Shown piece by piece: positions 1 to 64,000 of a DNA stretch of 64,000 nucleotides. Below the pieces are notes generated by a model. The model ran no database searches, was not told where the DNA came from, and worked only from the letters and a program-made list of their open reading frames with translations. Origin of the DNA: Bacteriovorax sp. GTDB lineage: Bacteria > Bdellovibrionota > Bacteriovoracia > Bacteriovoracales > Bacteriovoracaceae. Position numbers and translations under genes: made by a program. The stretch spans positions 1 through 64,000 of the forward strand of contig JACMPM010000053.1 of NCBI GenBank assembly GCA_014377485.1, in the 5' to 3' direction. How positions within the stretch are numbered: the stretch's first letter is position 1; each line of letters opens with the position of its first letter.

Positions 1-1
1 A

Positions 2-361
2 CTCACTTACTGTATGATGATTCTTAATTTAAAGACGCTTCAAGCATCTTTTACACTAAAAGGAATGGGATATCTTTTTTATCTAGGGGAGCTCATTAGT
101 TTTGATCAGCCGATGAAATTAAAATTAAAACCTCGCGACCGACTTTGTGTAATTTCTCAGGGGTCTATGAAAAATTGGGAACTTTTAACGAAGTTATCGA
201 CCAAAAAATTCTTCATGGACAACCAAACTATGGTTACCAAAGAATTAATCAATGAATTTTTCTTTGAAGTCTCTCGCAATAAATCAGGCAGTTTTTTAAT
301 TTATGATGCACTGATGGCAGTGTTAGAAATAGAAGAAAACGTCTTATACCAAATAAGTTGA
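2..361 (+). CDS. SpoIIE/RsbU-like PP2C-type phosphatase, C-terminal fragment (5' end outside window)
   Basis: The frame is open to the first bases of the window, so the ATG of the ORF-track entry is internal and the gene is truncated at its 5' end by the window edge. The visible part starts LTYCMMIL, then has a segment ending GYLFYLGE and a later LKPRDRLCVISQGS. These match the last strands of SpoIIE-type serine phosphatases (ltya..D...., the aG..p.yl strand, and LkpGDrlvlySDG). In this copy the usual SDG reads SQG, so a metal-binding aspartate appears to be missing. Proteins of this family usually dephosphorylate anti-sigma-factor antagonists, often behind a sensor domain that cannot be seen here. 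The gene ends three bases before a strong hairpin terminator and converges on the transsulfuration operon. The family call is moderate because only about 120 residues are visible. Confidence 0.5.
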   Translation, partial: LTYCMMILNLKTLQASFTLKGMGYLFYLGELISFDQPMKLKLKPRDRLCVISQGSMKNWELLTKLSTKKFFMDNQTMVTKELINEFFFEVSRNKSGSFLIYDALMAVLEIEENVLYQIS

Positions 362-363
362 AA

Positions 364-393
364 AAAGAACCCCAAAATTAAATGGGGTTCTTT
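364..393. terminator. Bidirectional rho-independent terminator
   Basis: A perfect 11-bp inverted repeat (AAAGAACCCCA / TGGGGTTCTTT) with an 8-nt loop lies between two convergent genes. A-rich sequence on the left and T-rich sequence on the right give a U-tract in both directions. It can end both the phosphatase gene and the minus-strand transsulfuration operon. Confidence 0.85.
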
Positions 394-400
394 AATATAA

Positions 401-1591
401 TTATTTAATAGCTCTAAAACCCATTTCTAAATCATCAATCAAATCATCTACGTTTTCAATTCCCACTGATAAACGAATAAGATTATCAGTAATTCCTAAT
501 TTTTCTCTAACAGGTTTAGGGATCGATGCGTGAGTCATAATTGCTGGATGTTCAATTAAACTTTCAACACCACCAAGACTTTCTGCTAATGCAAAAAGTT
601 TTACCGTTCCTAGGAATGTCTTTGATTTTTTAATATCACCTTTTAAAAAGAAAGTGATCATCCCGCCATAACCTAACATTTGTTTCTTAGCGATAGCATG
701 TTGAGGATGTGATTTTAAACCAGGATAGACAACTCTTTCAACTTTAGGATGCTTTTCTAAGTACTGTGCTACAACCATTGCATTTTTCTGATGAGCTTCC
801 ATTCTGATTGCTAACGTTTTTAGACCGCGAAGTACCAACCAAGAGTCAAAAGGTGAGTGGCATGGGCCAATAGAATTTTGGAGAGTAAAGAGTTGTTTGT
901 GCATGCTCGAATCATTCATCATGATACATCCACCAACCACATCACTGTGACCGTTTAAATACTTAGTCATTGAATGAAGTGCAATATCAGCACCTAATAC
1001 TATCGGGTTTTGAAAATAAGGACTCATAAAAGTATTATCAACAACAGTAAGCGCCTTTGCTTTTTTAGCAATTGCAGTGACAGCAACAATGTCGGTAATT
1101 TTTAAAAGTGGGTTTGTTGGAGTTTCAAGCCAGATGAGAGCAGGTTTAAATGCTTTAACCGCTTTTTCTACTGCTTTAGCGTCTGTCGTATCGATAAACT
1201 TGAAGTTGTGCATTTTGTGAAAAACTGTCGTAAATAATCGATAAGTTCCACCGTAAACATCATCACCACAAATGATATTTGATCCGGCCGGTAGAAGATG
1301 CATAATAAGCATTTCAGCTGAAAGTCCCGAAGCGGTGACTAAACAATGCTCTGCCTGTTCAAGAGAAGCTAAGCATTCTTCCAAACGAGTTCTGGTTGGA
1401 TTATGTGAGCGAGTGTACTCATAACCCTTATGAACACCAGGAGACTCTTGTACGTAAGTTGAAGTTTGATAAATTGGTGGCATGATTGCCCCCGTTTCTT
1501 TATCAGGCTCACCACCGACATGAATAACTCTTGTAGCGAAATCATGCATGTTTTTTTTAGCTGCGACAGTTTTTGAAATTTTTTTACTCAT
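401..1591 (-). CDS. Cystathionine gamma-lyase / Cys-Met metabolism PLP enzyme
   Basis: This is a 396-residue PLP enzyme of the Cys/Met metabolism family, close to the usual 380-400 residues. The PLP-lysine motif SMTKYLNGHSDVVGG is intact, and the N-terminal YEYTRSHNPTR and the SGLSAE substrate-binding regions are present. Sequence alone does not separate gamma-lyase from gamma-synthase. Its ATG overlaps the stop of the cystathionine beta-synthase gene (ATGA), so the two are translationally coupled. This pairing is typical of reverse transsulfuration: homocysteine plus serine gives cystathionine, which is then cleaved to cysteine, ammonia and 2-oxobutyrate. Gamma-lyase is therefore preferred. 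It is the last gene of the directon, followed by a strong terminator. Confidence 0.85.
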   Translation of the reverse strand: MSKKISKTVAAKKNMHDFATRVIHVGGEPDKETGAIMPPIYQTSTYVQESPGVHKGYEYTRSHNPTRTRLEECLASLEQAEHCLVTASGLSAEMLIMHLLPAGSNIICGDDVYGGTYRLFTTVFHKMHNFKFIDTTDAKAVEKAVKAFKPALIWLETPTNPLLKITDIVAVTAIAKKAKALTVVDNTFMSPYFQNPIVLGADIALHSMTKYLNGHSDVVGGCIMMNDSSMHKQLFTLQNSIGPCHSPFDSWLVLRGLKTLAIRMEAHQKNAMVVAQYLEKHPKVERVVYPGLKSHPQHAIAKKQMLGYGGMITFFLKGDIKKSKTFLGTVKLFALAESLGGVESLIEHPAIMTHASIPKPVREKLGITDNLIRLSVGIENVDDLIDDLEMGFRAIK

Positions 1592-2970
1592 ATACTTTCT
1601 CTCTTCGAAATATAATTAAGGATATCGATATTTGATAATAGGTTAACTAGTTTCCCTTTCTCGGTCACAAGGACAACATCTTTTTTTAGAAGCGAGTCAG
1701 CTACATTAGACAGAAGATCGTTAATGTCGACTGTTCTGTATTTATCTGTGTAAGCAAGAGAAACTGAATCACTTAAATGATACTCGCCATTGAAAAGAGG
1801 TTTTAGTAGAGCATTTTCACTCAAAACACCTTTAATGATTCCATCGCTTACAACAGGAAGTTGAGATACACTTTTTTGTTCCATCAGTTTAATAGCGTCA
1901 CCGATATTAGCATGATCAGTGATAGAAATAACTTGGTCATTCATTTTCCCAAGGTCATTTAATAGATCTTTAATGATTACATTAAAAGAAGAGGCTATAT
2001 ATCCTTTGCTCATCATCCATTCATCGTTGAAGATTTTTGATGCATATCTATTTCCAGAATCTGGAAGGACGACAAGAATTTTTTTAGGTTCTTTTAAAGT
2101 CTGTGCGTATTTAATGGCCCCAACAATTGCAGCCCCACCTGATCCACCAGTGTAAATCCCTTCTTGTTTTAAAAGAGCACGAGTCATTAAGAATGATTCT
2201 TTATCACCAACAACAACCCAGTCATCAATGACTTTAAAATCATAATTTTCTGGAATGAAGTCTTCGCCGATTCCTTCAATTACATAAGAACGTGCACCAC
2301 TCAAATCTCCCGTTCGGGCAAATTGAGCAACGATTGATCCCTCAACATCAACTCCAACGGTTGTTAGTTTTGGCATTTTTGTTTTTAAATAAGATGAAAT
2401 TCCTGTGATTGTTCCACCAGTACCAACACCTGCCATAAAAACATCAAAGTCACCTTGAGTTTGCTCAAAAATTTCTGGTCCAGTTGTCGCTACGTGAGTT
2501 TCACGGTTCCACAAATTATCATACTGATTTACGTAGTAAGAGTTTGGAATAGTTTCAGCTAATCTTTTTGAGACAGAATAATAAGATCGGGGATCTTCTG
2601 GTTCAACATCAGTAGGACACACAACAACTTTTGCTCCGAATGCTTTCAAGTTATTTACTTTTTCAACTGATTGTTTGTCCGCCATTACGAATACACATTT
2701 GTATCCATTAACAGCTGCCCACATTGCTAAACCTACGCCGGTATTTCCCGAGGTGCCCTCGATAATTGTTCCACCTGGCTTAAGCAAACCATTCGCAACG
2801 GCTCTATCCATAATATATCCGCCAATACGGTCTTTACTTGATCCGCCTGGATTCATGAATTCTAGTTTTACGTAAATTTCAGATTTAACACCTGTCGCAA
2901 CTTTGTTAAGTTTAACTATTGGTGTATTGCCAATGGCATCTAAGATATTTTTCTTAGCTCCTTTCATCAT
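1588..2970 (-). CDS. Cystathionine beta-synthase with C-terminal CBS-domain pair
   Basis: This 460-residue protein has an N-terminal fold-type II PLP domain (about residues 1-330) with the lysine motif GGSSKDRIG, the phosphate-binding loop EGTSGNTGVG and the glycine-rich GVGTGGTITG. A tandem CBS pair follows (about 335-455), including the SVSQLPVVSDGIIKGVLSE segment. That layout matches eukaryote-like cystathionine beta-synthase (PLP domain plus regulatory CBS module) rather than cysteine synthase, which lacks CBS domains. The enzyme condenses serine and homocysteine to cystathionine. A good AAGGAG Shine-Dalgarno lies 7 nt before the first of two adjacent ATG codons. It is coupled to the downstream gamma-lyase by an ATGA overlap. 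The CBS module may sense an adenosyl ligand, as in the human enzyme, but that is inference. Confidence 0.88.
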   Translation of the reverse strand: MMKGAKKNILDAIGNTPIVKLNKVATGVKSEIYVKLEFMNPGGSSKDRIGGYIMDRAVANGLLKPGGTIIEGTSGNTGVGLAMWAAVNGYKCVFVMADKQSVEKVNNLKAFGAKVVVCPTDVEPEDPRSYYSVSKRLAETIPNSYYVNQYDNLWNRETHVATTGPEIFEQTQGDFDVFMAGVGTGGTITGISSYLKTKMPKLTTVGVDVEGSIVAQFARTGDLSGARSYVIEGIGEDFIPENYDFKVIDDWVVVGDKESFLMTRALLKQEGIYTGGSGGAAIVGAIKYAQTLKEPKKILVVLPDSGNRYASKIFNDEWMMSKGYIASSFNVIIKDLLNDLGKMNDQVISITDHANIGDAIKLMEQKSVSQLPVVSDGIIKGVLSENALLKPLFNGEYHLSDSVSLAYTDKYRTVDINDLLSNVADSLLKKDVVLVTEKGKLVNLLSNIDILNYISKRESI

Positions 2971-2995
2971 TTAAATTCTCCTTAAAAAATAACTT

Positions 2996-4216
2996 TTATA
3001 AAACTTCTTTAATTTCGTAAGCTGAAGCAATCGTCGCAAGTCTTGCGATGATTGAATAGATTGCATCTTTTGATTTGTGGTCTTCTACTTTTCCAACCAG
3101 ATCACTCATGCATAATTTTCTAAAAACCATACCGCGACTATTGAGATTTCCAAGACTGTCTTTTTCAGAATTGATTCTCATGAAGCCTCCCATGCTTTTT
3201 CCATCTATTAAATAAACTGTGATCTCAGCAGGATTATTATCGTATTTAATTATGGTCTCTACGCCTTCTTGGACTAAAAGTGAGGTGAATTTAATTTTAT
3301 TTTTACCCACATCCATTTTATTTCTAGTTTTGCGATTCATATTTATTATTTCTTCGCCGCTGGAAACGACACTTATTCCCATCCCGTAAGTTCCCTGTGA
3401 AGCTTTCACAAAAACTTTTGATTCGGGTTTTAACTTTGAGATTAAATCATCAACAGCACTTCCCAGTTTTTCTAATCCGTGTTTTGTTTCGAAGTCCACA
3501 TCTTCCACCGCGCGAAATTGAGCTTGAATTAAATCAGGATTTATTTCAAAGTTTTGGGCAAATTCATCTGCTACTTTTTTATAATAAGAAAAATGTATAT
3601 TTTTCTGACGTCTAAACCAACCAATTAAAGGTGTGGGAGCGATCGGCGTTATTACTTCCTTCCATTCAATCGGCCATGGATTCGATTGGTCATTATTATT
3701 AATGGCTACATCTATTTTTTCACCAAGAGCTGTAATAACTCCATTTTGAATTTGTCCTCTAATAATTTTTATAGGACTTCCTGAAGCTGAAGTGAGGTCA
3801 ATAAAATCTTCATTGTTTGGAAATAAAGCAGAGTCAAAACTCACGAAATAAGTTTTATATCCAGCCTCTTCTGTCAGTTTCGAGAGTGTGGCGAGATGAT
3901 CAAGATACATTAAATTTTTAGTATGTGACTCAGGAATAATTCCAACAGTTTTACAGTCATGATTAATTTTTTTAATTGTCTCGCGAACCAGACTAGTTGC
4001 ACCTCGAATATCTACATTGCAAAGATTGTTAAATCCTGCAGGGTACATATTATGATCAACTGGAGCATATTTTTCACGGCTCTCACGAATGTCTACACTC
4101 GAATAAAAAGGAATAGGCAAACCAATTTGTATTTGTGAAATATAGGTATTTATATTATCCCAATTTTCACATACAAATTTTTCGAGTTGATCTTTATTGC
4201 TAATTTTAAATTCCAT
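2996..4216 (-). CDS. gshA: Glutamate-cysteine ligase, GshA 'ferrooxidans' type
   Basis: The 406-residue protein resembles the proteobacterial glutamate-cysteine ligase family first recognised in Acidithiobacillus (Pfam GshA type), not the E. coli type. Diagnostic segments are VFVKASQGTYGMGI, an ATP-grasp-like nucleotide loop, and VYLIDGKSMGGFMRIN. It would ligate glutamate to cysteine in the first step of glutathione synthesis. Its neighbours make cysteine by reverse transsulfuration (25 nt downstream), so the order is metabolically sensible. No glutathione synthetase (gshB) is in the window. The Shine-Dalgarno AAGGA overlaps the stop of the upstream ArsA-like gene, giving tight coupling. Confidence 0.82.
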   Translation of the reverse strand: MEFKISNKDQLEKFVCENWDNINTYISQIQIGLPIPFYSSVDIRESREKYAPVDHNMYPAGFNNLCNVDIRGATSLVRETIKKINHDCKTVGIIPESHTKNLMYLDHLATLSKLTEEAGYKTYFVSFDSALFPNNEDFIDLTSASGSPIKIIRGQIQNGVITALGEKIDVAINNNDQSNPWPIEWKEVITPIAPTPLIGWFRRQKNIHFSYYKKVADEFAQNFEINPDLIQAQFRAVEDVDFETKHGLEKLGSAVDDLISKLKPESKVFVKASQGTYGMGISVVSSGEEIINMNRKTRNKMDVGKNKIKFTSLLVQEGVETIIKYDNNPAEITVYLIDGKSMGGFMRINSEKDSLGNLNSRGMVFRKLCMSDLVGKVEDHKSKDAIYSIIARLATIASAYEIKEVL

Positions 4217-4223
4217 GACGTCC

Positions 4224-5279
4224 TTACTGCTTAGATTGAACCAAAAACATTTGAGCTAATTCTTTAACATGCTCAAGTGGAGAAGGATGATTAATTTCAT
4301 GAAATTTTAATACGTTTGAAAAATTTTTACTAGCGAAGTCTTGAAGATCTTGTTCGCGAGTAGTCATTGATTCTTTCAATTGTACTAAGGCTTTGCTTTG
4401 TCCTGGATCCCAGTCATTCAAAAAGTTACCAAGGCACTTATTCATTACCAGGAAAAGATCTGCATGCATAAAGTGTCTGGCTTGAAGTTTTAAATCCTGA
4501 GCTTCAGTCATTTTTTGTTGTTCTACTGAAGTGACCAAAAACCAATTGGAAAAACTTGATTTTTTTAGTTCCTCTTGAAAATGCAGGGCTTTCAAAAAAG
4601 AGTCTCTGCATTTATAAAGTGCCAATACAGCATCGATAAATTCGCGAACAAAATCTGCACCGGTCACAGCTTCCAAATAACTTAAAAGCTTCTTCACTCC
4701 AGTTGAGACAATCATGGTAATAAAATTGCGTGCCTTTCCGCCGCCTGAAATATTTTTCCCAAGGTATTCAAAAATTTCTAAGAAAGATTTATCAAAAAAG
4801 TTCTTAATTTTTTCTGAAGAATCCAGAAAGTCGATAAAACTTTTACCAGGCGGAGTATCCAGAATAATTGTGTCGTAATAGTTTTTTTCAAGTTGTGATT
4901 GAACTTCAATTATTGACATGATCTCATTCATTCCACCGTATGGACGTGAAAGAGTTTTTATAATAGTTGATTCAAATTCGGCATGCAGGTCTTTATCAGC
5001 GGCCATTTTTTGCAAAGTCGCTCTTGGTGACATCAGCATGGCATCAAAAGTTTTTTCTTTTTGAAAACCGAAAAGATCGAGAGAAATGGTATTGATCATT
5101 CCATCATCATTATCTTTCATATTCAAAATTTGTTTCAATCGTTTGGCAGGATCAATAGTAATTAATAAAACCTTTTTGCCTTCCATTGCCAGGAAAAGTG
5201 CTCTAGCAGTAGCGATAGTCGTTTTACCAACTCCACCAGTTCCGCAAAATATTTCAACTTTTTTATAGGGTATTTTCAT
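4224..5279 (-). CDS. ArsA/GET3-family ATPase (first of pair)
   Basis: This 351-residue P-loop ATPase begins with the Walker A FCGTGGVGKTT and continues with the ArsA-like ITIDPAKRL segment and the switch-like LDTPPGKS. The family includes ArsA arsenite pumps, GET3 and many uncharacterised bacterial paralogues. The signature lysine of the deviant Walker A (GKGGVGKT) is replaced by threonine here (GTGGVGKT), while the phosphate-contacting GKT is intact. The start overlaps the end of a second, shorter ArsA-like gene by 4 nt, suggesting a heteromeric pair. No arsB or arsenite-binding cysteine pair is evident, so arsenic transport should not be assumed. The client or substrate is unknown. Confidence 0.8.
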   Translation of the reverse strand: MKIPYKKVEIFCGTGGVGKTTIATARALFLAMEGKKVLLITIDPAKRLKQILNMKDNDDGMINTISLDLFGFQKEKTFDAMLMSPRATLQKMAADKDLHAEFESTIIKTLSRPYGGMNEIMSIIEVQSQLEKNYYDTIILDTPPGKSFIDFLDSSEKIKNFFDKSFLEIFEYLGKNISGGGKARNFITMIVSTGVKKLLSYLEAVTGADFVREFIDAVLALYKCRDSFLKALHFQEELKKSSFSNWFLVTSVEQQKMTEAQDLKLQARHFMHADLFLVMNKCLGNFLNDWDPGQSKALVQLKESMTTREQDLQDFASKNFSNVLKFHEINHPSPLEHVKELAQMFLVQSKQ

Positions 5280-6079
5280 ACCAATCCCTCTACCAGGAGA
5301 GATAAATCCATTACAATATTGACGACATTAGCTTTGTCGATATGAGGTAATGAAAAATACTCTTTCACTATATTTTCTTCAAGTGCTACTTTTTGAGATA
5401 AAAATGGAGGTAAAAGATTTTCGTCGACTTGTTTAATTTCAAAAAATTTCTTAAAGCTATCGTTGACCACTAAATCACAATGCGCTTCTGTATCTGGAAG
5501 ATTATTATCAAGTTCTTTTTTTAAATCCAGAGCTTCTGAAAGTGATAGTTCCGTGGCGAGAGTCACAACATGAGTTTTTAAATTATTTGGACCTTTCAAA
5601 AAGGTTTGCATTTTATCGATGTCTTTAACGACTAAACCTGTATTAAAAATTGCTTTAAAATTTGAAGTAGATTCAAACATGGTAAGTGCATGCCCCGAAG
5701 CCGGCGAATCTAGCACGATAACCAGACTAGGGTCATCATCGAGTTCTGAAATCAAATGACCTAAAAGAATCATGTGACCCAGCCCTGGAATCATTTGAAA
5801 AAGAGATTTGAAAAAATGAGTTTTCATGATCCATGAAGCGATAGTCGTTGAGTTTAGTTTTCTGCCGATATAAATTTCAGCACCGGCTTCAATGCTCATT
5901 TCAATGGTAGGAAGATCTAACTTTTTTTCTAAATTTTTTTCAGGGGTTTGGTGAAAACAATTATACTTAACATTCACACCTTTCCTTTGAAGGTATTTGG
6001 TAAAGGCCATCGCCAATGTAGTTTTTCCCACACCTCCTTTGCCAGTAATAATATAAAGTCGATGATGTGCCAAAGGCAT
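5276..6079 (-). CDS. ArsA-like ATPase (second of pair)
   Basis: This 267-residue protein opens with a canonical deviant Walker A, TGKGGVGKTTLA, and has VIVLDSPASGHAL as the switch II-type aspartate region, as in ArsA/GET3. It is shorter than its neighbour and keeps the signature lysine that the neighbour lacks. A four-base ATGA overlap with the next gene implies stoichiometric production of both subunits. Paired ArsA homologues are common in delta-proteobacteria and bdellovibrios, with unproven roles. The gene sits 10 nt downstream of a beta-barrel gene. A role in delivering envelope proteins is an untested possibility; arsenite efflux has no contextual support. Confidence 0.78.
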   Translation of the reverse strand: MPLAHHRLYIITGKGGVGKTTLAMAFTKYLQRKGVNVKYNCFHQTPEKNLEKKLDLPTIEMSIEAGAEIYIGRKLNSTTIASWIMKTHFFKSLFQMIPGLGHMILLGHLISELDDDPSLVIVLDSPASGHALTMFESTSNFKAIFNTGLVVKDIDKMQTFLKGPNNLKTHVVTLATELSLSEALDLKKELDNNLPDTEAHCDLVVNDSFKKFFEIKQVDENLLPPFLSQKVALEENIVKEYFSLPHIDKANVVNIVMDLSLLVEGLV

Positions 6080-6089
6080 AGAACACCTA

Positions 6090-6773
6090 TTAGTTGAAAG
6101 TGTAAAAAGCGAGGATCAAAAGTTTCATATAAGAGCCTTCAAGCTTAGGGCCCGAATCCTGACGGACATCAAATGGGTCGTGGTAATGGGCTATAACACC
6201 AATAGTTACATCTCTGTTTAATCGCAATTCAACACCAGCTCCGACGTTAACTCCAAATACCAATTGTTTTCTCGTTTCTGTTGGCACGCCGTTTTGAATT
6301 CGGCTGGCACTTGGAAGATAAAATCCCAATCCTCCTAAGACAAACGGAGAGAAGGCATCAAATTGAAAACCTTTTCCTTTGATCGCAAGAGCTAAGCCTC
6401 TTATTGTTGCTTCGCGATTTAAGTAAGAATGTTCGGAGTAATGTGCGTTGGCTACAAAATCAAATGAGTGGCTAGCTGAATAGTTATAATAAAGATCAGC
6501 AGTGATTTTATCATTTCCATTGTCACTGAGGTCGGAACGAAGAAATGTTTGTCCAACGCCAACCCCTAGTGAGTGCTTGTGAATTTCGCCTGGGATTATT
6601 TCACTAGAATCAGATGATTCGCTATTGCTAGCCTTTTGGGCAGATTTTTCATTGGTTAGTAGGTGAATGTTTGGCTTGACCTGTTTTTCTTCGGAGAAGG
6701 CCCGTGGGGCAAAAGAAACACCCGCCATTAAGACGGGTGTAAGTAGAACTATTTTTAAAATTTTTTTAAGCAT
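6090..6773 (-). CDS. Outer-membrane beta-barrel protein, function unknown
   Basis: The 227-residue product has a signal peptide (charged MLKK, hydrophobic core, likely cleavage after APRAFS-E). A low-complexity linker rich in Ser and Glu follows, and the C-terminal 150 residues alternate polar and hydrophobic residues with aromatic girdles, ending in FYTFN. This pattern fits an 8-strand outer-membrane barrel of the OmpW/OmpA-like kind. The function is not recognised. It lies between the PhaR-like regulator (39 nt upstream) and the ArsA-like pair (10 nt downstream), so it is probably co-transcribed with both. AAAGG precedes the ATG. Confidence 0.65.
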   Translation of the reverse strand: MLKKILKIVLLTPVLMAGVSFAPRAFSEEKQVKPNIHLLTNEKSAQKASNSESSDSSEIIPGEIHKHSLGVGVGQTFLRSDLSDNGNDKITADLYYNYSASHSFDFVANAHYSEHSYLNREATIRGLALAIKGKGFQFDAFSPFVLGGLGFYLPSASRIQNGVPTETRKQLVFGVNVGAGVELRLNRDVTIGVIAHYHDPFDVRQDSGPKLEGSYMKLLILAFYTFN

Positions 6774-6812
6774 TAAGAACCTTTATGGTTTTGAGGACTA
6801 ATGCTTTGAATT

Positions 6813-7184
6813 TTAGTTTAAAGTAGTTGTAGTTTCAATAGCAGAGTTATTTTCATTTGCCATGAAAGGAGCAGCTACTTCGCCACCAAGTTTCTTTTCA
6901 AGAGCTTTGATGTGACCAGTAAAAGTTCCTTCTTCAGAGCGAATAACACGCTTAAGAAGTTCAACATCACCAGGTCTAGTTGATTTTTTCTCTTGATCAA
7001 ATAGAAGTTGAATTTGAGTAATGTAAGTGATGTCATTTTTAGTTTTATTGTCGATAACTTGGATTTCGTTACCTTCGCGAATGATTTGCGCGATCTCTTC
7101 AAGAGTCACGTAACAGCTCTGGTGAGTGTCATAAAGTTTTCTGTTTTGGTAACGTTTAATGATTCGAATGTCGCTCATGCTCAT
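6813..7184 (-). CDS. phaR: PhaR-like polyhydroxyalkanoate synthesis regulator
   Basis: The 123-residue protein opens with IIKRYQNRKLYDT, the hallmark of the PHB/PHA accumulation regulator DNA-binding domain, followed by VTLEEIA and IQVIDNKTKNDIT. This is the classic N-terminal PhaR DNA-binding module; the acidic C-terminal tail is short. Homologues bind PHA granules and repress phasin or synthase genes. No PHA synthase or phasin lies in the window, although a MaoC/PhaJ-like hydratase occurs at 51 kb. It is the first gene of the minus-strand directon running to position 401. A GGGGAA ribosome-binding site lies before the ATG; a second in-frame ATG two codons later is an alternative start. Confidence 0.85.
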   Translation of the reverse strand: MSMSDIRIIKRYQNRKLYDTHQSCYVTLEEIAQIIREGNEIQVIDNKTKNDITYITQIQLLFDQEKKSTRPGDVELLKRVIRSEEGTFTGHIKALEKKLGGEVAAPFMANENNSAIETTTTLN

Positions 7185-7637
7185 TTTAATTCCCCTATTT
7201 TAAAGAGAGTCTATTTAGCTCTCTGAATTTTGCTTTCGCGGCAAAATGCCGTAACTTTTTTATCATATTTTTCTGTTGCAAAGCCTGTACGCGTACTTTT
7301 TTCACTTTCGCATTTAATGGATCTTGTCACTCACTCGAATAGCGAGTCATAATCTAGTAAACTTAGACAGTTACGGGTTTTCTCCGAGAAATTGTCGCGA
7401 CTCTCAGACGTTGCTCGCCATGAAATAACAATTTTAAATTGATGCTGTCAAACATTTTCCAAAACAATTTTTGGTGAATTTCTAGAAAATTTTAATAATG
7501 CAATTAAATCAGCTATTAGGAACATAGCGCAAAAAAATCCCTTTTATGAGAATTTCCAATTAGGGTTAAAGCTTTTAAGGGGGAAGTTCGAAAAAGAGTG
7601 ATGAGGGAGATCATTCTCTTAATGCCTTGGATGGCTT
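7185..7637. other. Divergent intergenic region, no gene seen
   Basis: These 453 bases separate the divergent phaR directon and the TPR lipoprotein gene and should hold both promoters. No credible ORF, tRNA or terminator was found. Visible structure is minor: a small inverted repeat ACTCG-aatag-CGAGT at 7333-7347, an AGAGAG/CTCTCT repeat just upstream of phaR, and an AT-rich stretch around 7460-7500. A small RNA cannot be excluded. Confidence 0.5.
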
Positions 7638-9488
7638 ATGCGTTTATTAAAAATATCTGTACTCGCAACAACCTTTTCTTTAGTCGCATGTTCGCAGCTT
7701 CCCACTGAACATAGATCCATTGAATTTAAAAAAACAGCAGATCCAGCAGTGGAATTGGGTTTTAAAAGTGATTCACTGAAAGAAATGGTAGAAAAAGCCA
7801 AATCTATTGGCGGAAGAGCTTCGGAATTCCTGGCGACGGATTTATTTATAAAAGGAAACGACGCTTCGATTCGCGGAGATTACCAGACTGCCACTCAAGT
7901 TTTTAGATATGTGGTTGAGCTGCAACCGCAGGACAATTATTTAAAGAGAAAACTCTCAATCGAATTAATTCGCATCGGGGAGCTTAAAGAAGCAGAAAAA
8001 ATTCTAGAAACAATTTTCGCTGAATCTCATAATAAAGACGATTCGATTGGATTAATTTTAGCTGGAGTTTATGCGGCATTGGAAAAACCAGAGCTGGCCA
8101 GAACGACTTATCAAAAAATTATCAATACAAGTGCCGATGCCGAAGAAGCTTGTTTATTTTTAGCAAAATCATATTCGACAGAAAAAAAATATAATGAAGC
8201 ACACGCTCTTCTTGCAAAGTGTGAAAAGAAAAGTAAAGACGATCCAGTTTATGCTTTTTACAGAGGTAAAATCGAATACGAACGCGGTCATAAGCCACAA
8301 GCCAAAAAGTTTTTTGAAAAATCTTTAAAGATGGACCATACATATTCTCAAGCGGCTTTGGCCCTAGGTGCTTTTTATGAAGAAAAAGAAGACTTAAAAT
8401 CTGCTGTAAAAACTTATAAAGCTTTTTTAGCGGCTGACGGCAACAGTGCCAGCCTTCCTGTGCTGTCGCGTTTGGTGACAGTTCTCTTTTCAATGGAAGA
8501 AAACGCAGCAGTTATTCCTTATGCTGAAACTCTCAGTTCAATTGATAATACCGACCTCAATTTGAAAGTGCGCTTGGGTCTTCTGTATTCAGATTCTGGA
8601 CGATATGAAGAGGCTACAAACCTCTTTAAAGAAGTTTTAACGGTTGTTCCTGAGTCAGATAAGGTTATTTACTATCTTGGGGCTTTAAATCAACAAACAA
8701 ATCATTTTCAAGATGCGATTGAGTTTTTCAAGCGCATTCCTGCTAGTTCAGCACTTTATGGAGATGCGGGAGTTCAAGTTGGACAGATGCTCGGAGCTTT
8801 TGCTCGAGAAGAATATGTTCAAGGTAAAAAAAGTGGGGAAGCTCAAGGCAAATTTATGGGTTTTACTGCCGAGAGAATAAAAGACCATGAAGATACTGCT
8901 GTAGAGTTCAAGATGCTTCAAGCAAGTTTCTTTGAAGACACTTTTCAATTCAAGAGCGCTATTCAAGCAATGAATGATGTTAAAACTCATAAAAACTTTA
9001 CTGAATCTCATAGTTATTATTTAGCTTCTATCATGGAAAAAGATGGACAGTATTTAGAAGCTAGAAAACTAGTTCAACTCATTGTTGATAAAGATCCCAA
9101 CAATGCACATGCCCTGAACTTTTTAGGCTATTCTTATCTGGAAAAAAATGAACGTTTGGATGTAGCTTTTAATTATATTTCTAAAGCGGTAAAACTTAAG
9201 CCTGAAGACGGGTATATTCGCGACTCTCTCGCCTGGTATTATTTCCAAACTGGAAAATATCAGGAAGCGCTATCTGAAGCAAAGAAAGCGTTTGAGTTAG
9301 TAAAAAGCGATGTTATTATCACTAAACATCTCGGGATGATTTATCAGCGCCTCAATTATTTTGATAAGGCGAAAGAATTTTTAACCGAGGCACTTAAACA
9401 AGCTCGAGTAGAAGCAGACAAAGAGGACGTATTAAAAATCTTAAACGATGTCGAAAAAGTACGTTTACCAGCTTCAGAGTCCAAATAA
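7638..9488 (+). CDS. TPR-repeat lipoprotein
   Basis: The 616-residue protein starts with a lipoprotein signal peptide ending in the lipobox SLVAC (Cys18), so it should be lipid-anchored and face the periplasm. The rest is a solenoid of tetratricopeptide repeats; typical units include ALNFLGYSYLEKNERLDVAF near the C-terminus and several AxxxY/LGxxY positions from residue 70 onward. TPR lipoproteins of this size act as scaffolds in secretion, motility or cell-envelope assembly, but nothing here fixes a partner. The ribosome-binding site is weak (GGA 7 nt before ATG). It is coupled to the next lipoprotein gene through a 4-base overlap (ATAA). Confidence 0.82.
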   Translation: MRLLKISVLATTFSLVACSQLPTEHRSIEFKKTADPAVELGFKSDSLKEMVEKAKSIGGRASEFLATDLFIKGNDASIRGDYQTATQVFRYVVELQPQDNYLKRKLSIELIRIGELKEAEKILETIFAESHNKDDSIGLILAGVYAALEKPELARTTYQKIINTSADAEEACLFLAKSYSTEKKYNEAHALLAKCEKKSKDDPVYAFYRGKIEYERGHKPQAKKFFEKSLKMDHTYSQAALALGAFYEEKEDLKSAVKTYKAFLAADGNSASLPVLSRLVTVLFSMEENAAVIPYAETLSSIDNTDLNLKVRLGLLYSDSGRYEEATNLFKEVLTVVPESDKVIYYLGALNQQTNHFQDAIEFFKRIPASSALYGDAGVQVGQMLGAFAREEYVQGKKSGEAQGKFMGFTAERIKDHEDTAVEFKMLQASFFEDTFQFKSAIQAMNDVKTHKNFTESHSYYLASIMEKDGQYLEARKLVQLIVDKDPNNAHALNFLGYSYLEKNERLDVAFNYISKAVKLKPEDGYIRDSLAWYYFQTGKYQEALSEAKKAFELVKSDVIITKHLGMIYQRLNYFDKAKEFLTEALKQARVEADKEDVLKILNDVEKVRLPASESK

Positions 9489-10111
9489 CTGGCCGTATCT
9501 TAATATGTTTTTTCTTAAGTTCGTGCGCAGCGATAAGTACAAATGTTGGCACGAATGCTCAGGCACCAGCCTTTTTAACCGGTAAATTTAAAAAAATCTG
9601 TATAGAAGGGTCGGGGAAGGGAAGAATTGAACTCGTGGGATCAAAATATACTTTCGCATACGAATCCCAAATTAATCGCCTAAAAAACCTCTTTGAACTT
9701 GCCTTGGATTTTCCCATAATTGGTGAAACCAAAGTGAGTTTGAGTTTAAATCCCAAAGAAGTTTCAAAACAAATCAGCCACTCTGAGTTGATTGAAGTTT
9801 TAAAGGAAAGGGTCGGTGAGAGATCTGACCGCGACCAGATTGTGAAAACGATTGAAGAGTTTTTTGTCTTTGCTTCTGACTTCATCCGCTACAAAGCTTC
9901 GGGGGTTTATCCGGCCCATTTCACTTCAAATTCTGAAAATAATCACTTTATTCTTGGAAGAGAGACACCTCATTATAATTTCCAGGTGGATAATTTTTCG
10001 GAAAACGAAAAGTATTTTGAGCGCACCGTTTTTAAAATTTTTCTAAAATCATCCTCAACAACTAATCCCATTATGACACTCTTTTTGGTACCCCAGTCTT
10101 GTGACAAGTAA
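9485..10111 (+). CDS. Small lipoprotein with apparent non-AUG (ATA) start
   Basis: The ORF track begins at GTG 9635, but the frame is open upstream to a stop at 9395-9397 and encodes a good lipoprotein signal: GRILICFFLSSCAAIS, with lipobox LSSC. No ATG, GTG or TTG occurs in frame before it. The ATA at 9485-9487 overlaps the TAA stop of the TPR gene as ATAA, exactly where a coupled ATGA start would be expected, and gives MTGRILICFFLSSC with Cys14. This start is therefore proposed, giving about 208 residues. The remaining protein has no recognised domain. Alternatives are the GTG at 9635, which would make a product without a signal, or a sequencing or mutational change of ATG to ATA. Given its coupling, it probably works with the TPR lipoprotein at the envelope. 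Confidence 0.55.
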   Translation: MTGRILICFFLSSCAAISTNVGTNAQAPAFLTGKFKKICIEGSGKGRIELVGSKYTFAYESQINRLKNLFELALDFPIIGETKVSLSLNPKEVSKQISHSELIEVLKERVGERSDRDQIVKTIEEFFVFASDFIRYKASGVYPAHFTSNSENNHFILGRETPHYNFQVDNFSENEKYFERTVFKIFLKSSSTTNPIMTLFLVPQSCDK

Positions 10112-10146
10112 GAAAACGTTGCGTCAAAAAAAGTTGGCCTAAAAAA

Positions 10147-10176
10147 ATGACAAATGCAATGCATTCTAGATATAAA
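10147..10176 (+). promoter_or_regulatory. Candidate sigma70-type promoter of the opp operon
   Basis: ATGACA (-35-like) and TATAAA (-10-like) are separated by 18 nt, about 40 nt upstream of oppA. The spacer contains the near-palindrome ATGCAATGCAT. This is sequence resemblance only. Confidence 0.35.
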
Positions 10177-10218
10177 TAAAAGCCCGACAATTCTATTATG
10201 CATATAAAGGATTTTTAA

Positions 10219-11976
10219 ATGAAATTGCGAAACATCTTATTGAGTGTAATGAGCGCGTCTCTTTTGATTTTTTCAGGTTGTACTAAGAAACAAAATCCGA
10301 ACGAAAAGATTTTGAATCTAATTAGTGTAACAGAGATTAAAGGTTACGACCCTATCCAAGCTGACGATCTTTACTCAGGTAGAGAAATTTCAAAAATTTA
10401 TGAAGGTCTTCTTCAGTATCACTGGTTGAAAATGCCTTATGAATTAGTTCCCAATCTTGCAGCTGAAATGCCTACAATTTCAAAAGACGGAATCACTTAT
10501 ACTTTTAAATTGCGTCAGGGAGTAAAATTCCAAGATGATATTGCTTTTCCAGGTGGAAAAGGTCGCGAAATGGAAGCTTCCGATTTCGTTTATTCAATTA
10601 AGAGAATGGCCGATTCTAGAAATCAATCGACAGGTTGGTGGACTCTTGATGGAAAGTTGAAAGGATTAAATGAATGGAGAGATAAAAACTCAAAACTTGC
10701 TGTATCAAATTATGATGAAGAAGTTGAAGGTCTTAAAGCTATTGATAAATACACATTGCAATTTAAACTAGCAAAAACTTTTCCTCAGTTTATCTATACT
10801 TTGGCAATGCCATTTGCTTATGCTGTTCCTAAAGAAGTAGTGGCAAAATATGGTAAAGAATTTATCAATCATCCGGTTGGAACAGGTCCTTACGTTCTAC
10901 CAATTTTTGATCAAGGTAAAAAAATTACTTACACAAAGAACCCAACTTTTAGAGAAAAATTTTATCCAAGTGATGCTTCTCCTGAGTTAAAACATCTGTT
11001 AGGTGACGCTGGGAAAAGACTTCCTTTAGTGGATAAAGTTGTTGTTTACGTTATGAAAGAATCTCAACCTGCTTGGTTGAAACTCAATAAAGGTGAAGTC
11101 GATTACTATAGCGTTCCAAAGGACAATTTTGCTTCAGCTGTTAAAGATAATAAATTATCTGATGAACTGACAGCAAAAGGATTCATCCTTGAAATCGCAC
11201 CTCAATTAGATGTGACTTATACAGCTTTTAATTTTGAGAATAAACTTTTCCACAATAAGAAATTAAGACAAGCAATGTACATGGCGTATGATGAAGGGAA
11301 AGCAAATACGTTGTTCTACAACAACACTGCATTTCCTGCTCAATCAATTATTCCTCCTGGAATTGCTGGTATAAATCCTAATTATAAAAATCCATTCAAA
11401 GGTCCTAAGTTAGAAGAAGCTAAAAAATTATTAGCTGAAGCTGGATACCCGGGAGGTATTGGTCTTCCTGAATTAAAATACGATATTCCAGACTCAACGA
11501 CATCTAGACAAATGGGTGAGTATTTCCAAAAGCAAATGGAACAAATTGGAGTAAAAATAAAAATCCTTTCCAGTCCATGGCCAGAATTCCAAGCAAAAGT
11601 AAAAAAGAAATCAGTTGAGATTTATGGTTTAGCTTGGGGTGCAGATTATCCAGATGCTGAAAACTTCCTACAACTATTTTATGGTCCAAATAAATCTCCA
11701 GGCGCTAACGGATCAAACTATGACGAACCAGGATTCAATAAAGAATTTGAAGTGGCAACTCAGATGCAAGATTCTCCAGAGAGAACTGCTAAGTATGAAA
11801 AAATGAATAAGTTTTTAGCTGAAGAAGTTGTTGCCCTTTTTGGAGTGCATAGACAAGCTTACATTATGGAACAAGGTTGGTTAAGAAATTATCATCCAAC
11901 TGATCTTCACCATGATGCTGTTCAATACTTAAATATTGATACGGCAAAAAAAGCAGAACTAATAAAGAAATTTTAA
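10219..11976 (+). CDS. oppA: Oligopeptide ABC transporter substrate-binding lipoprotein
   Basis: The 585-residue product has a lipoprotein signal with lipobox FSGC (Cys21), so the mature protein is anchored in the periplasm. It has the hallmarks of the SBP_bac_5 family: an early GYDPIQADD segment, the FKLRQGVKFQDD strand motif, and a later NKKLRQAMYMAYDE segment. The length fits OppA-type peptide binders. It leads a five-gene operon with both permeases and both ATPases 20 nt or less apart (30 nt before the last gene), so the full importer is present. Oligopeptide uptake suits a proteolytic or predatory lifestyle, though the specificity (peptide or murein peptide) is not shown by sequence. AAAGGA precedes the ATG. 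Confidence 0.9.
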   Translation: MKLRNILLSVMSASLLIFSGCTKKQNPNEKILNLISVTEIKGYDPIQADDLYSGREISKIYEGLLQYHWLKMPYELVPNLAAEMPTISKDGITYTFKLRQGVKFQDDIAFPGGKGREMEASDFVYSIKRMADSRNQSTGWWTLDGKLKGLNEWRDKNSKLAVSNYDEEVEGLKAIDKYTLQFKLAKTFPQFIYTLAMPFAYAVPKEVVAKYGKEFINHPVGTGPYVLPIFDQGKKITYTKNPTFREKFYPSDASPELKHLLGDAGKRLPLVDKVVVYVMKESQPAWLKLNKGEVDYYSVPKDNFASAVKDNKLSDELTAKGFILEIAPQLDVTYTAFNFENKLFHNKKLRQAMYMAYDEGKANTLFYNNTAFPAQSIIPPGIAGINPNYKNPFKGPKLEEAKKLLAEAGYPGGIGLPELKYDIPDSTTSRQMGEYFQKQMEQIGVKIKILSSPWPEFQAKVKKKSVEIYGLAWGADYPDAENFLQLFYGPNKSPGANGSNYDEPGFNKEFEVATQMQDSPERTAKYEKMNKFLAEEVVALFGVHRQAYIMEQGWLRNYHPTDLHHDAVQYLNIDTAKKAELIKKF

Positions 11977-11995
11977 TTTTTGGTAATTTAATAAA

Positions 11996-12937
11996 ATGAA
12001 TTTGTACGCATATATTTTTCGCAGACTCCTTTATGTCATTCCAGTACTTCTAGGGGTCTGTTTAATTATTTTTGTTCTCTTTAACCTTGTAGCCCCAGAC
12101 CCGGCCTATACTCTATTAGGTAAGCATGCAACTCTCAAACAGATTGCAGAACTTCACCACGAGTTAGGAATGGATAAGCCATACTTCATGCAATATTTAG
12201 ATACTGTGAAAACAGCTTTCACTTTTGATTTTGGTTATTCATGGAGTTCAAAGCAAAATATCTGGGAAATGATTAAGACAGGGGCCGGACCTTCTCTTGC
12301 TATCACTGGGCCGCTTTTCGTCTTCTCAAATATTATAGCTATTTCTCTAGCGTTGCTGGTTGCCTTCTATAGAGGAAAGCTTATTGATAAGTTTGTTTTA
12401 ATTTTATCAATTGCAGGGATGAGTATTCCAAGTTTGGCTGTTGTTCTTTTTGGACAATACTTTTTTGCTTACAAACTTGGTTGGTTTGAAATTTCAGGTT
12501 ATGAATTTGGATTTCCAAATTTCATTCCTTACGTCATTCTTCCCATCATTCTTTATATAGTCATTTCATTTGGTGCTGACACCAGGTTTTATAGAACAGT
12601 TATTCTTGATGAAGCTTATCAAGACTATGTTCGTACTGCCCGCTCAAAGGGTTTGTCGGAATTGAAAGTCATGTTTAAGCATGTTCTAAAAAATTCGATG
12701 ATTCCAATTTTAACTAATATTATTATTCAAATTCCGAGTTTAATACTTGGACTTTTATTTGCGGAATCTTTTTTTAGTATCCCTGGTTTAGGGGCAATGA
12801 CCATCAATGCAATTAATAATAGTGATTTTCCGGTAATTAAAGCGATGACTATTATGAGTGCAGTTGGATTTATTCTTTTTGGAGTACTTACAGATGTTCT
12901 TTATACTGTAGTTGATCCAAGAATGAAGTTGAACTAG
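11996..12937 (+). CDS. oppB: Oligopeptide ABC transporter permease
   Basis: The 313-residue inner-membrane protein begins MNLYAYIFRRLLYVIPVLLGV, the typical start of OppB/DppB permeases. Six hydrophobic segments follow, with the coupling EAA loop around DYVRTARSKGLSELKVM, which contacts the ATPase subunit. It lies 19 nt downstream of oppA and 8 nt before oppC. It forms the membrane channel with OppC. Confidence 0.92.
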   Translation: MNLYAYIFRRLLYVIPVLLGVCLIIFVLFNLVAPDPAYTLLGKHATLKQIAELHHELGMDKPYFMQYLDTVKTAFTFDFGYSWSSKQNIWEMIKTGAGPSLAITGPLFVFSNIIAISLALLVAFYRGKLIDKFVLILSIAGMSIPSLAVVLFGQYFFAYKLGWFEISGYEFGFPNFIPYVILPIILYIVISFGADTRFYRTVILDEAYQDYVRTARSKGLSELKVMFKHVLKNSMIPILTNIIIQIPSLILGLLFAESFFSIPGLGAMTINAINNSDFPVIKAMTIMSAVGFILFGVLTDVLYTVVDPRMKLN

Positions 12938-12945
12938 GGGCTAAC

Positions 12946-13812
12946 GTGAGTACAGAAATAAAACAATCCAAGTCTCTATTGCATAATGCTCTTTTAAGAA
13001 TTGTCAGCGAGAAAATTTCTTTAGCTGCTTTAATTATTGTCGGTATTTATTTTCTAGTTGCTATTCTTACCGGTGCTGGACTTTTAGCCTCAGATTGGGG
13101 GAAAGAAATAGGTGCATCTTATATGGCACCAAGTTCAATTTCTTATTTTGGTACTGATATATTTGGAAGAAGTGTTCTTTTGAAAACGCTTAAGGCAACT
13201 GAGACTGCAGTTGTGATTGGTTTAGTTGTTTCAGTTATTGCTATAGTTATTGGAACGACTTTGGGAATGATCGCCGGATATTTTGGTGGTTTTATCGATG
13301 AAATTATCGTTTGGTTTTATACAACTTTTTCTTCAATACCAAACATTATGCTACTGGTAGCGATTGCTTTTATACTAGGTAAAGGCACAACAACTATCTT
13401 TTTATCTTTGGGATTAACCAGTTGGGTAGGGCTCTGTAGAATTGTTAGAGCTGAAGTAATGAAACATAAAGAAAGAGAATATATCCATGCTGCAAATGCA
13501 ATTGGAGCGTCTCACCTAAGAAAGTTATGGAGTCATCTATTGCCCAATATCTCCCATTTATTAATTATCAACTTTACTCAGACTTTCGACTCAGCAATTA
13601 AAGCGGAAGTTGTTCTATCATTTTTAGGTTTAGGAGTTGTAGGACGTCCTAGCTGGGGAACAATGATTGATGATTCAAAATTAGAATTAGCTCGTGGAGT
13701 TTGGTGGCAATTAGCAGCTGCAACTTTAGCGATGTTTTTAATCGTATTAGCATTTAACATTTTAGGAGACGCTCTTCGTGATGCGCTCGATCCTAAACTG
13801 AAAGGAAAATAA
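12946..13812 (+). CDS. oppC: Oligopeptide ABC transporter permease
   Basis: The 288-residue permease starts with GTG. After a short cytoplasmic N-terminus it has a first membrane segment, then the OppC/DppC signature [11 protein letters not shown] and the EAA loop [19 protein letters not shown] late [14 protein letters not shown] segment is also typical of the family. It pairs with OppB, and the ATPase gene oppD follows after a single base. Confidence 0.92.
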
Positions 13813-13813
13813 A

Positions 13814-14809
13814 ATGGCCGAGAAGGTTTTAGAAGTAAAAGATCTCGTTGTTGAATTTAGAACTGACCGTGGAGCAGTTAAAGCGGTTAACGGCGTTAAC
13901 TTTGACGTCTTTAAAGGAAAAACAGTCGGTATCGTAGGTGAGTCTGGATCTGGGAAATCAGTAACAGCTCTAGCGATTATGGGATTAATTCCAAATCCAC
14001 CAGGACGAATTGCCAATGGCCAAATTCTTTTCGAAGGAAAGAGTTTAGTTAATATGTCGGCAAGTGAAATGAGAAAAATCAGAGGAAATAAAATTGCCAT
14101 GATTTTTCAAGAGCCAATGACTTCATTGAATCCAGTTTTTACTATTGGAAATCAAATTGAAGAAGTAATAGAACTTCATCAGCCTCATTTATCAAGATCC
14201 CTTAGAACTGCAAAAGCGGTCGATATGTTACGTCTGGTCGGAATTCCTTCTCCAGATAAAAGAATAAATGAATACCCACACCAACTCTCTGGTGGGATGA
14301 GACAGCGTGTAATGATCGCTATCGCACTTTCGTGTGAACCAGATGTTCTTATTGCAGATGAACCGACAACTGCTCTAGACGTTACGATTCAAGCTCAAAT
14401 TTTAGAGTTGATGAAAAAGCTTCAAAAAGAATTGGGAATGGGAATTATTCTTATCACTCACGATCTAGGCGTTGTCGCTGAAACTTGTGACACTGTCGCT
14501 GTTATGTATTGCGGACAAATTGTAGAGAGTGCAGATGTAAATACTCTGTTCAATCATCCAGCTCATCCATATACAAAAGGTTTGATGGATTCAATTCCGT
14601 CATTTGATTCAACGAGTGGAAGTAAAAAAGAAAGACTTCAAACAATTGAAGGGATGGTGCCTTCATTGTTCGATCTTCCTAATGGATGTAATTTTCAGGA
14701 TAGATGTTCAAAAGTAACTGATGCATGTCGTGGATCTCAAGGAGACCCCATTTTGAAACCGTCTAAAGGTGAAGGCCACTATGTGGCTTGCTTTAATCCA
14801 CTCAACTAA
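13814..14809 (+). CDS. oppD: Oligopeptide ABC transporter ATPase OppD
   Basis: This 331-residue ATPase has Walker A GESGSGKS (about residue 42), the Q-loop QEPMTSLNP, the ABC signature LSGGMRQR and Walker [12 protein letters not shown]. The C-terminal oligopeptide/dipeptide extension ([16 protein letters not shown]) carries the cysteine cluster that can bind an iron-sulfur centre in this subfamily. It energises the OppBC channel together with OppF. Confidence 0.93.
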
Positions 14810-14838
14810 TTTTTTAGGTAATTTTAAGGATTGAAAAT

Positions 14839-15813
14839 ATGAGCGAGTATTTAATTGAAGTAAAAGATCTTTGCAAAAAATTCCCAATTAAAGGTGGATT
14901 ATTTGGTAGAGAAGTTGGTGCAGTCAACGCTGTTAACAACGTAAGCTTTAAAATTAAAAAAGGTGAAACTCTTGGTCTAGTTGGTGAATCTGGTTGTGGA
15001 AAAACAACTCTAGGCCGCTCTTTACTAAGATTGATCGAGCCTACATCGGGCCAAATTATCTTCAATGGCCAGAATATTGTTAATTATACACCAGCTGAAA
15101 TGAGAGCTGTAAGAAGAAAAATGCAGATCATTTTTCAAGATCCATATGCTTCTCTCAATCCAAGAATGACGGTTGGTGATATTCTCGCCGAGCCAATGGA
15201 AATTCACGGACTACATACTGAAAAAAGTAAAAGAAAAGCTCGTATGCTTGAACTACTTAACCAAGTTCAACTACCGGCAGATGCTTTAAATAAATATCCA
15301 CATGAATTCTCAGGTGGTCAAAGACAACGTATTTGTATTGCTCGCGCTCTTGCAGTAGAGCCAGAATTTATTGTTTGTGATGAACCTGTTTCTGCTTTAG
15401 ATGTTTCAGTACAAGCTCAGGTGGTAAATCTTTTGATGGATCTTCAGCGAGATCTTGGTTTAACTTTTCTTTTTATTGCTCACGATTTAAAAGTTGTAGA
15501 GTATATTTCAAATAGAGTTGCGGTTATGTATCTTGGAAATATGGTTGAAGTTGCTGAGTCAAGTGAGCTATATGGTCATGCAAAACATCCGTATACCAAA
15601 GCTCTTTTCTCGGCTATTCCTCATGCAAGTACTGCAGGTCGAGCAGGTCGAATTATTCTGGAAGGGGATATTCCAAGCCCAATGAATCCTCCATCGGGAT
15701 GTCATTTTAATCCAAGATGCTGGAATGCTACGGAAGAATGTCGTGTAAATTTTCCTCCAATCACAAATCAGTCAGGTACTCACCAGTACCGTTGTTATAA
15801 TCCGATAAAATAA
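14839..15813 (+). CDS. oppF: Oligopeptide ABC transporter ATPase OppF
   Basis: This 324-residue ATPase has Walker [10 protein letters not shown], signature FSGGQRQRI and Walker [12 protein letters not shown]. The C-terminal extension [15 protein letters not shown] carries the typical cysteines. It is the last gene of the operon and is followed directly by a rho-independent terminator. OppD and OppF form the heterodimeric motor of the importer. Confidence 0.93.
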
Positions 15814-15832
15814 TTCTATCCTTGACGGAAAG

Positions 15833-15857
15833 ACTCTCTTTATTAAAGGGAGTTTTT
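15833..15857 (+). terminator. Rho-independent terminator of opp operon
   Basis: The stem ACTCTCTTT / AAAGGGAGT (nine pairs, one G-U) has a 3-nt loop and is followed by a T-tract. It starts 19 nt after the oppF stop. Confidence 0.8.
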
Positions 15858-15932
15858 CTGAGCAATATTAATCATTTTAATTCAATTTATTTATTTTATC
15901 TCCGAAAAGCCTAAGGTAGTAACCCTCTCAAA

Positions 15933-16838
15933 ATGGTTTTTATTTTGGCAAAACTGGAATTAAATTTAAAAGATGTGAAAGGATTTATTCTTTCTCCAGG
16001 AAATATTTTTTGGCAACAAAATTCAGGTGCCCATGTTTTGTTGTCAGCAAAATCAGATTTTCTCAATTACCTATTGATAGAGAAACTTTCTAAATCCAAT
16101 TATATTTTACTTATTGAAAATCAAATCGATTTGCAGCTACAACACGACTTTGTTTTTTATTTTAAAAGTCACCAATTAGAAATATTAATAAAAGAAAAGT
16201 TGCAGTGGCGCTTGAAGCTGATGGGGCTGTTCTCTCTAGAGCTGGCAAGGGACGAAGTCTCACAGTTTGAAATTGATCAGCTTATGTGGAAAGTTTTTTC
16301 GAGAGTTGAGCATGAAGAGGCCAAGAAGTTTTTGGATAAAGACATTGATCTTTTTAAGAGAGGCATGAGTATTGCTGCCAGCTATACTATTTGCGCTTTT
16401 CTTTTAGGCTATTACAGCGATGCATTTTTAACAAAAATTTTTAATGAAACATTCTTAAATCTAATGGATTTGAATATTTCAGTACCAATTCAGACTTTAA
16501 AAATACAATTAGAAAAAATTCGAAATCTTGAACATTTAACAGCTGAAGATAACCATATGCTTGAAGATATATACCAACTGGGCAATAACAAAAATGTAAT
16601 CTTGGCCGAGCGTTATGATGGTTCTGGATACAGGCAAATTAATAAAAGTGAAATGAATGACCTGGAGATAGTGCTTGTTGCTTTAAACGAGCATTACTCA
16701 TTTGAGGATAGCTCTCACAAATCTATATTTTTCGAAATAAAAAAATCACAATTTAAATGTGATGAGAAAATTTTGAATGTGATGAGAAAATGTGTCGAAA
16801 CAAAAAAAAATATAGTGCCCATTGGAAAAGGTGCTTAA
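15933..16838 (+). CDS. Degenerate HD-GYP-like protein, function unknown
   Basis: The 301-residue soluble protein has no signal peptide or clear membrane segment. Near the C-terminus (residues 226-234), AERYDGSGY followed by a charged helix and IVLVALNEHYS closely resembles the HD-GYP core hhErxDGsGYP...ilavaD. The proline of GYP is replaced by arginine, and no upstream HD pair or full metal-ligand set is visible. Cyclic-di-GMP phosphodiesterase activity is therefore unlikely; a binding or scaffold role is possible. It is followed 20 nt later by a large coiled-coil protein, probably in one operon. The fold call rests on a short motif and is moderate. Confidence 0.5.
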   Translation: MVFILAKLELNLKDVKGFILSPGNIFWQQNSGAHVLLSAKSDFLNYLLIEKLSKSNYILLIENQIDLQLQHDFVFYFKSHQLEILIKEKLQWRLKLMGLFSLELARDEVSQFEIDQLMWKVFSRVEHEEAKKFLDKDIDLFKRGMSIAASYTICAFLLGYYSDAFLTKIFNETFLNLMDLNISVPIQTLKIQLEKIRNLEHLTAEDNHMLEDIYQLGNNKNVILAERYDGSGYRQINKSEMNDLEIVLVALNEHYSFEDSSHKSIFFEIKKSQFKCDEKILNVMRKCVETKKNIVPIGKGA

Positions 16839-16858
16839 GTAAAATTGGAGTAAGGGGC

Positions 16859-19351
16859 TTGAATCACTTGACGAAAAAAAGAATCTTAATCTCGACTGAG
16901 CAACAAAATGCTCAGGTGGGAGCTTTTTTTCGTGAATTAGGATTAGAGCTTTGTTCGGTGTTTGATAAAGAGCATCTTGCAGATTACCTATTCATCGTTG
17001 ATGATTACCTGGAAGAACTAAAAATTCTTCCAAGAATTCAGACTAAAAAAATGATCGCTCCAACTTGTTTGTCCGAGGTTCGAGGTTTTTTCGACGAAAA
17101 CCTTATCAATGAAAAGCTCTCGAGAACTCTATTGAGTTCTTATTTTAGTGATGCTCAGGATTTTGACTTAGTTGATCGCTTTTCAAAAGATTTTCAAGAT
17201 GTTTTTACCCTGAAAATACATGATTATTTAAATGTCGGTTATTTTATTGATACGATTGTAGTTGAAGCTTATAAAAACAAGTTTGACTTCGATAAAATAA
17301 GAAATTATCTCAATATCGTTTTTAATTATTCTCTAAAATTAATAGAACAAAACGATGGTCATCCACCTATTGAAGTCTCATTTTCGTATTCCAATACAGG
17401 GTTTGCGGTTCAAGTTTCAATGGATGCCCCTGATTTAAATGTAAGCAAAGAATTTAATTCCAATGGCGAGAAGTTAATTAATTTTTCTTCGAATACCAAT
17501 TATTTTGAAGTTAGTTATTTAAAAAAGAGAGAGAGACTTTACCTATCTTCACTTTGGTTTAAAGAAAAAAATCTTCAATCTTTTAAATCATATTTTCTTA
17601 CTGAAATAGGTGAACGAAAAAGTCTTAAAGAAACGAATTCTACCTTGATTAATCGTTTGGATGAGGGCACGGAAATTGTATCTTACGAAGCTGTTAGTAA
17701 TAAAGCTGACCAGTCTAAAAAACTTCATTTGGCTCGAAAGTTTTGTTTGTTTATTAAGAACTTCAGAACAAGCGAAGAGTCACCAGTTGAACTTGCTTCA
17801 CTCACAATTGATGATATTGATACTTATCTTGCAAATTACCCGAGGCCAGACGCAATCCTTGCCGTTGATTTAGAAATAAAGAATTTTATTATTAAATTAT
17901 TAAATGACGACAGCTTATTCGATGGAGTAACTGACTATATTCAAAAAATTGCCAACTCCAACCTGGACTCTCATGTAGATGAAATTCAACGTATTTTAGG
18001 ACAGAAATCTCTGGAAGATATCTCTGAGATCATTAAGATAAGTGCAGGGCCTAAGGATGATAGTAATGATGTGATGAGAGTTAGTGGATGGACTGAGGCT
18101 AAAAATGAAGAAGAGTGGAAAGTAAAACGCACTGGCTTGATAGAACAAATTAAAGAACAAGTAATAAAAATTCAATCTTCTGGGCGAAATGTTGTTGAAT
18201 CCGATATTATTAAAATTGTTTCACTGGAACTCGGTGTTGATCCCGAAGTAGTAAAAAGTGTAGTTAAAGGTTTGGTTGATGAGGCTGTCAGTAGTGAATT
18301 GGTTAAAAAAGAAAAATTAGAGGACGCATTCGCACTACGTTTTCTGTCTCAACAGCCTGGTCAAGATGCTGCTCGTGAAAAATTAGAAGGACAAATTCTT
18401 CGCATGAAAAAAATCATGGATCAAATGCGTTCTGAGATTGTAAAACTTCTCGTAGAAGCCGAAGCATCTAAGAAGGAAAGAAGTTCTCCGTTTGGTGATG
18501 AACAAACATCTGAGTTGTTAGATCTTAAACAAGCACTTACAAAAACTCTCGAGATGATGAAAACGAAAGAGAAAATTGCACAAAAACAAAAAACAGATTT
18601 CGAGCAAATTTTGTCAGCTAAAGAAAATAAAATTCAAACACAGGAAACATACCTTGAACAATTAAAGGGTGAATTTTCTAGAAGTCGTGAATTTGCCAAT
18701 GAAGAAAAATTAGAATTGTTACAGGTTGAAAATAACAGCCTTACGTCTCGGCTTGAACTCGCTAATCGAAAAATTAATATCATTAACGAAAATATGAATA
18801 AACTGGATAATGATTCTACTGCGAAAAAAGAGAAAGAGCTTGTGACTTTAAAAACTAATATGCAAATGGCTCAAGCTTTGATTGAGAAATTCAAACATGA
18901 GCGATCTGACCTTGAAAGTAAACTTCTTGAGGAAAAAGAAAAAAATATAAAGTTAAGAGATGAAAAGGGCGTGACGGGCGGGCCTTCAAAAGAGCAGGTA
19001 GAAAAAGACTTGTTGATGACTAATCTCCAGGCCGAGAAAAAAAGCTTGGAAGAAAAATACAGAGCTCAGGTTTTGGAGCTTAAAAAAATGGAGCAAAAAC
19101 TCAAGTTTACAACTGCTCAATTGGAAGAATCCCAAAAACGTAAAGCACAGCCAGCCGTTGCGTCTACCAAGAGTAATGAGACCTATATTAAACAGCTAGA
19201 AAATGCCAATGCGAGGATTACTGAAGCCAATAATGAAGTTACCGAGAAGAAAAAAGAAGCTATTAAACTAAAACAAGAAAACACACTTCTAGCTTCAAAA
19301 GTGTCCGAACTTGAAAAAAAACTAGGTAATAGTGAGAAAAAAGCAGCTTAA
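16859..19351 (+). CDS. Large cytoplasmic coiled-coil protein, function unknown
   Basis: The ORF track starts at 16790, inside the previous gene. A TTG at 16859 (or 16868) just after GGAGTAAGGGG is the better start, giving about 830 residues. The N-terminal 450 residues look globular: an opening beta-alpha segment KKRILIST resembling a receiver-like fold, and a central region with VVEAYKNKFDF that faintly recalls GHKL ATPase helices. Both are guesses. The last roughly 330 residues are a long heptad-rich coiled coil with strings of Lys, Glu and Leu. No known family was recognised. It shares an operon with the HD-GYP-like protein. Proteins with this architecture often act as polar or motility scaffolds, which is inference only. 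Confidence 0.55.
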   Translation: MNHLTKKRILISTEQQNAQVGAFFRELGLELCSVFDKEHLADYLFIVDDYLEELKILPRIQTKKMIAPTCLSEVRGFFDENLINEKLSRTLLSSYFSDAQDFDLVDRFSKDFQDVFTLKIHDYLNVGYFIDTIVVEAYKNKFDFDKIRNYLNIVFNYSLKLIEQNDGHPPIEVSFSYSNTGFAVQVSMDAPDLNVSKEFNSNGEKLINFSSNTNYFEVSYLKKRERLYLSSLWFKEKNLQSFKSYFLTEIGERKSLKETNSTLINRLDEGTEIVSYEAVSNKADQSKKLHLARKFCLFIKNFRTSEESPVELASLTIDDIDTYLANYPRPDAILAVDLEIKNFIIKLLNDDSLFDGVTDYIQKIANSNLDSHVDEIQRILGQKSLEDISEIIKISAGPKDDSNDVMRVSGWTEAKNEEEWKVKRTGLIEQIKEQVIKIQSSGRNVVESDIIKIVSLELGVDPEVVKSVVKGLVDEAVSSELVKKEKLEDAFALRFLSQQPGQDAAREKLEGQILRMKKIMDQMRSEIVKLLVEAEASKKERSSPFGDEQTSELLDLKQALTKTLEMMKTKEKIAQKQKTDFEQILSAKENKIQTQETYLEQLKGEFSRSREFANEEKLELLQVENNSLTSRLELANRKINIINENMNKLDNDSTAKKEKELVTLKTNMQMAQALIEKFKHERSDLESKLLEEKEKNIKLRDEKGVTGGPSKEQVEKDLLMTNLQAEKKSLEEKYRAQVLELKKMEQKLKFTTAQLEESQKRKAQPAVASTKSNETYIKQLENANARITEANNEVTEKKKEAIKLKQENTLLASKVSELEKKLGNSEKKAA

Positions 19352-19363
19352 TTCAAATTTTTC

Positions 19364-19392
19364 TTGTCAGTCTAAGGCAATTTGAGTAAAAA
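19364..19392 (+). promoter_or_regulatory. Candidate promoter for tRNA-Leu
   Basis: TTGTCA and TAAAAA boxes are separated by exactly 17 nt, with the mature tRNA starting 18 nt after the -10 box. The spacing is ideal for sigma70, although the -10 matches only partly. Confidence 0.5.
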
Positions 19393-19410
19393 TCATTTCT
19401 ACAAAACGAC

Positions 19411-19493
19411 GCCCTGCTGGTGAAATTGGCAGACACGCCAGACTTAGGATCTGGTGCGCAAGCGTGGGGGTTCAAGTCCCTCGCAGGGCACCA
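19411..19493 (+). tRNA. tRNA-Leu (anticodon UAG)
   Basis: The acceptor stem GCCCTGC pairs with GCAGGGC, and the discriminator A and CCA end are encoded. The anticodon stem CCAGA/TCTGG encloses the loop CTTAGGA, giving anticodon TAG (reads CUN leucine codons). A long variable arm (TGCGCAAGCGT) marks a class II tRNA, as expected for leucine. GGTTCAAGTCC is a normal T-loop. A T-run shortly after CCA can serve as terminator. Confidence 0.96.
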
Positions 19494-19916
19494 TTCTTTT
19501 TTTAACTATCTACATTACAAAGTTTTTTTTAAATCATTTCTTATTGTTAAGATCAAAATAGAATTTTTTTTTCAAGAAAATTTCAAATCAAAATAAGATC
19601 AGACGAAAAATCGTTAGCTATTTAAGGATACCGTAATAATTTTTTTATTTCTGTATCTTTGAATTAAGTTTAAACATGGGAAGTTCAAAAGAGTTGGTAG
19701 TCTCAAAGAAGTTTTACTTCACTATACTCAGCACTTTTAACATCACCATTACAAATCATTAAGATATTATTTACAATCTTTATGTTCTTGTTTCCTCTAG
19801 AGTAATTTTAAGTCTAGCTAAAGAAAAAAAATTTACATAGGACCTATAATTTCTTTAGAAATTGATGTAGGTTCAGCTTCATATTTTTAGCTTTTTAAAT
19901 CTAGAATGAGGAAGGA
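19494..19916. other. Long AT-rich intergenic region before the hybrid kinase
   Basis: These 423 bases have no credible gene. The only small ATG frame (19676, 28 codons) lacks coding character. A perfect TATAAT lies at 19845-19850 and is directly overlapped by the inverted repeat AATTTCT-TT-AGAAATT (19848-19863). This could be a promoter with an operator or leader hairpin for the kinase. No good -35 box is present at 17 nt. Confidence 0.4.
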
Positions 19917-21965
19917 ATGACTTTTTTACAGAATATGGTGAATTCATCTGAATTCCTCTCTGGCGGCGGAGAGATGGGAGCACTGATTCGCACCACTGAT
20001 TGGAGCTTGACTCCCGTTGGATCGCCTGAAAGCTGGCCTAATTCACTTAAAAATCTCATACGTATGATGCTCGATAATGGCTCGCCCATGTATGTGGCCT
20101 GGGGAAGTGAACACACTCAATTTTACAATGATGCTTTTAAGTCTATTCTCGGTGCAGATAAGCATCCTTCAGCTTTGGGAGTAGATACCAAGCAAACATT
20201 CAATGAAGCCTGGAGAATTATAGAGCTAATTTTCGCAGAAGTTATGAAAGGAAAAGCCGTCTCTTATGAAGAGCGTTTACTGCCTTTTTTTCGAAATGGT
20301 TCAAGAGAAGATTGTTATTTTAATCTTTCATTTAGTCCTCTTCGTGAAGATTCGGGAAAGTTAGTCGGAGTAATGGCCATTTTCCATGATGTCACTGATC
20401 AGATGTCTTTTAGAAAATACACAGAAGAAAGTGAACAACGATATCGCCTACTGGCGGATACCATTCCTCATATGATGTGGACTTCAACGCCTGATGGAAA
20501 AGTTAACTACGCAAATGAGCCATGTCTGCAATATACCGGCATGACTTCTCAAAAAAAATATAGCGAGGGTTGGATTCAAGCTGTTCATCCGTATGATCTA
20601 CCTACAGTTTCTAGAGCATGGCTCACAAGTATGAAAACCGGGAAACCCTTTAAAGAAGAATACCGAATTAGAAAAGTCGACGGAGAGTATCGTTGGTTTT
20701 TAGGAAAAGTACTTCCGATAAAAAATAAATTTAATGAAATTTTATATTGGAATGGAACAGCCACTGATATTGAAGATTATAAAAGAATTGAAAGAGAACT
20801 TGAAACTGCTAAAGAAAATGCTGAAAATGCCAATGCTACTAAAACGGCTTTTTTAGCGAATATGAGTCATGAAATTCGAACTCCTCTAGGGGCCATCTTG
20901 GGGTTCAGTGAGCTTTTAAAAAGTGCAAATCTAGTGCATGAGTTACGCGATCAATACATAGAAACGATTAGCCGGAATGGACAAAGTTTAACTCGAATTA
21001 TTGATGATATTTTGGATCTTGCTAAAGTTGAAGCGGGAAGACTTGATATCGAACATATCGATTTTCCACTTTTTGATTTACTAACTGAAGTCATAAATCT
21101 TTTAGCTGGAAAGGCAAACCAAAAAGGAATTTATCTCACACTCACAATTGATCAAAATGTTCCTAAGAATATTTATTCAGATCCAACCAGGCTTCGCCAA
21201 ATATTTATTAATATAATCGGCAATGCGGTGAAGTTTACAGATATGGGTGGAGTCGATGTTCGTGTAAAATCTAAACAGCAACATGATGGCACACTAGGAC
21301 TGACAGTTGAAGTGAGTGACACTGGACGTGGATTAACTGAAGAACAAAAAAATCGTCTATTTGTGCCTTTCACTCAAGCAGACAATACAACAACTCGTCA
21401 ATTTGGTGGAACTGGTTTAGGACTTGCACTATCTAAGAGACTTTCAGAAGCGCTGGGCGGAACAATCACAATCGATAGATTTGAAAAAGATAGAGGATGC
21501 ACATTCATAGTAAGTTTTGTTGCGTTGGTTGGAAAAGATGGATTAGATAAGGTTAAAACTTTATCTGATTGTTTTTGTCCTTCCAAAGATCTTCCTTTAA
21601 AGGGACTTCATGTTCTCTTTGCTGATGATTCTCCAGATAATCAATTTCTCATAGAGCATTTTCTTACCATTAATGGAGCTGAAGTGAGTCTTGCAAGCGA
21701 TGGCAGTGAAGCGGTAGATAAGGCGCTAGCTGGAAATTACAATTTGGTCCTGATGGATATTCAAATGCCAAAGATGGATGGTTATCAAGCGACAAAAGTT
21801 TTATTGAAACGTGGGTATAAAACTCCGATCATTGCTCTTACTGCTCATGCTATGGCAGAAGAAAGAGAAAGAACTAAAGCTGTTGGCTTTTTAGGACATC
21901 TGACCAAGCCTTTCAACTTTACCGATCTTCTTCAAACAATTGTCAGTCTCGCTGTTGTAAATTAA
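19917..21965 (+). CDS. Hybrid sensor histidine kinase (PAS-PAS-HisKA-HATPase-REC)
   Basis: The 682-residue protein is soluble, with no membrane segments. It begins with the GGEMGALIRTTDWSLTPVG motif that heads many PAS hybrid kinases, then a first PAS-like domain (about 30-165) and a second PAS/PAC (about 170-295, ending GTATDIEDYK). The kinase core has H-box MSHEIRTPLG (His318), N-box IGNAVKFT, G1 DTGRGL and G2 GGTGLGLALS. A C-terminal receiver has acidic ADDS, phospho-Asp614 in LVLMDIQMP, and conserved Thr/Lys (ALTAH, LTKPF). It is a cytoplasmic sensor able to autophosphorylate and pass phosphate within the molecule. No partner Hpt or output protein is adjacent. GAGGAAGG precedes the ATG. 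Confidence 0.92.
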   Translation: MTFLQNMVNSSEFLSGGGEMGALIRTTDWSLTPVGSPESWPNSLKNLIRMMLDNGSPMYVAWGSEHTQFYNDAFKSILGADKHPSALGVDTKQTFNEAWRIIELIFAEVMKGKAVSYEERLLPFFRNGSREDCYFNLSFSPLREDSGKLVGVMAIFHDVTDQMSFRKYTEESEQRYRLLADTIPHMMWTSTPDGKVNYANEPCLQYTGMTSQKKYSEGWIQAVHPYDLPTVSRAWLTSMKTGKPFKEEYRIRKVDGEYRWFLGKVLPIKNKFNEILYWNGTATDIEDYKRIERELETAKENAENANATKTAFLANMSHEIRTPLGAILGFSELLKSANLVHELRDQYIETISRNGQSLTRIIDDILDLAKVEAGRLDIEHIDFPLFDLLTEVINLLAGKANQKGIYLTLTIDQNVPKNIYSDPTRLRQIFINIIGNAVKFTDMGGVDVRVKSKQQHDGTLGLTVEVSDTGRGLTEEQKNRLFVPFTQADNTTTRQFGGTGLGLALSKRLSEALGGTITIDRFEKDRGCTFIVSFVALVGKDGLDKVKTLSDCFCPSKDLPLKGLHVLFADDSPDNQFLIEHFLTINGAEVSLASDGSEAVDKALAGNYNLVLMDIQMPKMDGYQATKVLLKRGYKTPIIALTAHAMAEERERTKAVGFLGHLTKPFNFTDLLQTIVSLAVVN

Positions 21966-22048
21966 GAAAAAATTTAAAGCTCCTTCAATTAAATTGGTTT
22001 ACATTAGAATAATTGCAATAAACTAATATTTTTGAATAGGAAGCAGCA

Positions 22049-22430
22049 TTGGAAAAATCTCGTGAACTCGCTAGTGAGTATCCCGATGTTTTACCTGCGA
22101 CCATTAAGACTGCTGTTGAATTTTAAATCATCTCAGCTTAAATGCAAACGGCTCACATCCGGTCGATTTCATTTACTGATAAAAAAAAATGTAACACTCG
22201 CAAGAATGACTCAATTTGTGGAAGTCTTGGAAAAAGAAGAATTCGAAAAAAGAATGGAAGATCCTAAAGATCGCCGTGGAATGTTGGTCGAATTAACTGA
22301 TAAAGGCGTTTTTAAAGTCAATGAGATCATGCTTCATTATCTCTCTCGGCTAACAAACTTCACTAAAGTATTAACGACTGAAGAACGTAACCTGTTTCAT
22401 TTCCTGATGGAAAAAATCCAATCTGGTTAA
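22049..22430 (+). pseudogene. Frameshifted MarR-family regulator remnant
   Basis: The C-terminal part in frame 3 (about 22185-22430) is a recognisable MarR half: a recognition helix followed by EKRMEDPKDRRGMLVELTDKG, the MarR wing. The N-terminal part lies in other frames. Frame 2 has a ribosome-binding site AGGAAG, a TTG start at 22049 and LEKSRELASEYPDVLPATIKTAVEF before a stop at 22124. Frame 1 continues with LSLNANGSHPVDFI to a stop at 22177. Joining them needs frameshifts around the T4 at 22121 and the A9 at 22181. The ORF-track start at 22032 gives a nonsense N-terminus. The gene is therefore probably decayed, unless these homopolymer shifts are sequencing errors. Confidence 0.6.
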
Positions 22431-22552
22431 GCTTCTAATAATAGAAAATAATTTACTCTATCAACCTTATTTAGTTATTTCAAAATTCTATAAAATCTTC
22501 ACTAATTTTTTGTAAAACAGCTAGGCGTTTTTTGCCGATTCTGTCGATCATT

Positions 22553-22657
22553 TTGACACTAATTTGGATCTACTGTTCAATTGATATACGGCCTCATTAA
22601 GGTCTAACGGCTAAAGCATGGTCGTTAGGTAAAATTTCAAGTGGCACGAAAGGTGCC
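22553..22657 (+). promoter_or_regulatory. Putative promoter and structured leader of the fimbrial operon
   Basis: A perfect -35 box TTGACA at 22553 has only a weak -10 candidate (TTCAAT) at 17 nt. Downstream, before the first pilin ATG, are two hairpins: CTAACG...CGTTAG (22604-22628) and GGCAC-gaaag-GTGCC (22643-22657). They could be an mRNA-stabilising or regulatory leader. The sequence was compared by eye with the GEMM-I c-di-GMP riboswitch consensus and does not match it. Confidence 0.3.
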
Positions 22658-22719
22658 TTATAGAACAGCAGAACTATTTAAAACAGTTTCAAATCACATA
22701 CAAAATCCAGGGAGCATCT

Positions 22720-23190
22720 ATGAAAAAATTATTATTAGCTACTACGTTTTTAGCTTTAGCATCTACTTCGTTTGCAGCTACAACCGGTTCTTTATTACTT
22801 CAAGGAACTGTTGCTCAGAAAATTAGCTTAGTAGTTACTTCACAATCTATTGCTTCTACTCTAGATCTCTCAACTTCACAGACAGATTTAGTTGTTGCAT
22901 CAGTAAATGAGCAATCTAACTCAAAGACAGGTTATAAAATGACAATTTCATCTGCAAATTTAAGTAAGATTAAAAGAACGGATGGAGCTGATGTTCTTTC
23001 ATACACTATGAAATATAATGGATCTGCTGTAGGGCTTTCTTCAGCTGGTGGAACAACAATTACTAATTCAGCTGGAACTTCTGTAAATTTAAATAAGAGC
23101 GTATCAATTAGCTATACCGGTGTAGCTGCTGAATCTATGGTTGAAGGTACATACGCTGATACAGTGACTTTTACTATCGCAGCCAACTAA
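22720..23190 (+). CDS. Major fimbrial subunit, copy 1
   Basis: This 156-residue secreted protein has a signal peptide (MKKLLLATTFLALASTSFA, cleavage before ATTG). The mature part starts with GSLLLQGTVAQ and ends GTYADTVTFTIAAN, an immunoglobulin-like pilin pattern with an N-terminal donor strand and C-terminal alternating strand. There are no cysteines. It is about 80% identical by eye, in the mature part, to the adjacent copy. It heads a chaperone-usher operon, so it should be the main shaft subunit, assembled by donor-strand exchange. It resembles the C-terminal pilin domain of the adhesin at the end of the operon. Confidence 0.75.
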   Translation: MKKLLLATTFLALASTSFAATTGSLLLQGTVAQKISLVVTSQSIASTLDLSTSQTDLVVASVNEQSNSKTGYKMTISSANLSKIKRTDGADVLSYTMKYNGSAVGLSSAGGTTITNSAGTSVNLNKSVSISYTGVAAESMVEGTYADTVTFTIAAN

Positions 23191-23222
23191 TCTAAAAAGA
23201 AAAAATTATCAAGACGAGAGTG

Positions 23223-23693
23223 ATGAAGAAATTATTGGCAGGAGCAACGATCTTATTAATGACGACTAGCTCGTTTGCGGCAACAACAGGAACTTTGTTG
23301 CTTCAAGGGTTAGTGGCTCAAAAGATAAGTGTTTTTGTAACTTCGCAAGCAATTGCTTCAACTCTCGACCTATCTACTTCACAGACTGATTTAGTCGTAG
23401 CTACTATGAATGAAAAATCAAATTCAAAGTCCGGTTATAAAATGACAATTTCATCTGCAAACTTGAGCAAACTTAAGCGAACTGACGGCTTAGAAATTCT
23501 TTCATATACGATGAAATATAATGGATCCGCGGTGGCCCTTTCGTCGGCTGCTGGTTCGACCATTACTAACTCATCTGCTTCTTCAGTAAATGTTAATAGA
23601 AATGTTTCAATTAGCTACACAGGTATTTCCGCTGAATTAATGGTCGAAGGGACTTATGCTGATACAGTGACTTTCACAATCGCCGCTAATTAA
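23223..23693 (+). CDS. Major fimbrial subunit, copy 2
   Basis: This is a tandem paralogue of the preceding pilin, with the same signal-peptide type, conserved STLDLSTSQTDLVVA and GYKMTISSANLSK, and the same end GTYADTVTFTIAAN. The ORF track begins at a GTG one codon earlier; the ATG at 23223 is the natural start. Differences are scattered and conservative, which suggests an older duplication kept functional rather than a recent one. Two shaft subunits could mix, or be used at different times. Confidence 0.74.
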   Translation: MKKLLAGATILLMTTSSFAATTGTLLLQGLVAQKISVFVTSQAIASTLDLSTSQTDLVVATMNEKSNSKSGYKMTISSANLSKLKRTDGLEILSYTMKYNGSAVALSSAAGSTITNSSASSVNVNRNVSISYTGISAELMVEGTYADTVTFTIAAN

Positions 23694-23756
23694 TTAGTAT
23701 CGCTAGCATTCCTCATATACGCTAAAGTCTGTCAGGTATTTAGCCGATAAGCCTAA

Positions 23757-24122
23757 ATGAAAAAAAACTTATTTTTCAGCTTATTGTTTGTAATTCAAAG
23801 TTTGAGTTTAGAGCTTAAAGCAGAATCACGCTCAACGCTCTTTCTTCGAGCCTATGTACCGGGTTCTATTAGCACTAATATCAAAGAAATGAAGTTAAGT
23901 GCCACTCAATCCCTATGGTTGTTTTCTAGTCTGTCGAATTCACGCTACCCAAGAGAAAGTCAAAAATTTGAAGTTGAGGGACTTGATCAAGCTGGTCTCG
24001 AAGGTCATATCAAAAAAGTTGTTGGAACTGATCATACTATTCAATATGAAGTCCTAATCACTCGTTTAAAATTTTCATTGGCTCCTAATAAGCCAATATT
24101 TTTAAAAATATCCGCAAATTAG
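23757..24122 (+). CDS. Minor fimbrial subunit or initiator
   Basis: The 121-residue secreted protein has a signal peptide ending around LELKA-ES. The mature part is short (about 100 residues) and starts with STLFLRAYVPGSI, reminiscent of the GSLLLQGTVAQ donor strand of the pilins, and ends LKISAN, like their IAAN end. It lacks the long central region. Its place between the pilins and the chaperone suggests a minor, adaptor or terminator subunit. The similarity is weak and the role is inferred from context. Confidence 0.5.
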   Translation: MKKNLFFSLLFVIQSLSLELKAESRSTLFLRAYVPGSISTNIKEMKLSATQSLWLFSSLSNSRYPRESQKFEVEGLDQAGLEGHIKKVVGTDHTIQYEVLITRLKFSLAPNKPIFLKISAN

Positions 24123-24183
24123 CTTTTCCCTCTATTCTTTTCTAGATAAGATTAATAGGACTTTAACAAGGCAGTTTCAAGGA

Positions 24184-24918
24184 ATGAAGCGAACACTCTT
24201 TTTACTTATCATAAGTTTTTCTAGCTTTCTTTTTAGTTTAAATTCTTACGCGTTCAAATTCTCTCCAATGTCTTCATCGATTGGAGTGAAGGGCAATGAT
24301 AGTAGCGCGCTTTATTTTTTGGAAAACGACACCGATCAATCTATTGCTGTCCAGGTTAATTTAGTTAAGCGAGAAATGGACATAAATGGTGTAGAGAGCA
24401 ATCCCAAAATTTCAAATGAGCTTACTCTATATCCTACACAGCTGATAATTCCACCTAACGAAAAACGTTCAGTGAAAGTTGCGTGGGTTGGAAAAGAATT
24501 ACCGACGAAGGAATTAGCCTACCGCCTGATTGCAGAACAATTGCCAATTGAATTAGAAAAAAATAAAAATAAAAAAGCCAGCATTAAAGTTTTACTTCGT
24601 TATGTAGCTGCTCTTTACGTGAAGGCAGAAGATTACAGTTCTGATATCAAAGTTGCGGAAGTTAAAAATGTAGAAAAGAAAATTTCAATCTTAATTGAAA
24701 ATGTCGGTAAAAAACATCAAGTATTGGCGAATCTTAACTTAAAATTTATTGATGAAAAGAAGAAAAAAGAAATACTACTTACTGTCGATGACTTAAAAGG
24801 AATGAGCGGTGAAAATGTTTTAGCGGATTCAAAGCGCATTTTTATTTTCCCTATGACTGGAAAGTTCTCTGAAATTAGTTCAACCGATAAGGTGAAAATT
24901 AGTTTTGATAAAGATTAA
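24184..24918 (+). CDS. Periplasmic fimbrial chaperone (PapD-like)
   Basis: The 244-residue protein has a signal peptide ending at NSYA-F. A PapD N-terminal immunoglobulin domain follows: LENDTDQSIAVQVNLVKRE, then YPTQLIIPPNEKRSVKVAW and AYRLIAEQLPIEL. The last segment is characteristic of archaic-type chaperones and carries the subunit-binding G1 strand region. A second domain follows to the C-terminus. It caps pilin subunits in the periplasm by donating a beta-strand. It overlaps the usher gene by 14 nt. Confidence 0.85.
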   Translation: MKRTLFLLIISFSSFLFSLNSYAFKFSPMSSSIGVKGNDSSALYFLENDTDQSIAVQVNLVKREMDINGVESNPKISNELTLYPTQLIIPPNEKRSVKVAWVGKELPTKELAYRLIAEQLPIELEKNKNKKASIKVLLRYVAALYVKAEDYSSDIKVAEVKNVEKKISILIENVGKKHQVLANLNLKFIDEKKKKEILLTVDDLKGMSGENVLADSKRIFIFPMTGKFSEISSTDKVKISFDKD

Positions 24919-27355
24919 TCCAATTCTTCTTTTTTCCTTTTTGAGTTTAGTCATGACTCCTGTGATCAAGGCCCGTGCCGAAACACCGGATGATCTTTTT
25001 AAAAAAGTTTTTGGGAAAAACCAGGAAATAAAAAAAATAGTTATTGATGCCACCCTCGGGGATTTTTATCTGGGTGAAGTCGCAGTTTCCATTATGGGTG
25101 AAAAAATTCTATCGCTATCTGGTACTGATCTTGAAAAAATTTTACACGATAAAATTCGCGAAGAAAAAATTCCACTTTATACATTTGGAGCGACTGAGGT
25201 TTCACCAGCTAAGCTTCCTTTTAAGATTAATTATTTTCCATCAGAATTAAGGGTTGCTTTAGAATTATCTCCCAACGATTTGAAGCCTCATGATGCAAAT
25301 GTTTTTGATGAGTTGATTCCTTATTATTCTAGAAAAGCAGCGGAGCCTGCGTCCTTTAGTTTTGGAACTAATTATAAACTCGAAGATGTGCAAGTCAGAA
25401 ATTTAGATTTACCTCAATCGTTTCAAGCCCAGACCGACTCTTTCATGAATATCAAAAGTGTTGCGGCTGAAAATCAAATGAACTATCTTTCTACCCGCCA
25501 AAATAATCAATGGTATCGACAAAATTCTAAATTAACTTACGACCGTCCTAATCGTATGCAGCGACTAGAGATTGGGGATGTTAATTTTCCGATCATTGGC
25601 CTCCAGCAATCACGCTCTATAGGGGGAATCTCTTTTTATCGGGATTTTTCGCTCAATCCTTATCGGGCAACTGGGCCGACTTCTTCTTTTGAATATGACG
25701 TTGAAACTCGTTCACTAGTTAGAACTTATATAAATAATACTATTTTAAAAACGGAATACATGAATCCAGGGCGGTATTCAGTGAAGGATATTCCACTGAA
25801 CAATGGTATTAATAAAATTATCGTAGAGCTCACCGATGATTTTGGAAAAAAGAAAATTCTTATTTTTAATGAAGCCGGCTCGCTTGATCTACTGGCACCG
25901 GGGTTAAATCGTTATTCACTCGCTGCGGGATATCCGTCGACCGATACCGATACTACTAAGCAATATGACGAAAAAAATGGAGCATTCTTAACTGGTTTTT
26001 ATCAACATGGATTTAATAAAAATTGGAGTGCTGGTGGTTATGGTCAAGGAAATAAAAATTTTACTTTGCTTGGAACTAATAATATTTTAGCGACCCGTTT
26101 TGGAAACTGGGCTTTTGATGCTGTTGGGTCAAAGAATAAATTTCACGCCGGTGATGCTGTTCAAGCCACCTATCAGCTCAATCTCTTTGGAGCATATTGG
26201 TATGATAGTCATACATTAACTACTAAAATTGAATACCGCTCGCCTTGGTTCAATGAAGCGGGTGAAAATTTTGAAAATCGGTTCGATATTATTACGAGCC
26301 TTTCTTATAGCGTTCCACTTTTTGAAAGATTTAATTTGGCACTTGGTGGAAATTATCAAAATCCTAGAATTGGAGACACCGCTAAATTAGGTTTTGATAC
26401 GAGTTTGACCGCTAAAGTTTTTCAATCGAGTTCACTTACTTTTTATTGGGCTAGAAATCGCGACGACAATAAGTTGTGGTCTACACAACTTTATTTTTTC
26501 TTGAACATGACATTTGGTGATAGTTCTACTTTTGTTTCTGCTTTTTATGAAAAACAATCTCAAACTAAACGCCTGACGGTTATTCACGACAATGGGAAAC
26601 AATTAAATAATTTAAAAATGTCAGCCAGTGTTGATGACAATTCCAGCTCACGAAATGGAGCACTAGATTTGCAGTACAATACGACGCTTGCTGATTTAGG
26701 TGCACGTGAAGAAATTATTAATAATAAAGGTCACCAAGCTGGAACTAAAACATCACTTAGATTTTTAAGTTCTTTTGCTTTTGTGCATAATGGATCGGAC
26801 TCTGGCTTTTCAATCTCGCGTCCTATCTCTAACAGTTATGTACTTTTTAAACCAAACGAGGGGTGGCGAGGTCAACGCTTTGGTGTTCAATCAACTAATA
26901 GCGGAGACGACTCAAGTTCAGGTCTCTTTGGAGAATCTTTGATTTCCGGTCTTACGCCCTATCAGTACCGCCGTTTACAACTTGATCCTAGTCACTTAGA
27001 ACCAGGTTATATTTTAGGTCAGGAAAGTTTTGTAGTTTATCCGCATTACCGCAGTGGGCATTTATTTGTTGTCGGTAAATCGGGATTGTTAGTTTTAAGA
27101 GGATTTATAGTTGATAAAGATAAAAAACCTCAGCCGCTTAAAGTTGGCTTTTGGACTTCAACAACGGGAAAGGTCACACCTTTTTTTACCGGGAGAGAGG
27201 GAGAGTTTTTTGTTGAAGGTGTTGAGCCAACAAAAGGTAAAATTCAACTTGATGATGAACAATTTGAAGCGAAAGAAATTAATTTAGAATCCAGTAAAAA
27301 AGGCTTGATTGATATTGGAAATATCGAGCTCCCTTACAAAGAGAGTCGTTTATGA
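24905..27355 (+). CDS. Outer-membrane fimbrial usher
   Basis: The 816-residue protein uses a TTG start inside the end of the chaperone gene; the frame from there gives a full signal peptide (cleavage near KARA-ET), which supports that start. Usher features visible are the N-terminal periplasmic domain (about 25-140), the large beta-barrel with FNKNWSAGGYGQGNK-type repeats, and a conserved barrel segment GDVNFPIIGLQQSRSIGGISFYRD with a plug region following. The C-terminal domains resemble carboxypeptidase-like folds (GFIVDKDKKPQPLKVGF). It secretes and assembles the pilus at the outer membrane. Coupling to the adhesin is by an ATGA overlap. Confidence 0.87.
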   Translation: MIKINPILLFSFLSLVMTPVIKARAETPDDLFKKVFGKNQEIKKIVIDATLGDFYLGEVAVSIMGEKILSLSGTDLEKILHDKIREEKIPLYTFGATEVSPAKLPFKINYFPSELRVALELSPNDLKPHDANVFDELIPYYSRKAAEPASFSFGTNYKLEDVQVRNLDLPQSFQAQTDSFMNIKSVAAENQMNYLSTRQNNQWYRQNSKLTYDRPNRMQRLEIGDVNFPIIGLQQSRSIGGISFYRDFSLNPYRATGPTSSFEYDVETRSLVRTYINNTILKTEYMNPGRYSVKDIPLNNGINKIIVELTDDFGKKKILIFNEAGSLDLLAPGLNRYSLAAGYPSTDTDTTKQYDEKNGAFLTGFYQHGFNKNWSAGGYGQGNKNFTLLGTNNILATRFGNWAFDAVGSKNKFHAGDAVQATYQLNLFGAYWYDSHTLTTKIEYRSPWFNEAGENFENRFDIITSLSYSVPLFERFNLALGGNYQNPRIGDTAKLGFDTSLTAKVFQSSSLTFYWARNRDDNKLWSTQLYFFLNMTFGDSSTFVSAFYEKQSQTKRLTVIHDNGKQLNNLKMSASVDDNSSSRNGALDLQYNTTLADLGAREEIINNKGHQAGTKTSLRFLSSFAFVHNGSDSGFSISRPISNSYVLFKPNEGWRGQRFGVQSTNSGDDSSSGLFGESLISGLTPYQYRRLQLDPSHLEPGYILGQESFVVYPHYRSGHLFVVGKSGLLVLRGFIVDKDKKPQPLKVGFWTSTTGKVTPFFTGREGEFFVEGVEPTKGKIQLDDEQFEAKEINLESSKKGLIDIGNIELPYKESRL

Positions 27356-28290
27356 AATGGACAATGATATTCTTTTTATTTTTTATCACTACTAAAACAG
27401 TGTGGGCTGATTGTGGTTATAATTTAGATACTCCAACTCTTACCTATAATTTTTCTGACTATAATCCTACAATTCAATCGACAGTCTCTATCACTCGCAC
27501 AAAAGATAATGGAGTTCCTTGTTCTAATTTTTTTATTGCCTTCACAAAAGGCTGGGCCGGAAGTTACAATCGTCGTGCAACTAATTTATCCAATGGTGGT
27601 TACATTTATTATAATATTTATAAAAATAGTAATCTAACCGGGATATTAAAAGAGCCCAGTGATATTTCATCACCAGATGAAACTTTTTTCGGAACAATTA
27701 TAAAAGATCAGACTAATTTTTATACCTATTACATGAGTCTTGCTCCTTTTGGCTCAACTCCCCCAGCGGCCGGTGCCTATTTCGATGATATTCAAGTGCA
27801 GGCTTACTCCGGAACTTATACCAATATTAATGGCTTTGAAGGCTACCGCGATATGTTTATCTATATTGTGGTTTTAAAATTTACTTCTATTTCATTAGTT
27901 GATAGTGGGGGAACTTATGATCCAACCAAAACTTCAAAAACATTAGACTTTGGAGAATTAGCAACTGGTGAAGAATTAAGTTTTGATGTGCGAGTGGTGA
28001 GCAATGCTGGATACCGCTTAAAAATTTCATCTTCAAATAATGGTCTTTTGAAATTTTCTGGAGGTTCTGGTTCACCATCAGAAATCAGTTATAGTTTTTA
28101 TTCTAATGGAAGTCAGATCGCGCTTGATAATTCATCTAGTTCTCCAGTTACTATTGCATCTGGCTCCGGTGTAACTCCTGCTCAGGGAGCAAAGGTGCCC
28201 ATACGTATAGTAATTGGAACTGTTGACAGCACCAAGCTTCCGGGTACGTATCAAGATTATATAATTTTATCTACCATCGCAACTGACTAA
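27352..28290 (+). CDS. Two-domain fimbrial tip adhesin (SCPU/CsuE-like)
   Basis: The 312-residue secreted protein has a signal peptide ending at TVWA-D. Its N-terminal domain looks like a spore-coat-U fold: NFSDYNPTIQSTVSI, a cysteine (PCSNFF), FTKGWAGSYNRRAT, and the YYNIYKNSN strand, which parallel the LYNLY pattern of CsuE-type adhesins. The C-terminal domain (about 180-312) resembles the operon's own pilins (SKTLDFGELATGEELSFDV, GYRLKISSSNNG, GTYQDYIILSTIATD). This fits an adhesin with a binding domain followed by a pilin domain that attaches to the shaft tip. Archaic pili of this kind bind abiotic and cell surfaces. Confidence 0.75.
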   Translation: MKWTMIFFLFFITTKTVWADCGYNLDTPTLTYNFSDYNPTIQSTVSITRTKDNGVPCSNFFIAFTKGWAGSYNRRATNLSNGGYIYYNIYKNSNLTGILKEPSDISSPDETFFGTIIKDQTNFYTYYMSLAPFGSTPPAAGAYFDDIQVQAYSGTYTNINGFEGYRDMFIYIVVLKFTSISLVDSGGTYDPTKTSKTLDFGELATGEELSFDVRVVSNAGYRLKISSSNNGLLKFSGGSGSPSEISYSFYSNGSQIALDNSSSSPVTIASGSGVTPAQGAKVPIRIVIGTVDSTKLPGTYQDYIILSTIATD

Positions 28291-28368
28291 AAAAATGTAA
28301 ATTTTTCAATCTTTAATGTTAAATAAAATTTAAATGATAAACAGGACCAACAACTTTATGGAGGCCCT

Positions 28369-28770
28369 ATGAAATCTACAATTTTAACATTAACTTTTGT
28401 TCTATTTTCGTTTTCAGCGCACGCTCTTGATAATTGTCCGATTGAATTTGGCACTGAGGATTATCTTGGAAAAGTAGCTGACATCGCTACAAACGCAACA
28501 AGTTGCTATGAAGCTTCTGAAGTTGTATCTGCATGTGCTCTTGGAGCAAGTGGAGATGTATATACTGTTTCTGCAGCAATAGAGAGATGTTCTAAAGACA
28601 TTCCAGAAATGTCTACCAAAGACACTGAGACTTACAACTATTTAGGTAGCAAATGTAACGGAAAATACGACTCAATGGAAGGAAGTATGTACAGATCTAT
28701 GAATGCTTTCTGTCATTTGTCGGTGACTAAGCTTTTTGTTGATCTATTATCTAAAGAAGAAGGCAATTAA
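28369..28770 (+). CDS. Small secreted cysteine-rich protein, unknown
   Basis: The 133-residue protein has a signal peptide ending at SAHA-L and six cysteines in the mature region, which may form disulfides in the periplasm or outside. No domain was recognised. It sits alone between the fimbrial operon and trpS, with GGAGG before its ATG, and has no obvious terminator of its own other than the trpS-proximal hairpin. Confidence 0.6.
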   Translation: MKSTILTLTFVLFSFSAHALDNCPIEFGTEDYLGKVADIATNATSCYEASEVVSACALGASGDVYTVSAAIERCSKDIPEMSTKDTETYNYLGSKCNGKYDSMEGSMYRSMNAFCHLSVTKLFVDLLSKEEGN

Positions 28771-28778
28771 TTCATATT

Positions 28779-28831
28779 CCTCTTTTCTGAACGCTTTAAA
28801 ATTGCAAAAATAAAGCATTTCAGAAAAGAGG
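28779..28831 (+). promoter_or_regulatory. Long hairpin overlapping the trpS ribosome-binding site
   Basis: A perfect 12-bp stem CCTCTTTTCTGA / TCAGAAAAGAGG, extended by GCTTT/AAAGC beyond a small internal loop, ends 5 nt before the trpS ATG. Its right arm contains the first four bases of the Shine-Dalgarno GAGGAG. It could block trpS translation or end transcription of the upstream gene, but it lacks a U-tract, which favours a translational role. Confidence 0.55.
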
Positions 28832-28836
28832 AGATT

Positions 28837-29835
28837 ATGTCAAAAAAAGTCTGTTTAACAGGTATTAAGGCCACAGGAATGCCCCATCTGGGAAATTATG
28901 TTGGAGCCATTAAACCGGCCATCGATATGGCCAACTCTGGCCTCTATGATTCTTATTATTTCATCGCCGATTATCATTCACTGGTTTCAATTCACGATCC
29001 AAAACTAATGAGAAGTTTCAGCTATGAAGTCGCAGCTGCATGGCTTGCGATGGGTTTAGACCCAAGCAGAGTCACTCTCTACAAACAAAGTGATATTCCC
29101 GAAATTTTAGAACTTCACTGGATTACTTCGTGTTTTACTATCAAAGGACTTATGAATCGAGCTCATGCTTATAAAGCACAGGTTCAAGATAATGAGGTAC
29201 TCGAAAGAGATGCGGATCACGGTGTGAATATTGGTTTGTATACTTATCCTATTCTCATGGCGTCTGACATTATGATTCTCAATGCCGACGTGGTTCCTGT
29301 AGGGGCCGATCAACTTCAGCACATCGAAATCGCCCGTGATATTGCCACTGCTTTTAATAATACTTACGGCAATAAACTTAAACTTCCAAAGGCTATAGTT
29401 CGAGAAGGAAATAAACTTCTTTCTGGACTTGATGGTCGCAAAATGAGCAAGAGTTACGGAAATCACATTCCATTATTTTCAAGCGATAAAGATCTTAAAA
29501 AACTTATCAATCGAATCACTACTGATTCAAGTGGACCTACAGAACCTAAAAATCCTGCAGAGTCTTTGATCTTTGATTTTTACAGCGAATTTGCAACGCC
29601 TGAGCAGACTGAAGCACTAAGAGCTAGATACCTAAGAGGTATTGGCTGGGGAGAGGCTAAAATGGAGCTATTGTCTGTTTTAAATCATCTCTTGAAAGAA
29701 CCGAGAGAAATGTATGCCGAGCTGATGGTTAATACTACTAAGATAGATAGAATTTTAGAAGAAGGAGCTGCAAAGGTTCGTCCGCAAGCTCAGGCCCTAC
29801 TAAAAGATTTGAAGTATTCGATTGGTGTGAAATAA
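28837..29835 (+). CDS. trpS: Tryptophanyl-tRNA synthetase
   Basis: This 332-residue class I synthetase has the HIGH-equivalent GMPHLGNYVG near the N-terminus and the KMSKS loop in GRKMSKSYGN (from Lys202). The length is the normal bacterial size. It charges tRNA-Trp with tryptophan in the cytoplasm. It is preceded by a strong hairpin covering part of its ribosome-binding site and followed 20 nt later by a beta-barrel gene. Confidence 0.95.
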   Translation: MSKKVCLTGIKATGMPHLGNYVGAIKPAIDMANSGLYDSYYFIADYHSLVSIHDPKLMRSFSYEVAAAWLAMGLDPSRVTLYKQSDIPEILELHWITSCFTIKGLMNRAHAYKAQVQDNEVLERDADHGVNIGLYTYPILMASDIMILNADVVPVGADQLQHIEIARDIATAFNNTYGNKLKLPKAIVREGNKLLSGLDGRKMSKSYGNHIPLFSSDKDLKKLINRITTDSSGPTEPKNPAESLIFDFYSEFATPEQTEALRARYLRGIGWGEAKMELLSVLNHLLKEPREMYAELMVNTTKIDRILEEGAAKVRPQAQALLKDLKYSIGVK

Positions 29836-29855
29836 AAATTTAGTCAGGAGACAAT

Positions 29856-30662
29856 ATGTTTAAACTAGGATTGTTGCTTTTACTTTCTTCAATAAACCTT
29901 TACGCACAAGACGTGATCATCAGTCCTCCCCCTCTCAGTATTGATCCTGGAGCTGGACGAGAAATGGTTCAAGATAATGCACCTGTTGGCAGTATACTTC
30001 CCGCAAAGATTGATCCAGTCGACGGTCAGTTAAAACTTGGTGAGCATAAAGCTGATGAACAGAAAAATGAAGTTAAGCAAGAAAACAAAGAAGTTATAAT
30101 AACTCCAAGACCTAATGAAGAATTCAAACTGGTAGAGCCTACAAGATATTACCCACCTCAAAAATACATTCAATTCTCATTTGGATATTTAAATTCTAAA
30201 TATGACAGAATTGATTCATCTCTAGATAACGGATCTACATTAACTGACTTTAGAGTAGTCTCTGATATGAATGAACATAATCAATTTGGTTTTGCCCTAG
30301 AGTTGATTCACGATACATCTCTAGAAACTATTCCAGAAAATATCCGCGCTCTTCAATACAAACTTTTTATGGATTATCACCATTCTATTTTTGCAGATAA
30401 ACTCGATTGGATGGCAGGCCTTGCCCTATCTATTGGGGATTATAGTATTCGTAAACTGGCCATCAATGGCAGTGGAGAAAAAGTTTACACAAAACTAAAA
30501 AGCGGAACTATCTTCGGAGTCATTCCAAGTGCCGGTCTTAGATTTTATTTAGGTGGCCGCAATAGCATCGATATTTCAGCAGAATATCATCAATATTTAT
30601 CAAAACCTCAGAGCTATATCGGAGGATTTGCTTTCGTCCCACGCTTTAGTTTTGCCTTCTAA
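29856..30662 (+). CDS. Outer-membrane beta-barrel protein, unknown
   Basis: The 268-residue product has a signal peptide (cleavage near LYAQ-D), a proline- and charge-rich linker (to about residue 105), then a C-terminal barrel with alternating strands (KYIQFSFGYLNSKY, IPSAGLRFYLGGRN) ending GFAFVPRFSFAF. The terminal phenylalanine is the usual Bam-recognition end. The function is unknown. It lies close behind trpS, but a shared function is not implied. Confidence 0.6.
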   Translation: MFKLGLLLLLSSINLYAQDVIISPPPLSIDPGAGREMVQDNAPVGSILPAKIDPVDGQLKLGEHKADEQKNEVKQENKEVIITPRPNEEFKLVEPTRYYPPQKYIQFSFGYLNSKYDRIDSSLDNGSTLTDFRVVSDMNEHNQFGFALELIHDTSLETIPENIRALQYKLFMDYHHSIFADKLDWMAGLALSIGDYSIRKLAINGSGEKVYTKLKSGTIFGVIPSAGLRFYLGGRNSIDISAEYHQYLSKPQSYIGGFAFVPRFSFAF

Positions 30663-30825
30663 TCTTTTTTACACATAGGGCTAGTCAGAACGCATATTAT
30701 GTCGTAGAAGAGCCCTACTAATAAAACGAATCTATCCTCGTTAGTGCTTTTTTTGCGTTATAAATGTTGCGGTTTTCATTTAAAGCAAAGTGCGAGGTGA
30801 AGATCCACATTCAACGGAGTAAAAA

Positions 30826-32619
30826 GTGACATTTCAAGAATTGCCACTACGCGAGTCATTGCTTAAAGCAATCACAGAAAGAGGCTACGTAGAGCCTACA
30901 GAGATCCAACAACTAGCTATCCCAGCTCTAGCAACTACAGACACTGACTTTGTAGGACAAGCTCAAACAGGTACAGGAAAAACAGCTGCATTCGTTCTTC
31001 CACTTCTTCACAAAATTGATTCATCTTCTCGCGACGTTCAGGCCCTAATCCTAACGCCAACAAGAGAACTTGCTAATCAAATCAATGACGAAATTAAAAA
31101 ATTCTCAACATACGAAAAAATTAAAACTATCCCGGTTTACGGTGGTGTTTCTCTAGAAGGTCAAGTTCGTGGCCTTCGTCGTGACCGACCACAAATCGTA
31201 GTCGGAACTCCAGGGCGAGTTCCCGATCTTATCGAGCGCGGAGTTCTTATTTTAGACAACGCTAAATTTGCTGTCTTAGATGAAGCAGATGAAATGCTAG
31301 ATATGGGATTTATCGACGATGTTAAGTCGATTCTTTCTAATTTAGGTGCAACTAAGAAAACTTGGATGTTCTCGGCTACTATGCCAGCTCCAATTCTAAA
31401 TCTTATCAAAACTTATTTAAAAGATCCTTTGGTCGTTAAAGTTCAAAAGAAAACTTTATCAAACGAATCAATTGAACAAAAACATTACGTAGTTCGTCAC
31501 TCTCAAATGAGCGAAGCTGTTTGTAGAATTCTAGATTCACTAGAAGATTATTACGGAATGATTTTTTGTAGAACTAAAATCGATACAAAATCATTGGCAG
31601 ACGAATTGAATGCTCGTGGATATCCATCAGATTCTATGCACGGAGATATGTCACAACAACAACGTGACATTACTATGAGAAACTTTAAGAACAAAAAAAT
31701 TAACATGCTTGTTTGTACTGACGTTGCCGCTCGCGGAATTGACGTTGATAACCTTACTCATGTTATTAACTTTGGTCTTCCACAAGATATCGAATCATAT
31801 GTTCACCGTATTGGTAGAACAGGACGTGCTGGTCAAACAGGTGTAGCAATTACTCTTGTTGAGCCAAGTGAACGTTATAGATTGAGAATGGTAGAAAACA
31901 ATACGAAAGCTCGTATCGTTCAAGCTATCCTTCCAACTCCAAAAGATTTGAAGCAAGTTCTAGTTCGTAAAGAACTTAAGAAATTTGATTCTCTAATTGA
32001 AAAATTAGGAAGCTTAGAAACTGATGAAGTTTTTGCTGAAAAATTCGAATCAATGGATAAAGCAGATCTATTAAAAGTTATGTATAACCATTTATTCCAA
32101 TCTCAAATCTCTCGATACGATTCAGCCCCATCATTAGAAGTAGCAGAACAACAACGTCGTCCTGATAACAGAAATGACAACAGAACTATGGATACTCGTG
32201 GAAATTCAGCACCAGCTGCTCCACAGGGTCGTGCAACTAACAGCGGCAATATGCGCTTTTTCGTAAACATCGGAAAAGATCATGGTTTGACACTTAAAAC
32301 TCTTCTCGGCTCAATAGCTGGAATGGTAAATGTTGATGAAAGAATGATCCGCAATGTTGATATGAAAGAAACATTCTCATTCCTAGAAGTACCTGAAAAC
32401 TTTGGTGACGCACTTTTAAAAGTTACAGGGCCAACAATTAATGAGCGCAATGTTCGTTTTGAATTAACAAGATCAGCACCAATGAGCAGACCAGCTTACG
32501 GTGGTGGTGGAGATCGCGATCGCCGTCCAAGTTTCCGTGGCCGTTCAGGCGGCGGTGGAAATGGTTCATCTGATCGTGGAGATCGTGCTCCAGCTACAGA
32601 AAGATCTTTCCGCGCTTAA
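30826..32619 (+). CDS. deaD: DEAD-box RNA helicase, CsdA/DeaD type
   Basis: The 597-residue protein starts with GTG. All helicase motifs are visible: Q-motif GYVEPTEIQQ, Walker A QAQTGTGKT, PTRELA, DEAD in VLDEADEMLD, SAT, and HRIGRTGRAGQTG. After the RecA-like pair (to about 375), a DbpA/CsdA-type RNA-binding domain (about 470-550, MRFFVNIGKDHG) and a Gly/Arg-rich tail (residues 560-597) follow. It unwinds RNA during ribosome assembly and mRNA decay, typically under cold stress. A 163-nt leader precedes it and a UUCG-loop terminator follows. Other DEAD-box paralogues cannot be excluded. Confidence 0.92.
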   Translation: MTFQELPLRESLLKAITERGYVEPTEIQQLAIPALATTDTDFVGQAQTGTGKTAAFVLPLLHKIDSSSRDVQALILTPTRELANQINDEIKKFSTYEKIKTIPVYGGVSLEGQVRGLRRDRPQIVVGTPGRVPDLIERGVLILDNAKFAVLDEADEMLDMGFIDDVKSILSNLGATKKTWMFSATMPAPILNLIKTYLKDPLVVKVQKKTLSNESIEQKHYVVRHSQMSEAVCRILDSLEDYYGMIFCRTKIDTKSLADELNARGYPSDSMHGDMSQQQRDITMRNFKNKKINMLVCTDVAARGIDVDNLTHVINFGLPQDIESYVHRIGRTGRAGQTGVAITLVEPSERYRLRMVENNTKARIVQAILPTPKDLKQVLVRKELKKFDSLIEKLGSLETDEVFAEKFESMDKADLLKVMYNHLFQSQISRYDSAPSLEVAEQQRRPDNRNDNRTMDTRGNSAPAAPQGRATNSGNMRFFVNIGKDHGLTLKTLLGSIAGMVNVDERMIRNVDMKETFSFLEVPENFGDALLKVTGPTINERNVRFELTRSAPMSRPAYGGGGDRDRRPSFRGRSGGGGNGSSDRGDRAPATERSFRA

Positions 32620-32653
32620 TAAAATCTCAGTATAATATCTTATAGATTTTTAA

Positions 32654-32687
32654 AAAGGCATTCCTTCGGGAGTGCCTTTCTTTTTTA
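32654..32687 (+). terminator. Rho-independent terminator after deaD
   Basis: An 11-bp stem AAAGGCATTCC / GGAGTGCCTTT (one G-U pair) has a stable TTCG tetraloop and is followed by CTTTTTT. Confidence 0.93.
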
Positions 32688-32698
32688 TAGGATGATAT

Positions 32699-33763
32699 AT
32701 GGCCAAGACTCTTATTTTCACAGGTGGCGGAAGCGGCGGTCATGTTATGCCGGCCCTCACTGTCCTTAAAAAAGTAAATGCAAATCAAGAATTCAATGTC
32801 CATTATATCGGCGGTATCAATAGTATTGAGCGCGAACTTGTTGCTGACTACAAAGTAATTTATCATCCAATTCATACGGGGAAATTACGCCGTTATCTTT
32901 CTATTGAAAATTTCAAGGACACGTTGAAAGTTTTTATGGGATTAATAGATGCCTTTAAGATTTTATGGAAATTCAAACGTCGTGAAACCTTAATTTTTTC
33001 AACTGGCGGATTTGTCTGTGTTCCCGTTGTGATCGCGGCAAAGCTTCAAGGGAAAAAAGTTTTTATCCATGAACAAACAAGTAGAGTTGGTCTGGCCAAT
33101 AAAATTTGTTCAATATTTGCTGACAAAGTTTTTATAAGTTTTGAAGATTCATTTAAATATTTTGATGAGAAAAAAACTTTTTTTTCAGGTTATCCATTAA
33201 GAGAAGAATGTTACAGCGACACTATAAATCCTGTTGTAATTAACGGAAGACTTTTGAATGATGTTGATCTTCCAATTTTATTCATTACGGGGGGTGGTAA
33301 TGGCGCACAATTAATTAATAAATTGATTCAACGAAATTTAGATGTTCTCACTACTCGATACGTAATTGTCCACCAAGTGGGTAAGGCTTTTTTTAATGAA
33401 TACACAAACTATAAACATCCAAACTATTTACCGATTGCTTTTATCGGGGCTGAGATGATTGATCTATTTAAGTTGGCTACAGTAACTGTTTCTAGGTCTG
33501 GAGCTGGAACAGTATGTGAGTTGATTGCGGTGGGAAAAAAATCAATTTATATTCCCCTGAAGATTGCTCAGAAAAATGAACAGTTTTTTAATGCTCTTGA
33601 AGCTCATAAAAAATTAGGGTCTATTATCATTGAAGAGAAAGAATTAACGGACGAATCTTTTTTAGTGGCTTTACACCAGATTGGAATGTCGAATCCGATG
33701 GTGAAAATTCAGAAACAAAATGGATTGGATTATCTCGCTCGCGAAATTCAAAGTTCGCTGTAA
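32699..33763 (+). CDS. MurG-like UDP-GlcNAc glycosyltransferase
   Basis: This 354-residue GT-B glycosyltransferase has the N-terminal GGGSGGHVMPAL loop of MurG (GGTGGH), the FIHEQTSRVGLANK segment (HEQN..pG..N in MurG), and the C-terminal TGGGNGAQLINK and SRSGAGTVCELIAVGK nucleotide-binding region. MurG adds GlcNAc to lipid I on the cytoplasmic membrane face. The gene is not in a division/cell-wall cluster, and several consensus residues deviate (Gln to Lys/Thr changes in the conserved loops). It may be the sole MurG or a paralogue acting on another lipid-linked sugar. It converges with the CBS-domain gene, overlapping by 16 nt. Confidence 0.7.
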   Translation: MAKTLIFTGGGSGGHVMPALTVLKKVNANQEFNVHYIGGINSIERELVADYKVIYHPIHTGKLRRYLSIENFKDTLKVFMGLIDAFKILWKFKRRETLIFSTGGFVCVPVVIAAKLQGKKVFIHEQTSRVGLANKICSIFADKVFISFEDSFKYFDEKKTFFSGYPLREECYSDTINPVVINGRLLNDVDLPILFITGGGNGAQLINKLIQRNLDVLTTRYVIVHQVGKAFFNEYTNYKHPNYLPIAFIGAEMIDLFKLATVTVSRSGAGTVCELIAVGKKSIYIPLKIAQKNEQFFNALEAHKKLGSIIIEEKELTDESFLVALHQIGMSNPMVKIQKQNGLDYLAREIQSSL

Positions 33764-34182
33764 GTAGCAATAAAATTTAAAACATCTATTCTTGAAACAA
33801 TTCCTTGAACGTAGTTTTCTTTATTAACGACAGGCATCCATTTTAATTTCTGTTTATAAAGAATGACTAAAACTTCTTTGAGGGTTGTTTCGGGGTAAAT
33901 AGAAGTGATATTTGTTTTGAAGTTGATACGCCCTGATAAAAGACCTGAAGCTGCCTGAATGAGAAGATCATATTCAGAAACAATTCCAATCATCATATTT
34001 TGATAATCAACTACCGGAGCACCACTAATATGATGAATGTGAAATATTTCGATTGTACTCTTAACAGTAAAATCAGCCTTGAGCATAATCACATGACTTG
34101 TCATAAATTGCGAAACAGGAGTGTCACCTATATTGGCCGTATGAGCTTTGTTTAAAATGTTTTTGTGATTCTTATCGCTCAT
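33748..34182 (-). CDS. CBS-domain pair protein
   Basis: This 144-residue soluble protein consists almost entirely of two CBS domains (about 20-80 and 85-143) with typical APVVDYQNMMIGIVSEYDL and MPVVNKENYVQGIVSRIDV segments. CBS pairs bind adenosyl nucleotides and regulate partner proteins. It starts one base inside the stop of the response-regulator gene (TAATG), so the two are coupled. It may modulate that regulator or an unseen partner. Its 3' end overlaps the murG-like gene on the other strand by 16 nt. Confidence 0.83.
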   Translation of the reverse strand: MSDKNHKNILNKAHTANIGDTPVSQFMTSHVIMLKADFTVKSTIEIFHIHHISGAPVVDYQNMMIGIVSEYDLLIQAASGLLSGRINFKTNITSIYPETTLKEVLVILYKQKLKWMPVVNKENYVQGIVSRIDVLNFIATYSEL

Positions 34183-34847
34183 TATCCAATTCTTAGAATG
34201 TAACCACGAGATTTAATCGTTTTGATGTAACGAGAAAATGGCATTAGTTTTTTTCTTAAATTAGAAAGGTGAGTGTCGATGTTTTGGTTTTGAACGTGAA
34301 CGTTCGGCCAAAGAAGATTAGTAATATACTCTCTACTAAAAACTTTATTTGGATTCTTTGCAAGCAAATGAATAAGTTTGAATTCAATTGGTGTTAACTG
34401 TATTTTCTCTTCTGCGATTTCTGCCATCTGCATATCGCAGTAAAGTTTAAATCCATCAAAAGATAAAATATTATCTGGTGAATTAGAAGAGGGCTTTAAA
34501 GTAATTTTATTTTTTATTCGAGCAACAAGTTCTCGAAGTGAAACTGGTTTTACAATAAAGTCATCCGCTCCAAGATTAAGACCTCTGATAATTGATTCCT
34601 CAGATGGATCCCCACTAAGAAAAATAACAGGTAGATCAGGATGTGTGACTTTGAATTTTTGATAAAGTTCAAATCCATTTATTGTTGGCATGTGTAGATC
34701 GAGAAGAATTAAATCGGTTTGTGTTTTACCAAGAAATCCTAAGAGATCTAGTGGATTTTGTATTAGCTCTAAATTAAATGTAGGGGACAAAAGTTCGTTA
34801 TAACTTTTTAGATTGTCTTTAACATCATCAACAATAGTAATGTGCAT
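34182..34847 (-). CDS. OmpR/PhoB-family response regulator
   Basis: This roughly 221-residue regulator has a receiver with acidic pair VDD, phospho-Asp in LILLDLHMP and the conserved Lys in IVKPV. A C-terminal winged helix follows (about 130-225) with IQLTPIEFKLIHLL and LRKKLMPFSRYIKTIKSRGYIL. The ORF track begins at 34859, but the second ATG (MHITIVDD) has a TATGGAG ribosome site 6 nt upstream and fits the normal receiver start, so 34847 is preferred. No cognate kinase is adjacent; the coupled CBS protein is downstream. Confidence 0.87.
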   Translation of the reverse strand: MHITIVDDVKDNLKSYNELLSPTFNLELIQNPLDLLGFLGKTQTDLILLDLHMPTINGFELYQKFKVTHPDLPVIFLSGDPSEESIIRGLNLGADDFIVKPVSLRELVARIKNKITLKPSSNSPDNILSFDGFKLYCDMQMAEIAEEKIQLTPIEFKLIHLLAKNPNKVFSREYITNLLWPNVHVQNQNIDTHLSNLRKKLMPFSRYIKTIKSRGYILRIG

Positions 34848-35036
34848 TTTACGCTCCATAATCCATTTATCCCTTAAGGTTGTTTATATATTAGCAGTAT
34901 AACCTAAACTCATTAGAATCTATTAAGGATAGCTTAATTTACGAAGATCTTGAGTTTATAGCCACAACTTCTTGATTTTTAAACTTTTGATTAGGATTGA
35001 AAAGGGGCGAGGTGCCAAGGAATGAGGGAAAATAGA

Positions 35037-35058
35037 GCGCCCTTATAGTTAAGGGCGC
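35037..35058 (-). terminator. Terminator after the chalcone-isomerase-like gene
   Basis: A perfect 9-bp stem GCGCCCTTA / TAAGGGCGC with a 4-nt loop lies about 17 nt beyond the minus-strand stop and is followed on that strand by TCTATTTT. The U-tract is moderate. Confidence 0.75.
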
Positions 35059-35074
35059 GAAATCTTTAAGATTA

Positions 35075-35620
35075 TTACAGTCCGAGTAGTCCATTACGAA
35101 GGTTTTCGTCACGAGGATTGATAAACCAAATATTCAAAAGAGCATGAGCAAACTCAGTTCCAGTGATTTTTTCAGCTTGCCTCCCTTTAACATTCAGGGA
35201 AACTCCATCATTAGTGAAAGTGATAATGATCAAATCATTTTTCACTACATTTACAATATTTGAATTAAATTTATCCAATTGAGCTTTAAAGCTCGCATGG
35301 TTTTTATTGGCAGCTTCCATTCCTTCAGTAAAAGCATCTTGTAATTTTTTAGCTTCAACGTCGCGAACAAAATGCATAACAATTTGTTTTGGAGCAGCTG
35401 TCGCTAAAAAAGCATTAGGGTCTTTTGTTTTTCCTTCAACAAAAAGCGCCCCATAATAAACTTTTATCTTTAGGATAGTAGCTTTTCTTATTCCAATTCC
35501 ATTGAGAACAAGATCTTTTCCTTCAACGTTAACTTTGTCTGCAAATGTTACATCATCTAGTGTTGCGGCTGTCAGATTGAAAGAGATCACCAGTAAAATT
35601 AATCCAACTAATTTTCTCAT
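35075..35620 (-). CDS. Chalcone isomerase-like secreted protein
   Basis: The 181-residue protein has a signal peptide (cleavage near LTAA-TL). The body fits the bacterial chalcone-isomerase-like family (CHI_like/Chalcone_3): VLNGIGIRKATILKIKVYYGALFVE and the late NIWFINPRDENLRNGLLG. In this periplasmic family the enzymatic residues of plant chalcone isomerase are usually absent and the role is unknown. It follows typA by 2 nt, so the two share a transcript. Confidence 0.82.
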   Translation of the reverse strand: MRKLVGLILLVISFNLTAATLDDVTFADKVNVEGKDLVLNGIGIRKATILKIKVYYGALFVEGKTKDPNAFLATAAPKQIVMHFVRDVEAKKLQDAFTEGMEAANKNHASFKAQLDKFNSNIVNVVKNDLIIITFTNDGVSLNVKGRQAEKITGTEFAHALLNIWFINPRDENLRNGLLGL

Positions 35621-35622
35621 AA

Positions 35623-37458
35623 CTATCCTTTTCTAACTACAGAGCGCTTGTTTCCTACAAGTTCTTTTTTTCTGATACGGATTGATTGAGGAGTAATTTC
35701 TACCCATTCATCATTATCAATCCAATCTAGTGCCCATTCTAATGTTCTGTTTACAATTGGAGGTAGAATAGGGTTTTCATCCTTACCTGCAGTTCTTACA
35801 GAAGTTAAATGTTTTTCACGAACGCAGTTAAGAACTAGATCGTTTGGACGAGTTGCCTCTCCAATAACCATTCCTTCGTAAGTCATTTCACCTGGTTTAA
35901 CGAATTGTTTACCACTTGATAGAAGGTTGAAAAGTGCATAAGGAGTCATCTTCCCAGCTCTATCGGAAACTAGAGCTCCGTTTTGTCTTCCTAACATATC
36001 TCCAGTATATGGACGGTATCCCATAAATTCAGAAGACATTAATCCAGCACCGCGAGTATCAGTTAAGAAAATTCCGCGGTAACCAATTAATCCACGTGAA
36101 GGAATAACAAAAACCATACGAGTTCTTGCTTCACCAAGTGGCATCATGTTTTCCATGATTCCTTTTCTGATTGAAAGTCTTTCAGTAATAGCTCCAGTTG
36201 CTTCATTTGGAATATCAAGAACTACTTTTTCAAATGGCTCTAACTTAGTTCCGTCTTCAGCAATTTGGAATAGTACTTGCGGACGACCAACCATTAACTC
36301 AAATCCTTTACGACGAAGTTGTTCGAAAACGATTGCAAGTTGTAATTCTCCACGGCCTTTTAATAAAAAGACTTTTGGATCGTCAGTTGGTTCATATTGA
36401 AGAGCAACGTTAGTTTTAATTGAATCTTGTAAAAATTCTTCAAGTTTTCTTGAAGTTAAGTATTCACCTTCTTGGCCTGACATAGGACTTGTAGAAACTG
36501 AAACTTGTACCCCAACGGTAGGCGGTTCAACTGTAATACGTGGAAGAGGTTCTATTTTAAGTGTTGAAACGATCGTGTCACCAATTTTAGCGTTATCTAC
36601 ACCGGCAACAATAACAATTTCTCCAGCGTCAGCTGATTCTACCTCTGTAATTTTTAAAGCTGAGAATTCTTGAATGGCAGAAACTTTGAATGTTTTGTTT
36701 TTTGCTTCAGCATCACAAAGAGTGTAGTTAGCACCTTTTTTGATTGATCCTCTTTGAATACGACCGATAGCTAGAGGTCCTAGGTATGGTGAGTATGAAA
36801 GGTTTGTGACTAGAAGTTGAAGTTCAGGTCCTTCAGAAACTCTTGGCTGAGGAAAGAAATCTGAAACCATTAAATCTAGAATTGGATTAATGTCAGTTCT
36901 AACAACTTTGTAATCGTGAGTTGCCCAACCAGCGCGAGCTGAAGAGTAGATAATAGGAATATCTAAATCGAAATCTTCAATGTTAAGCATTGAAGCCAAT
37001 TCTAAGAAAAGTTCTTCAATATCATGTTTAACTTCTTCGATACGTTCATCGGGTCTATCAATTTTATTGATTACTACTGCGATTTTTAATCTTTGTTCCA
37101 TTGCTTTAGTAAGAACGAAACGAGTTTGAGGAAGAGGTCCTTCAGAAGCATCAACTAATAAAAGAATACCATCTACCATCATCAAAGATCTTTCAACTTC
37201 ACCACCGAAGTCAGCATGGCCTGGAGTATCCAGAAGATTAATTTTTGTATCTTTCCAAACGAAAGCACAGTTCTTAGCAGTGATTGTGATTCCGCGTTCT
37301 TTTTCTATTTCTCCAGAATCCATTACTCTGTCTGTCATCTGTTCGCGCTCATCAAATGTTCCCGACTGTCTTAAAAGACAATCTACAAGTGTAGTTTTTC
37401 CATGGTCGACGTGAGCTACGACGGCAATGTTTTTTAGTTTAGAATAATTCTTAGACAT
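35623..37458 (-). CDS. typA: Ribosome-associated GTPase TypA/BipA
   Basis: The ORF starts at 37566, but the first 36 residues do not match the family. The internal ATG at 37458 (MSKNYSKLKNIAVVAHVDHGKTT) with an AAAGGA ribosome site is the real start, giving 611 residues, the normal BipA size. The translational GTPase G1 loop AHVDHGKTT, G2 RGITI, G3 DTPGHADF and G4 NKID are all present, followed by the EF-G-like and BipA C-terminal domains. It assists 50S assembly and stress adaptation. The divergent ABC-F gene starts 99 nt away, so both promoters lie in that gap. Confidence 0.95.
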   Translation of the reverse strand: MSKNYSKLKNIAVVAHVDHGKTTLVDCLLRQSGTFDEREQMTDRVMDSGEIEKERGITITAKNCAFVWKDTKINLLDTPGHADFGGEVERSLMMVDGILLLVDASEGPLPQTRFVLTKAMEQRLKIAVVINKIDRPDERIEEVKHDIEELFLELASMLNIEDFDLDIPIIYSSARAGWATHDYKVVRTDINPILDLMVSDFFPQPRVSEGPELQLLVTNLSYSPYLGPLAIGRIQRGSIKKGANYTLCDAEAKNKTFKVSAIQEFSALKITEVESADAGEIVIVAGVDNAKIGDTIVSTLKIEPLPRITVEPPTVGVQVSVSTSPMSGQEGEYLTSRKLEEFLQDSIKTNVALQYEPTDDPKVFLLKGRGELQLAIVFEQLRRKGFELMVGRPQVLFQIAEDGTKLEPFEKVVLDIPNEATGAITERLSIRKGIMENMMPLGEARTRMVFVIPSRGLIGYRGIFLTDTRGAGLMSSEFMGYRPYTGDMLGRQNGALVSDRAGKMTPYALFNLLSSGKQFVKPGEMTYEGMVIGEATRPNDLVLNCVREKHLTSVRTAGKDENPILPPIVNRTLEWALDWIDNDEWVEITPQSIRIRKKELVGNKRSVVRKG

Positions 37459-37557
37459 GCGGGCTAATCCTTTGTTGGGCACTTTCTGCGCAGAAAAAAT
37501 ATATAATGAATTTCGGGACAGAATAGCATAAGATGCCCCCATATAGCGAGATAACAA

Positions 37558-39390
37558 ATGATCCAAGCAAAAAATTTATCGAAACATTTCGGTGGGCAAG
37601 AACTCTTTGACCGTGTCAGTTTTCAGTTAGGAGGCCGAGAAAGAGTTGGGCTCGTTGGACGCAATGGCTCGGGAAAATCTACCCTCTTTAAGCTAATTCT
37701 CGGAGAGTTATCAGTCGATTCTGGAGAAATTACTATTCCAAAAGGCTATAGACTCGGCGCTTTGGAACAGCACATTCATTTCACAAAACTAACTGTGTTA
37801 GAAGAATGCATCCAAGTACTCGACCCAGATGATTTTTTAGAGCACGAAGCAGAAAAAATACTTTTTGGTTTAGGTTTTTCTGATGAAGACATGCTTAAAG
37901 ATCCGAAGAGTTTTTCAGGTGGATATCAAATCAGAATCAATCTCACTAAAGTATTATTGAAAGCTCCTAATCTTTTACTGTTAGATGAGCCAACCAACTA
38001 TCTCGATATCGTTTCGATTAGATGGTTGAAATCATTTCTTAAAAATTTTCCCGGCGAAATTATGCTTATCACCCATGATAGAGAATTCATGGACGATGTA
38101 GTGACCCACACAATGGGGCTTCACCGCCAGCAATTGAAAAAAGTAAAAGGTGATACGGCGAAATTTTATGAACAGATTCTTCAAGATGAAGAAATGTACG
38201 AAAAGACACGAGAGAATTTAGACAAAAAGAGAAAGGAGATGGAAGCTTTTGTCGAAAGATTTAAAGCAAAGGCTTCTAAGGCCGCTCAGGCACAATCGAG
38301 AATGAAAGCGCTGCAGAAAATGAGCACCATGGATAAACTAAACGATGTCGATGTTTTAGGATTTCGGTTTCGTTTTCTTGAATGCCCGGGAAAGCAGATT
38401 GCAGAAATAAAGCATCTTGCTTTTTCATATGATGGTGACAAAAACAAGACTCTTTTTCATAATTTAACTTTTCCGATTAACCGCGAAGACCGCATCGGAA
38501 TTATCGGAAAAAATGGAAAAGGAAAATCAACTTTACTCAATGTAATTGGCGGAATGCTTGAACCAACTCTCGGAAAAGTGGGCTTCCATCCAGCTGCACG
38601 AGTCGGTCATTTTGGTCAGACAAATATCAATAGACTAAATATGGAAAATACTATTATTGAAGAAATTCAAGAAGAGAATTCTGATTTGAGTATTTCGGGT
38701 GTAAGAAATATTTGTGGAACGATGATGTTCGAAGGTGATCTTGCCAAGAAAAAAATTAAAGTTTTATCCGGTGGGGAGCGCGCACGCGTACTACTTGGAA
38801 AAATATTAGCAAAACCGGCCAATCTCTTATTGCTTGATGAGCCAACCAACCATTTGGATATGGAATCAATTGAGTCACTCACTGAAGAGATTGGAAATTT
38901 TCCAGGGGCAGTTGTCATTGTCACTCACAGTGAGATTATGCTGCGCAATCTTGCCACTAAATTAATTATTTTCCACAATGGAAATGCAGAAGTTTTTAAT
39001 GGAAATTATGACGAATTCCTGGAAAAAATTGGATGGGAAAGTGAAGAAACCAAGCCCAATAAAACGGGAAAACGCAAGTTAACAGAAAAGGAAATTAAGC
39101 AACGCCGTGCCGAGATCGCAATCGAGCGCGCAAAAGTTTGTAAACCAATGAAGGAAGAGATTGAAATTTCTGAAAATGAAATTACCAAGAATGAAAATCT
39201 GCTTCACCGAATCAATGCCGAGATTGAAAAAGCAGCTGCTAGTCAAGACAGTGCCAAGTTAAATGACTACACTCATGCTGTAGGCAAACTCAATCAATTG
39301 ATTGAGAACTTACTTGAAAAATTAACTAATGCTACTGAGAGTTTAGATTTTATTAATAAAAAATATGATCATGAATTGGAGCAATTATGA
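37558..39390 (+). CDS. ABC-F family ATPase (Uup-like)
   Basis: The 610-residue soluble protein has two ABC domains: Walker A GRNGSGKST and GKNGKGKST, signatures FSGGYQIRI and LSGGERARV, and Walker B LDEPTNYLD and LDEPTNHLD. Between them is the charged linker (about residues 210-265) typical of ABC-F factors that probe the ribosomal P-site. A C-terminal coiled coil (about 510-610) resembles Uup/YheS. There are no membrane parts, so it is not a transporter. Roles in resolving stalled ribosomes or assembly are probable; drug resistance is less likely but possible. It overlaps the next gene by ATGA. Confidence 0.88.
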   Translation: MIQAKNLSKHFGGQELFDRVSFQLGGRERVGLVGRNGSGKSTLFKLILGELSVDSGEITIPKGYRLGALEQHIHFTKLTVLEECIQVLDPDDFLEHEAEKILFGLGFSDEDMLKDPKSFSGGYQIRINLTKVLLKAPNLLLLDEPTNYLDIVSIRWLKSFLKNFPGEIMLITHDREFMDDVVTHTMGLHRQQLKKVKGDTAKFYEQILQDEEMYEKTRENLDKKRKEMEAFVERFKAKASKAAQAQSRMKALQKMSTMDKLNDVDVLGFRFRFLECPGKQIAEIKHLAFSYDGDKNKTLFHNLTFPINREDRIGIIGKNGKGKSTLLNVIGGMLEPTLGKVGFHPAARVGHFGQTNINRLNMENTIIEEIQEENSDLSISGVRNICGTMMFEGDLAKKKIKVLSGGERARVLLGKILAKPANLLLLDEPTNHLDMESIESLTEEIGNFPGAVVIVTHSEIMLRNLATKLIIFHNGNAEVFNGNYDEFLEKIGWESEETKPNKTGKRKLTEKEIKQRRAEIAIERAKVCKPMKEEIEISENEITKNENLLHRINAEIEKAAASQDSAKLNDYTHAVGKLNQLIENLLEKLTNATESLDFINKKYDHELEQL

Positions 39391-39836
39391 TTTTAAAATT
39401 TGTTGTTTTAACTTTATTGTCTCAACTAACTTTTGCTGAAGAACCAGCGAAAGTACCTGCTGCCGAATGCCGCGGTGACTTTAAAATGATCGTTACTGGA
39501 TTAGATAGTGATGAAGGACAAATTAAATTCGATCTTGACAATGCCGCTGATACTTTCAAGCCAAAAGAAAACGGGAAACCTGCGTTCACTAAAGGAAGAT
39601 CCCCTATAAAAGACAAGCGCGTGGAATATATTTTTAAAGATATTCCTTGTGGTGAATATGCCGTCAAGTTGTATCACGATGCCAATATGAACCAAGAGCT
39701 TGATAAGAATTTTCTTAGAGTACCAAAAGAGCAATACGGATTTTCTAATTGTAAGGGATGCATGCTTCCTCCAAATTGGGAGAAGGCTAAATTTCATTTT
39801 GACAAAGAGCATCCAACTATAACAATTGAGCTTTAA
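39387..39836 (+). CDS. DUF2141-family secreted protein
   Basis: The 149-residue protein has a short signal peptide (cleavage near TFA-EE). The body matches DUF2141: KMIVTGLDSDEGQIKFDLD, then the near-diagnostic PCGEYAVKLYHDANMNQELDKN followed by PKEQYGFSN. The family is periplasmic with unknown function. It carries a pair of cysteines late in the chain (NCKGCM). It is coupled to the ABC-F gene by ATGA and converges on the Omp85-like gene. Confidence 0.85.
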   Translation: MILKFVVLTLLSQLTFAEEPAKVPAAECRGDFKMIVTGLDSDEGQIKFDLDNAADTFKPKENGKPAFTKGRSPIKDKRVEYIFKDIPCGEYAVKLYHDANMNQELDKNFLRVPKEQYGFSNCKGCMLPPNWEKAKFHFDKEHPTITIEL

Positions 39837-39854
39837 ATCTCAAAATCAATAATT

Positions 39855-41051
39855 TTATAATTTCAATCCCACATTGAAATGAACGTGGGACGACTTGTCC
39901 TGAATATTATAACCATATTCGACATTGATTCCTGGAATACTTATTTTTTTTAAGTAATAACGAAACCCGGTACCAATTGTATTTTCATTGAGATGAGCTC
40001 CACCGTAAATTGGATTGATTAATACGGTGCGAGTGTTTTCAAAAAAAGCTACAGCGTACAAACGATCCCAAACATTGTGTTGATACTGAAGCATTGTAGC
40101 TGCATATCTTTGCATATGAATTGATTCACCGTCGTATCCTCTAAAGCCTTCATGAGCACCCTCGGAAAAATTATAAAAAAATGTTTTCGCAGAGGCAAGA
40201 CCGAGGTTTTCAGAGAAGTTTATAAAGTGATGATCAAAAATTGGATATGAAGAAACGAATTCAACTTTACCATGAAAAAAAGTATCTCCTCCATCTTTTG
40301 GACGAAGGGCATAGACGTTTGATGTAATAAAATACCCTTTAAAAAGAGTATCGAGTTGTTCATAGAATTTAATATTAAATCGTGAGCGCAATCCGGCTCC
40401 TTCAAATTTTTGATCAACCCTAGAGTTGATTTGAACTATATCTTTCTTAAAAAAAATTGGTCCTGTTTTGAAAACCATGTTCTTATAGAAAAAGTTTGGA
40501 GTTACTTCGAAAGCGGTAGTGCGCGATTCAAATTCAGTTTGAACAACTTTATGACGGTAAAAACGCGAGAGGGTATTTAAACGAACAACTAGTGCAGAAA
40601 TACCCAAATTTGAAGAAAAGAAATTTTCAGAGTTATAGAGTAAAAGATAATTTATTCCTGAATTGGTCCAGGCAACTGCCGGAACTAAAGTCTCCAAACG
40701 ACCGAGGAAATTGTTTTCAAATAGTCCAACCCCGCGCATATGGTAGTCGCCTGATTGAGAAATTAAGGGGACTGGAATGATAGACCACTTGTCTTCAATC
40801 TCGATTTTTAAAATACCGTTTTCAAACTTAAAAGATTTTAGAATATATTGGGCATTTTGGGAGACGCGGATTCTCAGGTCTTCAAGATCGGCAGGAGTAA
40901 GATCGTCACCCATTTGGACGTTCACTCTTCGCAGCAAAGCCCAAGGTTTAGTCTTGGTTTGGCCAGTAATTTGAATATCTTTAACGACTTCTGCTTTAAG
41001 TTGAACAGTAAATAAAATAGTTATCCAAATAAGTAAAAAGACAGCTTTCAT
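39855..41051 (-). CDS. Omp85/BamA-like outer-membrane protein with one POTRA domain
   Basis: The 398-residue protein has a signal peptide ending at LKA-E. One POTRA-like domain (about 20-100; KDIQITGQTKTKPWALLRRV, and ILKIEIEDKWSIIPVPLI) is followed by a C-terminal beta-barrel of about 290 residues ending HVHFNVGLKL. That makes it shorter than BamA (five POTRAs) and TamA (three), though it has the same plan. Single-POTRA Omp85 relatives in bdellovibrios are of unknown function. It is monocistronic as far as can be seen, and divergent from the phosphonate operon. Confidence 0.65.
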   Translation of the reverse strand: MKAVFLLIWITILFTVQLKAEVVKDIQITGQTKTKPWALLRRVNVQMGDDLTPADLEDLRIRVSQNAQYILKSFKFENGILKIEIEDKWSIIPVPLISQSGDYHMRGVGLFENNFLGRLETLVPAVAWTNSGINYLLLYNSENFFSSNLGISALVVRLNTLSRFYRHKVVQTEFESRTTAFEVTPNFFYKNMVFKTGPIFFKKDIVQINSRVDQKFEGAGLRSRFNIKFYEQLDTLFKGYFITSNVYALRPKDGGDTFFHGKVEFVSSYPIFDHHFINFSENLGLASAKTFFYNFSEGAHEGFRGYDGESIHMQRYAATMLQYQHNVWDRLYAVAFFENTRTVLINPIYGGAHLNENTIGTGFRYYLKKISIPGINVEYGYNIQDKSSHVHFNVGLKL

Positions 41052-41145
41052 ATCAAGGGCCTCTCATCGATTTTTTGACCTTCTTTTTACAAGGAATATT
41101 CTTAATTGTCATGAAACATTTAACCTAAAATTTAGCCCTTAGAAG

Positions 41146-41181
41146 TTGAATTCTCTAGAGGGGAATGCTACTTTAATTCCC
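41146..41181 (+). promoter_or_regulatory. Candidate promoter and operator of the phosphonate-lipid operon
   Basis: TTGAAT and TACTTT boxes are 17 nt apart, about 30 nt before the first gene. The inverted repeat GGGAAT-N9-ATTCCC (41161-41181) spans the -10 box, where a repressor could bind. The boxes are weak matches. Confidence 0.35.
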
Positions 41182-41203
41182 TAAACATTACAGGGATAAT
41201 GCC

Positions 41204-42133
41204 ATGCTGAATGATAATTTTTATTACTCGTTTTCGAGTGATGCTCAAAATGAAATTTATGATTATATAAAATCATTACATGTTTATAATAGAATCGAAG
41301 ATGCAAAAATTCTAGATTCTGAAGATTGTCCGACTTTTAAATATGAAATGGAAGAAGTTCGAAATGAACTTGAAAATGGAAAACGTATTGTTATTGTAAA
41401 ACCATTTATTGACCTACAAAACAAATATACAATTTTAGAACAAAGAACTATTCACTGGTTAATGGGAAATATTTTGGGCGAAACTCTTGTTCAAAACGAA
41501 GCCGGCGATAGAGCGATCTTAGTGTACGATCGCGATAGAACGAATTCTATGACCAAAGGTGCTCGCTATCATCAAACTCGCGAAGGCGGAACAATCCATA
41601 CTGATAACGTAAATGTTCCATTTAAATGGGAATACCTTTTACTCGCTTGCATTGCTCCAGCCATGGCAGGAGGAGAAAATATTTTAGTTAATGCATTAAA
41701 CGTTCTTAAAATATTAAAACAAAAACATCCTGACGTTCTGGCAATCCTTGAAAAGAATTTCTTTTGGGAACAGCGTGGAGTGGCCGAAGCAACTTATGAA
41801 GCTCCAATCATTACTTACAATCAAAAAGGCGAACCAGAATTCCGTCATCTTCGTCCTTATATGGAATCGGCCCATAATAAATTAGATCGTCCTTTAACAG
41901 ACGAGCAAATGTATTCGCTAGATACATTGGATGCCATTTTGGAGCATTCGGACAATCAGTACCGTCACTCATTTGAAGCCGGTGAAATACTTCTTACGTA
42001 CGATGCTCAAGTTCTTCACGGGCGCACTTGTTTTTCAGACGATATGAATGCAGTCGTCATTCACGATTGGATAAAAGACCATAACAAGCCATTGAAGAGA
42101 ACGATGGATCGTATTTGGGCAAAGAAACGATAA
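41204..42133 (+). CDS. TauD/TfdA-family Fe(II)/2-oxoglutarate dioxygenase (candidate phosphonate C1-hydroxylase)
   Basis: The 309-residue protein carries the facial triad region TIHTDN (His132, Asp134) and distal His272 in VLHGRTCF, as expected for TauD-type oxygenases. The usual arginines 10-15 residues after the distal His, one of which binds 2-oxoglutarate, are not seen; AVVIHDW occupies that place. The cofactor use may therefore be unusual, or the arginine may lie elsewhere. It is the first gene of a coupled operon that makes aminoethylphosphonate and a lipid-transferase. Related oxygenases (TmpA in the TauD-like group, PhnY in another) hydroxylate C1 of aminoethylphosphonates. Inference: it hydroxylates 2-aminoethylphosphonate or the finished lipid head group to the 1-hydroxy form. 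Confidence 0.72.
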   Translation: MLNDNFYYSFSSDAQNEIYDYIKSLHVYNRIEDAKILDSEDCPTFKYEMEEVRNELENGKRIVIVKPFIDLQNKYTILEQRTIHWLMGNILGETLVQNEAGDRAILVYDRDRTNSMTKGARYHQTREGGTIHTDNVNVPFKWEYLLLACIAPAMAGGENILVNALNVLKILKQKHPDVLAILEKNFFWEQRGVAEATYEAPIITYNQKGEPEFRHLRPYMESAHNKLDRPLTDEQMYSLDTLDAILEHSDNQYRHSFEAGEILLTYDAQVLHGRTCFSDDMNAVVIHDWIKDHNKPLKRTMDRIWAKKR

Positions 42134-42152
42134 ATATCCTAAAAGGAAGTAT

Positions 42153-42896
42153 ATGTCACAACTAACAGCACTTATTTTGGCCGCAGGGTATGGCTCACGC
42201 ATTTCGGATGTGACTGATGACCCAAAAAGTTTATTGCAAATAAATGGAAAATCATTAATGGACTGGCATTTCGAAGCTTGGAAAGAAGTAGGAATTCGAA
42301 ACGTCGTTGTGGTTACAGGTTATAAGCGCGATGTACTTGAAGCTTATCTTGAAAAATACAAAATGGATTTTGATATTCATTATGCTGTCAACGAAGATTA
42401 CCGAGTTAAAGGAAACACTTATTCATTTCTTTACGGTCTAGAAAAAACGCAAGGTGATTTTTTATTGTTCGATGCAGATCTTATCTACGATACTAAAATC
42501 TTAAAAAGTTTCATCGAGGATATTACGCCTAATCAAATCCTGGTCGGAGAGAGTTCAATCGATGATATCGAATGCGCAAAAACTATGATCGACGAAGATG
42601 GATTTGTCCGCATGACGATTGATAAGCGTGCAGTCTCTGAAGAAGAACGCAAGCGTTTTACGTTTGCTGGAGAAGCTATTGGAATATTGAAATTCTCAGA
42701 AGCATTTAGAGACGATATGTACAATGCCTGTAAAAGTTTTCTTGCGGACGAAAAAAATATTTCAAAAAACTGGGAACATGTCATGAATGAGTTTTTACTC
42801 AATCACGATATGAGTATACACCAAGCATTCAGTGACCGCTGGGTAGAGATCGATAATAAAGAAGACTTGGAAAAAGCTAAAAGATTATTTAAATGA
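42153..42896 (+). CDS. Nucleotidyltransferase, LicC/PntC-like (candidate AEP cytidylyltransferase)
   Basis: The 247-residue protein has LTALILAAGYGSR, the DPKSLLQINGKSLMDW motif and the metal-binding FDADLIYD, ending with VEIDNKEDLEKAKRLF, as in LicC-like phosphocholine cytidylyltransferases. PntC-type enzymes in phosphonate clusters belong here and convert CTP plus 2-aminoethylphosphonate to CMP-AEP. It sits between the oxygenase and the CDP-alcohol transferase, and the next gene starts inside its stop (ATGA). Its motifs are better preserved than those of the second nucleotidyltransferase domain fused to PEP mutase, so this is the likelier active cytidylyltransferase. Confidence 0.78.
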   Translation: MSQLTALILAAGYGSRISDVTDDPKSLLQINGKSLMDWHFEAWKEVGIRNVVVVTGYKRDVLEAYLEKYKMDFDIHYAVNEDYRVKGNTYSFLYGLEKTQGDFLLFDADLIYDTKILKSFIEDITPNQILVGESSIDDIECAKTMIDEDGFVRMTIDKRAVSEEERKRFTFAGEAIGILKFSEAFRDDMYNACKSFLADEKNISKNWEHVMNEFLLNHDMSIHQAFSDRWVEIDNKEDLEKAKRLFK

Positions 42897-43762
42897 ATTG
42901 GCTTAAAGAATATAAATTATCTCTTAAAAACCTGCACGCCGAAGAGCCTCTTGACGTCTATTTTTATAGACCTCTGGCTTTTATAGTTGTTAAGACATTT
43001 TACTCACTACCTATTACTCCAAATCAATATTCTCTTTTAGCTCTTCTTTCAGGAATAGCTTCTGGATATAATTTGTTAAAGGGAACCTCTCAGAGTTTTA
43101 AATGGGGTGCCTTTTACTTCCTGCTTTTTGCTATTCTGGATTGTTGTGACGGAATGGTTGCAAGACTCAAGAAAAATGGAACTGAATTTGGCCGTCTGAT
43201 TGATGGTGTGGTTGATTATACAGTTAACGTCATTGTTTATGTAACCCTTGCTCTTGGATTAAAAAAACAATACTCCCCGGATTTATTTCAGCCGTGGTTG
43301 TTAGTTATAGTGGCCGGAGTTTCAAAAGCAATCCATTCGATTTCTTATGATCATTACCTTACTGAGTATTTGTCATATGAAAAAGGAGACGGAGGTTTTG
43401 TTGTTAGAGAAATTGAAGACCTAAGAGGTAGACTGGATGAGAGCGAAAAATCAAATGCATCTTATATTCGCCGTTTGGCATTAAAGCTATACTTAGGATA
43501 TTCAAGTATTCAGGCCGGTAATCAAGAACGCATCTTAGTTTTTAATCCACGTCTGTATTGTGAAAAAAATCTTCGCGCTCTGAAAATGTGGTCTTTTGTT
43601 GGTCCTGCTGTTCATATTTCAGTTTTAATCATCTCTTGTATCTTGAATGAGCCTTATCTTCTTTTCTTTTATTCAGTTGTCTTTGGTAGTTTATGGTTGA
43701 TTATGATGTTCATTTATCAATTCAAAATTAATCAGGAATTGTCTGAGGAAAAAGCAGCATGA
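42893..43762 (+). CDS. CDP-alcohol phosphatidyltransferase family enzyme
   Basis: The 289-residue membrane protein contains the complete catalytic motif D83-x2-D86-G87-x2-A90-R91-x8-G100-x3-D104-x3-D108 in the segment DCCDGMVARLKKNGTEFG. Several hydrophobic segments surround it. The family transfers a phospho-alcohol from a CDP-linked donor to another alcohol. In this operon the likely donor is CMP-aminoethylphosphonate and the acceptor a lipid hydroxyl (ceramide or diacylglycerol), giving a phosphonolipid. Inference from context; substrates are not readable from sequence. It is coupled at both ends by ATGA overlaps. Confidence 0.85.
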   Translation: MNWLKEYKLSLKNLHAEEPLDVYFYRPLAFIVVKTFYSLPITPNQYSLLALLSGIASGYNLLKGTSQSFKWGAFYFLLFAILDCCDGMVARLKKNGTEFGRLIDGVVDYTVNVIVYVTLALGLKKQYSPDLFQPWLLVIVAGVSKAIHSISYDHYLTEYLSYEKGDGGFVVREIEDLRGRLDESEKSNASYIRRLALKLYLGYSSIQAGNQERILVFNPRLYCEKNLRALKMWSFVGPAVHISVLIISCILNEPYLLFFYSVVFGSLWLIMMFIYQFKINQELSEEKAA

Positions 43763-44397
43763 TTATCGCCTTGATCATTGGTTTAATTACAGGTTTTCTT
43801 ATCTGCATTCCGGTCGGACCGATCAATGTGTGGGTTGTGAATACTCTGATCAAACACGATTTTAAATCAGCTTTTGCCATTGCTCTTGGTGGATCCCTGA
43901 TGGATTTCATTTATTTCATGGTGATCTTAAGTGGGCTTTCACTATTTCATTTTTCACCAAAGACAATTCTGATCTTGAAGATCGTGGGAGTCGTCTTCTT
44001 GCTGGCTTTTGGACTTAAAGAATTGTTTTTTCAAAAGCAAAATTTTGTCTTGGATAAGGATATAAAAAAGAAAGAGCCAACTGTGTTTGCATTTTTTCTT
44101 TTAGGTGTAGCAATCTATTCTTCAAATCCAACTCTTGTTGCAACAATGTCTGGCTTGGCAGCAGTGATCAAATCATGGAATCTTTTTCCAAACGTTTATC
44201 GTAGTTATTTTGCTCTTTCGTTTGGACTAGCTGTGGGATCTGCTTCTTGGTTTTACATACTATTAAGAATTGTAAAAAAATATCAAAATAAAATCCCAGA
44301 AAGATTTTTTATTAATTTCAGTCGTGCCTGTGGGGCCCTAATTGTCCTCTTTAGTCTCTATATGGCATTTAATGTTTATAAGGAAAACTTTGTATGA
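43759..44397 (+). CDS. LysE/RhtB-family transporter-like membrane protein
   Basis: The 212-residue protein has about six hydrophobic segments. Its N-terminal [23 protein letters not shown], with the PVGPxN motif, is diagnostic of LysE family exporters. Members export amino acids or small amines. Coupled on both sides (ATGA at 43759 and 44394), it is an integral part of the phosphonate operon. Possible roles are export of a phosphonate or aminophosphonate or movement of a lipid intermediate; none is proven. Confidence 0.78.
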
Positions 44398-46031
44398 AAA
44401 AACCTATTATCAAAAAAACAACTCAACTAAGAAATATGTTGAATTCAAATGAACTAGAATTTTTAATGGAAGCGCATAATGGAATGTCTGCGAAGATTGC
44501 CGAAGAAGCAGGATTTAAAGGTATTTGGGGTTCTGGACTTTCTATTTCTGCGGCTCTGGGAGTTCGTGATAATAACGAAGCTTCATGGACTCAAGTTTTA
44601 GAAGTTGTAGAATTTATGAGTGATGCGACGACTATTCCTATCCTTCTTGATGGTGACACTGGTTACGGTAACTTTAATAATATGAGAAGACTCGTCACAA
44701 AACTTGAGCAACGCGGAGTTGCCGGTGTTTGTATCGAAGATAAAATTTTTCCTAAGACAAATTCATTTCTTCGTACTGAAGCTCAGCCTTTAGCTGACAT
44801 GGATGAATTTTGTGGAAAAATTAAAGCAGGTCAGGACACTAAACTTGATAGTGATTTTAATATTATCGCAAGAGTTGAAGCTCTGATTGCAGGATGGGGA
44901 ATGGGAGAGGCGCTAAAAAGAGCTGATGCTTATCGCCTGGCCGGAGCAAATGGAATACTAATGCACTCAAAAATTTCTAAGCCAGATGAAATTCTAGCTT
45001 TCATGAAAGAATGGGGAGAAAGAAGTAAATTGTGTCCGATCGTTATCGTTCCAACAAAATATTACGCAACTCCGACAAATGCTTTTAGAGAAGCTAATAT
45101 CTCTGTTTGTATCTGGGCCAATCACCAAATGAGAATGGCGGTAACGGCAATGCAAAGTGTAACGAAGACTATCTTTGAAGAGCAATCTTTAATGAATGTG
45201 GAAGATAAGATCGTTTCTGTTGCAGAACTCTTTCGTCTTCAAAATGATAAAGAACTTGAAGCTGCAGAAAAATTGTATTTATCAGTTGCCGACGCTGATA
45301 AACCAAGAGCTATTTTCTTAGCTGCTTCTAGAGGAGCAGAACTTAAGGAATTAACTGAAGACAAACCAAAAGTTCTAATCGATATAAATGGGAAGCCTTT
45401 AATTGAGCAATCAATTAATACTTTCTACGAACATAATATCAAAGATATTTCAATCGTTCGTGGATATAAAAAAGAGGCATTCAAACTTCAAAATATTAAA
45501 TATTTTGATAATGATAATTTCGAAACGACAAGTGAGCTTTCTTCGCTTTTCTTAGCGAAAAAAGAAATAGCTGATCATGTCGTTATTTCTTACGGTGATA
45601 TTCTTTTTAGAAAATATATTCTCTCTCGCTTATTAGAAGAAAAAGGTGACATTACAATTGTAGTTGATGCTGCTATTAGCGATCGAGCTCCAAGTTACAC
45701 AGGAGACTTTGTTCTTTGCTCGCGTCCTCATAGTAATATTTACAGTGAAGCTCCAGCGGAACTTAAAGGAATTGCTTTCGGTAAAGCCGGAGAAAACAAA
45801 GAAGTTCAAGGTGAGTGGATTGGTCTAATGAAAACAAATAAAGTTGGTTCAGAAGTGCTTTCTAAAACGTTGGAAGAACTTTCTCAATCTCCCGACTTTA
45901 GTAAATTAAAACTTCCAGATCTTATGAATAAACTTCTTGAGAAAAAAGTAAAAATTAATGTCATGTATATTGATGGTCATTGGCTAGATGTAGATAATTA
46001 TGCTGACGTTTCACGCGGTCAGAAATTTTAA
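44394..46031 (+). CDS. pepM: PEP mutase fused to a nucleotidyltransferase domain
   Basis: The 545-residue protein has an N-terminal PEP mutase (about 1-290) with [10 protein letters not shown] and the signature [10 protein letters not shown] (residues 115-124), which separates mutase from isocitrate lyase-like relatives. PEP mutase forms the C-P bond by isomerising phosphoenolpyruvate to phosphonopyruvate. From about residue 305 a nucleotidyltransferase-like domain follows ([40 protein letters not shown]). Its first loop reads AASRG rather than the AAGxGxR used by LicC/PntC-type enzymes, so its activity is uncertain; such fusions are known in phosphonate clusters. It is linked to ppd by a ribosome site AAGAGG. 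Confidence 0.93.
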
Positions 46032-46046
46032 TTTAAAGAGGATCTT

Positions 46047-47204
46047 ATGATATCAGCAGATAAGTTTTTAACACCGGCCAGAGAGCTTGGGTTTAATTTT
46101 TTTACAGGAACACCTTGTTCTTACCTAAAACCATTTATTAACTATGTTATTGACACAGACGGTTTCGATTTCATAGATAGTGTAAACGAAGGTGAAGCGG
46201 TAGCAATCGCAGCGGGAGCAACAGTCGCTGGTAAGCGCGCTGTCGTTATGTTTCAAAACTCAGGTTTGGGAAATGCGGTTAATCCGCTTACTTCATTAAC
46301 TTATACTTTTAATATACCGGTAATGGTGATTACGACTTTAAGAGGAGAGCCAGGTGGAGCTCACGATGAACCACAGCATGAGTTGATGGGACAAATCACA
46401 ACTGAGCTTCTTGAGACAATGAGAATGAAATGGGCTTTTTTTCCAAATACTGAAGCAGATGTTATGCCAGCTTTAAAATTGGCCGATGATTATATGAAAT
46501 CAACAAATCAGCCATTTGTTTTTGTGATGAGAAAAGATGATATCTCTGATTACAAACTCCAGAAGAAACCAGCAGTTTCGCAAAAAGTACTTTCAGTAAA
46601 TCATTCCGATCTATTCGAACTTGGCTATAAAGAACGCACAACCAGGACTCCTGTTCTTGAAGTGATTCAAAAAGAATTGGGACAAGACGTGGCAGTGATA
46701 GCGACTACTGGAAAAACTGGACGTGAGCTATACGAAGTCGGCGATCTTAAAAATCAATTTTACATGGTTGGTTCAATGGGTTGTGCATTAGCTTTTGGCC
46801 TGGGCATTGCTCTTGTGAAACCAAAGTTAAAAGTTGTGGTTATTGATGGTGATGGTGCACTTTTAATGAGAACCGGAACTATGGCAACGGTTGGTGCTTA
46901 CCGTCCGAATAATTTAGTTCATATATTAATTGATAACGAAGCTCATGATTCAACTGGTGGTCAAGGGACAGTTACGGGCGGAATTTCATTTGGTGCCGTA
47001 GCCCTGGGATTTGGTTATGAACAAGTTTACTCAACTGATAAACTAGAGGCTTTTAAAAACATACTTGGTGTAGTTAAAAATTCAAAATCATCTACTTTTA
47101 TACATTTGAAAACTCAAAAGGGTTCACCAGAAAAACTCGGAAGACCTAAAGTTACTCCTGCTGAAGTAAGTCTTCGTTTTGCGGAATTTGTTCAGTCTAA
47201 ATAA
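46047..47204 (+). CDS. ppd: Phosphonopyruvate decarboxylase
   Basis: This 385-residue thiamine-diphosphate enzyme shows the N-terminal FTGTPCSYLKPF, Glu in VNEGEAVAIAAG, the LRGEPGGAHDEPQHE segment and the ThDP-binding DGDGALLMRTGTMATVG. It decarboxylates phosphonopyruvate to phosphonoacetaldehyde, the step that pulls the unfavourable PEP mutase reaction forward. It follows PEP mutase within 15 nt and is followed by a strong terminator. Confidence 0.95.
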   Translation: MISADKFLTPARELGFNFFTGTPCSYLKPFINYVIDTDGFDFIDSVNEGEAVAIAAGATVAGKRAVVMFQNSGLGNAVNPLTSLTYTFNIPVMVITTLRGEPGGAHDEPQHELMGQITTELLETMRMKWAFFPNTEADVMPALKLADDYMKSTNQPFVFVMRKDDISDYKLQKKPAVSQKVLSVNHSDLFELGYKERTTRTPVLEVIQKELGQDVAVIATTGKTGRELYEVGDLKNQFYMVGSMGCALAFGLGIALVKPKLKVVVIDGDGALLMRTGTMATVGAYRPNNLVHILIDNEAHDSTGGQGTVTGGISFGAVALGFGYEQVYSTDKLEAFKNILGVVKNSKSSTFIHLKTQKGSPEKLGRPKVTPAEVSLRFAEFVQSK

Positions 47205-47219
47205 TGATTAATATTTTGC

Positions 47220-47247
47220 TCGGCAGGAGTAATTCTGCCGATTTTTC
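47220..47247 (+). terminator. Rho-independent terminator after ppd
   Basis: The stem TCGGCAG / CTGCCGA (7 bp) has an 8-nt loop and is followed by TTTTTCT, 16 nt after the ppd stop. It ends the first part of the phosphonate operon. Confidence 0.85.
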
Positions 47248-47338
47248 TAAAAAAAAACTTTCATCTTCTATTTTAATACCTGTTCAAATTAATACAAAAT
47301 TTTTTCGTCTACTCTTTAGACTTTTGAATGCCTTTTTA

Positions 47339-47365
47339 TTGAGTTAGAATTATCACTCGTATAAG
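47339..47365 (+). promoter_or_regulatory. Candidate promoter for the M13 peptidase gene
   Basis: TTGAGT and TATAAG boxes are 15 nt apart, 22 nt before the ATG. The spacing is short, so this is a weak call, but the terminator just upstream requires a new promoter in this gap. Confidence 0.3.
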
Positions 47366-47386
47366 AATGAATTTTTAGGAGAAACC

Positions 47387-49369
47387 ATGTTTATTCAGTT
47401 AGTACTATTGTCGAGTCTGTTATGTGCCACCAGCTCATTTGGGGCCTCAAGTGAAATACCTTTGAAGAGAGAATTTCCGCTCAATGATAAAATAAATCCA
47501 TGTGAAAATCTTTATGAACATGCCTGTTCAAAGACCATTGAAAGTTTTCAATTGCGTGCTGATCGCCGTAGGCATTCATTTGCTTTTAGTGATTCGGCAG
47601 AACGCATTCTTGAATTTAAAAAGAATTACATAAAAGACCTAACTTCTAAAGAAGCTGATTCGCCGGTCTCTGGTCAAATTAAAAACTTTTATCTTTCTTG
47701 TATGAATAAAGATGCAAGAGCTAAAGAAGAGACAAATGAAATTCAAAAATTGATGGATGATCAGAAAAAAATAACAGATAAAAAAGAATGGTTTAAAACT
47801 CAAGCCGGAAAAATTCATAGCGGTAAGAGTGGTTTTATTGGTTACTCTACGAATGATAATTTTGATGATGCAAGAAAATCAGATTTAATGTTGGGAGTTG
47901 GCTATTCCTTACTACCTGAAAAAAGTTATGCGAAAAATGAAGTATTGATTAAGGCCCTTGCTGTCCTTGTTACTGATTTTTTCAAAACGATTGGCGCAGA
48001 CCATCCGGAAGAGAGGGCTAAAACAGTTCTTAAGTATGAGATAGATCAACAAGACAATCGCTTCTTTCCTGTTGAGGCGCGAATTGCTTACTCGCTAAGA
48101 AGATTCGTTACTAAAAAAGAATTGTTAAAAAAATATCCCGATCTTCAATTAAACGTTTTCCTGAGTCAAATACCGGAAGCGACTTTTATTAGGAATATGA
48201 ATCCTAAAACAATACCTTTCCTTAATAAAATAGCTAAAACTTATTCACTTGATGAACTTAAAACATTAGAAATGTTTTATGAACTTAGATCAAAGTTAGA
48301 TCAGGGTTATCCTACATTTTATGATGAAGCTTTTGTTTTCGCTAATAAATTTCTTGGCGGTAAGAATAAAAGATCTGAGTTAGATGAAGAATGTACAACT
48401 TTAACCATGCATCGTTTTGGGGCAGAGTTTGACTACCTTGTATTGCCAAAGATGTTTCCAAACTTCTCATCAGAAAAGGTAGCGGATCTCGTTGGAAAAA
48501 TTAAAAAGAGTATCTTAGCATCTTTATCTAAGAACACCTGGCTATCTCCTACTGCTAAAAAAGAAGCGGAAAGAAAAATTTCAACAGCTTTTATGCGCTT
48601 AGTTTCACCTCAAAATTTTACTGACTGGAAATTTTTACCTACAGCTGCTTATGGAAAAGATACATATCTGGCCAATATTGAAAAACGCAATGGGATATCT
48701 GAGACCAGAGAATTTAAGTTTTTTAGAGAGTTGAAAGATATTCGTTCATGGGAGGGAGTTGAGCCATTAGAAGTAAATGCATTCTATCAACCTTCTTATA
48801 ATCAATTCACAATGCTTCAAGGGATTTTACAGTACCCATTTTATGATCAAAAAAGCTCTGAGATTGAAAACCTTGCAGGAGTTGGGATGGTCGTAGGGCA
48901 TGAACTTGGTCACGCCATTGATGATCAAGGATCAAAATACGATGCAGATGGAAAATTAAGAGACTGGATGACAGCCAAGGATCTTGTAAAGTTTAAAGAG
49001 TTAACAAAATCTTTAATTGAGCAATACTCAAAAGCAGGAATGAATGGGGAATATACACTTGGCGAAAATATTGGTGACCTCGTGGGATTGAATGCTGCTT
49101 ACGATGCTGCATTTTCAACCGACAATACTGCATCTGCTTCAGACTTAAAGTCACAGAAGAAAAATTTCTTTTTAAACTATGCTCGTTCATGGTGTGAGGT
49201 TCAACTCCCAGGAGTTAGAGATTTACGATTAAAATCTGATCCGCATTCACTAGGAGTTGCGAGAGTAAACGAGGTCGTAAAACACTTTGCTAGCTTTAAG
49301 GAAGCATTCGATTGCAAGGATAGTGATCCTATGATCTTTTCGGCCGAGCAAAGAGTGCATATCTGGTAA
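47387..49369 (+). CDS. M13-family (neprilysin-like) zinc metallopeptidase
   Basis: The 660-residue secreted protein has a signal peptide (cleavage near SFGA-SS). It has the typical M13 start PCENLYEHAC, substrate-binding NAFYQ, zinc site HELGH (H505-H509) and ENIGD with the third zinc ligand Glu560. Length and the C-terminal region (RSWCEVQLPG) match PepO-like enzymes. M13 peptidases cut peptides up to a few kDa outside the cytoplasm. It lies between ppd and the AEP transaminase with its own terminator upstream, so it is probably a separate unit inserted in the phosphonate locus. The product is plausible for digesting prey or environmental peptides. Confidence 0.93.
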   Translation: MFIQLVLLSSLLCATSSFGASSEIPLKREFPLNDKINPCENLYEHACSKTIESFQLRADRRRHSFAFSDSAERILEFKKNYIKDLTSKEADSPVSGQIKNFYLSCMNKDARAKEETNEIQKLMDDQKKITDKKEWFKTQAGKIHSGKSGFIGYSTNDNFDDARKSDLMLGVGYSLLPEKSYAKNEVLIKALAVLVTDFFKTIGADHPEERAKTVLKYEIDQQDNRFFPVEARIAYSLRRFVTKKELLKKYPDLQLNVFLSQIPEATFIRNMNPKTIPFLNKIAKTYSLDELKTLEMFYELRSKLDQGYPTFYDEAFVFANKFLGGKNKRSELDEECTTLTMHRFGAEFDYLVLPKMFPNFSSEKVADLVGKIKKSILASLSKNTWLSPTAKKEAERKISTAFMRLVSPQNFTDWKFLPTAAYGKDTYLANIEKRNGISETREFKFFRELKDIRSWEGVEPLEVNAFYQPSYNQFTMLQGILQYPFYDQKSSEIENLAGVGMVVGHELGHAIDDQGSKYDADGKLRDWMTAKDLVKFKELTKSLIEQYSKAGMNGEYTLGENIGDLVGLNAAYDAAFSTDNTASASDLKSQKKNFFLNYARSWCEVQLPGVRDLRLKSDPHSLGVARVNEVVKHFASFKEAFDCKDSDPMIFSAEQRVHIW

Positions 49370-49389
49370 TATTTAATGATGAGGTTTTT

Positions 49390-50502
49390 ATGAAACAAGT
49401 TAAGAGAAATATTCTTCTTAATCCTGGACCTGCAACTACAACTGATACTGTAAAAAACGCAATGGTTGTTCCCGATATTTGTCCTCGCGAATTAGAGTTT
49501 GGTGAACTGACACTTTCAGTACGTAATGATCTAATTCGAGCTGCTTATGGTGAAAAAAATCACACTTGTGTAATGCTTACTTCTTCTGGGACAGGTGGAG
49601 TTGAAGCTTGTTTAACTTCAGTTGTTCCTCATAATCAAAAAGTTTTGATTTTAAACAATGGCGCTTACGGTGAGAGAATGCAAAAAATCTGTGACGCTTA
49701 TAGCGTTGAGCACGTAGATTATAACCAGGAGTGGGGACGCCCGCTGGACCTGAATGCAGTCGAAGAACTTCTCAAGCAACATGCAGGTGTTATTTCCCAT
49801 TTAGCCTTTATTCACCACGAAACAACTGTGGGTATCTTAAATCCACTCAGTGAAATATCCACACTTTCTCAAAAATATGAAGTTGAGACGATTGTCGATG
49901 CTATGTCTTCGTTCGCCGGGATGATGATCAATGTAGAAAAAGACAATATTCATTACCTCGTTTCTTCATCAAACAAATGTATTCAAGGGATGGCGGGAAT
50001 TAGTTTTGTAATAGCTAATACTAAGTCGCTCCTAAAAACCAAAGAAATTAAAGCTCGTAATTTTTATTTTAATTTACTTGAAAATCATCTTTATCTGGAA
50101 AAAAACAAGCAATTCCTTTTTACTCCTCCAGTACAAACACTCTATGCTTTACGCCAAGCTGTGACCGAATACTTTGAAGAAGGCGCTGAGAATAGATTTG
50201 CTCGCTATGCTTCATTATATGAAATTATGAAGAAAAAAGTTGTCGAGCTAGGTTTTGAATTTTTAATAGAAGAAAAATATCATGCTAAATTATTGACGGC
50301 CATAATGGATCCAAAAAATCCAGCATACTCATTCAATGAAATGCACGATTATTTATTTGATAGAGGATTCACTATTTATCCGGGGAAAGTGGGAAATAAA
50401 AATACTTTTAGACTTTCTAATATTGGGGCGATATATCCCAAAGACATGGAAGATTTTTTAATAGTATTTGAAGAATATCTTCGTATTAAAAAAATAATCT
50501 AA
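49390..50502 (+). CDS. phnW: 2-aminoethylphosphonate:pyruvate transaminase
   Basis: This 370-residue class V aminotransferase starts NILLNPGPATTTDTVK and continues VVPDICPRELEFGEL, the signature start of PhnW. The PLP lysine is Lys196 in SSSNKCIQG. PhnW usually degrades 2-aminoethylphosphonate, but the reaction is reversible. In a locus with PEP mutase and decarboxylase it should run in the biosynthetic direction, aminating phosphonoacetaldehyde from alanine. It follows the M13 gene by 20 nt. YkgJ-like gene follows after 1 nt. Confidence 0.95.
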   Translation: MKQVKRNILLNPGPATTTDTVKNAMVVPDICPRELEFGELTLSVRNDLIRAAYGEKNHTCVMLTSSGTGGVEACLTSVVPHNQKVLILNNGAYGERMQKICDAYSVEHVDYNQEWGRPLDLNAVEELLKQHAGVISHLAFIHHETTVGILNPLSEISTLSQKYEVETIVDAMSSFAGMMINVEKDNIHYLVSSSNKCIQGMAGISFVIANTKSLLKTKEIKARNFYFNLLENHLYLEKNKQFLFTPPVQTLYALRQAVTEYFEEGAENRFARYASLYEIMKKKVVELGFEFLIEEKYHAKLLTAIMDPKNPAYSFNEMHDYLFDRGFTIYPGKVGNKNTFRLSNIGAIYPKDMEDFLIVFEEYLRIKKII

Positions 50503-50503
50503 A

Positions 50504-51076
50504 ATGCACAATAGAGAATTATCAAAGGCCATCAGCGAGAAATTAAGTGAAGTTTCGGATGTCTTTGGCCATTTCCAACAAAAGACCGGGCTCACTTGTC
50601 CAACAGGCTGTGGCAAGTGTTGTTTGAAAGCTGATATTTCTTGTTCGCCGTATGAGCTTTTACCTATGGCGTTTAATCTTATTGACACTGGAAGAGCGGA
50701 AGAAGTTTTAGAAAATGCGAGATTGTATAAAGAGAATATTTGCTTATTTTTAAAAGTAAATGATCAATCTCAAGGGACTGGCAGCTGTAGTGAATACGAA
50801 CATCGTCCTTTTATTTGCCGGGCCTTTGGTCTTTCGGCACGACGTGGTAAACATGAAATAATTGAGCGTTTAATTTGTAAAACTCTGAGTGAAATTGAAA
50901 TTAGTAAACCCCATATTAAAATAGTGGATGAGGAAATTCCACAAATTGATCTATGGAAAAAAAGATTGGAATCGATTGATCCACACCTGTTAGAAAATGA
51001 ACTTCCTATTCATCAAGGAATAGCTATTCTTTTGGAGAGATTATTATTATGGAAAAAATTGTCTGAGCAAACTTGA
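50504..51076 (+). CDS. YkgJ-family cysteine-cluster protein
   Basis: This 190-residue cytoplasmic protein has the cysteine cluster C-x3-C-x2-CC (TCPTGCGKCC, C32-C40) followed by ISCSPYELL, and a later CSEYEHRPFICRAFGL. That layout defines the YkgJ zinc/iron-chelating family, of unknown role, which often flanks metabolic genes. It is 1 nt downstream of phnW and probably co-transcribed; a function in phosphonolipid synthesis is not supported by sequence. It converges on the MaoC-like gene 8 nt away. Confidence 0.82.
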   Translation: MHNRELSKAISEKLSEVSDVFGHFQQKTGLTCPTGCGKCCLKADISCSPYELLPMAFNLIDTGRAEEVLENARLYKENICLFLKVNDQSQGTGSCSEYEHRPFICRAFGLSARRGKHEIIERLICKTLSEIEISKPHIKIVDEEIPQIDLWKKRLESIDPHLLENELPIHQGIAILLERLLLWKKLSEQT

Positions 51077-51084
51077 TTTACAAA

Positions 51085-51477
51085 CTAAAGTTTAGCCCTA
51101 ATTATGGCTTCACCACTTATTCTTAAAAGTTGGTCAGGACCAAATGCTTCTGTTTTGACTGTAAAAATGGGTTTGCCTTCTTTTTGTCCAATAACCTCTA
51201 ACCGATAATTTAAAACTTCATCTACATAAACTGGTGCGTGAAATTTAAATGTTTGATTGAGATAAATTGTTCCTGCGCCTGGAAATTTATTTGCAAATAT
51301 TTTTGAAAAGAATGATGCTGACACCATGCCATGAGCGATGCGTCCTTTGAAGCCTTGAGCCTGGGCAGCACTATCTTCAAAATGAACTGGGTTAAAATCC
51401 CCGGAGAATTCCGCAAATTTCTCTATAAGAGTGGTTGTGATTTTAATTTCCTCTTGGTAAATGTCTCCAACTTTCAT
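51085..51477 (-). CDS. MaoC-like (R)-enoyl-CoA hydratase / PhaJ-like
   Basis: This 130-residue hot-dog protein has the catalytic motif FAEFSGDFNPVHFEDSAA (Asp and His of the MaoC/PhaJ hydratase) and the IAHGMVSASFFS helix. PhaJ-type hydratases supply (R)-3-hydroxyacyl-CoA for polyhydroxyalkanoate synthesis; other relatives act in fatty acid turnover. Together with the PhaR-like regulator it suggests PHA metabolism elsewhere in the genome. No PHA synthase is in the window. Confidence 0.85.
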   Translation of the reverse strand: MKVGDIYQEEIKITTTLIEKFAEFSGDFNPVHFEDSAAQAQGFKGRIAHGMVSASFFSKIFANKFPGAGTIYLNQTFKFHAPVYVDEVLNYRLEVIGQKEGKPIFTVKTEAFGPDQLLRISGEAIIRAKL

Positions 51478-51524
51478 TATGATGTCCTTACTAAATTTAT
51501 TTCTTGTTCAAGGTATTTTAATTG

Positions 51525-52508
51525 ATGAAGATCCTTTTGGCATCGCTTTTATTTATTTATGCGACTCTTGTTTTTGCCTACGAGCGCGAATTCATTGTCA
51601 CAGATATAATAAGCGACCAAAGTTTACAGATTCAGCGAATTGATAAACAGATTGAAGTTGCCCCAGGTGATATTCTTGCAATTTATTCTCATCAAACGAA
51701 GCTTGTACTTGGCTATGCCAGAGTCGCTTCAATCACAGATAGTTCTGATTTTTTTATTGCTATCATTGAAACTCATAATAAAAATGGCCTCATTCGACCA
51801 GAAAACTATTTACGCAAATTAGACTTAACAAAAATCAATAATGATATTCCGGCTCGCTATGATCTAACCTATAGAGCTGAAAGCAACGTCGCTGCAAAAT
51901 ATCGACCGTTAGTTTATGCGGGATTAGTTCAAGGAATGACGGCATCCAATTTAAATAAAAAGGAATGGATTTTAGGACCTTCGGTTTTGGCCTATGGACT
52001 AACATCTAGAACCCAATTGGATATTAATTTGGCATCGGCTATTTTTGGAGTGGCCAATTTAGCAGTTAAAAATAAATTGATTGATAATGATGATTACGAA
52101 CTCTCTGTTGAAAATGGTTTTCAATATTATCACACGAGTAAAAAAGGTTCTTATCAGTTTACTGGAAATTTAGACATGGCCTCTAATTCTAATTTCAAAT
52201 CGTACGCCAAGTTTAAATTATTTACTAAAAAGCCTGAAGATCAATCTCTTAACAACAGCGAAGAGTATACTCGCGATTTAAACCTGGAATTACAATTTTC
52301 TTATGGATATATTTTCTCTAACTGGAATCAGTTAATCTTTGGACCAAAGATTGATGTTAATAAAAAAAATGTTGGAGGTGTCGTTGCGTATTATATCGTA
52401 GAAAAAAATATCAATACCATGTTTGGTGTTTCTTCTACTGATTTTTCAGAATTACGTCTGGGAAAACAAGCCTATCTTGTCAATTTAGATTTTTGGTGGA
52501 GATTTTAA
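51525..52508 (+). CDS. Outer-membrane protein of unknown function
   Basis: The 327-residue protein starts with MKILLASLLFIYATLVFA, a signal peptide (the TTG one codon earlier in the ORF track is not needed). After an N-terminal soluble region (about 20-110) it has amphipathic barrel strands, such as GSYQFTGNLDMAS and LNLELQFSYGYIFS, and it ends LDFWWRF with a terminal phenylalanine typical of outer-membrane barrels. No family was recognised. Its stop overlaps the mtnC stop on the opposite strand by 4 nt. Confidence 0.6.
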   Translation: MKILLASLLFIYATLVFAYEREFIVTDIISDQSLQIQRIDKQIEVAPGDILAIYSHQTKLVLGYARVASITDSSDFFIAIIETHNKNGLIRPENYLRKLDLTKINNDIPARYDLTYRAESNVAAKYRPLVYAGLVQGMTASNLNKKEWILGPSVLAYGLTSRTQLDINLASAIFGVANLAVKNKLIDNDDYELSVENGFQYYHTSKKGSYQFTGNLDMASNSNFKSYAKFKLFTKKPEDQSLNNSEEYTRDLNLELQFSYGYIFSNWNQLIFGPKIDVNKKNVGGVVAYYIVEKNINTMFGVSSTDFSELRLGKQAYLVNLDFWWRF

Positions 52509-53185
52509 AATCTTATATCTTGAAATGTTTTTACCTGGTCATGTCCAGAATAAGGAATATCTTCCAGGCGCACTAATTGAATTGTTTTAAATCCTACTTT
52601 TTTCGCAGCTTCTAATTCTTCTGAAATATCCGAGAGGAAAATAATTTCAGCTGGATGAATATTTAACTTAAGACTTATATTTCGATATGAATTTTCTTCG
52701 CGTTTAGGTCCGATAGAAGTATCAAAGTTGTTGGAAATAAAACAATTGAGATCGCCATAGATTGAGTATCCAAATAGATCTCTTTGCGCTTCTATAGAGC
52801 CAGATGAGTAGATCCCAAGAGTAATATTGGCACTATGCCATTTTTCTAAAGCCTCTGGAACATCTTGATAGACATGACCTTTGAGTTCTCCTGAAAGGTA
52901 GCCTTCACTCCAGATCAAACCCTGAAGTTTTTTAAGCGCAGGATGTTTACGGTCTATTTTAACCCATTCGATTAATTGTGCGATTGATTGTTCGTCATTT
53001 AATTGAATTTGATTCTCTAGAGCTGTCGTCTGTTTAGTTTCAGCTATAATGTTTTTTATTTGCTCTTCATTTTTATGTGTATTGATATAAGTCGAAATTC
53101 GATCTTTAGAGTAAGGAAATAAAATGTCGTGAACAAAACTAATCGAAGTTGTTGTCCCTTCGATATCCATTAAAATATATTTCAT
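52505..53185 (-). CDS. mtnC: Enolase-phosphatase E1 (methionine salvage)
   Basis: This 226-residue HAD-superfamily enzyme begins YILMDIEGTTTSISFVHD, the MtnC start with the catalytic DxE pair, and ends FLSDISEELEAAKKVGF, the HAD motif IV region. It enolises and dephosphorylates 2,3-diketo-5-methylthiopentyl-1-phosphate. It follows mtnD with an ATGA overlap, and mtnB follows that; the three form a salvage operon. Confidence 0.95.
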   Translation of the reverse strand: MKYILMDIEGTTTSISFVHDILFPYSKDRISTYINTHKNEEQIKNIIAETKQTTALENQIQLNDEQSIAQLIEWVKIDRKHPALKKLQGLIWSEGYLSGELKGHVYQDVPEALEKWHSANITLGIYSSGSIEAQRDLFGYSIYGDLNCFISNNFDTSIGPKREENSYRNISLKLNIHPAEIIFLSDISEELEAAKKVGFKTIQLVRLEDIPYSGHDQVKTFQDIRF

Positions 53186-53715
53186 AAGGTGTGTGAATTG
53201 TTATAGTTTTGATCCACTCCAGAGTCGGTATAATTAGCAACCCAGCCGTCCATATTTGTAAAAATTCTAATGGCCTTTACGAAATATCCAGGAGCAAGGT
53301 CAAACCAGTGACGGAAATTTTTTGGCACAGACATAAAGTCCCCACGCTCACAAGTTACACAAAGAATTTCTTCATTGTCCAAGTGAAACCAAAATTTACC
53401 TTGGCCATCGACAAAAAAACGTATCTCATCTTCGCTATGAGTGTGCTCTTTCATGAATTTTTCTCTTATCGCCATTAGGTTTTCTGTAAGTGGATGAACA
53501 TTGATAACGTCGGCCGTGGCGTAACCATTTTTATCCATGAAAGGCTTTAATTCATGGGCGTAAGCATCTAGAATGGCTTCTTGGCTTGCATCGTTTGCTA
53601 AAAGCTTTGAAGCTTCCCATTGTGCAATCATGATACCATGTTGTGATAATAAATTTTGAATTGTTTTAAAATCTGTTATCGTAATATTTTCTTTTGCTTT
53701 TAATAGTGTAGCCAT
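53182..53715 (-). CDS. mtnD: Acireductone dioxygenase
   Basis: This 177-residue cupin has HTHSEDE (H91, H93, E97) and His136 in FRHWFD as the four metal ligands of acireductone dioxygenase. With Fe(II) it makes the keto-acid precursor of methionine. Ni(II) forms make CO and shunt products; the metal is not readable from sequence. The start overlaps the mtnB stop by one base. Confidence 0.95.
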   Translation of the reverse strand: MATLLKAKENITITDFKTIQNLLSQHGIMIAQWEASKLLANDASQEAILDAYAHELKPFMDKNGYATADVINVHPLTENLMAIREKFMKEHTHSEDEIRFFVDGQGKFWFHLDNEEILCVTCERGDFMSVPKNFRHWFDLAPGYFVKAIRIFTNMDGWVANYTDSGVDQNYNNSHTL

Positions 53716-54362
53716 TAATTACCTCTGCGAGAATTTAAGTAGTATTTGAAAATATATTCAAAAACTTCCAAGTGTCTTTTGGCTTCTTCAACACTATCGC
53801 CCCAAACGTAAACGCCATGGCCTCGAAGTAGAAGTCCGTAATTATTTTTTTGTTGTAAGATTGAGGGTTTAATTTGTTCTGCCAATAAAGCGATGTCTTG
53901 AGTATTATCAAAACAGGGAATATTAATTTTTAAGTCGTGAGTTTTAATTCCTTTAAAACCTTTTAAAAGTTCAAGTCCTTCTATAGTTGCGTAGGGAAGA
54001 CCTGTAAAAAGATCGGCAAATAAAAGTGAGTCTAATAAATGACTATGTAGAACACAGTTTGCATTTGTTATTTGATAAATGCTTAAGTGAATATCAGTTT
54101 CGTCAGATGACTTTCGACCGGATTTAATATAATCAGGAAGCATTATTCTTGTTTCGAAATAAATAGGTAGAAAATTGTCTTCAGTAAATTTACTTTTATC
54201 AATGCCCGATTCTGAAACGAGGGCAATGTCTGGACTGGTTTTTGAACGTAAAGAGTAGTTGCCGCTGGTCGCAGGATTATGGCCCATACTATTCATCACC
54301 CGAACAAGTGAGGCCAGTTTTTTCATTTCTTCGTAATCTTGAGCACTAATGATAAAGGACAC
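53715..54362 (-). CDS. mtnB: Methylthioribulose-1-phosphate dehydratase
   Basis: This 215-residue class II aldolase-fold protein has the early NSMGHNPATSGNYSLRS, the zinc histidines in HSHLLDSLLFAD, and LLLRGHGVYVWG, as in MtnB. It dehydrates 5-methylthioribulose-1-phosphate. As first gene of the operon it is divergent from the aminotransferase, with an 80-nt shared promoter region. The earlier salvage genes mtnA, mtnK and mtnN are not in the window. Confidence 0.93.
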   Translation of the reverse strand: MSFIISAQDYEEMKKLASLVRVMNSMGHNPATSGNYSLRSKTSPDIALVSESGIDKSKFTEDNFLPIYFETRIMLPDYIKSGRKSSDETDIHLSIYQITNANCVLHSHLLDSLLFADLFTGLPYATIEGLELLKGFKGIKTHDLKINIPCFDNTQDIALLAEQIKPSILQQKNNYGLLLRGHGVYVWGDSVEEAKRHLEVFEYIFKYYLNSRRGN

Positions 54363-54442
54363 AACGTTCCTGGGTAAAAGTATTTACTCTATATATTAAA
54401 TCTTGCTATAAAAGACAAAAAAAATATCCTCAAAGGACGATA

Positions 54443-55603
54443 ATGAAGCCAATAAATCATACTGTGATAGAATTTAAGGAATCGATCTTCTCCACTATGA
54501 CTAAGCTCGCGATTGATCATGAAGCAATCAACCTCTCACAGGGCTTTCCAGACTTTGACGGACCTAAATGGATTATAGACCTTGCTAAGAATGCCATGGA
54601 TCAAGGACATAAATTAGGCAATGTTGGGAAAAATCAATATGCTCCATCAGCAGGAATACTTCCTTTGAGAGAAGCGATCTCAAAGAATTATAAACGTTTT
54701 TACAATCTTGATTTTGATTCTGCTAATGAGGTTGTCGTTACAAATGGTGCCACTGAGGCTATCTTTTGTGCATGCATGGCGCTCATTAATCCAGGTGATG
54801 AGGTTATAGTTTTTGAGCCATTTTATGATTCTTATTTAGCTTCATTAAAAATGGCCGGGGCAATCGTGGTGCCAGTTACTTTGAAGGCACCAGCTTTTAC
54901 TTTTGATAGTGAAGAACTTATTGCTGCCATTAATTCAAAAACCAAAATGCTTATTTTGAATAACCCTCATAATCCAACAGGAAAAATTTTTACACGAGAA
55001 GAAATCAAGATCATTGCTGAGCTCGCTCGAAAATTTGATTTTTATATTTTATCAGATGAAGTTTATGAGTTTTTAACTTTTGAAAATAGTCATACTCCAA
55101 CTGCGTGTTTTGAAGACCTGGCCAATAGAACAATCACCATTTCATCGACCGGAAAAACCTTTGGCTTAACCGGATGGAAAATTGGTTGGGCCTGTGGTCC
55201 AAAAGAAATCATTAAGGCCATTCACAACGTTCATCAATTCACAACTTTTTGCGTGGCCCATCCGCTGCAAGTGGCAATGGCAGAAGCTCTAGGAAAGATG
55301 GATGATTATTTAATTAATTTTAAAAGTCAGTACCGTGCAAAAAGAGATTATTTAGTCTCTGGCTTAAAAAATGCAGGTTTTAATGTGTTAACTCCCGCTG
55401 GAACATATTTTGCCATGGCGATATTAAAGGAAGGCGAAAACGATATTGAATTTTGTCAGAAACTTATTCGAGAAAAGAAAGTTGCGGTCATTCCGACTTC
55501 AGCTTTTTATATAAAATCCAACGCCGGAAGTGGAATGATTCGTTTTTGTTTTGCAAAGACTGATGAGACACTTAAAAAAGCCATTAGTAATTTAGCTTTA
55601 TAA
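54443..55603 (+). CDS. Methionine aminotransferase, YbdL/MtnE-like
   Basis: This 386-residue class I aminotransferase has INLSQGFPDFDGP near the start and the PLP lysine in STGKTFGLTGWKIGW. Its length and motifs match YbdL-type enzymes, which prefer methionine or its keto-acid. Divergent to mtnBDC and with a salvage link, it likely performs the last step, aminating 4-methylthio-2-oxobutyrate (MtnE role). Kynurenine-type transamination is also possible. AAAGGA lies before the ATG; a strong terminator follows. Confidence 0.87.
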   Translation: MKPINHTVIEFKESIFSTMTKLAIDHEAINLSQGFPDFDGPKWIIDLAKNAMDQGHKLGNVGKNQYAPSAGILPLREAISKNYKRFYNLDFDSANEVVVTNGATEAIFCACMALINPGDEVIVFEPFYDSYLASLKMAGAIVVPVTLKAPAFTFDSEELIAAINSKTKMLILNNPHNPTGKIFTREEIKIIAELARKFDFYILSDEVYEFLTFENSHTPTACFEDLANRTITISSTGKTFGLTGWKIGWACGPKEIIKAIHNVHQFTTFCVAHPLQVAMAEALGKMDDYLINFKSQYRAKRDYLVSGLKNAGFNVLTPAGTYFAMAILKEGENDIEFCQKLIREKKVAVIPTSAFYIKSNAGSGMIRFCFAKTDETLKKAISNLAL

Positions 55604-55635
55604 AAAAAGCCATCTTTAAAGATGGCTTTTTTTGT
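55604..55635. terminator. Bidirectional terminator between convergent genes
   Basis: A long palindrome AAAAAGCCATCTTT / AAAGATGGCTTTTT lies directly after the aminotransferase stop, with A- and T-tracts on both sides. It also ends the RND operon on the minus strand. Confidence 0.92.
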
Positions 55636-55653
55636 CTGAAATTAAAATACTAA

Positions 55654-58600
55654 TCAAGTTGTCATAAAAATTTTCTTCATAATACTTCCGGCCCATACTC
55701 TAAATCTTTCGATATAAGTATAAGCTGCAGGAATAACCACCAAAGTTAAAACCGTTGATGAAATAAGACCACCTATTACGGCGATACCCATTGAGGTTCT
55801 TTGTTTCGAAGCTTCGTTTAATCCGATTGCTAGAGGAATCATCCCCGCAATAAGAGCAAATGAAGTCATGAGAATAGGGCGAAGTCTTGATTTACCAGAT
55901 GCAATAATTGCATCATAAAGACTAAGACCTTGTTGCACCTGTTGATTGGCATAGTCGACCAGTAGAATAGAGTTTTTTGTTGCGACTCCGAGTAACATAA
56001 TACATCCAATCATTGAAAAAAGATCCAGTGACGAATGAGTGATGGCCAGTGCATAGAAAGCTCCACACATTGCCAGAGGTAGAACCAACATAATTGTAAG
56101 CGGTGTAACAAACGACTCATACAATGAGGCAAGTACAAAGTAGATAAACATAATTCCAAGTCCAGCTGCAACCATCATGTTGGCAATCAACTCTTGAAAG
56201 TTTTCAGCTTGTCCTACAAATTGGTAGCGCATATTGCTTGGGAGTTTTATTTCATCACTTAATAAACGTTTAATATCTGTAATCGCTCCGCCCATACCCG
56301 GACCATCCGGTGCAATGTCAGCTGAGATTTGAATATAGCGACCACGGTCCTGGCGATTAATATTGGCAGGACCTGTAGTTTCTAGTGGAGTCGTCATACT
56401 ACTCAACTTAATAAGAGAGTTGTTGATGTTTGGAACAAAAGTTTCGTTATAACCTTTCTTTAAATCGCGCTGATTTTCTTGTAAGAGAACTCGAATATCA
56501 TACTCTTCACCTAGTTCGCGGAAAACAGCAGCCTTTGATCCTTCAATCATCGTTCTAAGCTCTGAACCCATAAGTGTAGTTGAGACACCAAGTTTTTGCG
56601 CCTTAGTTCTATCTGGCACAACTTGGAATTCAGGTTTACCTGGACGGTTAGTTGTATCAACATCTTTTAGTGCCGGGTGATGCTTAATTTTTTCAAATAA
56701 TAATCCAGAATATTTTTCAATTTCTTTCATATCGTCACCAACAATATTGATGTTGAAAGGACGCTGACCGCCACCGACAGCATCGATATCTCTAACTGCA
56801 GGATTGGCGTAGGCAAAAGGTTTTAATTGAGTTCTTATTCTTTCTTTAAATTTTGAAGTAGTAAGTCCTGGACGTTTTTTTCCAGGGATTAGGTTTACAA
56901 AGATAGTTGCTTTTTCTGGCTGTCCGTTTGCATCACCAACAGTTAGAACGGTATTCAAAACTTCTTTGTTTTTTCTTATTAGATTATCAATCTCAGTTGC
57001 AACTGAATTCATTCCATCCAAACTTGTTCCCGGTTTTAAATCTATTGAAACCAGGAATTCACCTGCATCTGGAGCTGGGATAAATGTTTTTGGCACAGTC
57101 TTTAGGGCTGCGAAACTTGCGATAAAAATAAAAAAAGCACTTAGAAGAATTATCATTGGTTTTTTTAATGAAAATTTTAAAACACCAACATAAACATCTT
57201 CTAACCAATTTTGGAATTGATTAAATTTTTCTAAAAGAGCACCCAAAGTGTGATCGTAAATTCCTTTTTTTATTTTAATATGCCCAGGTTCGTGATGTTC
57301 AATTTTTCCTGCAAAATAGGCAGAAAGCATTGGTGCCATCGTTAGAGCATCGAAGAGAGAAATGATAAGTGCAAAACATACAGTGAGTCCGAATTCTTTA
57401 AAGAACTGTCCAACAACACCATCAAGAAAAGCAATAGGTCCAAACACTGCTATAACTGTAAGAGTTGTCGCGACAACTGCAAGTGTAACCTCGTTTGTTC
57501 CTTTGATTGCAGCGGTCACTGGATCAGCACCCATTTCAATATGCCTGAAAATATTTTCCCGAACAACAATTGCATCATCAATCAAGAGACCAACTGCCAG
57601 TGACAAGGCTAGAAGAGTCATAATATTTACGGTGAAACCTGCTGCCGCAAGAAGAATAAATGAACCGAGAAGTGAGTTAGGAAGAGCAAGTCCCGTAATG
57701 ATTGTCGAGCGTCCTGAACCCAGGAAAAAATAAACTACGATAATTGTAAGAATAACTCCGAAGACAATAGTTTCATAAACATCATCTACGTTTGCTTTAA
57801 TTTGTCTTGAACCATCGCGAACAACTTCTAAATGAATATTGCTATTTTCAGTTTTAAGAGAGTCATTTATTTTAAGCGCTTTCATTTTTATAGCCTCAGC
57901 TACACCAATTGTATTTGACCCAGATTGTTTATAAATTGAAAGGAGAATAGCCTTCTGACCATTGTAATAGCCGTAACCTTTTCTTTCTTCTAATGAATCT
58001 TTTACTAATCCTACGTCTTTTACTGTGACTGGAATATCATTTCCAATAAAATTGACAATGGTAGACTCGATTTCATTTATCGTTTTATATTCACCTAAAG
58101 TTCTAAAAACAGAATCAGTAGTGCTACTTGAAACCTTTCCAGCTGGAATGTTCTGACCCGAAATTTGAAGTCGACTGGCAACTTGAGAAGCAGAAATTTC
58201 TCGCGACTTCAATTTATTACGATCAAGTTCAACTTTGATTTCTCTTTTTCTACCACCGACAATATCAACCAGACCAACTTGATTCACTTGTTCAAATTGC
58301 GGCTTAATTTTTTTATCTACAACCTGATAGAGTTCACCGTCAGGTAAATTAGACTGCACAGCTATGGTGATAATAGGCTGATCGGCCGGATCTATTTTAC
58401 GAATTACCGGCTCATTAATTTCAGTTGGTAGTTTTTTTCTGGCTGCAGAAACTTTATCGCGAACTTGTTGTTCTGCGTATTTTATATCTGTAGATAGGTT
58501 GAATTCTGCAATAATCACTGAAACGTTTTCTAAGTTTTGAGAAGATAGTTTTTTTAATCCAGGAACATTTGATAATTCTTCTTCGTAAACTTTGGAAACT

Positions 58601-58785
58601 AATGTTTCAACTTCTTCGGGGCCAGCCCCTGGGTAAACGGTAGTAACTGTAACAATCGGAAAAGTTACATTTGGAAATAAGTCGACTGGAAGTTTCTTGA
58701 GTGAAAGCCATCCAACCACTAGAATAACTGTAACGATACATGTGATAAATACGGGACGTTTGATAGATAGGCTGGCCAAATTCAT
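55654..58785 (-). CDS. RND efflux transporter, HAE1/AcrB-like
   Basis: This 1043-residue inner-membrane pump has 12 predicted membrane segments and two large periplasmic loops. It opens MNLASLSIKRPVFITC and continues LPVDLFPNVTFPIVTV and YPGAGPEEVETLV, as in AcrB/MexB relatives. The TM4 proton-relay pair is visible in GLLIDDAIVV. It exports hydrophobic compounds using the proton gradient. It is coupled to a TolC-like gene by an ATGA overlap with a strong GGAGG site inside that gene. No membrane-fusion adaptor is in the operon. Confidence 0.94.
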   Translation of the reverse strand: MNLASLSIKRPVFITCIVTVILVVGWLSLKKLPVDLFPNVTFPIVTVTTVYPGAGPEEVETLVSKVYEEELSNVPGLKKLSSQNLENVSVIIAEFNLSTDIKYAEQQVRDKVSAARKKLPTEINEPVIRKIDPADQPIITIAVQSNLPDGELYQVVDKKIKPQFEQVNQVGLVDIVGGRKREIKVELDRNKLKSREISASQVASRLQISGQNIPAGKVSSSTTDSVFRTLGEYKTINEIESTIVNFIGNDIPVTVKDVGLVKDSLEERKGYGYYNGQKAILLSIYKQSGSNTIGVAEAIKMKALKINDSLKTENSNIHLEVVRDGSRQIKANVDDVYETIVFGVILTIIVVYFFLGSGRSTIITGLALPNSLLGSFILLAAAGFTVNIMTLLALSLAVGLLIDDAIVVRENIFRHIEMGADPVTAAIKGTNEVTLAVVATTLTVIAVFGPIAFLDGVVGQFFKEFGLTVCFALIISLFDALTMAPMLSAYFAGKIEHHEPGHIKIKKGIYDHTLGALLEKFNQFQNWLEDVYVGVLKFSLKKPMIILLSAFFIFIASFAALKTVPKTFIPAPDAGEFLVSIDLKPGTSLDGMNSVATEIDNLIRKNKEVLNTVLTVGDANGQPEKATIFVNLIPGKKRPGLTTSKFKERIRTQLKPFAYANPAVRDIDAVGGGQRPFNINIVGDDMKEIEKYSGLLFEKIKHHPALKDVDTTNRPGKPEFQVVPDRTKAQKLGVSTTLMGSELRTMIEGSKAAVFRELGEEYDIRVLLQENQRDLKKGYNETFVPNINNSLIKLSSMTTPLETTGPANINRQDRGRYIQISADIAPDGPGMGGAITDIKRLLSDEIKLPSNMRYQFVGQAENFQELIANMMVAAGLGIMFIYFVLASLYESFVTPLTIMLVLPLAMCGAFYALAITHSSLDLFSMIGCIMLLGVATKNSILLVDYANQQVQQGLSLYDAIIASGKSRLRPILMTSFALIAGMIPLAIGLNEASKQRTSMGIAVIGGLISSTVLTLVVIPAAYTYIERFRVWAGSIMKKIFMTT

Positions 58786-60209
58786 TTGGTACCTCCGGCA
58801 CTGTAAATTTTAAGTTGTGAATAGATATTTAAAATATTTGTTTCATTTTGAATCCTTGCTAATTCTGATTGTGCATAATCTTGTTCAAAGTTTAATACTT
58901 GAAAAGTTACTGTGCGACCTTTAGATAAGCGGTCTCTTTCGTTAGATGCTTTAATTTTTTGAGCTTCTTCAATCTTTTCGACAAGAGACAGTTTCGCTTT
59001 AGCATCTTCAAATCGCGCGGCTAAGTCATTCCATTGTTGCTCTTGTTCAAAAAGTTTTCGTTGGAAATTTTGATCAGCTGCAATTTGTTCTTTTTTATAT
59101 CCGCTTATGTTGTCACTTGTGGTGCCAAAATCTAGAGGGGAGATAAAGCGAAGACCAATTGCTTTTGTATTATGGTCAGATTTATACGAGTTGGTAATAG
59201 CTTGGTTAGTTTCCGGATTGCGTCCATTTAATGCATAAGTTCCATATACTTCAAAGGTTGGCTTATTTTTTTCGATAGAAAGATCAGCACTGGCTTTAGA
59301 AATTTTTTGAAGTTCTAGAGCGGCTTTAGTATCCTCTCTTAATTCTTCTTTAGAGGGCAATGTAAGTTTTTTAATTTTATTTGAATCAACGGACTCCAGC
59401 TCTTCATCTAAAACTTCACTATCAACCCCTCTAAATGAATTAACTGATCGTTGCAGTGTTTTTAAATCTTGCATTGTGCTTTTGAGTTCGTATTCACGCG
59501 CTTTGTAGTTTGCATCTGCCTGCAAGAAATCTGAACTTTCAGCCAGGCCGTTTTTAAGTCGGTTTTGGTTCCAGACTTTAATCTTTTGAGCACGTTCCAA
59601 ACTTTCTTTTTGAACTTTTACTACTTTGCGAATTTGTGAAAGCGACCAATAAAGTGATTCTGATTGAGCAAGTGTCGCTTTCATTTTATAACTCTCAGAA
59701 TGTTTTGTTGCAAGAGCTTGAGAGGTAATAATCGTTACTTGTGAGTTGCTTTCTCTTCCCAAGAAATTTCTCCAAAGTGATTGAGATAGTTCGAGGGTTG
59801 CAACACCGTCATGAAAATCACTTACCGGTAAAAAAGCCGGGCTGGCATCATATATTTTAGTATGAGAGAGATTGTAGCCTAGCTTTCCTTGAAGTCCGAA
59901 ATTAAATTGCTGTAAAATTCCAGCTGTTACATAATTATAATCAGTGCGATCACCTTGAGCATTGATGTTGGTTGTGGGCTTTTTATCAACTGCAGTTTGG
60001 GCTTGAGCAAAGACACTAGGTCTAAAGATCAGTTTACCCTCGTTAGAGCGTTCTTGCGCTCCTTCAACAATTAATTTACTTGCAGTCATTGACTGGTTTT
60101 TTCCTTCGACTTGCTTAAGAAAATCATTCAATGATAATTGAGCCGAAAAGCTCACTGTAGGGGCCGCTATCACTAAGGCTAATAGCGTGCTAGCACGAAA
60201 AAGCAACAT
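58782..60209 (-). CDS. TolC-like outer-membrane efflux channel
   Basis: This 475-residue protein has a signal peptide (cleavage near VSFSA-Q) and the typical TolC plan of two long alpha-hairpin repeats, with Ala/Gln/Glu-rich helices such as AALELQKISKASADL, and beta strands between them. It forms the trimeric exit duct for RND pumps. It lies between the TetR gene (4 nt upstream) and the pump gene (ATGA overlap). Confidence 0.9.
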   Translation of the reverse strand: MLLFRASTLLALVIAAPTVSFSAQLSLNDFLKQVEGKNQSMTASKLIVEGAQERSNEGKLIFRPSVFAQAQTAVDKKPTTNINAQGDRTDYNYVTAGILQQFNFGLQGKLGYNLSHTKIYDASPAFLPVSDFHDGVATLELSQSLWRNFLGRESNSQVTIITSQALATKHSESYKMKATLAQSESLYWSLSQIRKVVKVQKESLERAQKIKVWNQNRLKNGLAESSDFLQADANYKAREYELKSTMQDLKTLQRSVNSFRGVDSEVLDEELESVDSNKIKKLTLPSKEELREDTKAALELQKISKASADLSIEKNKPTFEVYGTYALNGRNPETNQAITNSYKSDHNTKAIGLRFISPLDFGTTSDNISGYKKEQIAADQNFQRKLFEQEQQWNDLAARFEDAKAKLSLVEKIEEAQKIKASNERDRLSKGRTVTFQVLNFEQDYAQSELARIQNETNILNIYSQLKIYSAGGTK

Positions 60210-60213
60210 AGAA

Positions 60214-60867
60214 TTACTCCTGAATTTTTATACCATCAAAAAAGATGGTGATTATATTATTTATAAATAGTTCTGAATAAACTGGATCTCGTAGTGTTCT
60301 ATTAAAGTATTTTTCACCAACATGATCAACTCTTAGAGTCGTCGTCAAGTTATGAAAAAATGCAGATGTAATGATCATTGTATCGAGATCAGATCTGATA
60401 AGATTTTTAGTTTTTGCATCTTCAAACATTTCTGCAAGAGTCGTATAAACTTTTAAGAATGTATCTTGAAAAATATCGGCGATTAATGGGTTTTCTGTTT
60501 CAATTTCTCTACAAATCATTTTAGTGGTGTACATATTTTCCAAGCCTTCTTTGATGAAATCTTCACAGAAAAGTTTAATTCTGAGTTTTAGTTCTTCAAA
60601 AGAATTGGGCTTAGTTAATATTTTTGAAGCTGAGCTTAGGCGGCTTTCACCATAGATTTTAAAGCATTCTCTATAAAGTCCTTCTTTTCCACCGAAGTGA
60701 TACTTGATAGCACTCACGTTTACTTTTGCACCTTCGCAAATGTCTCTGATAGAGGCACCTTCAAATCCTTTTTCACAAAAATGTTTTCGGGCTTCAGCCA
60801 AGATTAGGTCTCGAGTGTCAGCTGGAATAATCTTTTTTCCAAAAAAAGAACAAACTTTTTCAACCAT
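60214..60867 (-). CDS. TetR-family transcriptional regulator
   Basis: This 217-residue regulator has an N-terminal TetR helix-turn-helix (about 18-65): ILAEARKHFCEKGFEGASIRDICEGAKVNVSAIKYHFGGKEGLY. The C-terminal part resembles the CerR-type ligand domain. It is the first gene of the efflux operon and probably represses it until an inducer binds. Clear AAGGAG site before the ATG. The operator should be in 60868-60978; no unambiguous palindrome was found. Confidence 0.93.
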   Translation of the reverse strand: MVEKVCSFFGKKIIPADTRDLILAEARKHFCEKGFEGASIRDICEGAKVNVSAIKYHFGGKEGLYRECFKIYGESRLSSASKILTKPNSFEELKLRIKLFCEDFIKEGLENMYTTKMICREIETENPLIADIFQDTFLKVYTTLAEMFEDAKTKNLIRSDLDTMIITSAFFHNLTTTLRVDHVGEKYFNRTLRDPVYSELFINNIITIFFDGIKIQE

Positions 60868-60978
60868 TAGGCTCCTTAAATCATTACTTATTTATAACGC
60901 GAATGTTTGAGATACTAACATAAGTGTTTAAAAAATTAAAACGTTTGTTTGAAAAAATAATTACAGGATAAATAAAAT

Positions 60979-61938
60979 TTATGGCTTATGATGTTTCAGT
61001 GCGATGGAATTAATACAATATCTTAAGCCCGTTGGATGGGGCCCATCCTCAAAAACATGCCCTAAATGGGAATCGCAGTGAGCGCATCTTACTTCTATTC
61101 GTTTCATCCCGATGCTTTGGTCTTCGATTAAACGAACGTTTTCTGTGCCAACAACATCATAAAAAGCAGGCCAACCACTTCCAGAGTTATATTTGGTTTC
61201 AGATGAAAAAAGCTCATGTCCACATCCGGCACAGGCATATAATCCAACTTCAAAGAATAAGTAATATTCACCAGAAAATGGACGCTCTGTTCCGCACATG
61301 CGAAGAATTTGATATTCTTCTTCGTTTAGCTTCTGTTTCCAATCGTCACTGCTATTGTTGATTAGTTTAAGTTTATCCAAAGTTATTTGATCTGAATTAA
61401 GCACTTCGTTCTCACGAATTTTTTTGTAAGCTTTTATTGCAGTTAATAAGATTGCAACGAAAACAAAGAGACCGACTATTCCGTATACCATACTTAAGAC
61501 ATTTTTTAAGACAACTAGAAAAACAATCGCTACTAAAAAAATGGTAGAAATTTCATTAATAATTCTCAATGCCATTGGAGAAAAGGATGTATTATTATCT
61601 TGCTGCTGATTAAAAATACTGTGCAAAAAAATATGATAAGCGTAGAGTCCAGCAACGAATATTAGCTTTAAAACTAGCCATGGATATTGAGTAATCGGCC
61701 AGAATTGAGAAGCGAGAGTTGATCCAAAAATTAAAACAGCAATAGCAGATGGCCAGGTAATTCCATACCACAATCTTCGTTGCATGATTTTATATTGGTC
61801 TTGAAGAATTTTTCTTTCAGTTGGAATTCTTGTTTCTGCTTCGGCAAAATAAACAAATAGCCTTGGCATATAAAACAAACCTGCAAACCAGGTCACAACC
61901 GAAATAATATGAAGGGATTTAAAAACTAAGTAGTTCAT
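60979..61938 (-). CDS. HemJ-MsrB fusion protein
   Basis: The 319-residue protein joins two enzymes. Residues 1-145 are HemJ (protoporphyrinogen IX oxidase family): FKSLHIISVVTWFAGLFYMPRLF with the conserved His10, and WLVLKLIFVAGLY with conserved Lys91, in four membrane helices. A fifth hydrophobic helix (about 148-170) follows. Residues 190-319 are a complete MsrB methionine-R-sulfoxide reductase: two zinc CxxC pairs (CAGCGHELF, CAHCDSHLGHVF), SGSGWPAF and catalytic Cys308 in GLRYCINSIAL. The frame is continuous and both parts keep their key residues, so a real fusion is likely. HemJ makes protoporphyrin IX for haem; MsrB repairs oxidised methionine. It could anchor repair at the membrane. 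Confidence 0.9.
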   Translation of the reverse strand: MNYLVFKSLHIISVVTWFAGLFYMPRLFVYFAEAETRIPTERKILQDQYKIMQRRLWYGITWPSAIAVLIFGSTLASQFWPITQYPWLVLKLIFVAGLYAYHIFLHSIFNQQQDNNTSFSPMALRIINEISTIFLVAIVFLVVLKNVLSMVYGIVGLFVFVAILLTAIKAYKKIRENEVLNSDQITLDKLKLINNSSDDWKQKLNEEEYQILRMCGTERPFSGEYYLFFEVGLYACAGCGHELFSSETKYNSGSGWPAFYDVVGTENVRLIEDQSIGMKRIEVRCAHCDSHLGHVFEDGPHPTGLRYCINSIALKHHKP

Positions 61939-61969
61939 AAGTTTTGGATTCTAGGATAGATTATCGATT

Positions 61970-62572
61970 ATGAATAGAGTGTTTTACATTTTTCGTCACG
62001 GGGAAACTGACTGGAATCGCGAACGCCGATGCCAAGGTCATACTAATACATGCCTCAACGAGAAGGGCAAGCAGCAGGCTTTTGAACTTGCGCAAAAAAT
62101 GCAAGATTATCCAATTGATATAATCGTTTCAAGCGATCTCGAGCGTGCACTTAGCACTGGAGCATTAGTTGCTGAAAAAAAAGGTATTTCATTATTAGTG
62201 GATTCACGCCTAAGAGAGATGAGCTATGGAGAGGCTGAAGGAATGCTTTATGATGAAGCAGTCGCCCTTTATGGAGCAGAATTATGGAAGAAACTTCAAT
62301 GCTTTAAACAGGATAATGACCATGTCGGGTTTCCAGGCGGCGAGACCAGGAAAATAGCACGAGAGAGATTTCATGCAGCATTAATTGAGTTAATTGAAAG
62401 CACAAACTATCAATCAATTGGAATTAGCACTCACGGAGGTGCACTTCGAAACATTCTTCACAGTTTTTTACCAGAAGACCATTTAATGCTCCCAATTCCT
62501 AATTGTGTTGTTTATAAATGTGATTACCTTTCAGATCAAAAAATATTCTTAGTTGATCCAAAACCTCTATAA
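61970..62572 (+). CDS. Histidine phosphatase family protein (phosphoglycerate mutase-like)
   Basis: This 200-residue enzyme has the catalytic RHGETDWN at the start, LNEKGKQQA, and the second His in GISTHGGALRN near the C-terminus. This family covers cofactor-dependent phosphoglycerate mutases, CobC-type phosphatases and other small-molecule phosphatases; the substrate is not clear. Its start is only 31 nt from the start of the divergent HemJ-MsrB gene. Confidence 0.88.
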   Translation: MNRVFYIFRHGETDWNRERRCQGHTNTCLNEKGKQQAFELAQKMQDYPIDIIVSSDLERALSTGALVAEKKGISLLVDSRLREMSYGEAEGMLYDEAVALYGAELWKKLQCFKQDNDHVGFPGGETRKIARERFHAALIELIESTNYQSIGISTHGGALRNILHSFLPEDHLMLPIPNCVVYKCDYLSDQKIFLVDPKPL

Positions 62573-62680
62573 AACTCCAACTAAAATACTAAGGTATTTA
62601 ACTAAAAATGCCTTTTCTTGCCTCTTAGTTGAAAGAAACTAATAAAATGGATTAAACTAGTTGAAGTGAGGTTTCTTATT

Positions 62681-63478
62681 ATGAAATTTAAATACATTGC
62701 TTTCATTCTTTCTTTAACTTCTATTTCATTTGCTCAAGGAGCACAAAGAAATCTTTGTGATGATCTTGTAGACAGTGGGACGTCTTCATCTGAACAGATT
62801 AAAAAATGTTTGGACGATCCAAGGTTCGGTCCATCTGTTCATTATAAAGAGCAGGAAGCCAATAAAAAAATTAAAGTAGAAACTGCAAAAGTTGAAATTG
62901 CAGATGCTGCCAAAAAGAAAGACAATCTAGAAATCAAAAAATTCACTTCAGATGATCTCTTTGATGCAGGATTTGGAAAACCATTTTATGCAATAAGAGG
63001 GGATTACCGCAATCACCGTTATAAAGAAAAAAGAATTACTGAAGGTGATGCTCTTTGTGCTTATCTAGGTTATGAAAAAGCCATTAAGAGTATTGTTTCT
63101 CCAGAACTTTGGGAAAATAAAAACGGCAATGTTAAAGTTGATAAACAAGGCTTAATCGTCGACACAAATATGTTGGGACTCGTTAGTAAAACTCCAGAAA
63201 TCTATCGCGACGAAGAATACAAATTCACGGTCAGAAAATATGTTGAGATTACTTGTGTAAGAAGAAAAGACAAAGCGATTGATGCTTCTGAAGATTCTCT
63301 AAAAGTAGTCACAGAAGATCTTTTAATGTTGAATGAAGAATTAAATACACCTTCGAAGAAAGATTCAAATTCAGGTGTTAATAATGGATCTCGATCAAGT
63401 TCGGCCAAGGATGGAAAAACTACTAATGGTTACAATCCACCAGATTGGGCAAAAGATTCTCAAACTATTGGCAAATAA
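62681..63478 (+). CDS. Secreted protein of unknown function
   Basis: The 265-residue protein begins at the ATG (MKFKYIAFILSLTSISFAQGA), which gives a clean signal peptide; the upstream GTG of the ORF track adds five residues without need. GAGG lies 9 nt before this ATG. The body has four cysteines, a charged helical segment around residues 55-90 and a Ser/Asn-rich tail. No domain was recognised. Confidence 0.65.
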   Translation: MKFKYIAFILSLTSISFAQGAQRNLCDDLVDSGTSSSEQIKKCLDDPRFGPSVHYKEQEANKKIKVETAKVEIADAAKKKDNLEIKKFTSDDLFDAGFGKPFYAIRGDYRNHRYKEKRITEGDALCAYLGYEKAIKSIVSPELWENKNGNVKVDKQGLIVDTNMLGLVSKTPEIYRDEEYKFTVRKYVEITCVRRKDKAIDASEDSLKVVTEDLLMLNEELNTPSKKDSNSGVNNGSRSSSAKDGKTTNGYNPPDWAKDSQTIGK

Positions 63479-63485
63479 TCCCTAG

Positions 63486-63523
63486 GTCTGCTCAATGTTT
63501 TTTAGCTTTGAGCAGACTTTATA
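63486..63523 (+). terminator. Rho-independent terminator
   Basis: A perfect 10-bp stem GTCTGCTCAA / TTGAGCAGAC with a 12-nt T-rich loop is followed by TTTATATTTT, 7 nt after the stop of the secreted protein gene. Confidence 0.85.
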
Positions 63524-63527
63524 TTTT

Positions 63528-64000
63528 CTAATTATCTTTTCTACTCAAAGTAAAATTTGTATCTATTGCTACCGTGTCTGCTACATTAACTCCGAGATAG
63601 CTCGGAATTTCAATTCCAAAATCTGTTAGTTTGATACTAAATTTAGCAACCAATTCTAAAGATTCATTGAGAGAAAAAATTCCTGTTATAATTTGTTCTT
63701 TTCCATGAAGAGTTAATTTCCCCTGAAAGGCTTGATTTTTAATAGTTGTAGGTTTGGTTTCAAAACCATCAGGCAAAGTTATATTTTCAATTTTTAAAAG
63801 TGCTGTTGGATACTCTTTAACCTGTAAAAAATTATCCTTCATATGTTCATCGCGAAGACCAATACCAGTATCGAGATCTTTTAAAACTAAGTTAGATTCA
63901 ACTGACATTTTGTTGTTTTCAATTATCGCTTTCGTTACAGGAGCAGGTGCTTTTCCTTTAATTCTTATCATTGCTGGTTTTCCAATAGCTAAAAAATTAA
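63528..64000 (-). CDS. YceI-family protein, 5' end outside window
   Basis: The frame is open to the window end, so the ATG at 63971 in the ORF track is probably internal. The visible 157 residues have the YceI pattern: GIGLRDEHMKDNFLQVKEYPTALLKI and the late FSIKLTDFGIEIPSYLGVNVADTVAIDTNF. YceI proteins are periplasmic lipocalin-like carriers of isoprenoid-type ligands. The missing start would hold the signal peptide. It converges on the secreted-protein gene. Confidence 0.82.
   Translation of the reverse strand, partial: NFLAIGKPAMIRIKGKAPAPVTKAIIENNKMSVESNLVLKDLDTGIGLRDEHMKDNFLQVKEYPTALLKIENITLPDGFETKPTTIKNQAFQGKLTLHGKEQIITGIFSLNESLELVAKFSIKLTDFGIEIPSYLGVNVADTVAIDTNFTLSRKDN

Follow-up and report, generated by a model that had tools for sequence, protein, structure and literature searches.

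An Fe(II)/2-oxoglutarate (2OG) oxygenase encoded at the head of a phosphonate operon in Bacteriovorax sp. is, we consider it likely, a biosynthetic C1-hydroxylase of the 2-aminoethylphosphonate (AEP) head group, acting in membrane phosphonolipid synthesis. By analogy with a related species, it is probably the missing enzyme for the 1-hydroxyl group known since 2001 on the AEP head group of that relative's sphingolipids. The gene lies within a 64,000-nucleotide stretch of contig JACMPM010000053.1 (assembly GCA_014377485.1), referred to here as the window.

Bdellovibrio stolpii, now Bacteriovorax stolpii, possesses a ceramide lipid with a 1-hydroxy-2-aminoethylphosphonate (HAEP) head group (Watanabe 2001, as cited in PMC8154272 and PMC12366243), and the same sphingophosphonolipid appears in PMC6148460. 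A literature search of limited reach found neither a reported stereochemistry for this HAEP nor a hydroxylase named for it. Genome-based predictions that HAEP occurs in other bacteria are credited in PMC8154272 to Yu et al. 2013 and Bartlett et al. 2017, and it is possible that oxygenases of this kind received earlier mention in that prediction literature. The relatives of the window sequence are Bacteriovorax sp. by submitter label, and the suggested tie between the oxygenase and the known B. stolpii lipid rests on relatives so labelled.

The phosphonate operon

The operon and its surroundings comprise the following features, all on the plus strand:

41204-42133, plus strand: TauD/FrbJ-like Fe(II)/2OG oxygenase, candidate AEP head-group C1-hydroxylase (Pfam TauD, FrbJ profile match, AlphaFold2 and Foldseek)
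42153-42896, plus strand: PntC-like CTP:phosphonate cytidylyltransferase (NTP_transf_3, 9.6e-14; signature LAAGYGSR)
42893-43762, plus strand: CDP-alcohol phosphotransferase, with a lipid alcohol as the presumed acceptor of the phosphonate (PF01066, 1.8e-11)
43759-44397, plus strand: LysE-type transporter (PF01810, 1.5e-17)
44394-46031, plus strand: PEP mutase (PepM) fused to a second nucleotidyltransferase domain (TIGR02320, 391 bits, over cut-off)
46047-47204, plus strand: phosphonopyruvate decarboxylase (Ppd; TIGR03297, 414.6 bits, over cut-off)
47220-47241, plus strand: terminator-like hairpin directly after Ppd (9 pairs, then a T run), the total number of such hairpins being not above chance
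49390-50502, plus strand: 2-aminoethylphosphonate aminotransferase (PhnW/AepZ; TIGR03301, 412.5 bits, over cut-off)

The six genes from the oxygenase to Ppd are separated by gaps of 15-19 bases or overlap by 4, and the oxygenase is the first of them, bearing out the first-pass annotation, which had placed it at the head of a phosphonate operon. A promoter scan yielded nothing above chance. A gene encoding an M13-family peptidase (47387-49369) separates ppd from phnW; it is also found in several relatives but is missing at two loci (L030 and L039).

The PepM protein contains the EDKxxxxxNS motif, and synthesis of AEP by PepM, Ppd and PhnW is supported by the family-level matches. Activation of AEP with CMP and its transfer to a lipid alcohol would follow from the family membership of the next two enzymes. 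The best relative of the cytidylyltransferase in the PDB is 6pd1 (8.8e-14), which we take to be T. denticola PntC, and the CDP-alcohol phosphotransferase has an intact catalytic motif (DxxDGxxARx8GxxxDxxxD) at residue 83. The operon thus encodes two nucleotidyltransferases, the free PntC-like protein with the canonical LAAGYGSR signature and the PepM-fused C-terminal domain, nearest to LicC (1jyk), with the altered sequence LAASRGAE; both are also present at a locus without the oxygenase (L097).

The PntC phosphonyl tailoring clusters described in PMC6697681 resemble the operon in combining PepM, Ppd, an AEP transaminase and a cytidylyltransferase, but a text search of that source for an oxygenase, hydroxylation or a CDP-alcohol transferase found none, whereas the window has both genes.

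The oxygenase and its nearest relatives

The open reading frame at 41204-42133 encodes a 309 amino acid TauD-fold Fe/2OG oxygenase. The protein matches the TauD/TfdA family (PF02668) at 9.8e-20, with 72 bits against a Pfam gathering score of 27, and carries the HxD...H iron ligands of that family:

41597-41605, plus strand: HxD of the metal triad (H132-T-D134), invariant in 28 homologues
42017-42019, plus strand: distal metal ligand H272, invariant in 28 homologues

The first-pass annotation had the coordinates and all three ligand positions right. An AlphaFold2 model built from a 28-sequence alignment (pLDDT 88.8, pTM 0.87) was matched by Foldseek to 2OG hydroxylases, headed by the tautomycetin hydroxylase TtnM (7n7v; 2.3e-18, TM 0.71-0.74) and FrbJ (1.0e-15, TM 0.68/0.77), with BBOX, GlaH and TmpA following.

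By sequence, the best solved relative is FrbJ (PDB 5eqn), with 2.5e-14 for the single sequence and 2.4e-20 for a 28-row profile; 7n7v comes next, and butyrobetaine dioxygenase and TmpA are more remote. FrbJ, a biosynthetic phosphonate hydroxylase of the FR-900098 pathway, shares QTxE, HxD and GGE segments with the oxygenase. Its substrate is FR-900098. The oxygenase is therefore nearest to FrbJ by sequence and has it among its nearest relatives by fold, and it is encoded together with the C-P bond-forming enzymes PepM and Ppd. Against a role as AEP C1-hydroxylase, identity to FrbJ is under 20% (17-18%) and the FrbJ phosphonate is a different one; FrbJ also serves antibiotic rather than lipid synthesis. 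TtnM, at 18% identity, acts on a natural product that is not a phosphonate.

The first-pass annotation had compared the oxygenase with TmpA (PDB 6npb). This is a TauD-superfamily enzyme that hydroxylates an AEP derivative, but the comparison is weakly supported: TmpA is far more remote than FrbJ and TtnM, its substrate is trimethyl-AEP and its role catabolic, and the oxygenase scores 44.5 bits with the TmpA equivalog model (NCBIfam NF049936), short of the 400-bit cut-off. E. coli TauD has in common with the oxygenase its Pfam family, the HxD...H triad and an R-x3-R spacing; there are no taurine genes near the oxygenase.

Distribution of the oxygenase

A scan of the genome collection identified 28 oxygenase loci. 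In 21 of these, from Bdellovibrionota including Bacteriovorax, a Methylococcaceae MAG and three Pelagibacteraceae records, a cytidylyltransferase gene directly follows that of the oxygenase, and where the contig reaches far enough CDP-alcohol transferase and PepM genes mostly come next. The remaining loci comprise one contig-end fragment and loci without phosphonate neighbours, which mostly belong to a separate paralogous clade (99/98 support) that includes the own genome's second copy (L002, 42%). A paralogue with 42% identity is located at L003:9945-10889 (contig C27 of the same genome); its neighbours are partly conserved and include no phosphonate genes. The presence of this paralogous clade, at about 42% identity, away from phosphonate genes means that the fold by itself does not mark an enzyme as phosphonate-specific.

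Across the phylum, 15 of 291 genomes encode the oxygenase and 29 encode PepM, with all 15 among the 29. These counts include related genomes, which are not independent; by genus, all seven oxygenase-containing genera fall within the 21 PepM-containing genera of 162 (hypergeometric 2.3e-7).

One locus (L097, genome G074) has genes for the cytidylyltransferase, CDP-alcohol transferase, LysE, PepM fusion, Ppd and PhnW in the order seen in the window but lacks the oxygenase; the rest of that genome, which is about 90% complete, yielded no homologue of it either. Because this operon occurs without it, the oxygenase seems to be an optional extra that decorates the product of an AEP-lipid pathway. 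The possibility that the free cytidylyltransferase is specific for a hydroxylated phosphonate is made less likely by its presence in L097.

Individual loci vary in other ways. At L029:8893-10322 the LysE gene comes directly after that of the cytidylyltransferase and a CDP-alcohol transferase seems to be missing there, a point against the pathway proposed below. Three loci from SAR11-type Pelagibacteraceae (L046, L049 and L050) encode, in series, the oxygenase, a cytidylyltransferase, a TylF-type methyltransferase and a CDP-alcohol transferase, and in L046 there is an upstream PepM fused to a CTP_transf_like domain. At L051:7710-9605 the oxygenase homologue is fused to a SAM-dependent methyltransferase domain, an arrangement that might couple methylation with hydroxylation.

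It is conceivable that the oxygenase acts on an aminophosphonate but performs a different reaction, such as desaturation, rearrangement, N-demethylation or C2 oxidation. Related 2OG enzymes do so, DfmD for example rearranging and desaturating trimethyl-AEP (PMC9296572), and methyltransferase genes lie beside or are fused to some homologues (L046, L049, L051). The operon in the window, however, has no methyltransferase, and the lipid of the related species contains plain 1-hydroxy-AEP, for which hydroxylation suffices; we regard a different chemistry as unlikely.

Sphingolipid context

The own genome encodes one AOS-family enzyme, whose nearest relative is a serine palmitoyltransferase (SPT; 3a2b, 2.1e-108). 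It is located in a putative sphingolipid locus:

L055:4819-10177 (own genome, contig C88): fatty acid hydroxylase, PAP2, epimerase-type, GNAT-type and serine palmitoyltransferase genes

Here the SPT homologue is flanked by the GNAT-type and epimerase-type genes, with the fatty acid hydroxylase and PAP2 genes nearby. This is the gene composition of bacterial ceramide loci, and we infer that the GNAT and epimerase genes function in ceramide synthesis. SPT homologues occur in 13 of the 14 genomes of the genus but do not track the operon, because they are also widespread beyond it, including in relatives that lack the operon. Ceramide is the presumed acceptor for the phosphonate, a point that the wide spread of SPT weakens.

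The operon would produce a lipid and sphingolipids bear several hydroxyls, so that the oxygenase could be imagined to hydroxylate the acyl chain or sphingoid base of the final lipid instead of the phosphonate. Yet a gene of the FA_hydroxylase type is already present near that of SPT, the oxygenase gene adjoins that of the cytidylyltransferase, in Pelagibacteraceae as well, and the closest relative of the oxygenase works on a phosphonate. A lipid-chain target is accordingly improbable, and hydroxylation of the head group is preferred.

The 2-oxoglutarate site

The first-pass annotation had described an atypical 2OG site, in which the arginine pair expected shortly after the distal histidine was replaced by the sequence AVVIHDW. 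Two features of the C-terminal region bear on this:

42041-42094, plus strand: variable insertion, residues 280-297, including AVVIHDW (column identity; helix 286-291 in the model)
42098-42118, plus strand: R299-x3-R303-x-W305, last-strand arginine pair presumed to bind 2OG/substrate (invariant in 28/28; strand E300-307)

AVVIHDW corresponds to residues 283-289 and so lies inside a variable stretch: in the 28-homologue alignment, mean column identity is 0.84 for residues 268-279, falls to 0.45 for 280-297 and returns to 0.81 for 298-305. Ten residues past AVVIHDW is the conserved sequence KRTMDRIW, in which R299, R303 and W305 are invariant in all 28 aligned homologues. The distance from the distal histidine to R299 is 27 residues in 24 rows of the alignment and 25-29 in the remainder. 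The 28-sequence AlphaFold2 model places the arginine pair at the final strand (E300-307) and forms part of the variable segment into a short helix (286-291); in a shallower model built from 15 sequences, residues 279-289 are of low confidence.

In TauD the pair is R266/R270, at H+11 and H+15, with the same i, i+4 spacing as R299/R303. A variable loop has therefore shifted the arginine pair of the oxygenase by some 16 residues; the pair is not replaced. R299 and R303 appear to provide the conserved last-strand arginine by which the TauD family binds 2OG, and since they are conserved downstream and lie on the final strand, the 2OG site is counted as ordinary, with an insertion, as judged from alignment and model. 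The first-pass annotation had proposed structure prediction and alignment with TauD as checks. The former speaks against its claim of an atypical site; the latter, with E. coli TauD, gave only a weak local hhalign match of 102 columns, with the C-terminus outside it. Alignments with FrbJ stop short of the FrbJ C-terminal arginines.

That the site is truly atypical, with another cosubstrate or a new mode of 2OG binding, might be argued from the distal His-Arg spacing of 27 compared with 11 in TauD, but the invariance of R299 and R303 in 28/28 homologues and their placement by the model on the last strand make this very improbable, and the idea was dropped. What survives of the original observation is the reading frame, the triad and the leading position in the operon; of its interpretation, the functional guess stands as a candidate and the atypical site does not.

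Proposed function

In the pathway that we favour, PepM, Ppd and PhnW would convert PEP to AEP, the PntC-like cytidylyltransferase would convert AEP to CMP-AEP and the CDP-alcohol phosphotransferase would pass the phosphonate on to a lipid alcohol, with ceramide the most likely acceptor. The soluble Fe(II)/2OG oxygenase would add the 1-hydroxyl that turns AEP into HAEP, working on free AEP, on CMP-AEP or on the completed lipid, with iron bound by H132, D134 and H272 and with R299, together with R303, presumably holding 2OG and/or the phosphonate in the manner of R266/R270 of TauD. On chemical grounds C1 is the likely position, because an unstable hemiaminal would result from hydroxylation at C2. 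The oxygenase-free operon points to AEP itself as a substrate that both the cytidylyltransferase and the transferase accept, and therefore hydroxylation may precede activation, follow activation or take place on the lipid.

Candidate C1 hydroxylation of the AEP head group, serving biosynthesis and not degradation, had been proposed in the first-pass annotation, and operon, phyletic and literature evidence now support it well. A catabolic AEP hydroxylase feeding phosphonate breakdown would follow the pattern of PhnY* and TmpA, both 2OG oxygenases with C1 of AEP-type substrates as their target, and the oxygenase matches TmpA weakly. This reading is most improbable and was rejected, because neither phosphonatase nor the C-P lyase PhnJ was found in the genome; the oxygenase also shares its operon with PepM and Ppd, which form C-P bonds, and its 44.5 bits with the TmpA model compare with a cut-off of 400.

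More speculatively, the conserved module of oxygenase, PntC-like cytidylyltransferase and CDP-alcohol phosphotransferase might make HAEP membrane lipids in several lineages, SAR11-type marine bacteria among them, with the oxygenase acting on CMP-activated or lipid-bound phosphonate and not on free AEP; lipid phosphonate head groups would then have, for the first time, dedicated 2OG oxygenases.

Significance

The oxygenase, which belongs to a known fold family and has a normal 2OG site, is probably a new biosynthetic hydroxylase of AEP; it heads a phosphonate-lipid operon in a Bacteriovorax-type predatory bacterium. The 1-hydroxy-AEP head group of B. stolpii has been known since 2001, and the oxygenase gene offers a candidate for the origin of that lipid structure. 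Enzymes that degrade HAEP (PbfA and PbfF) have already been described, whilst its natural producers are hardly known; if the proposed function is correct, the oxygenase would serve as a genomic marker for a biological source of HAEP.
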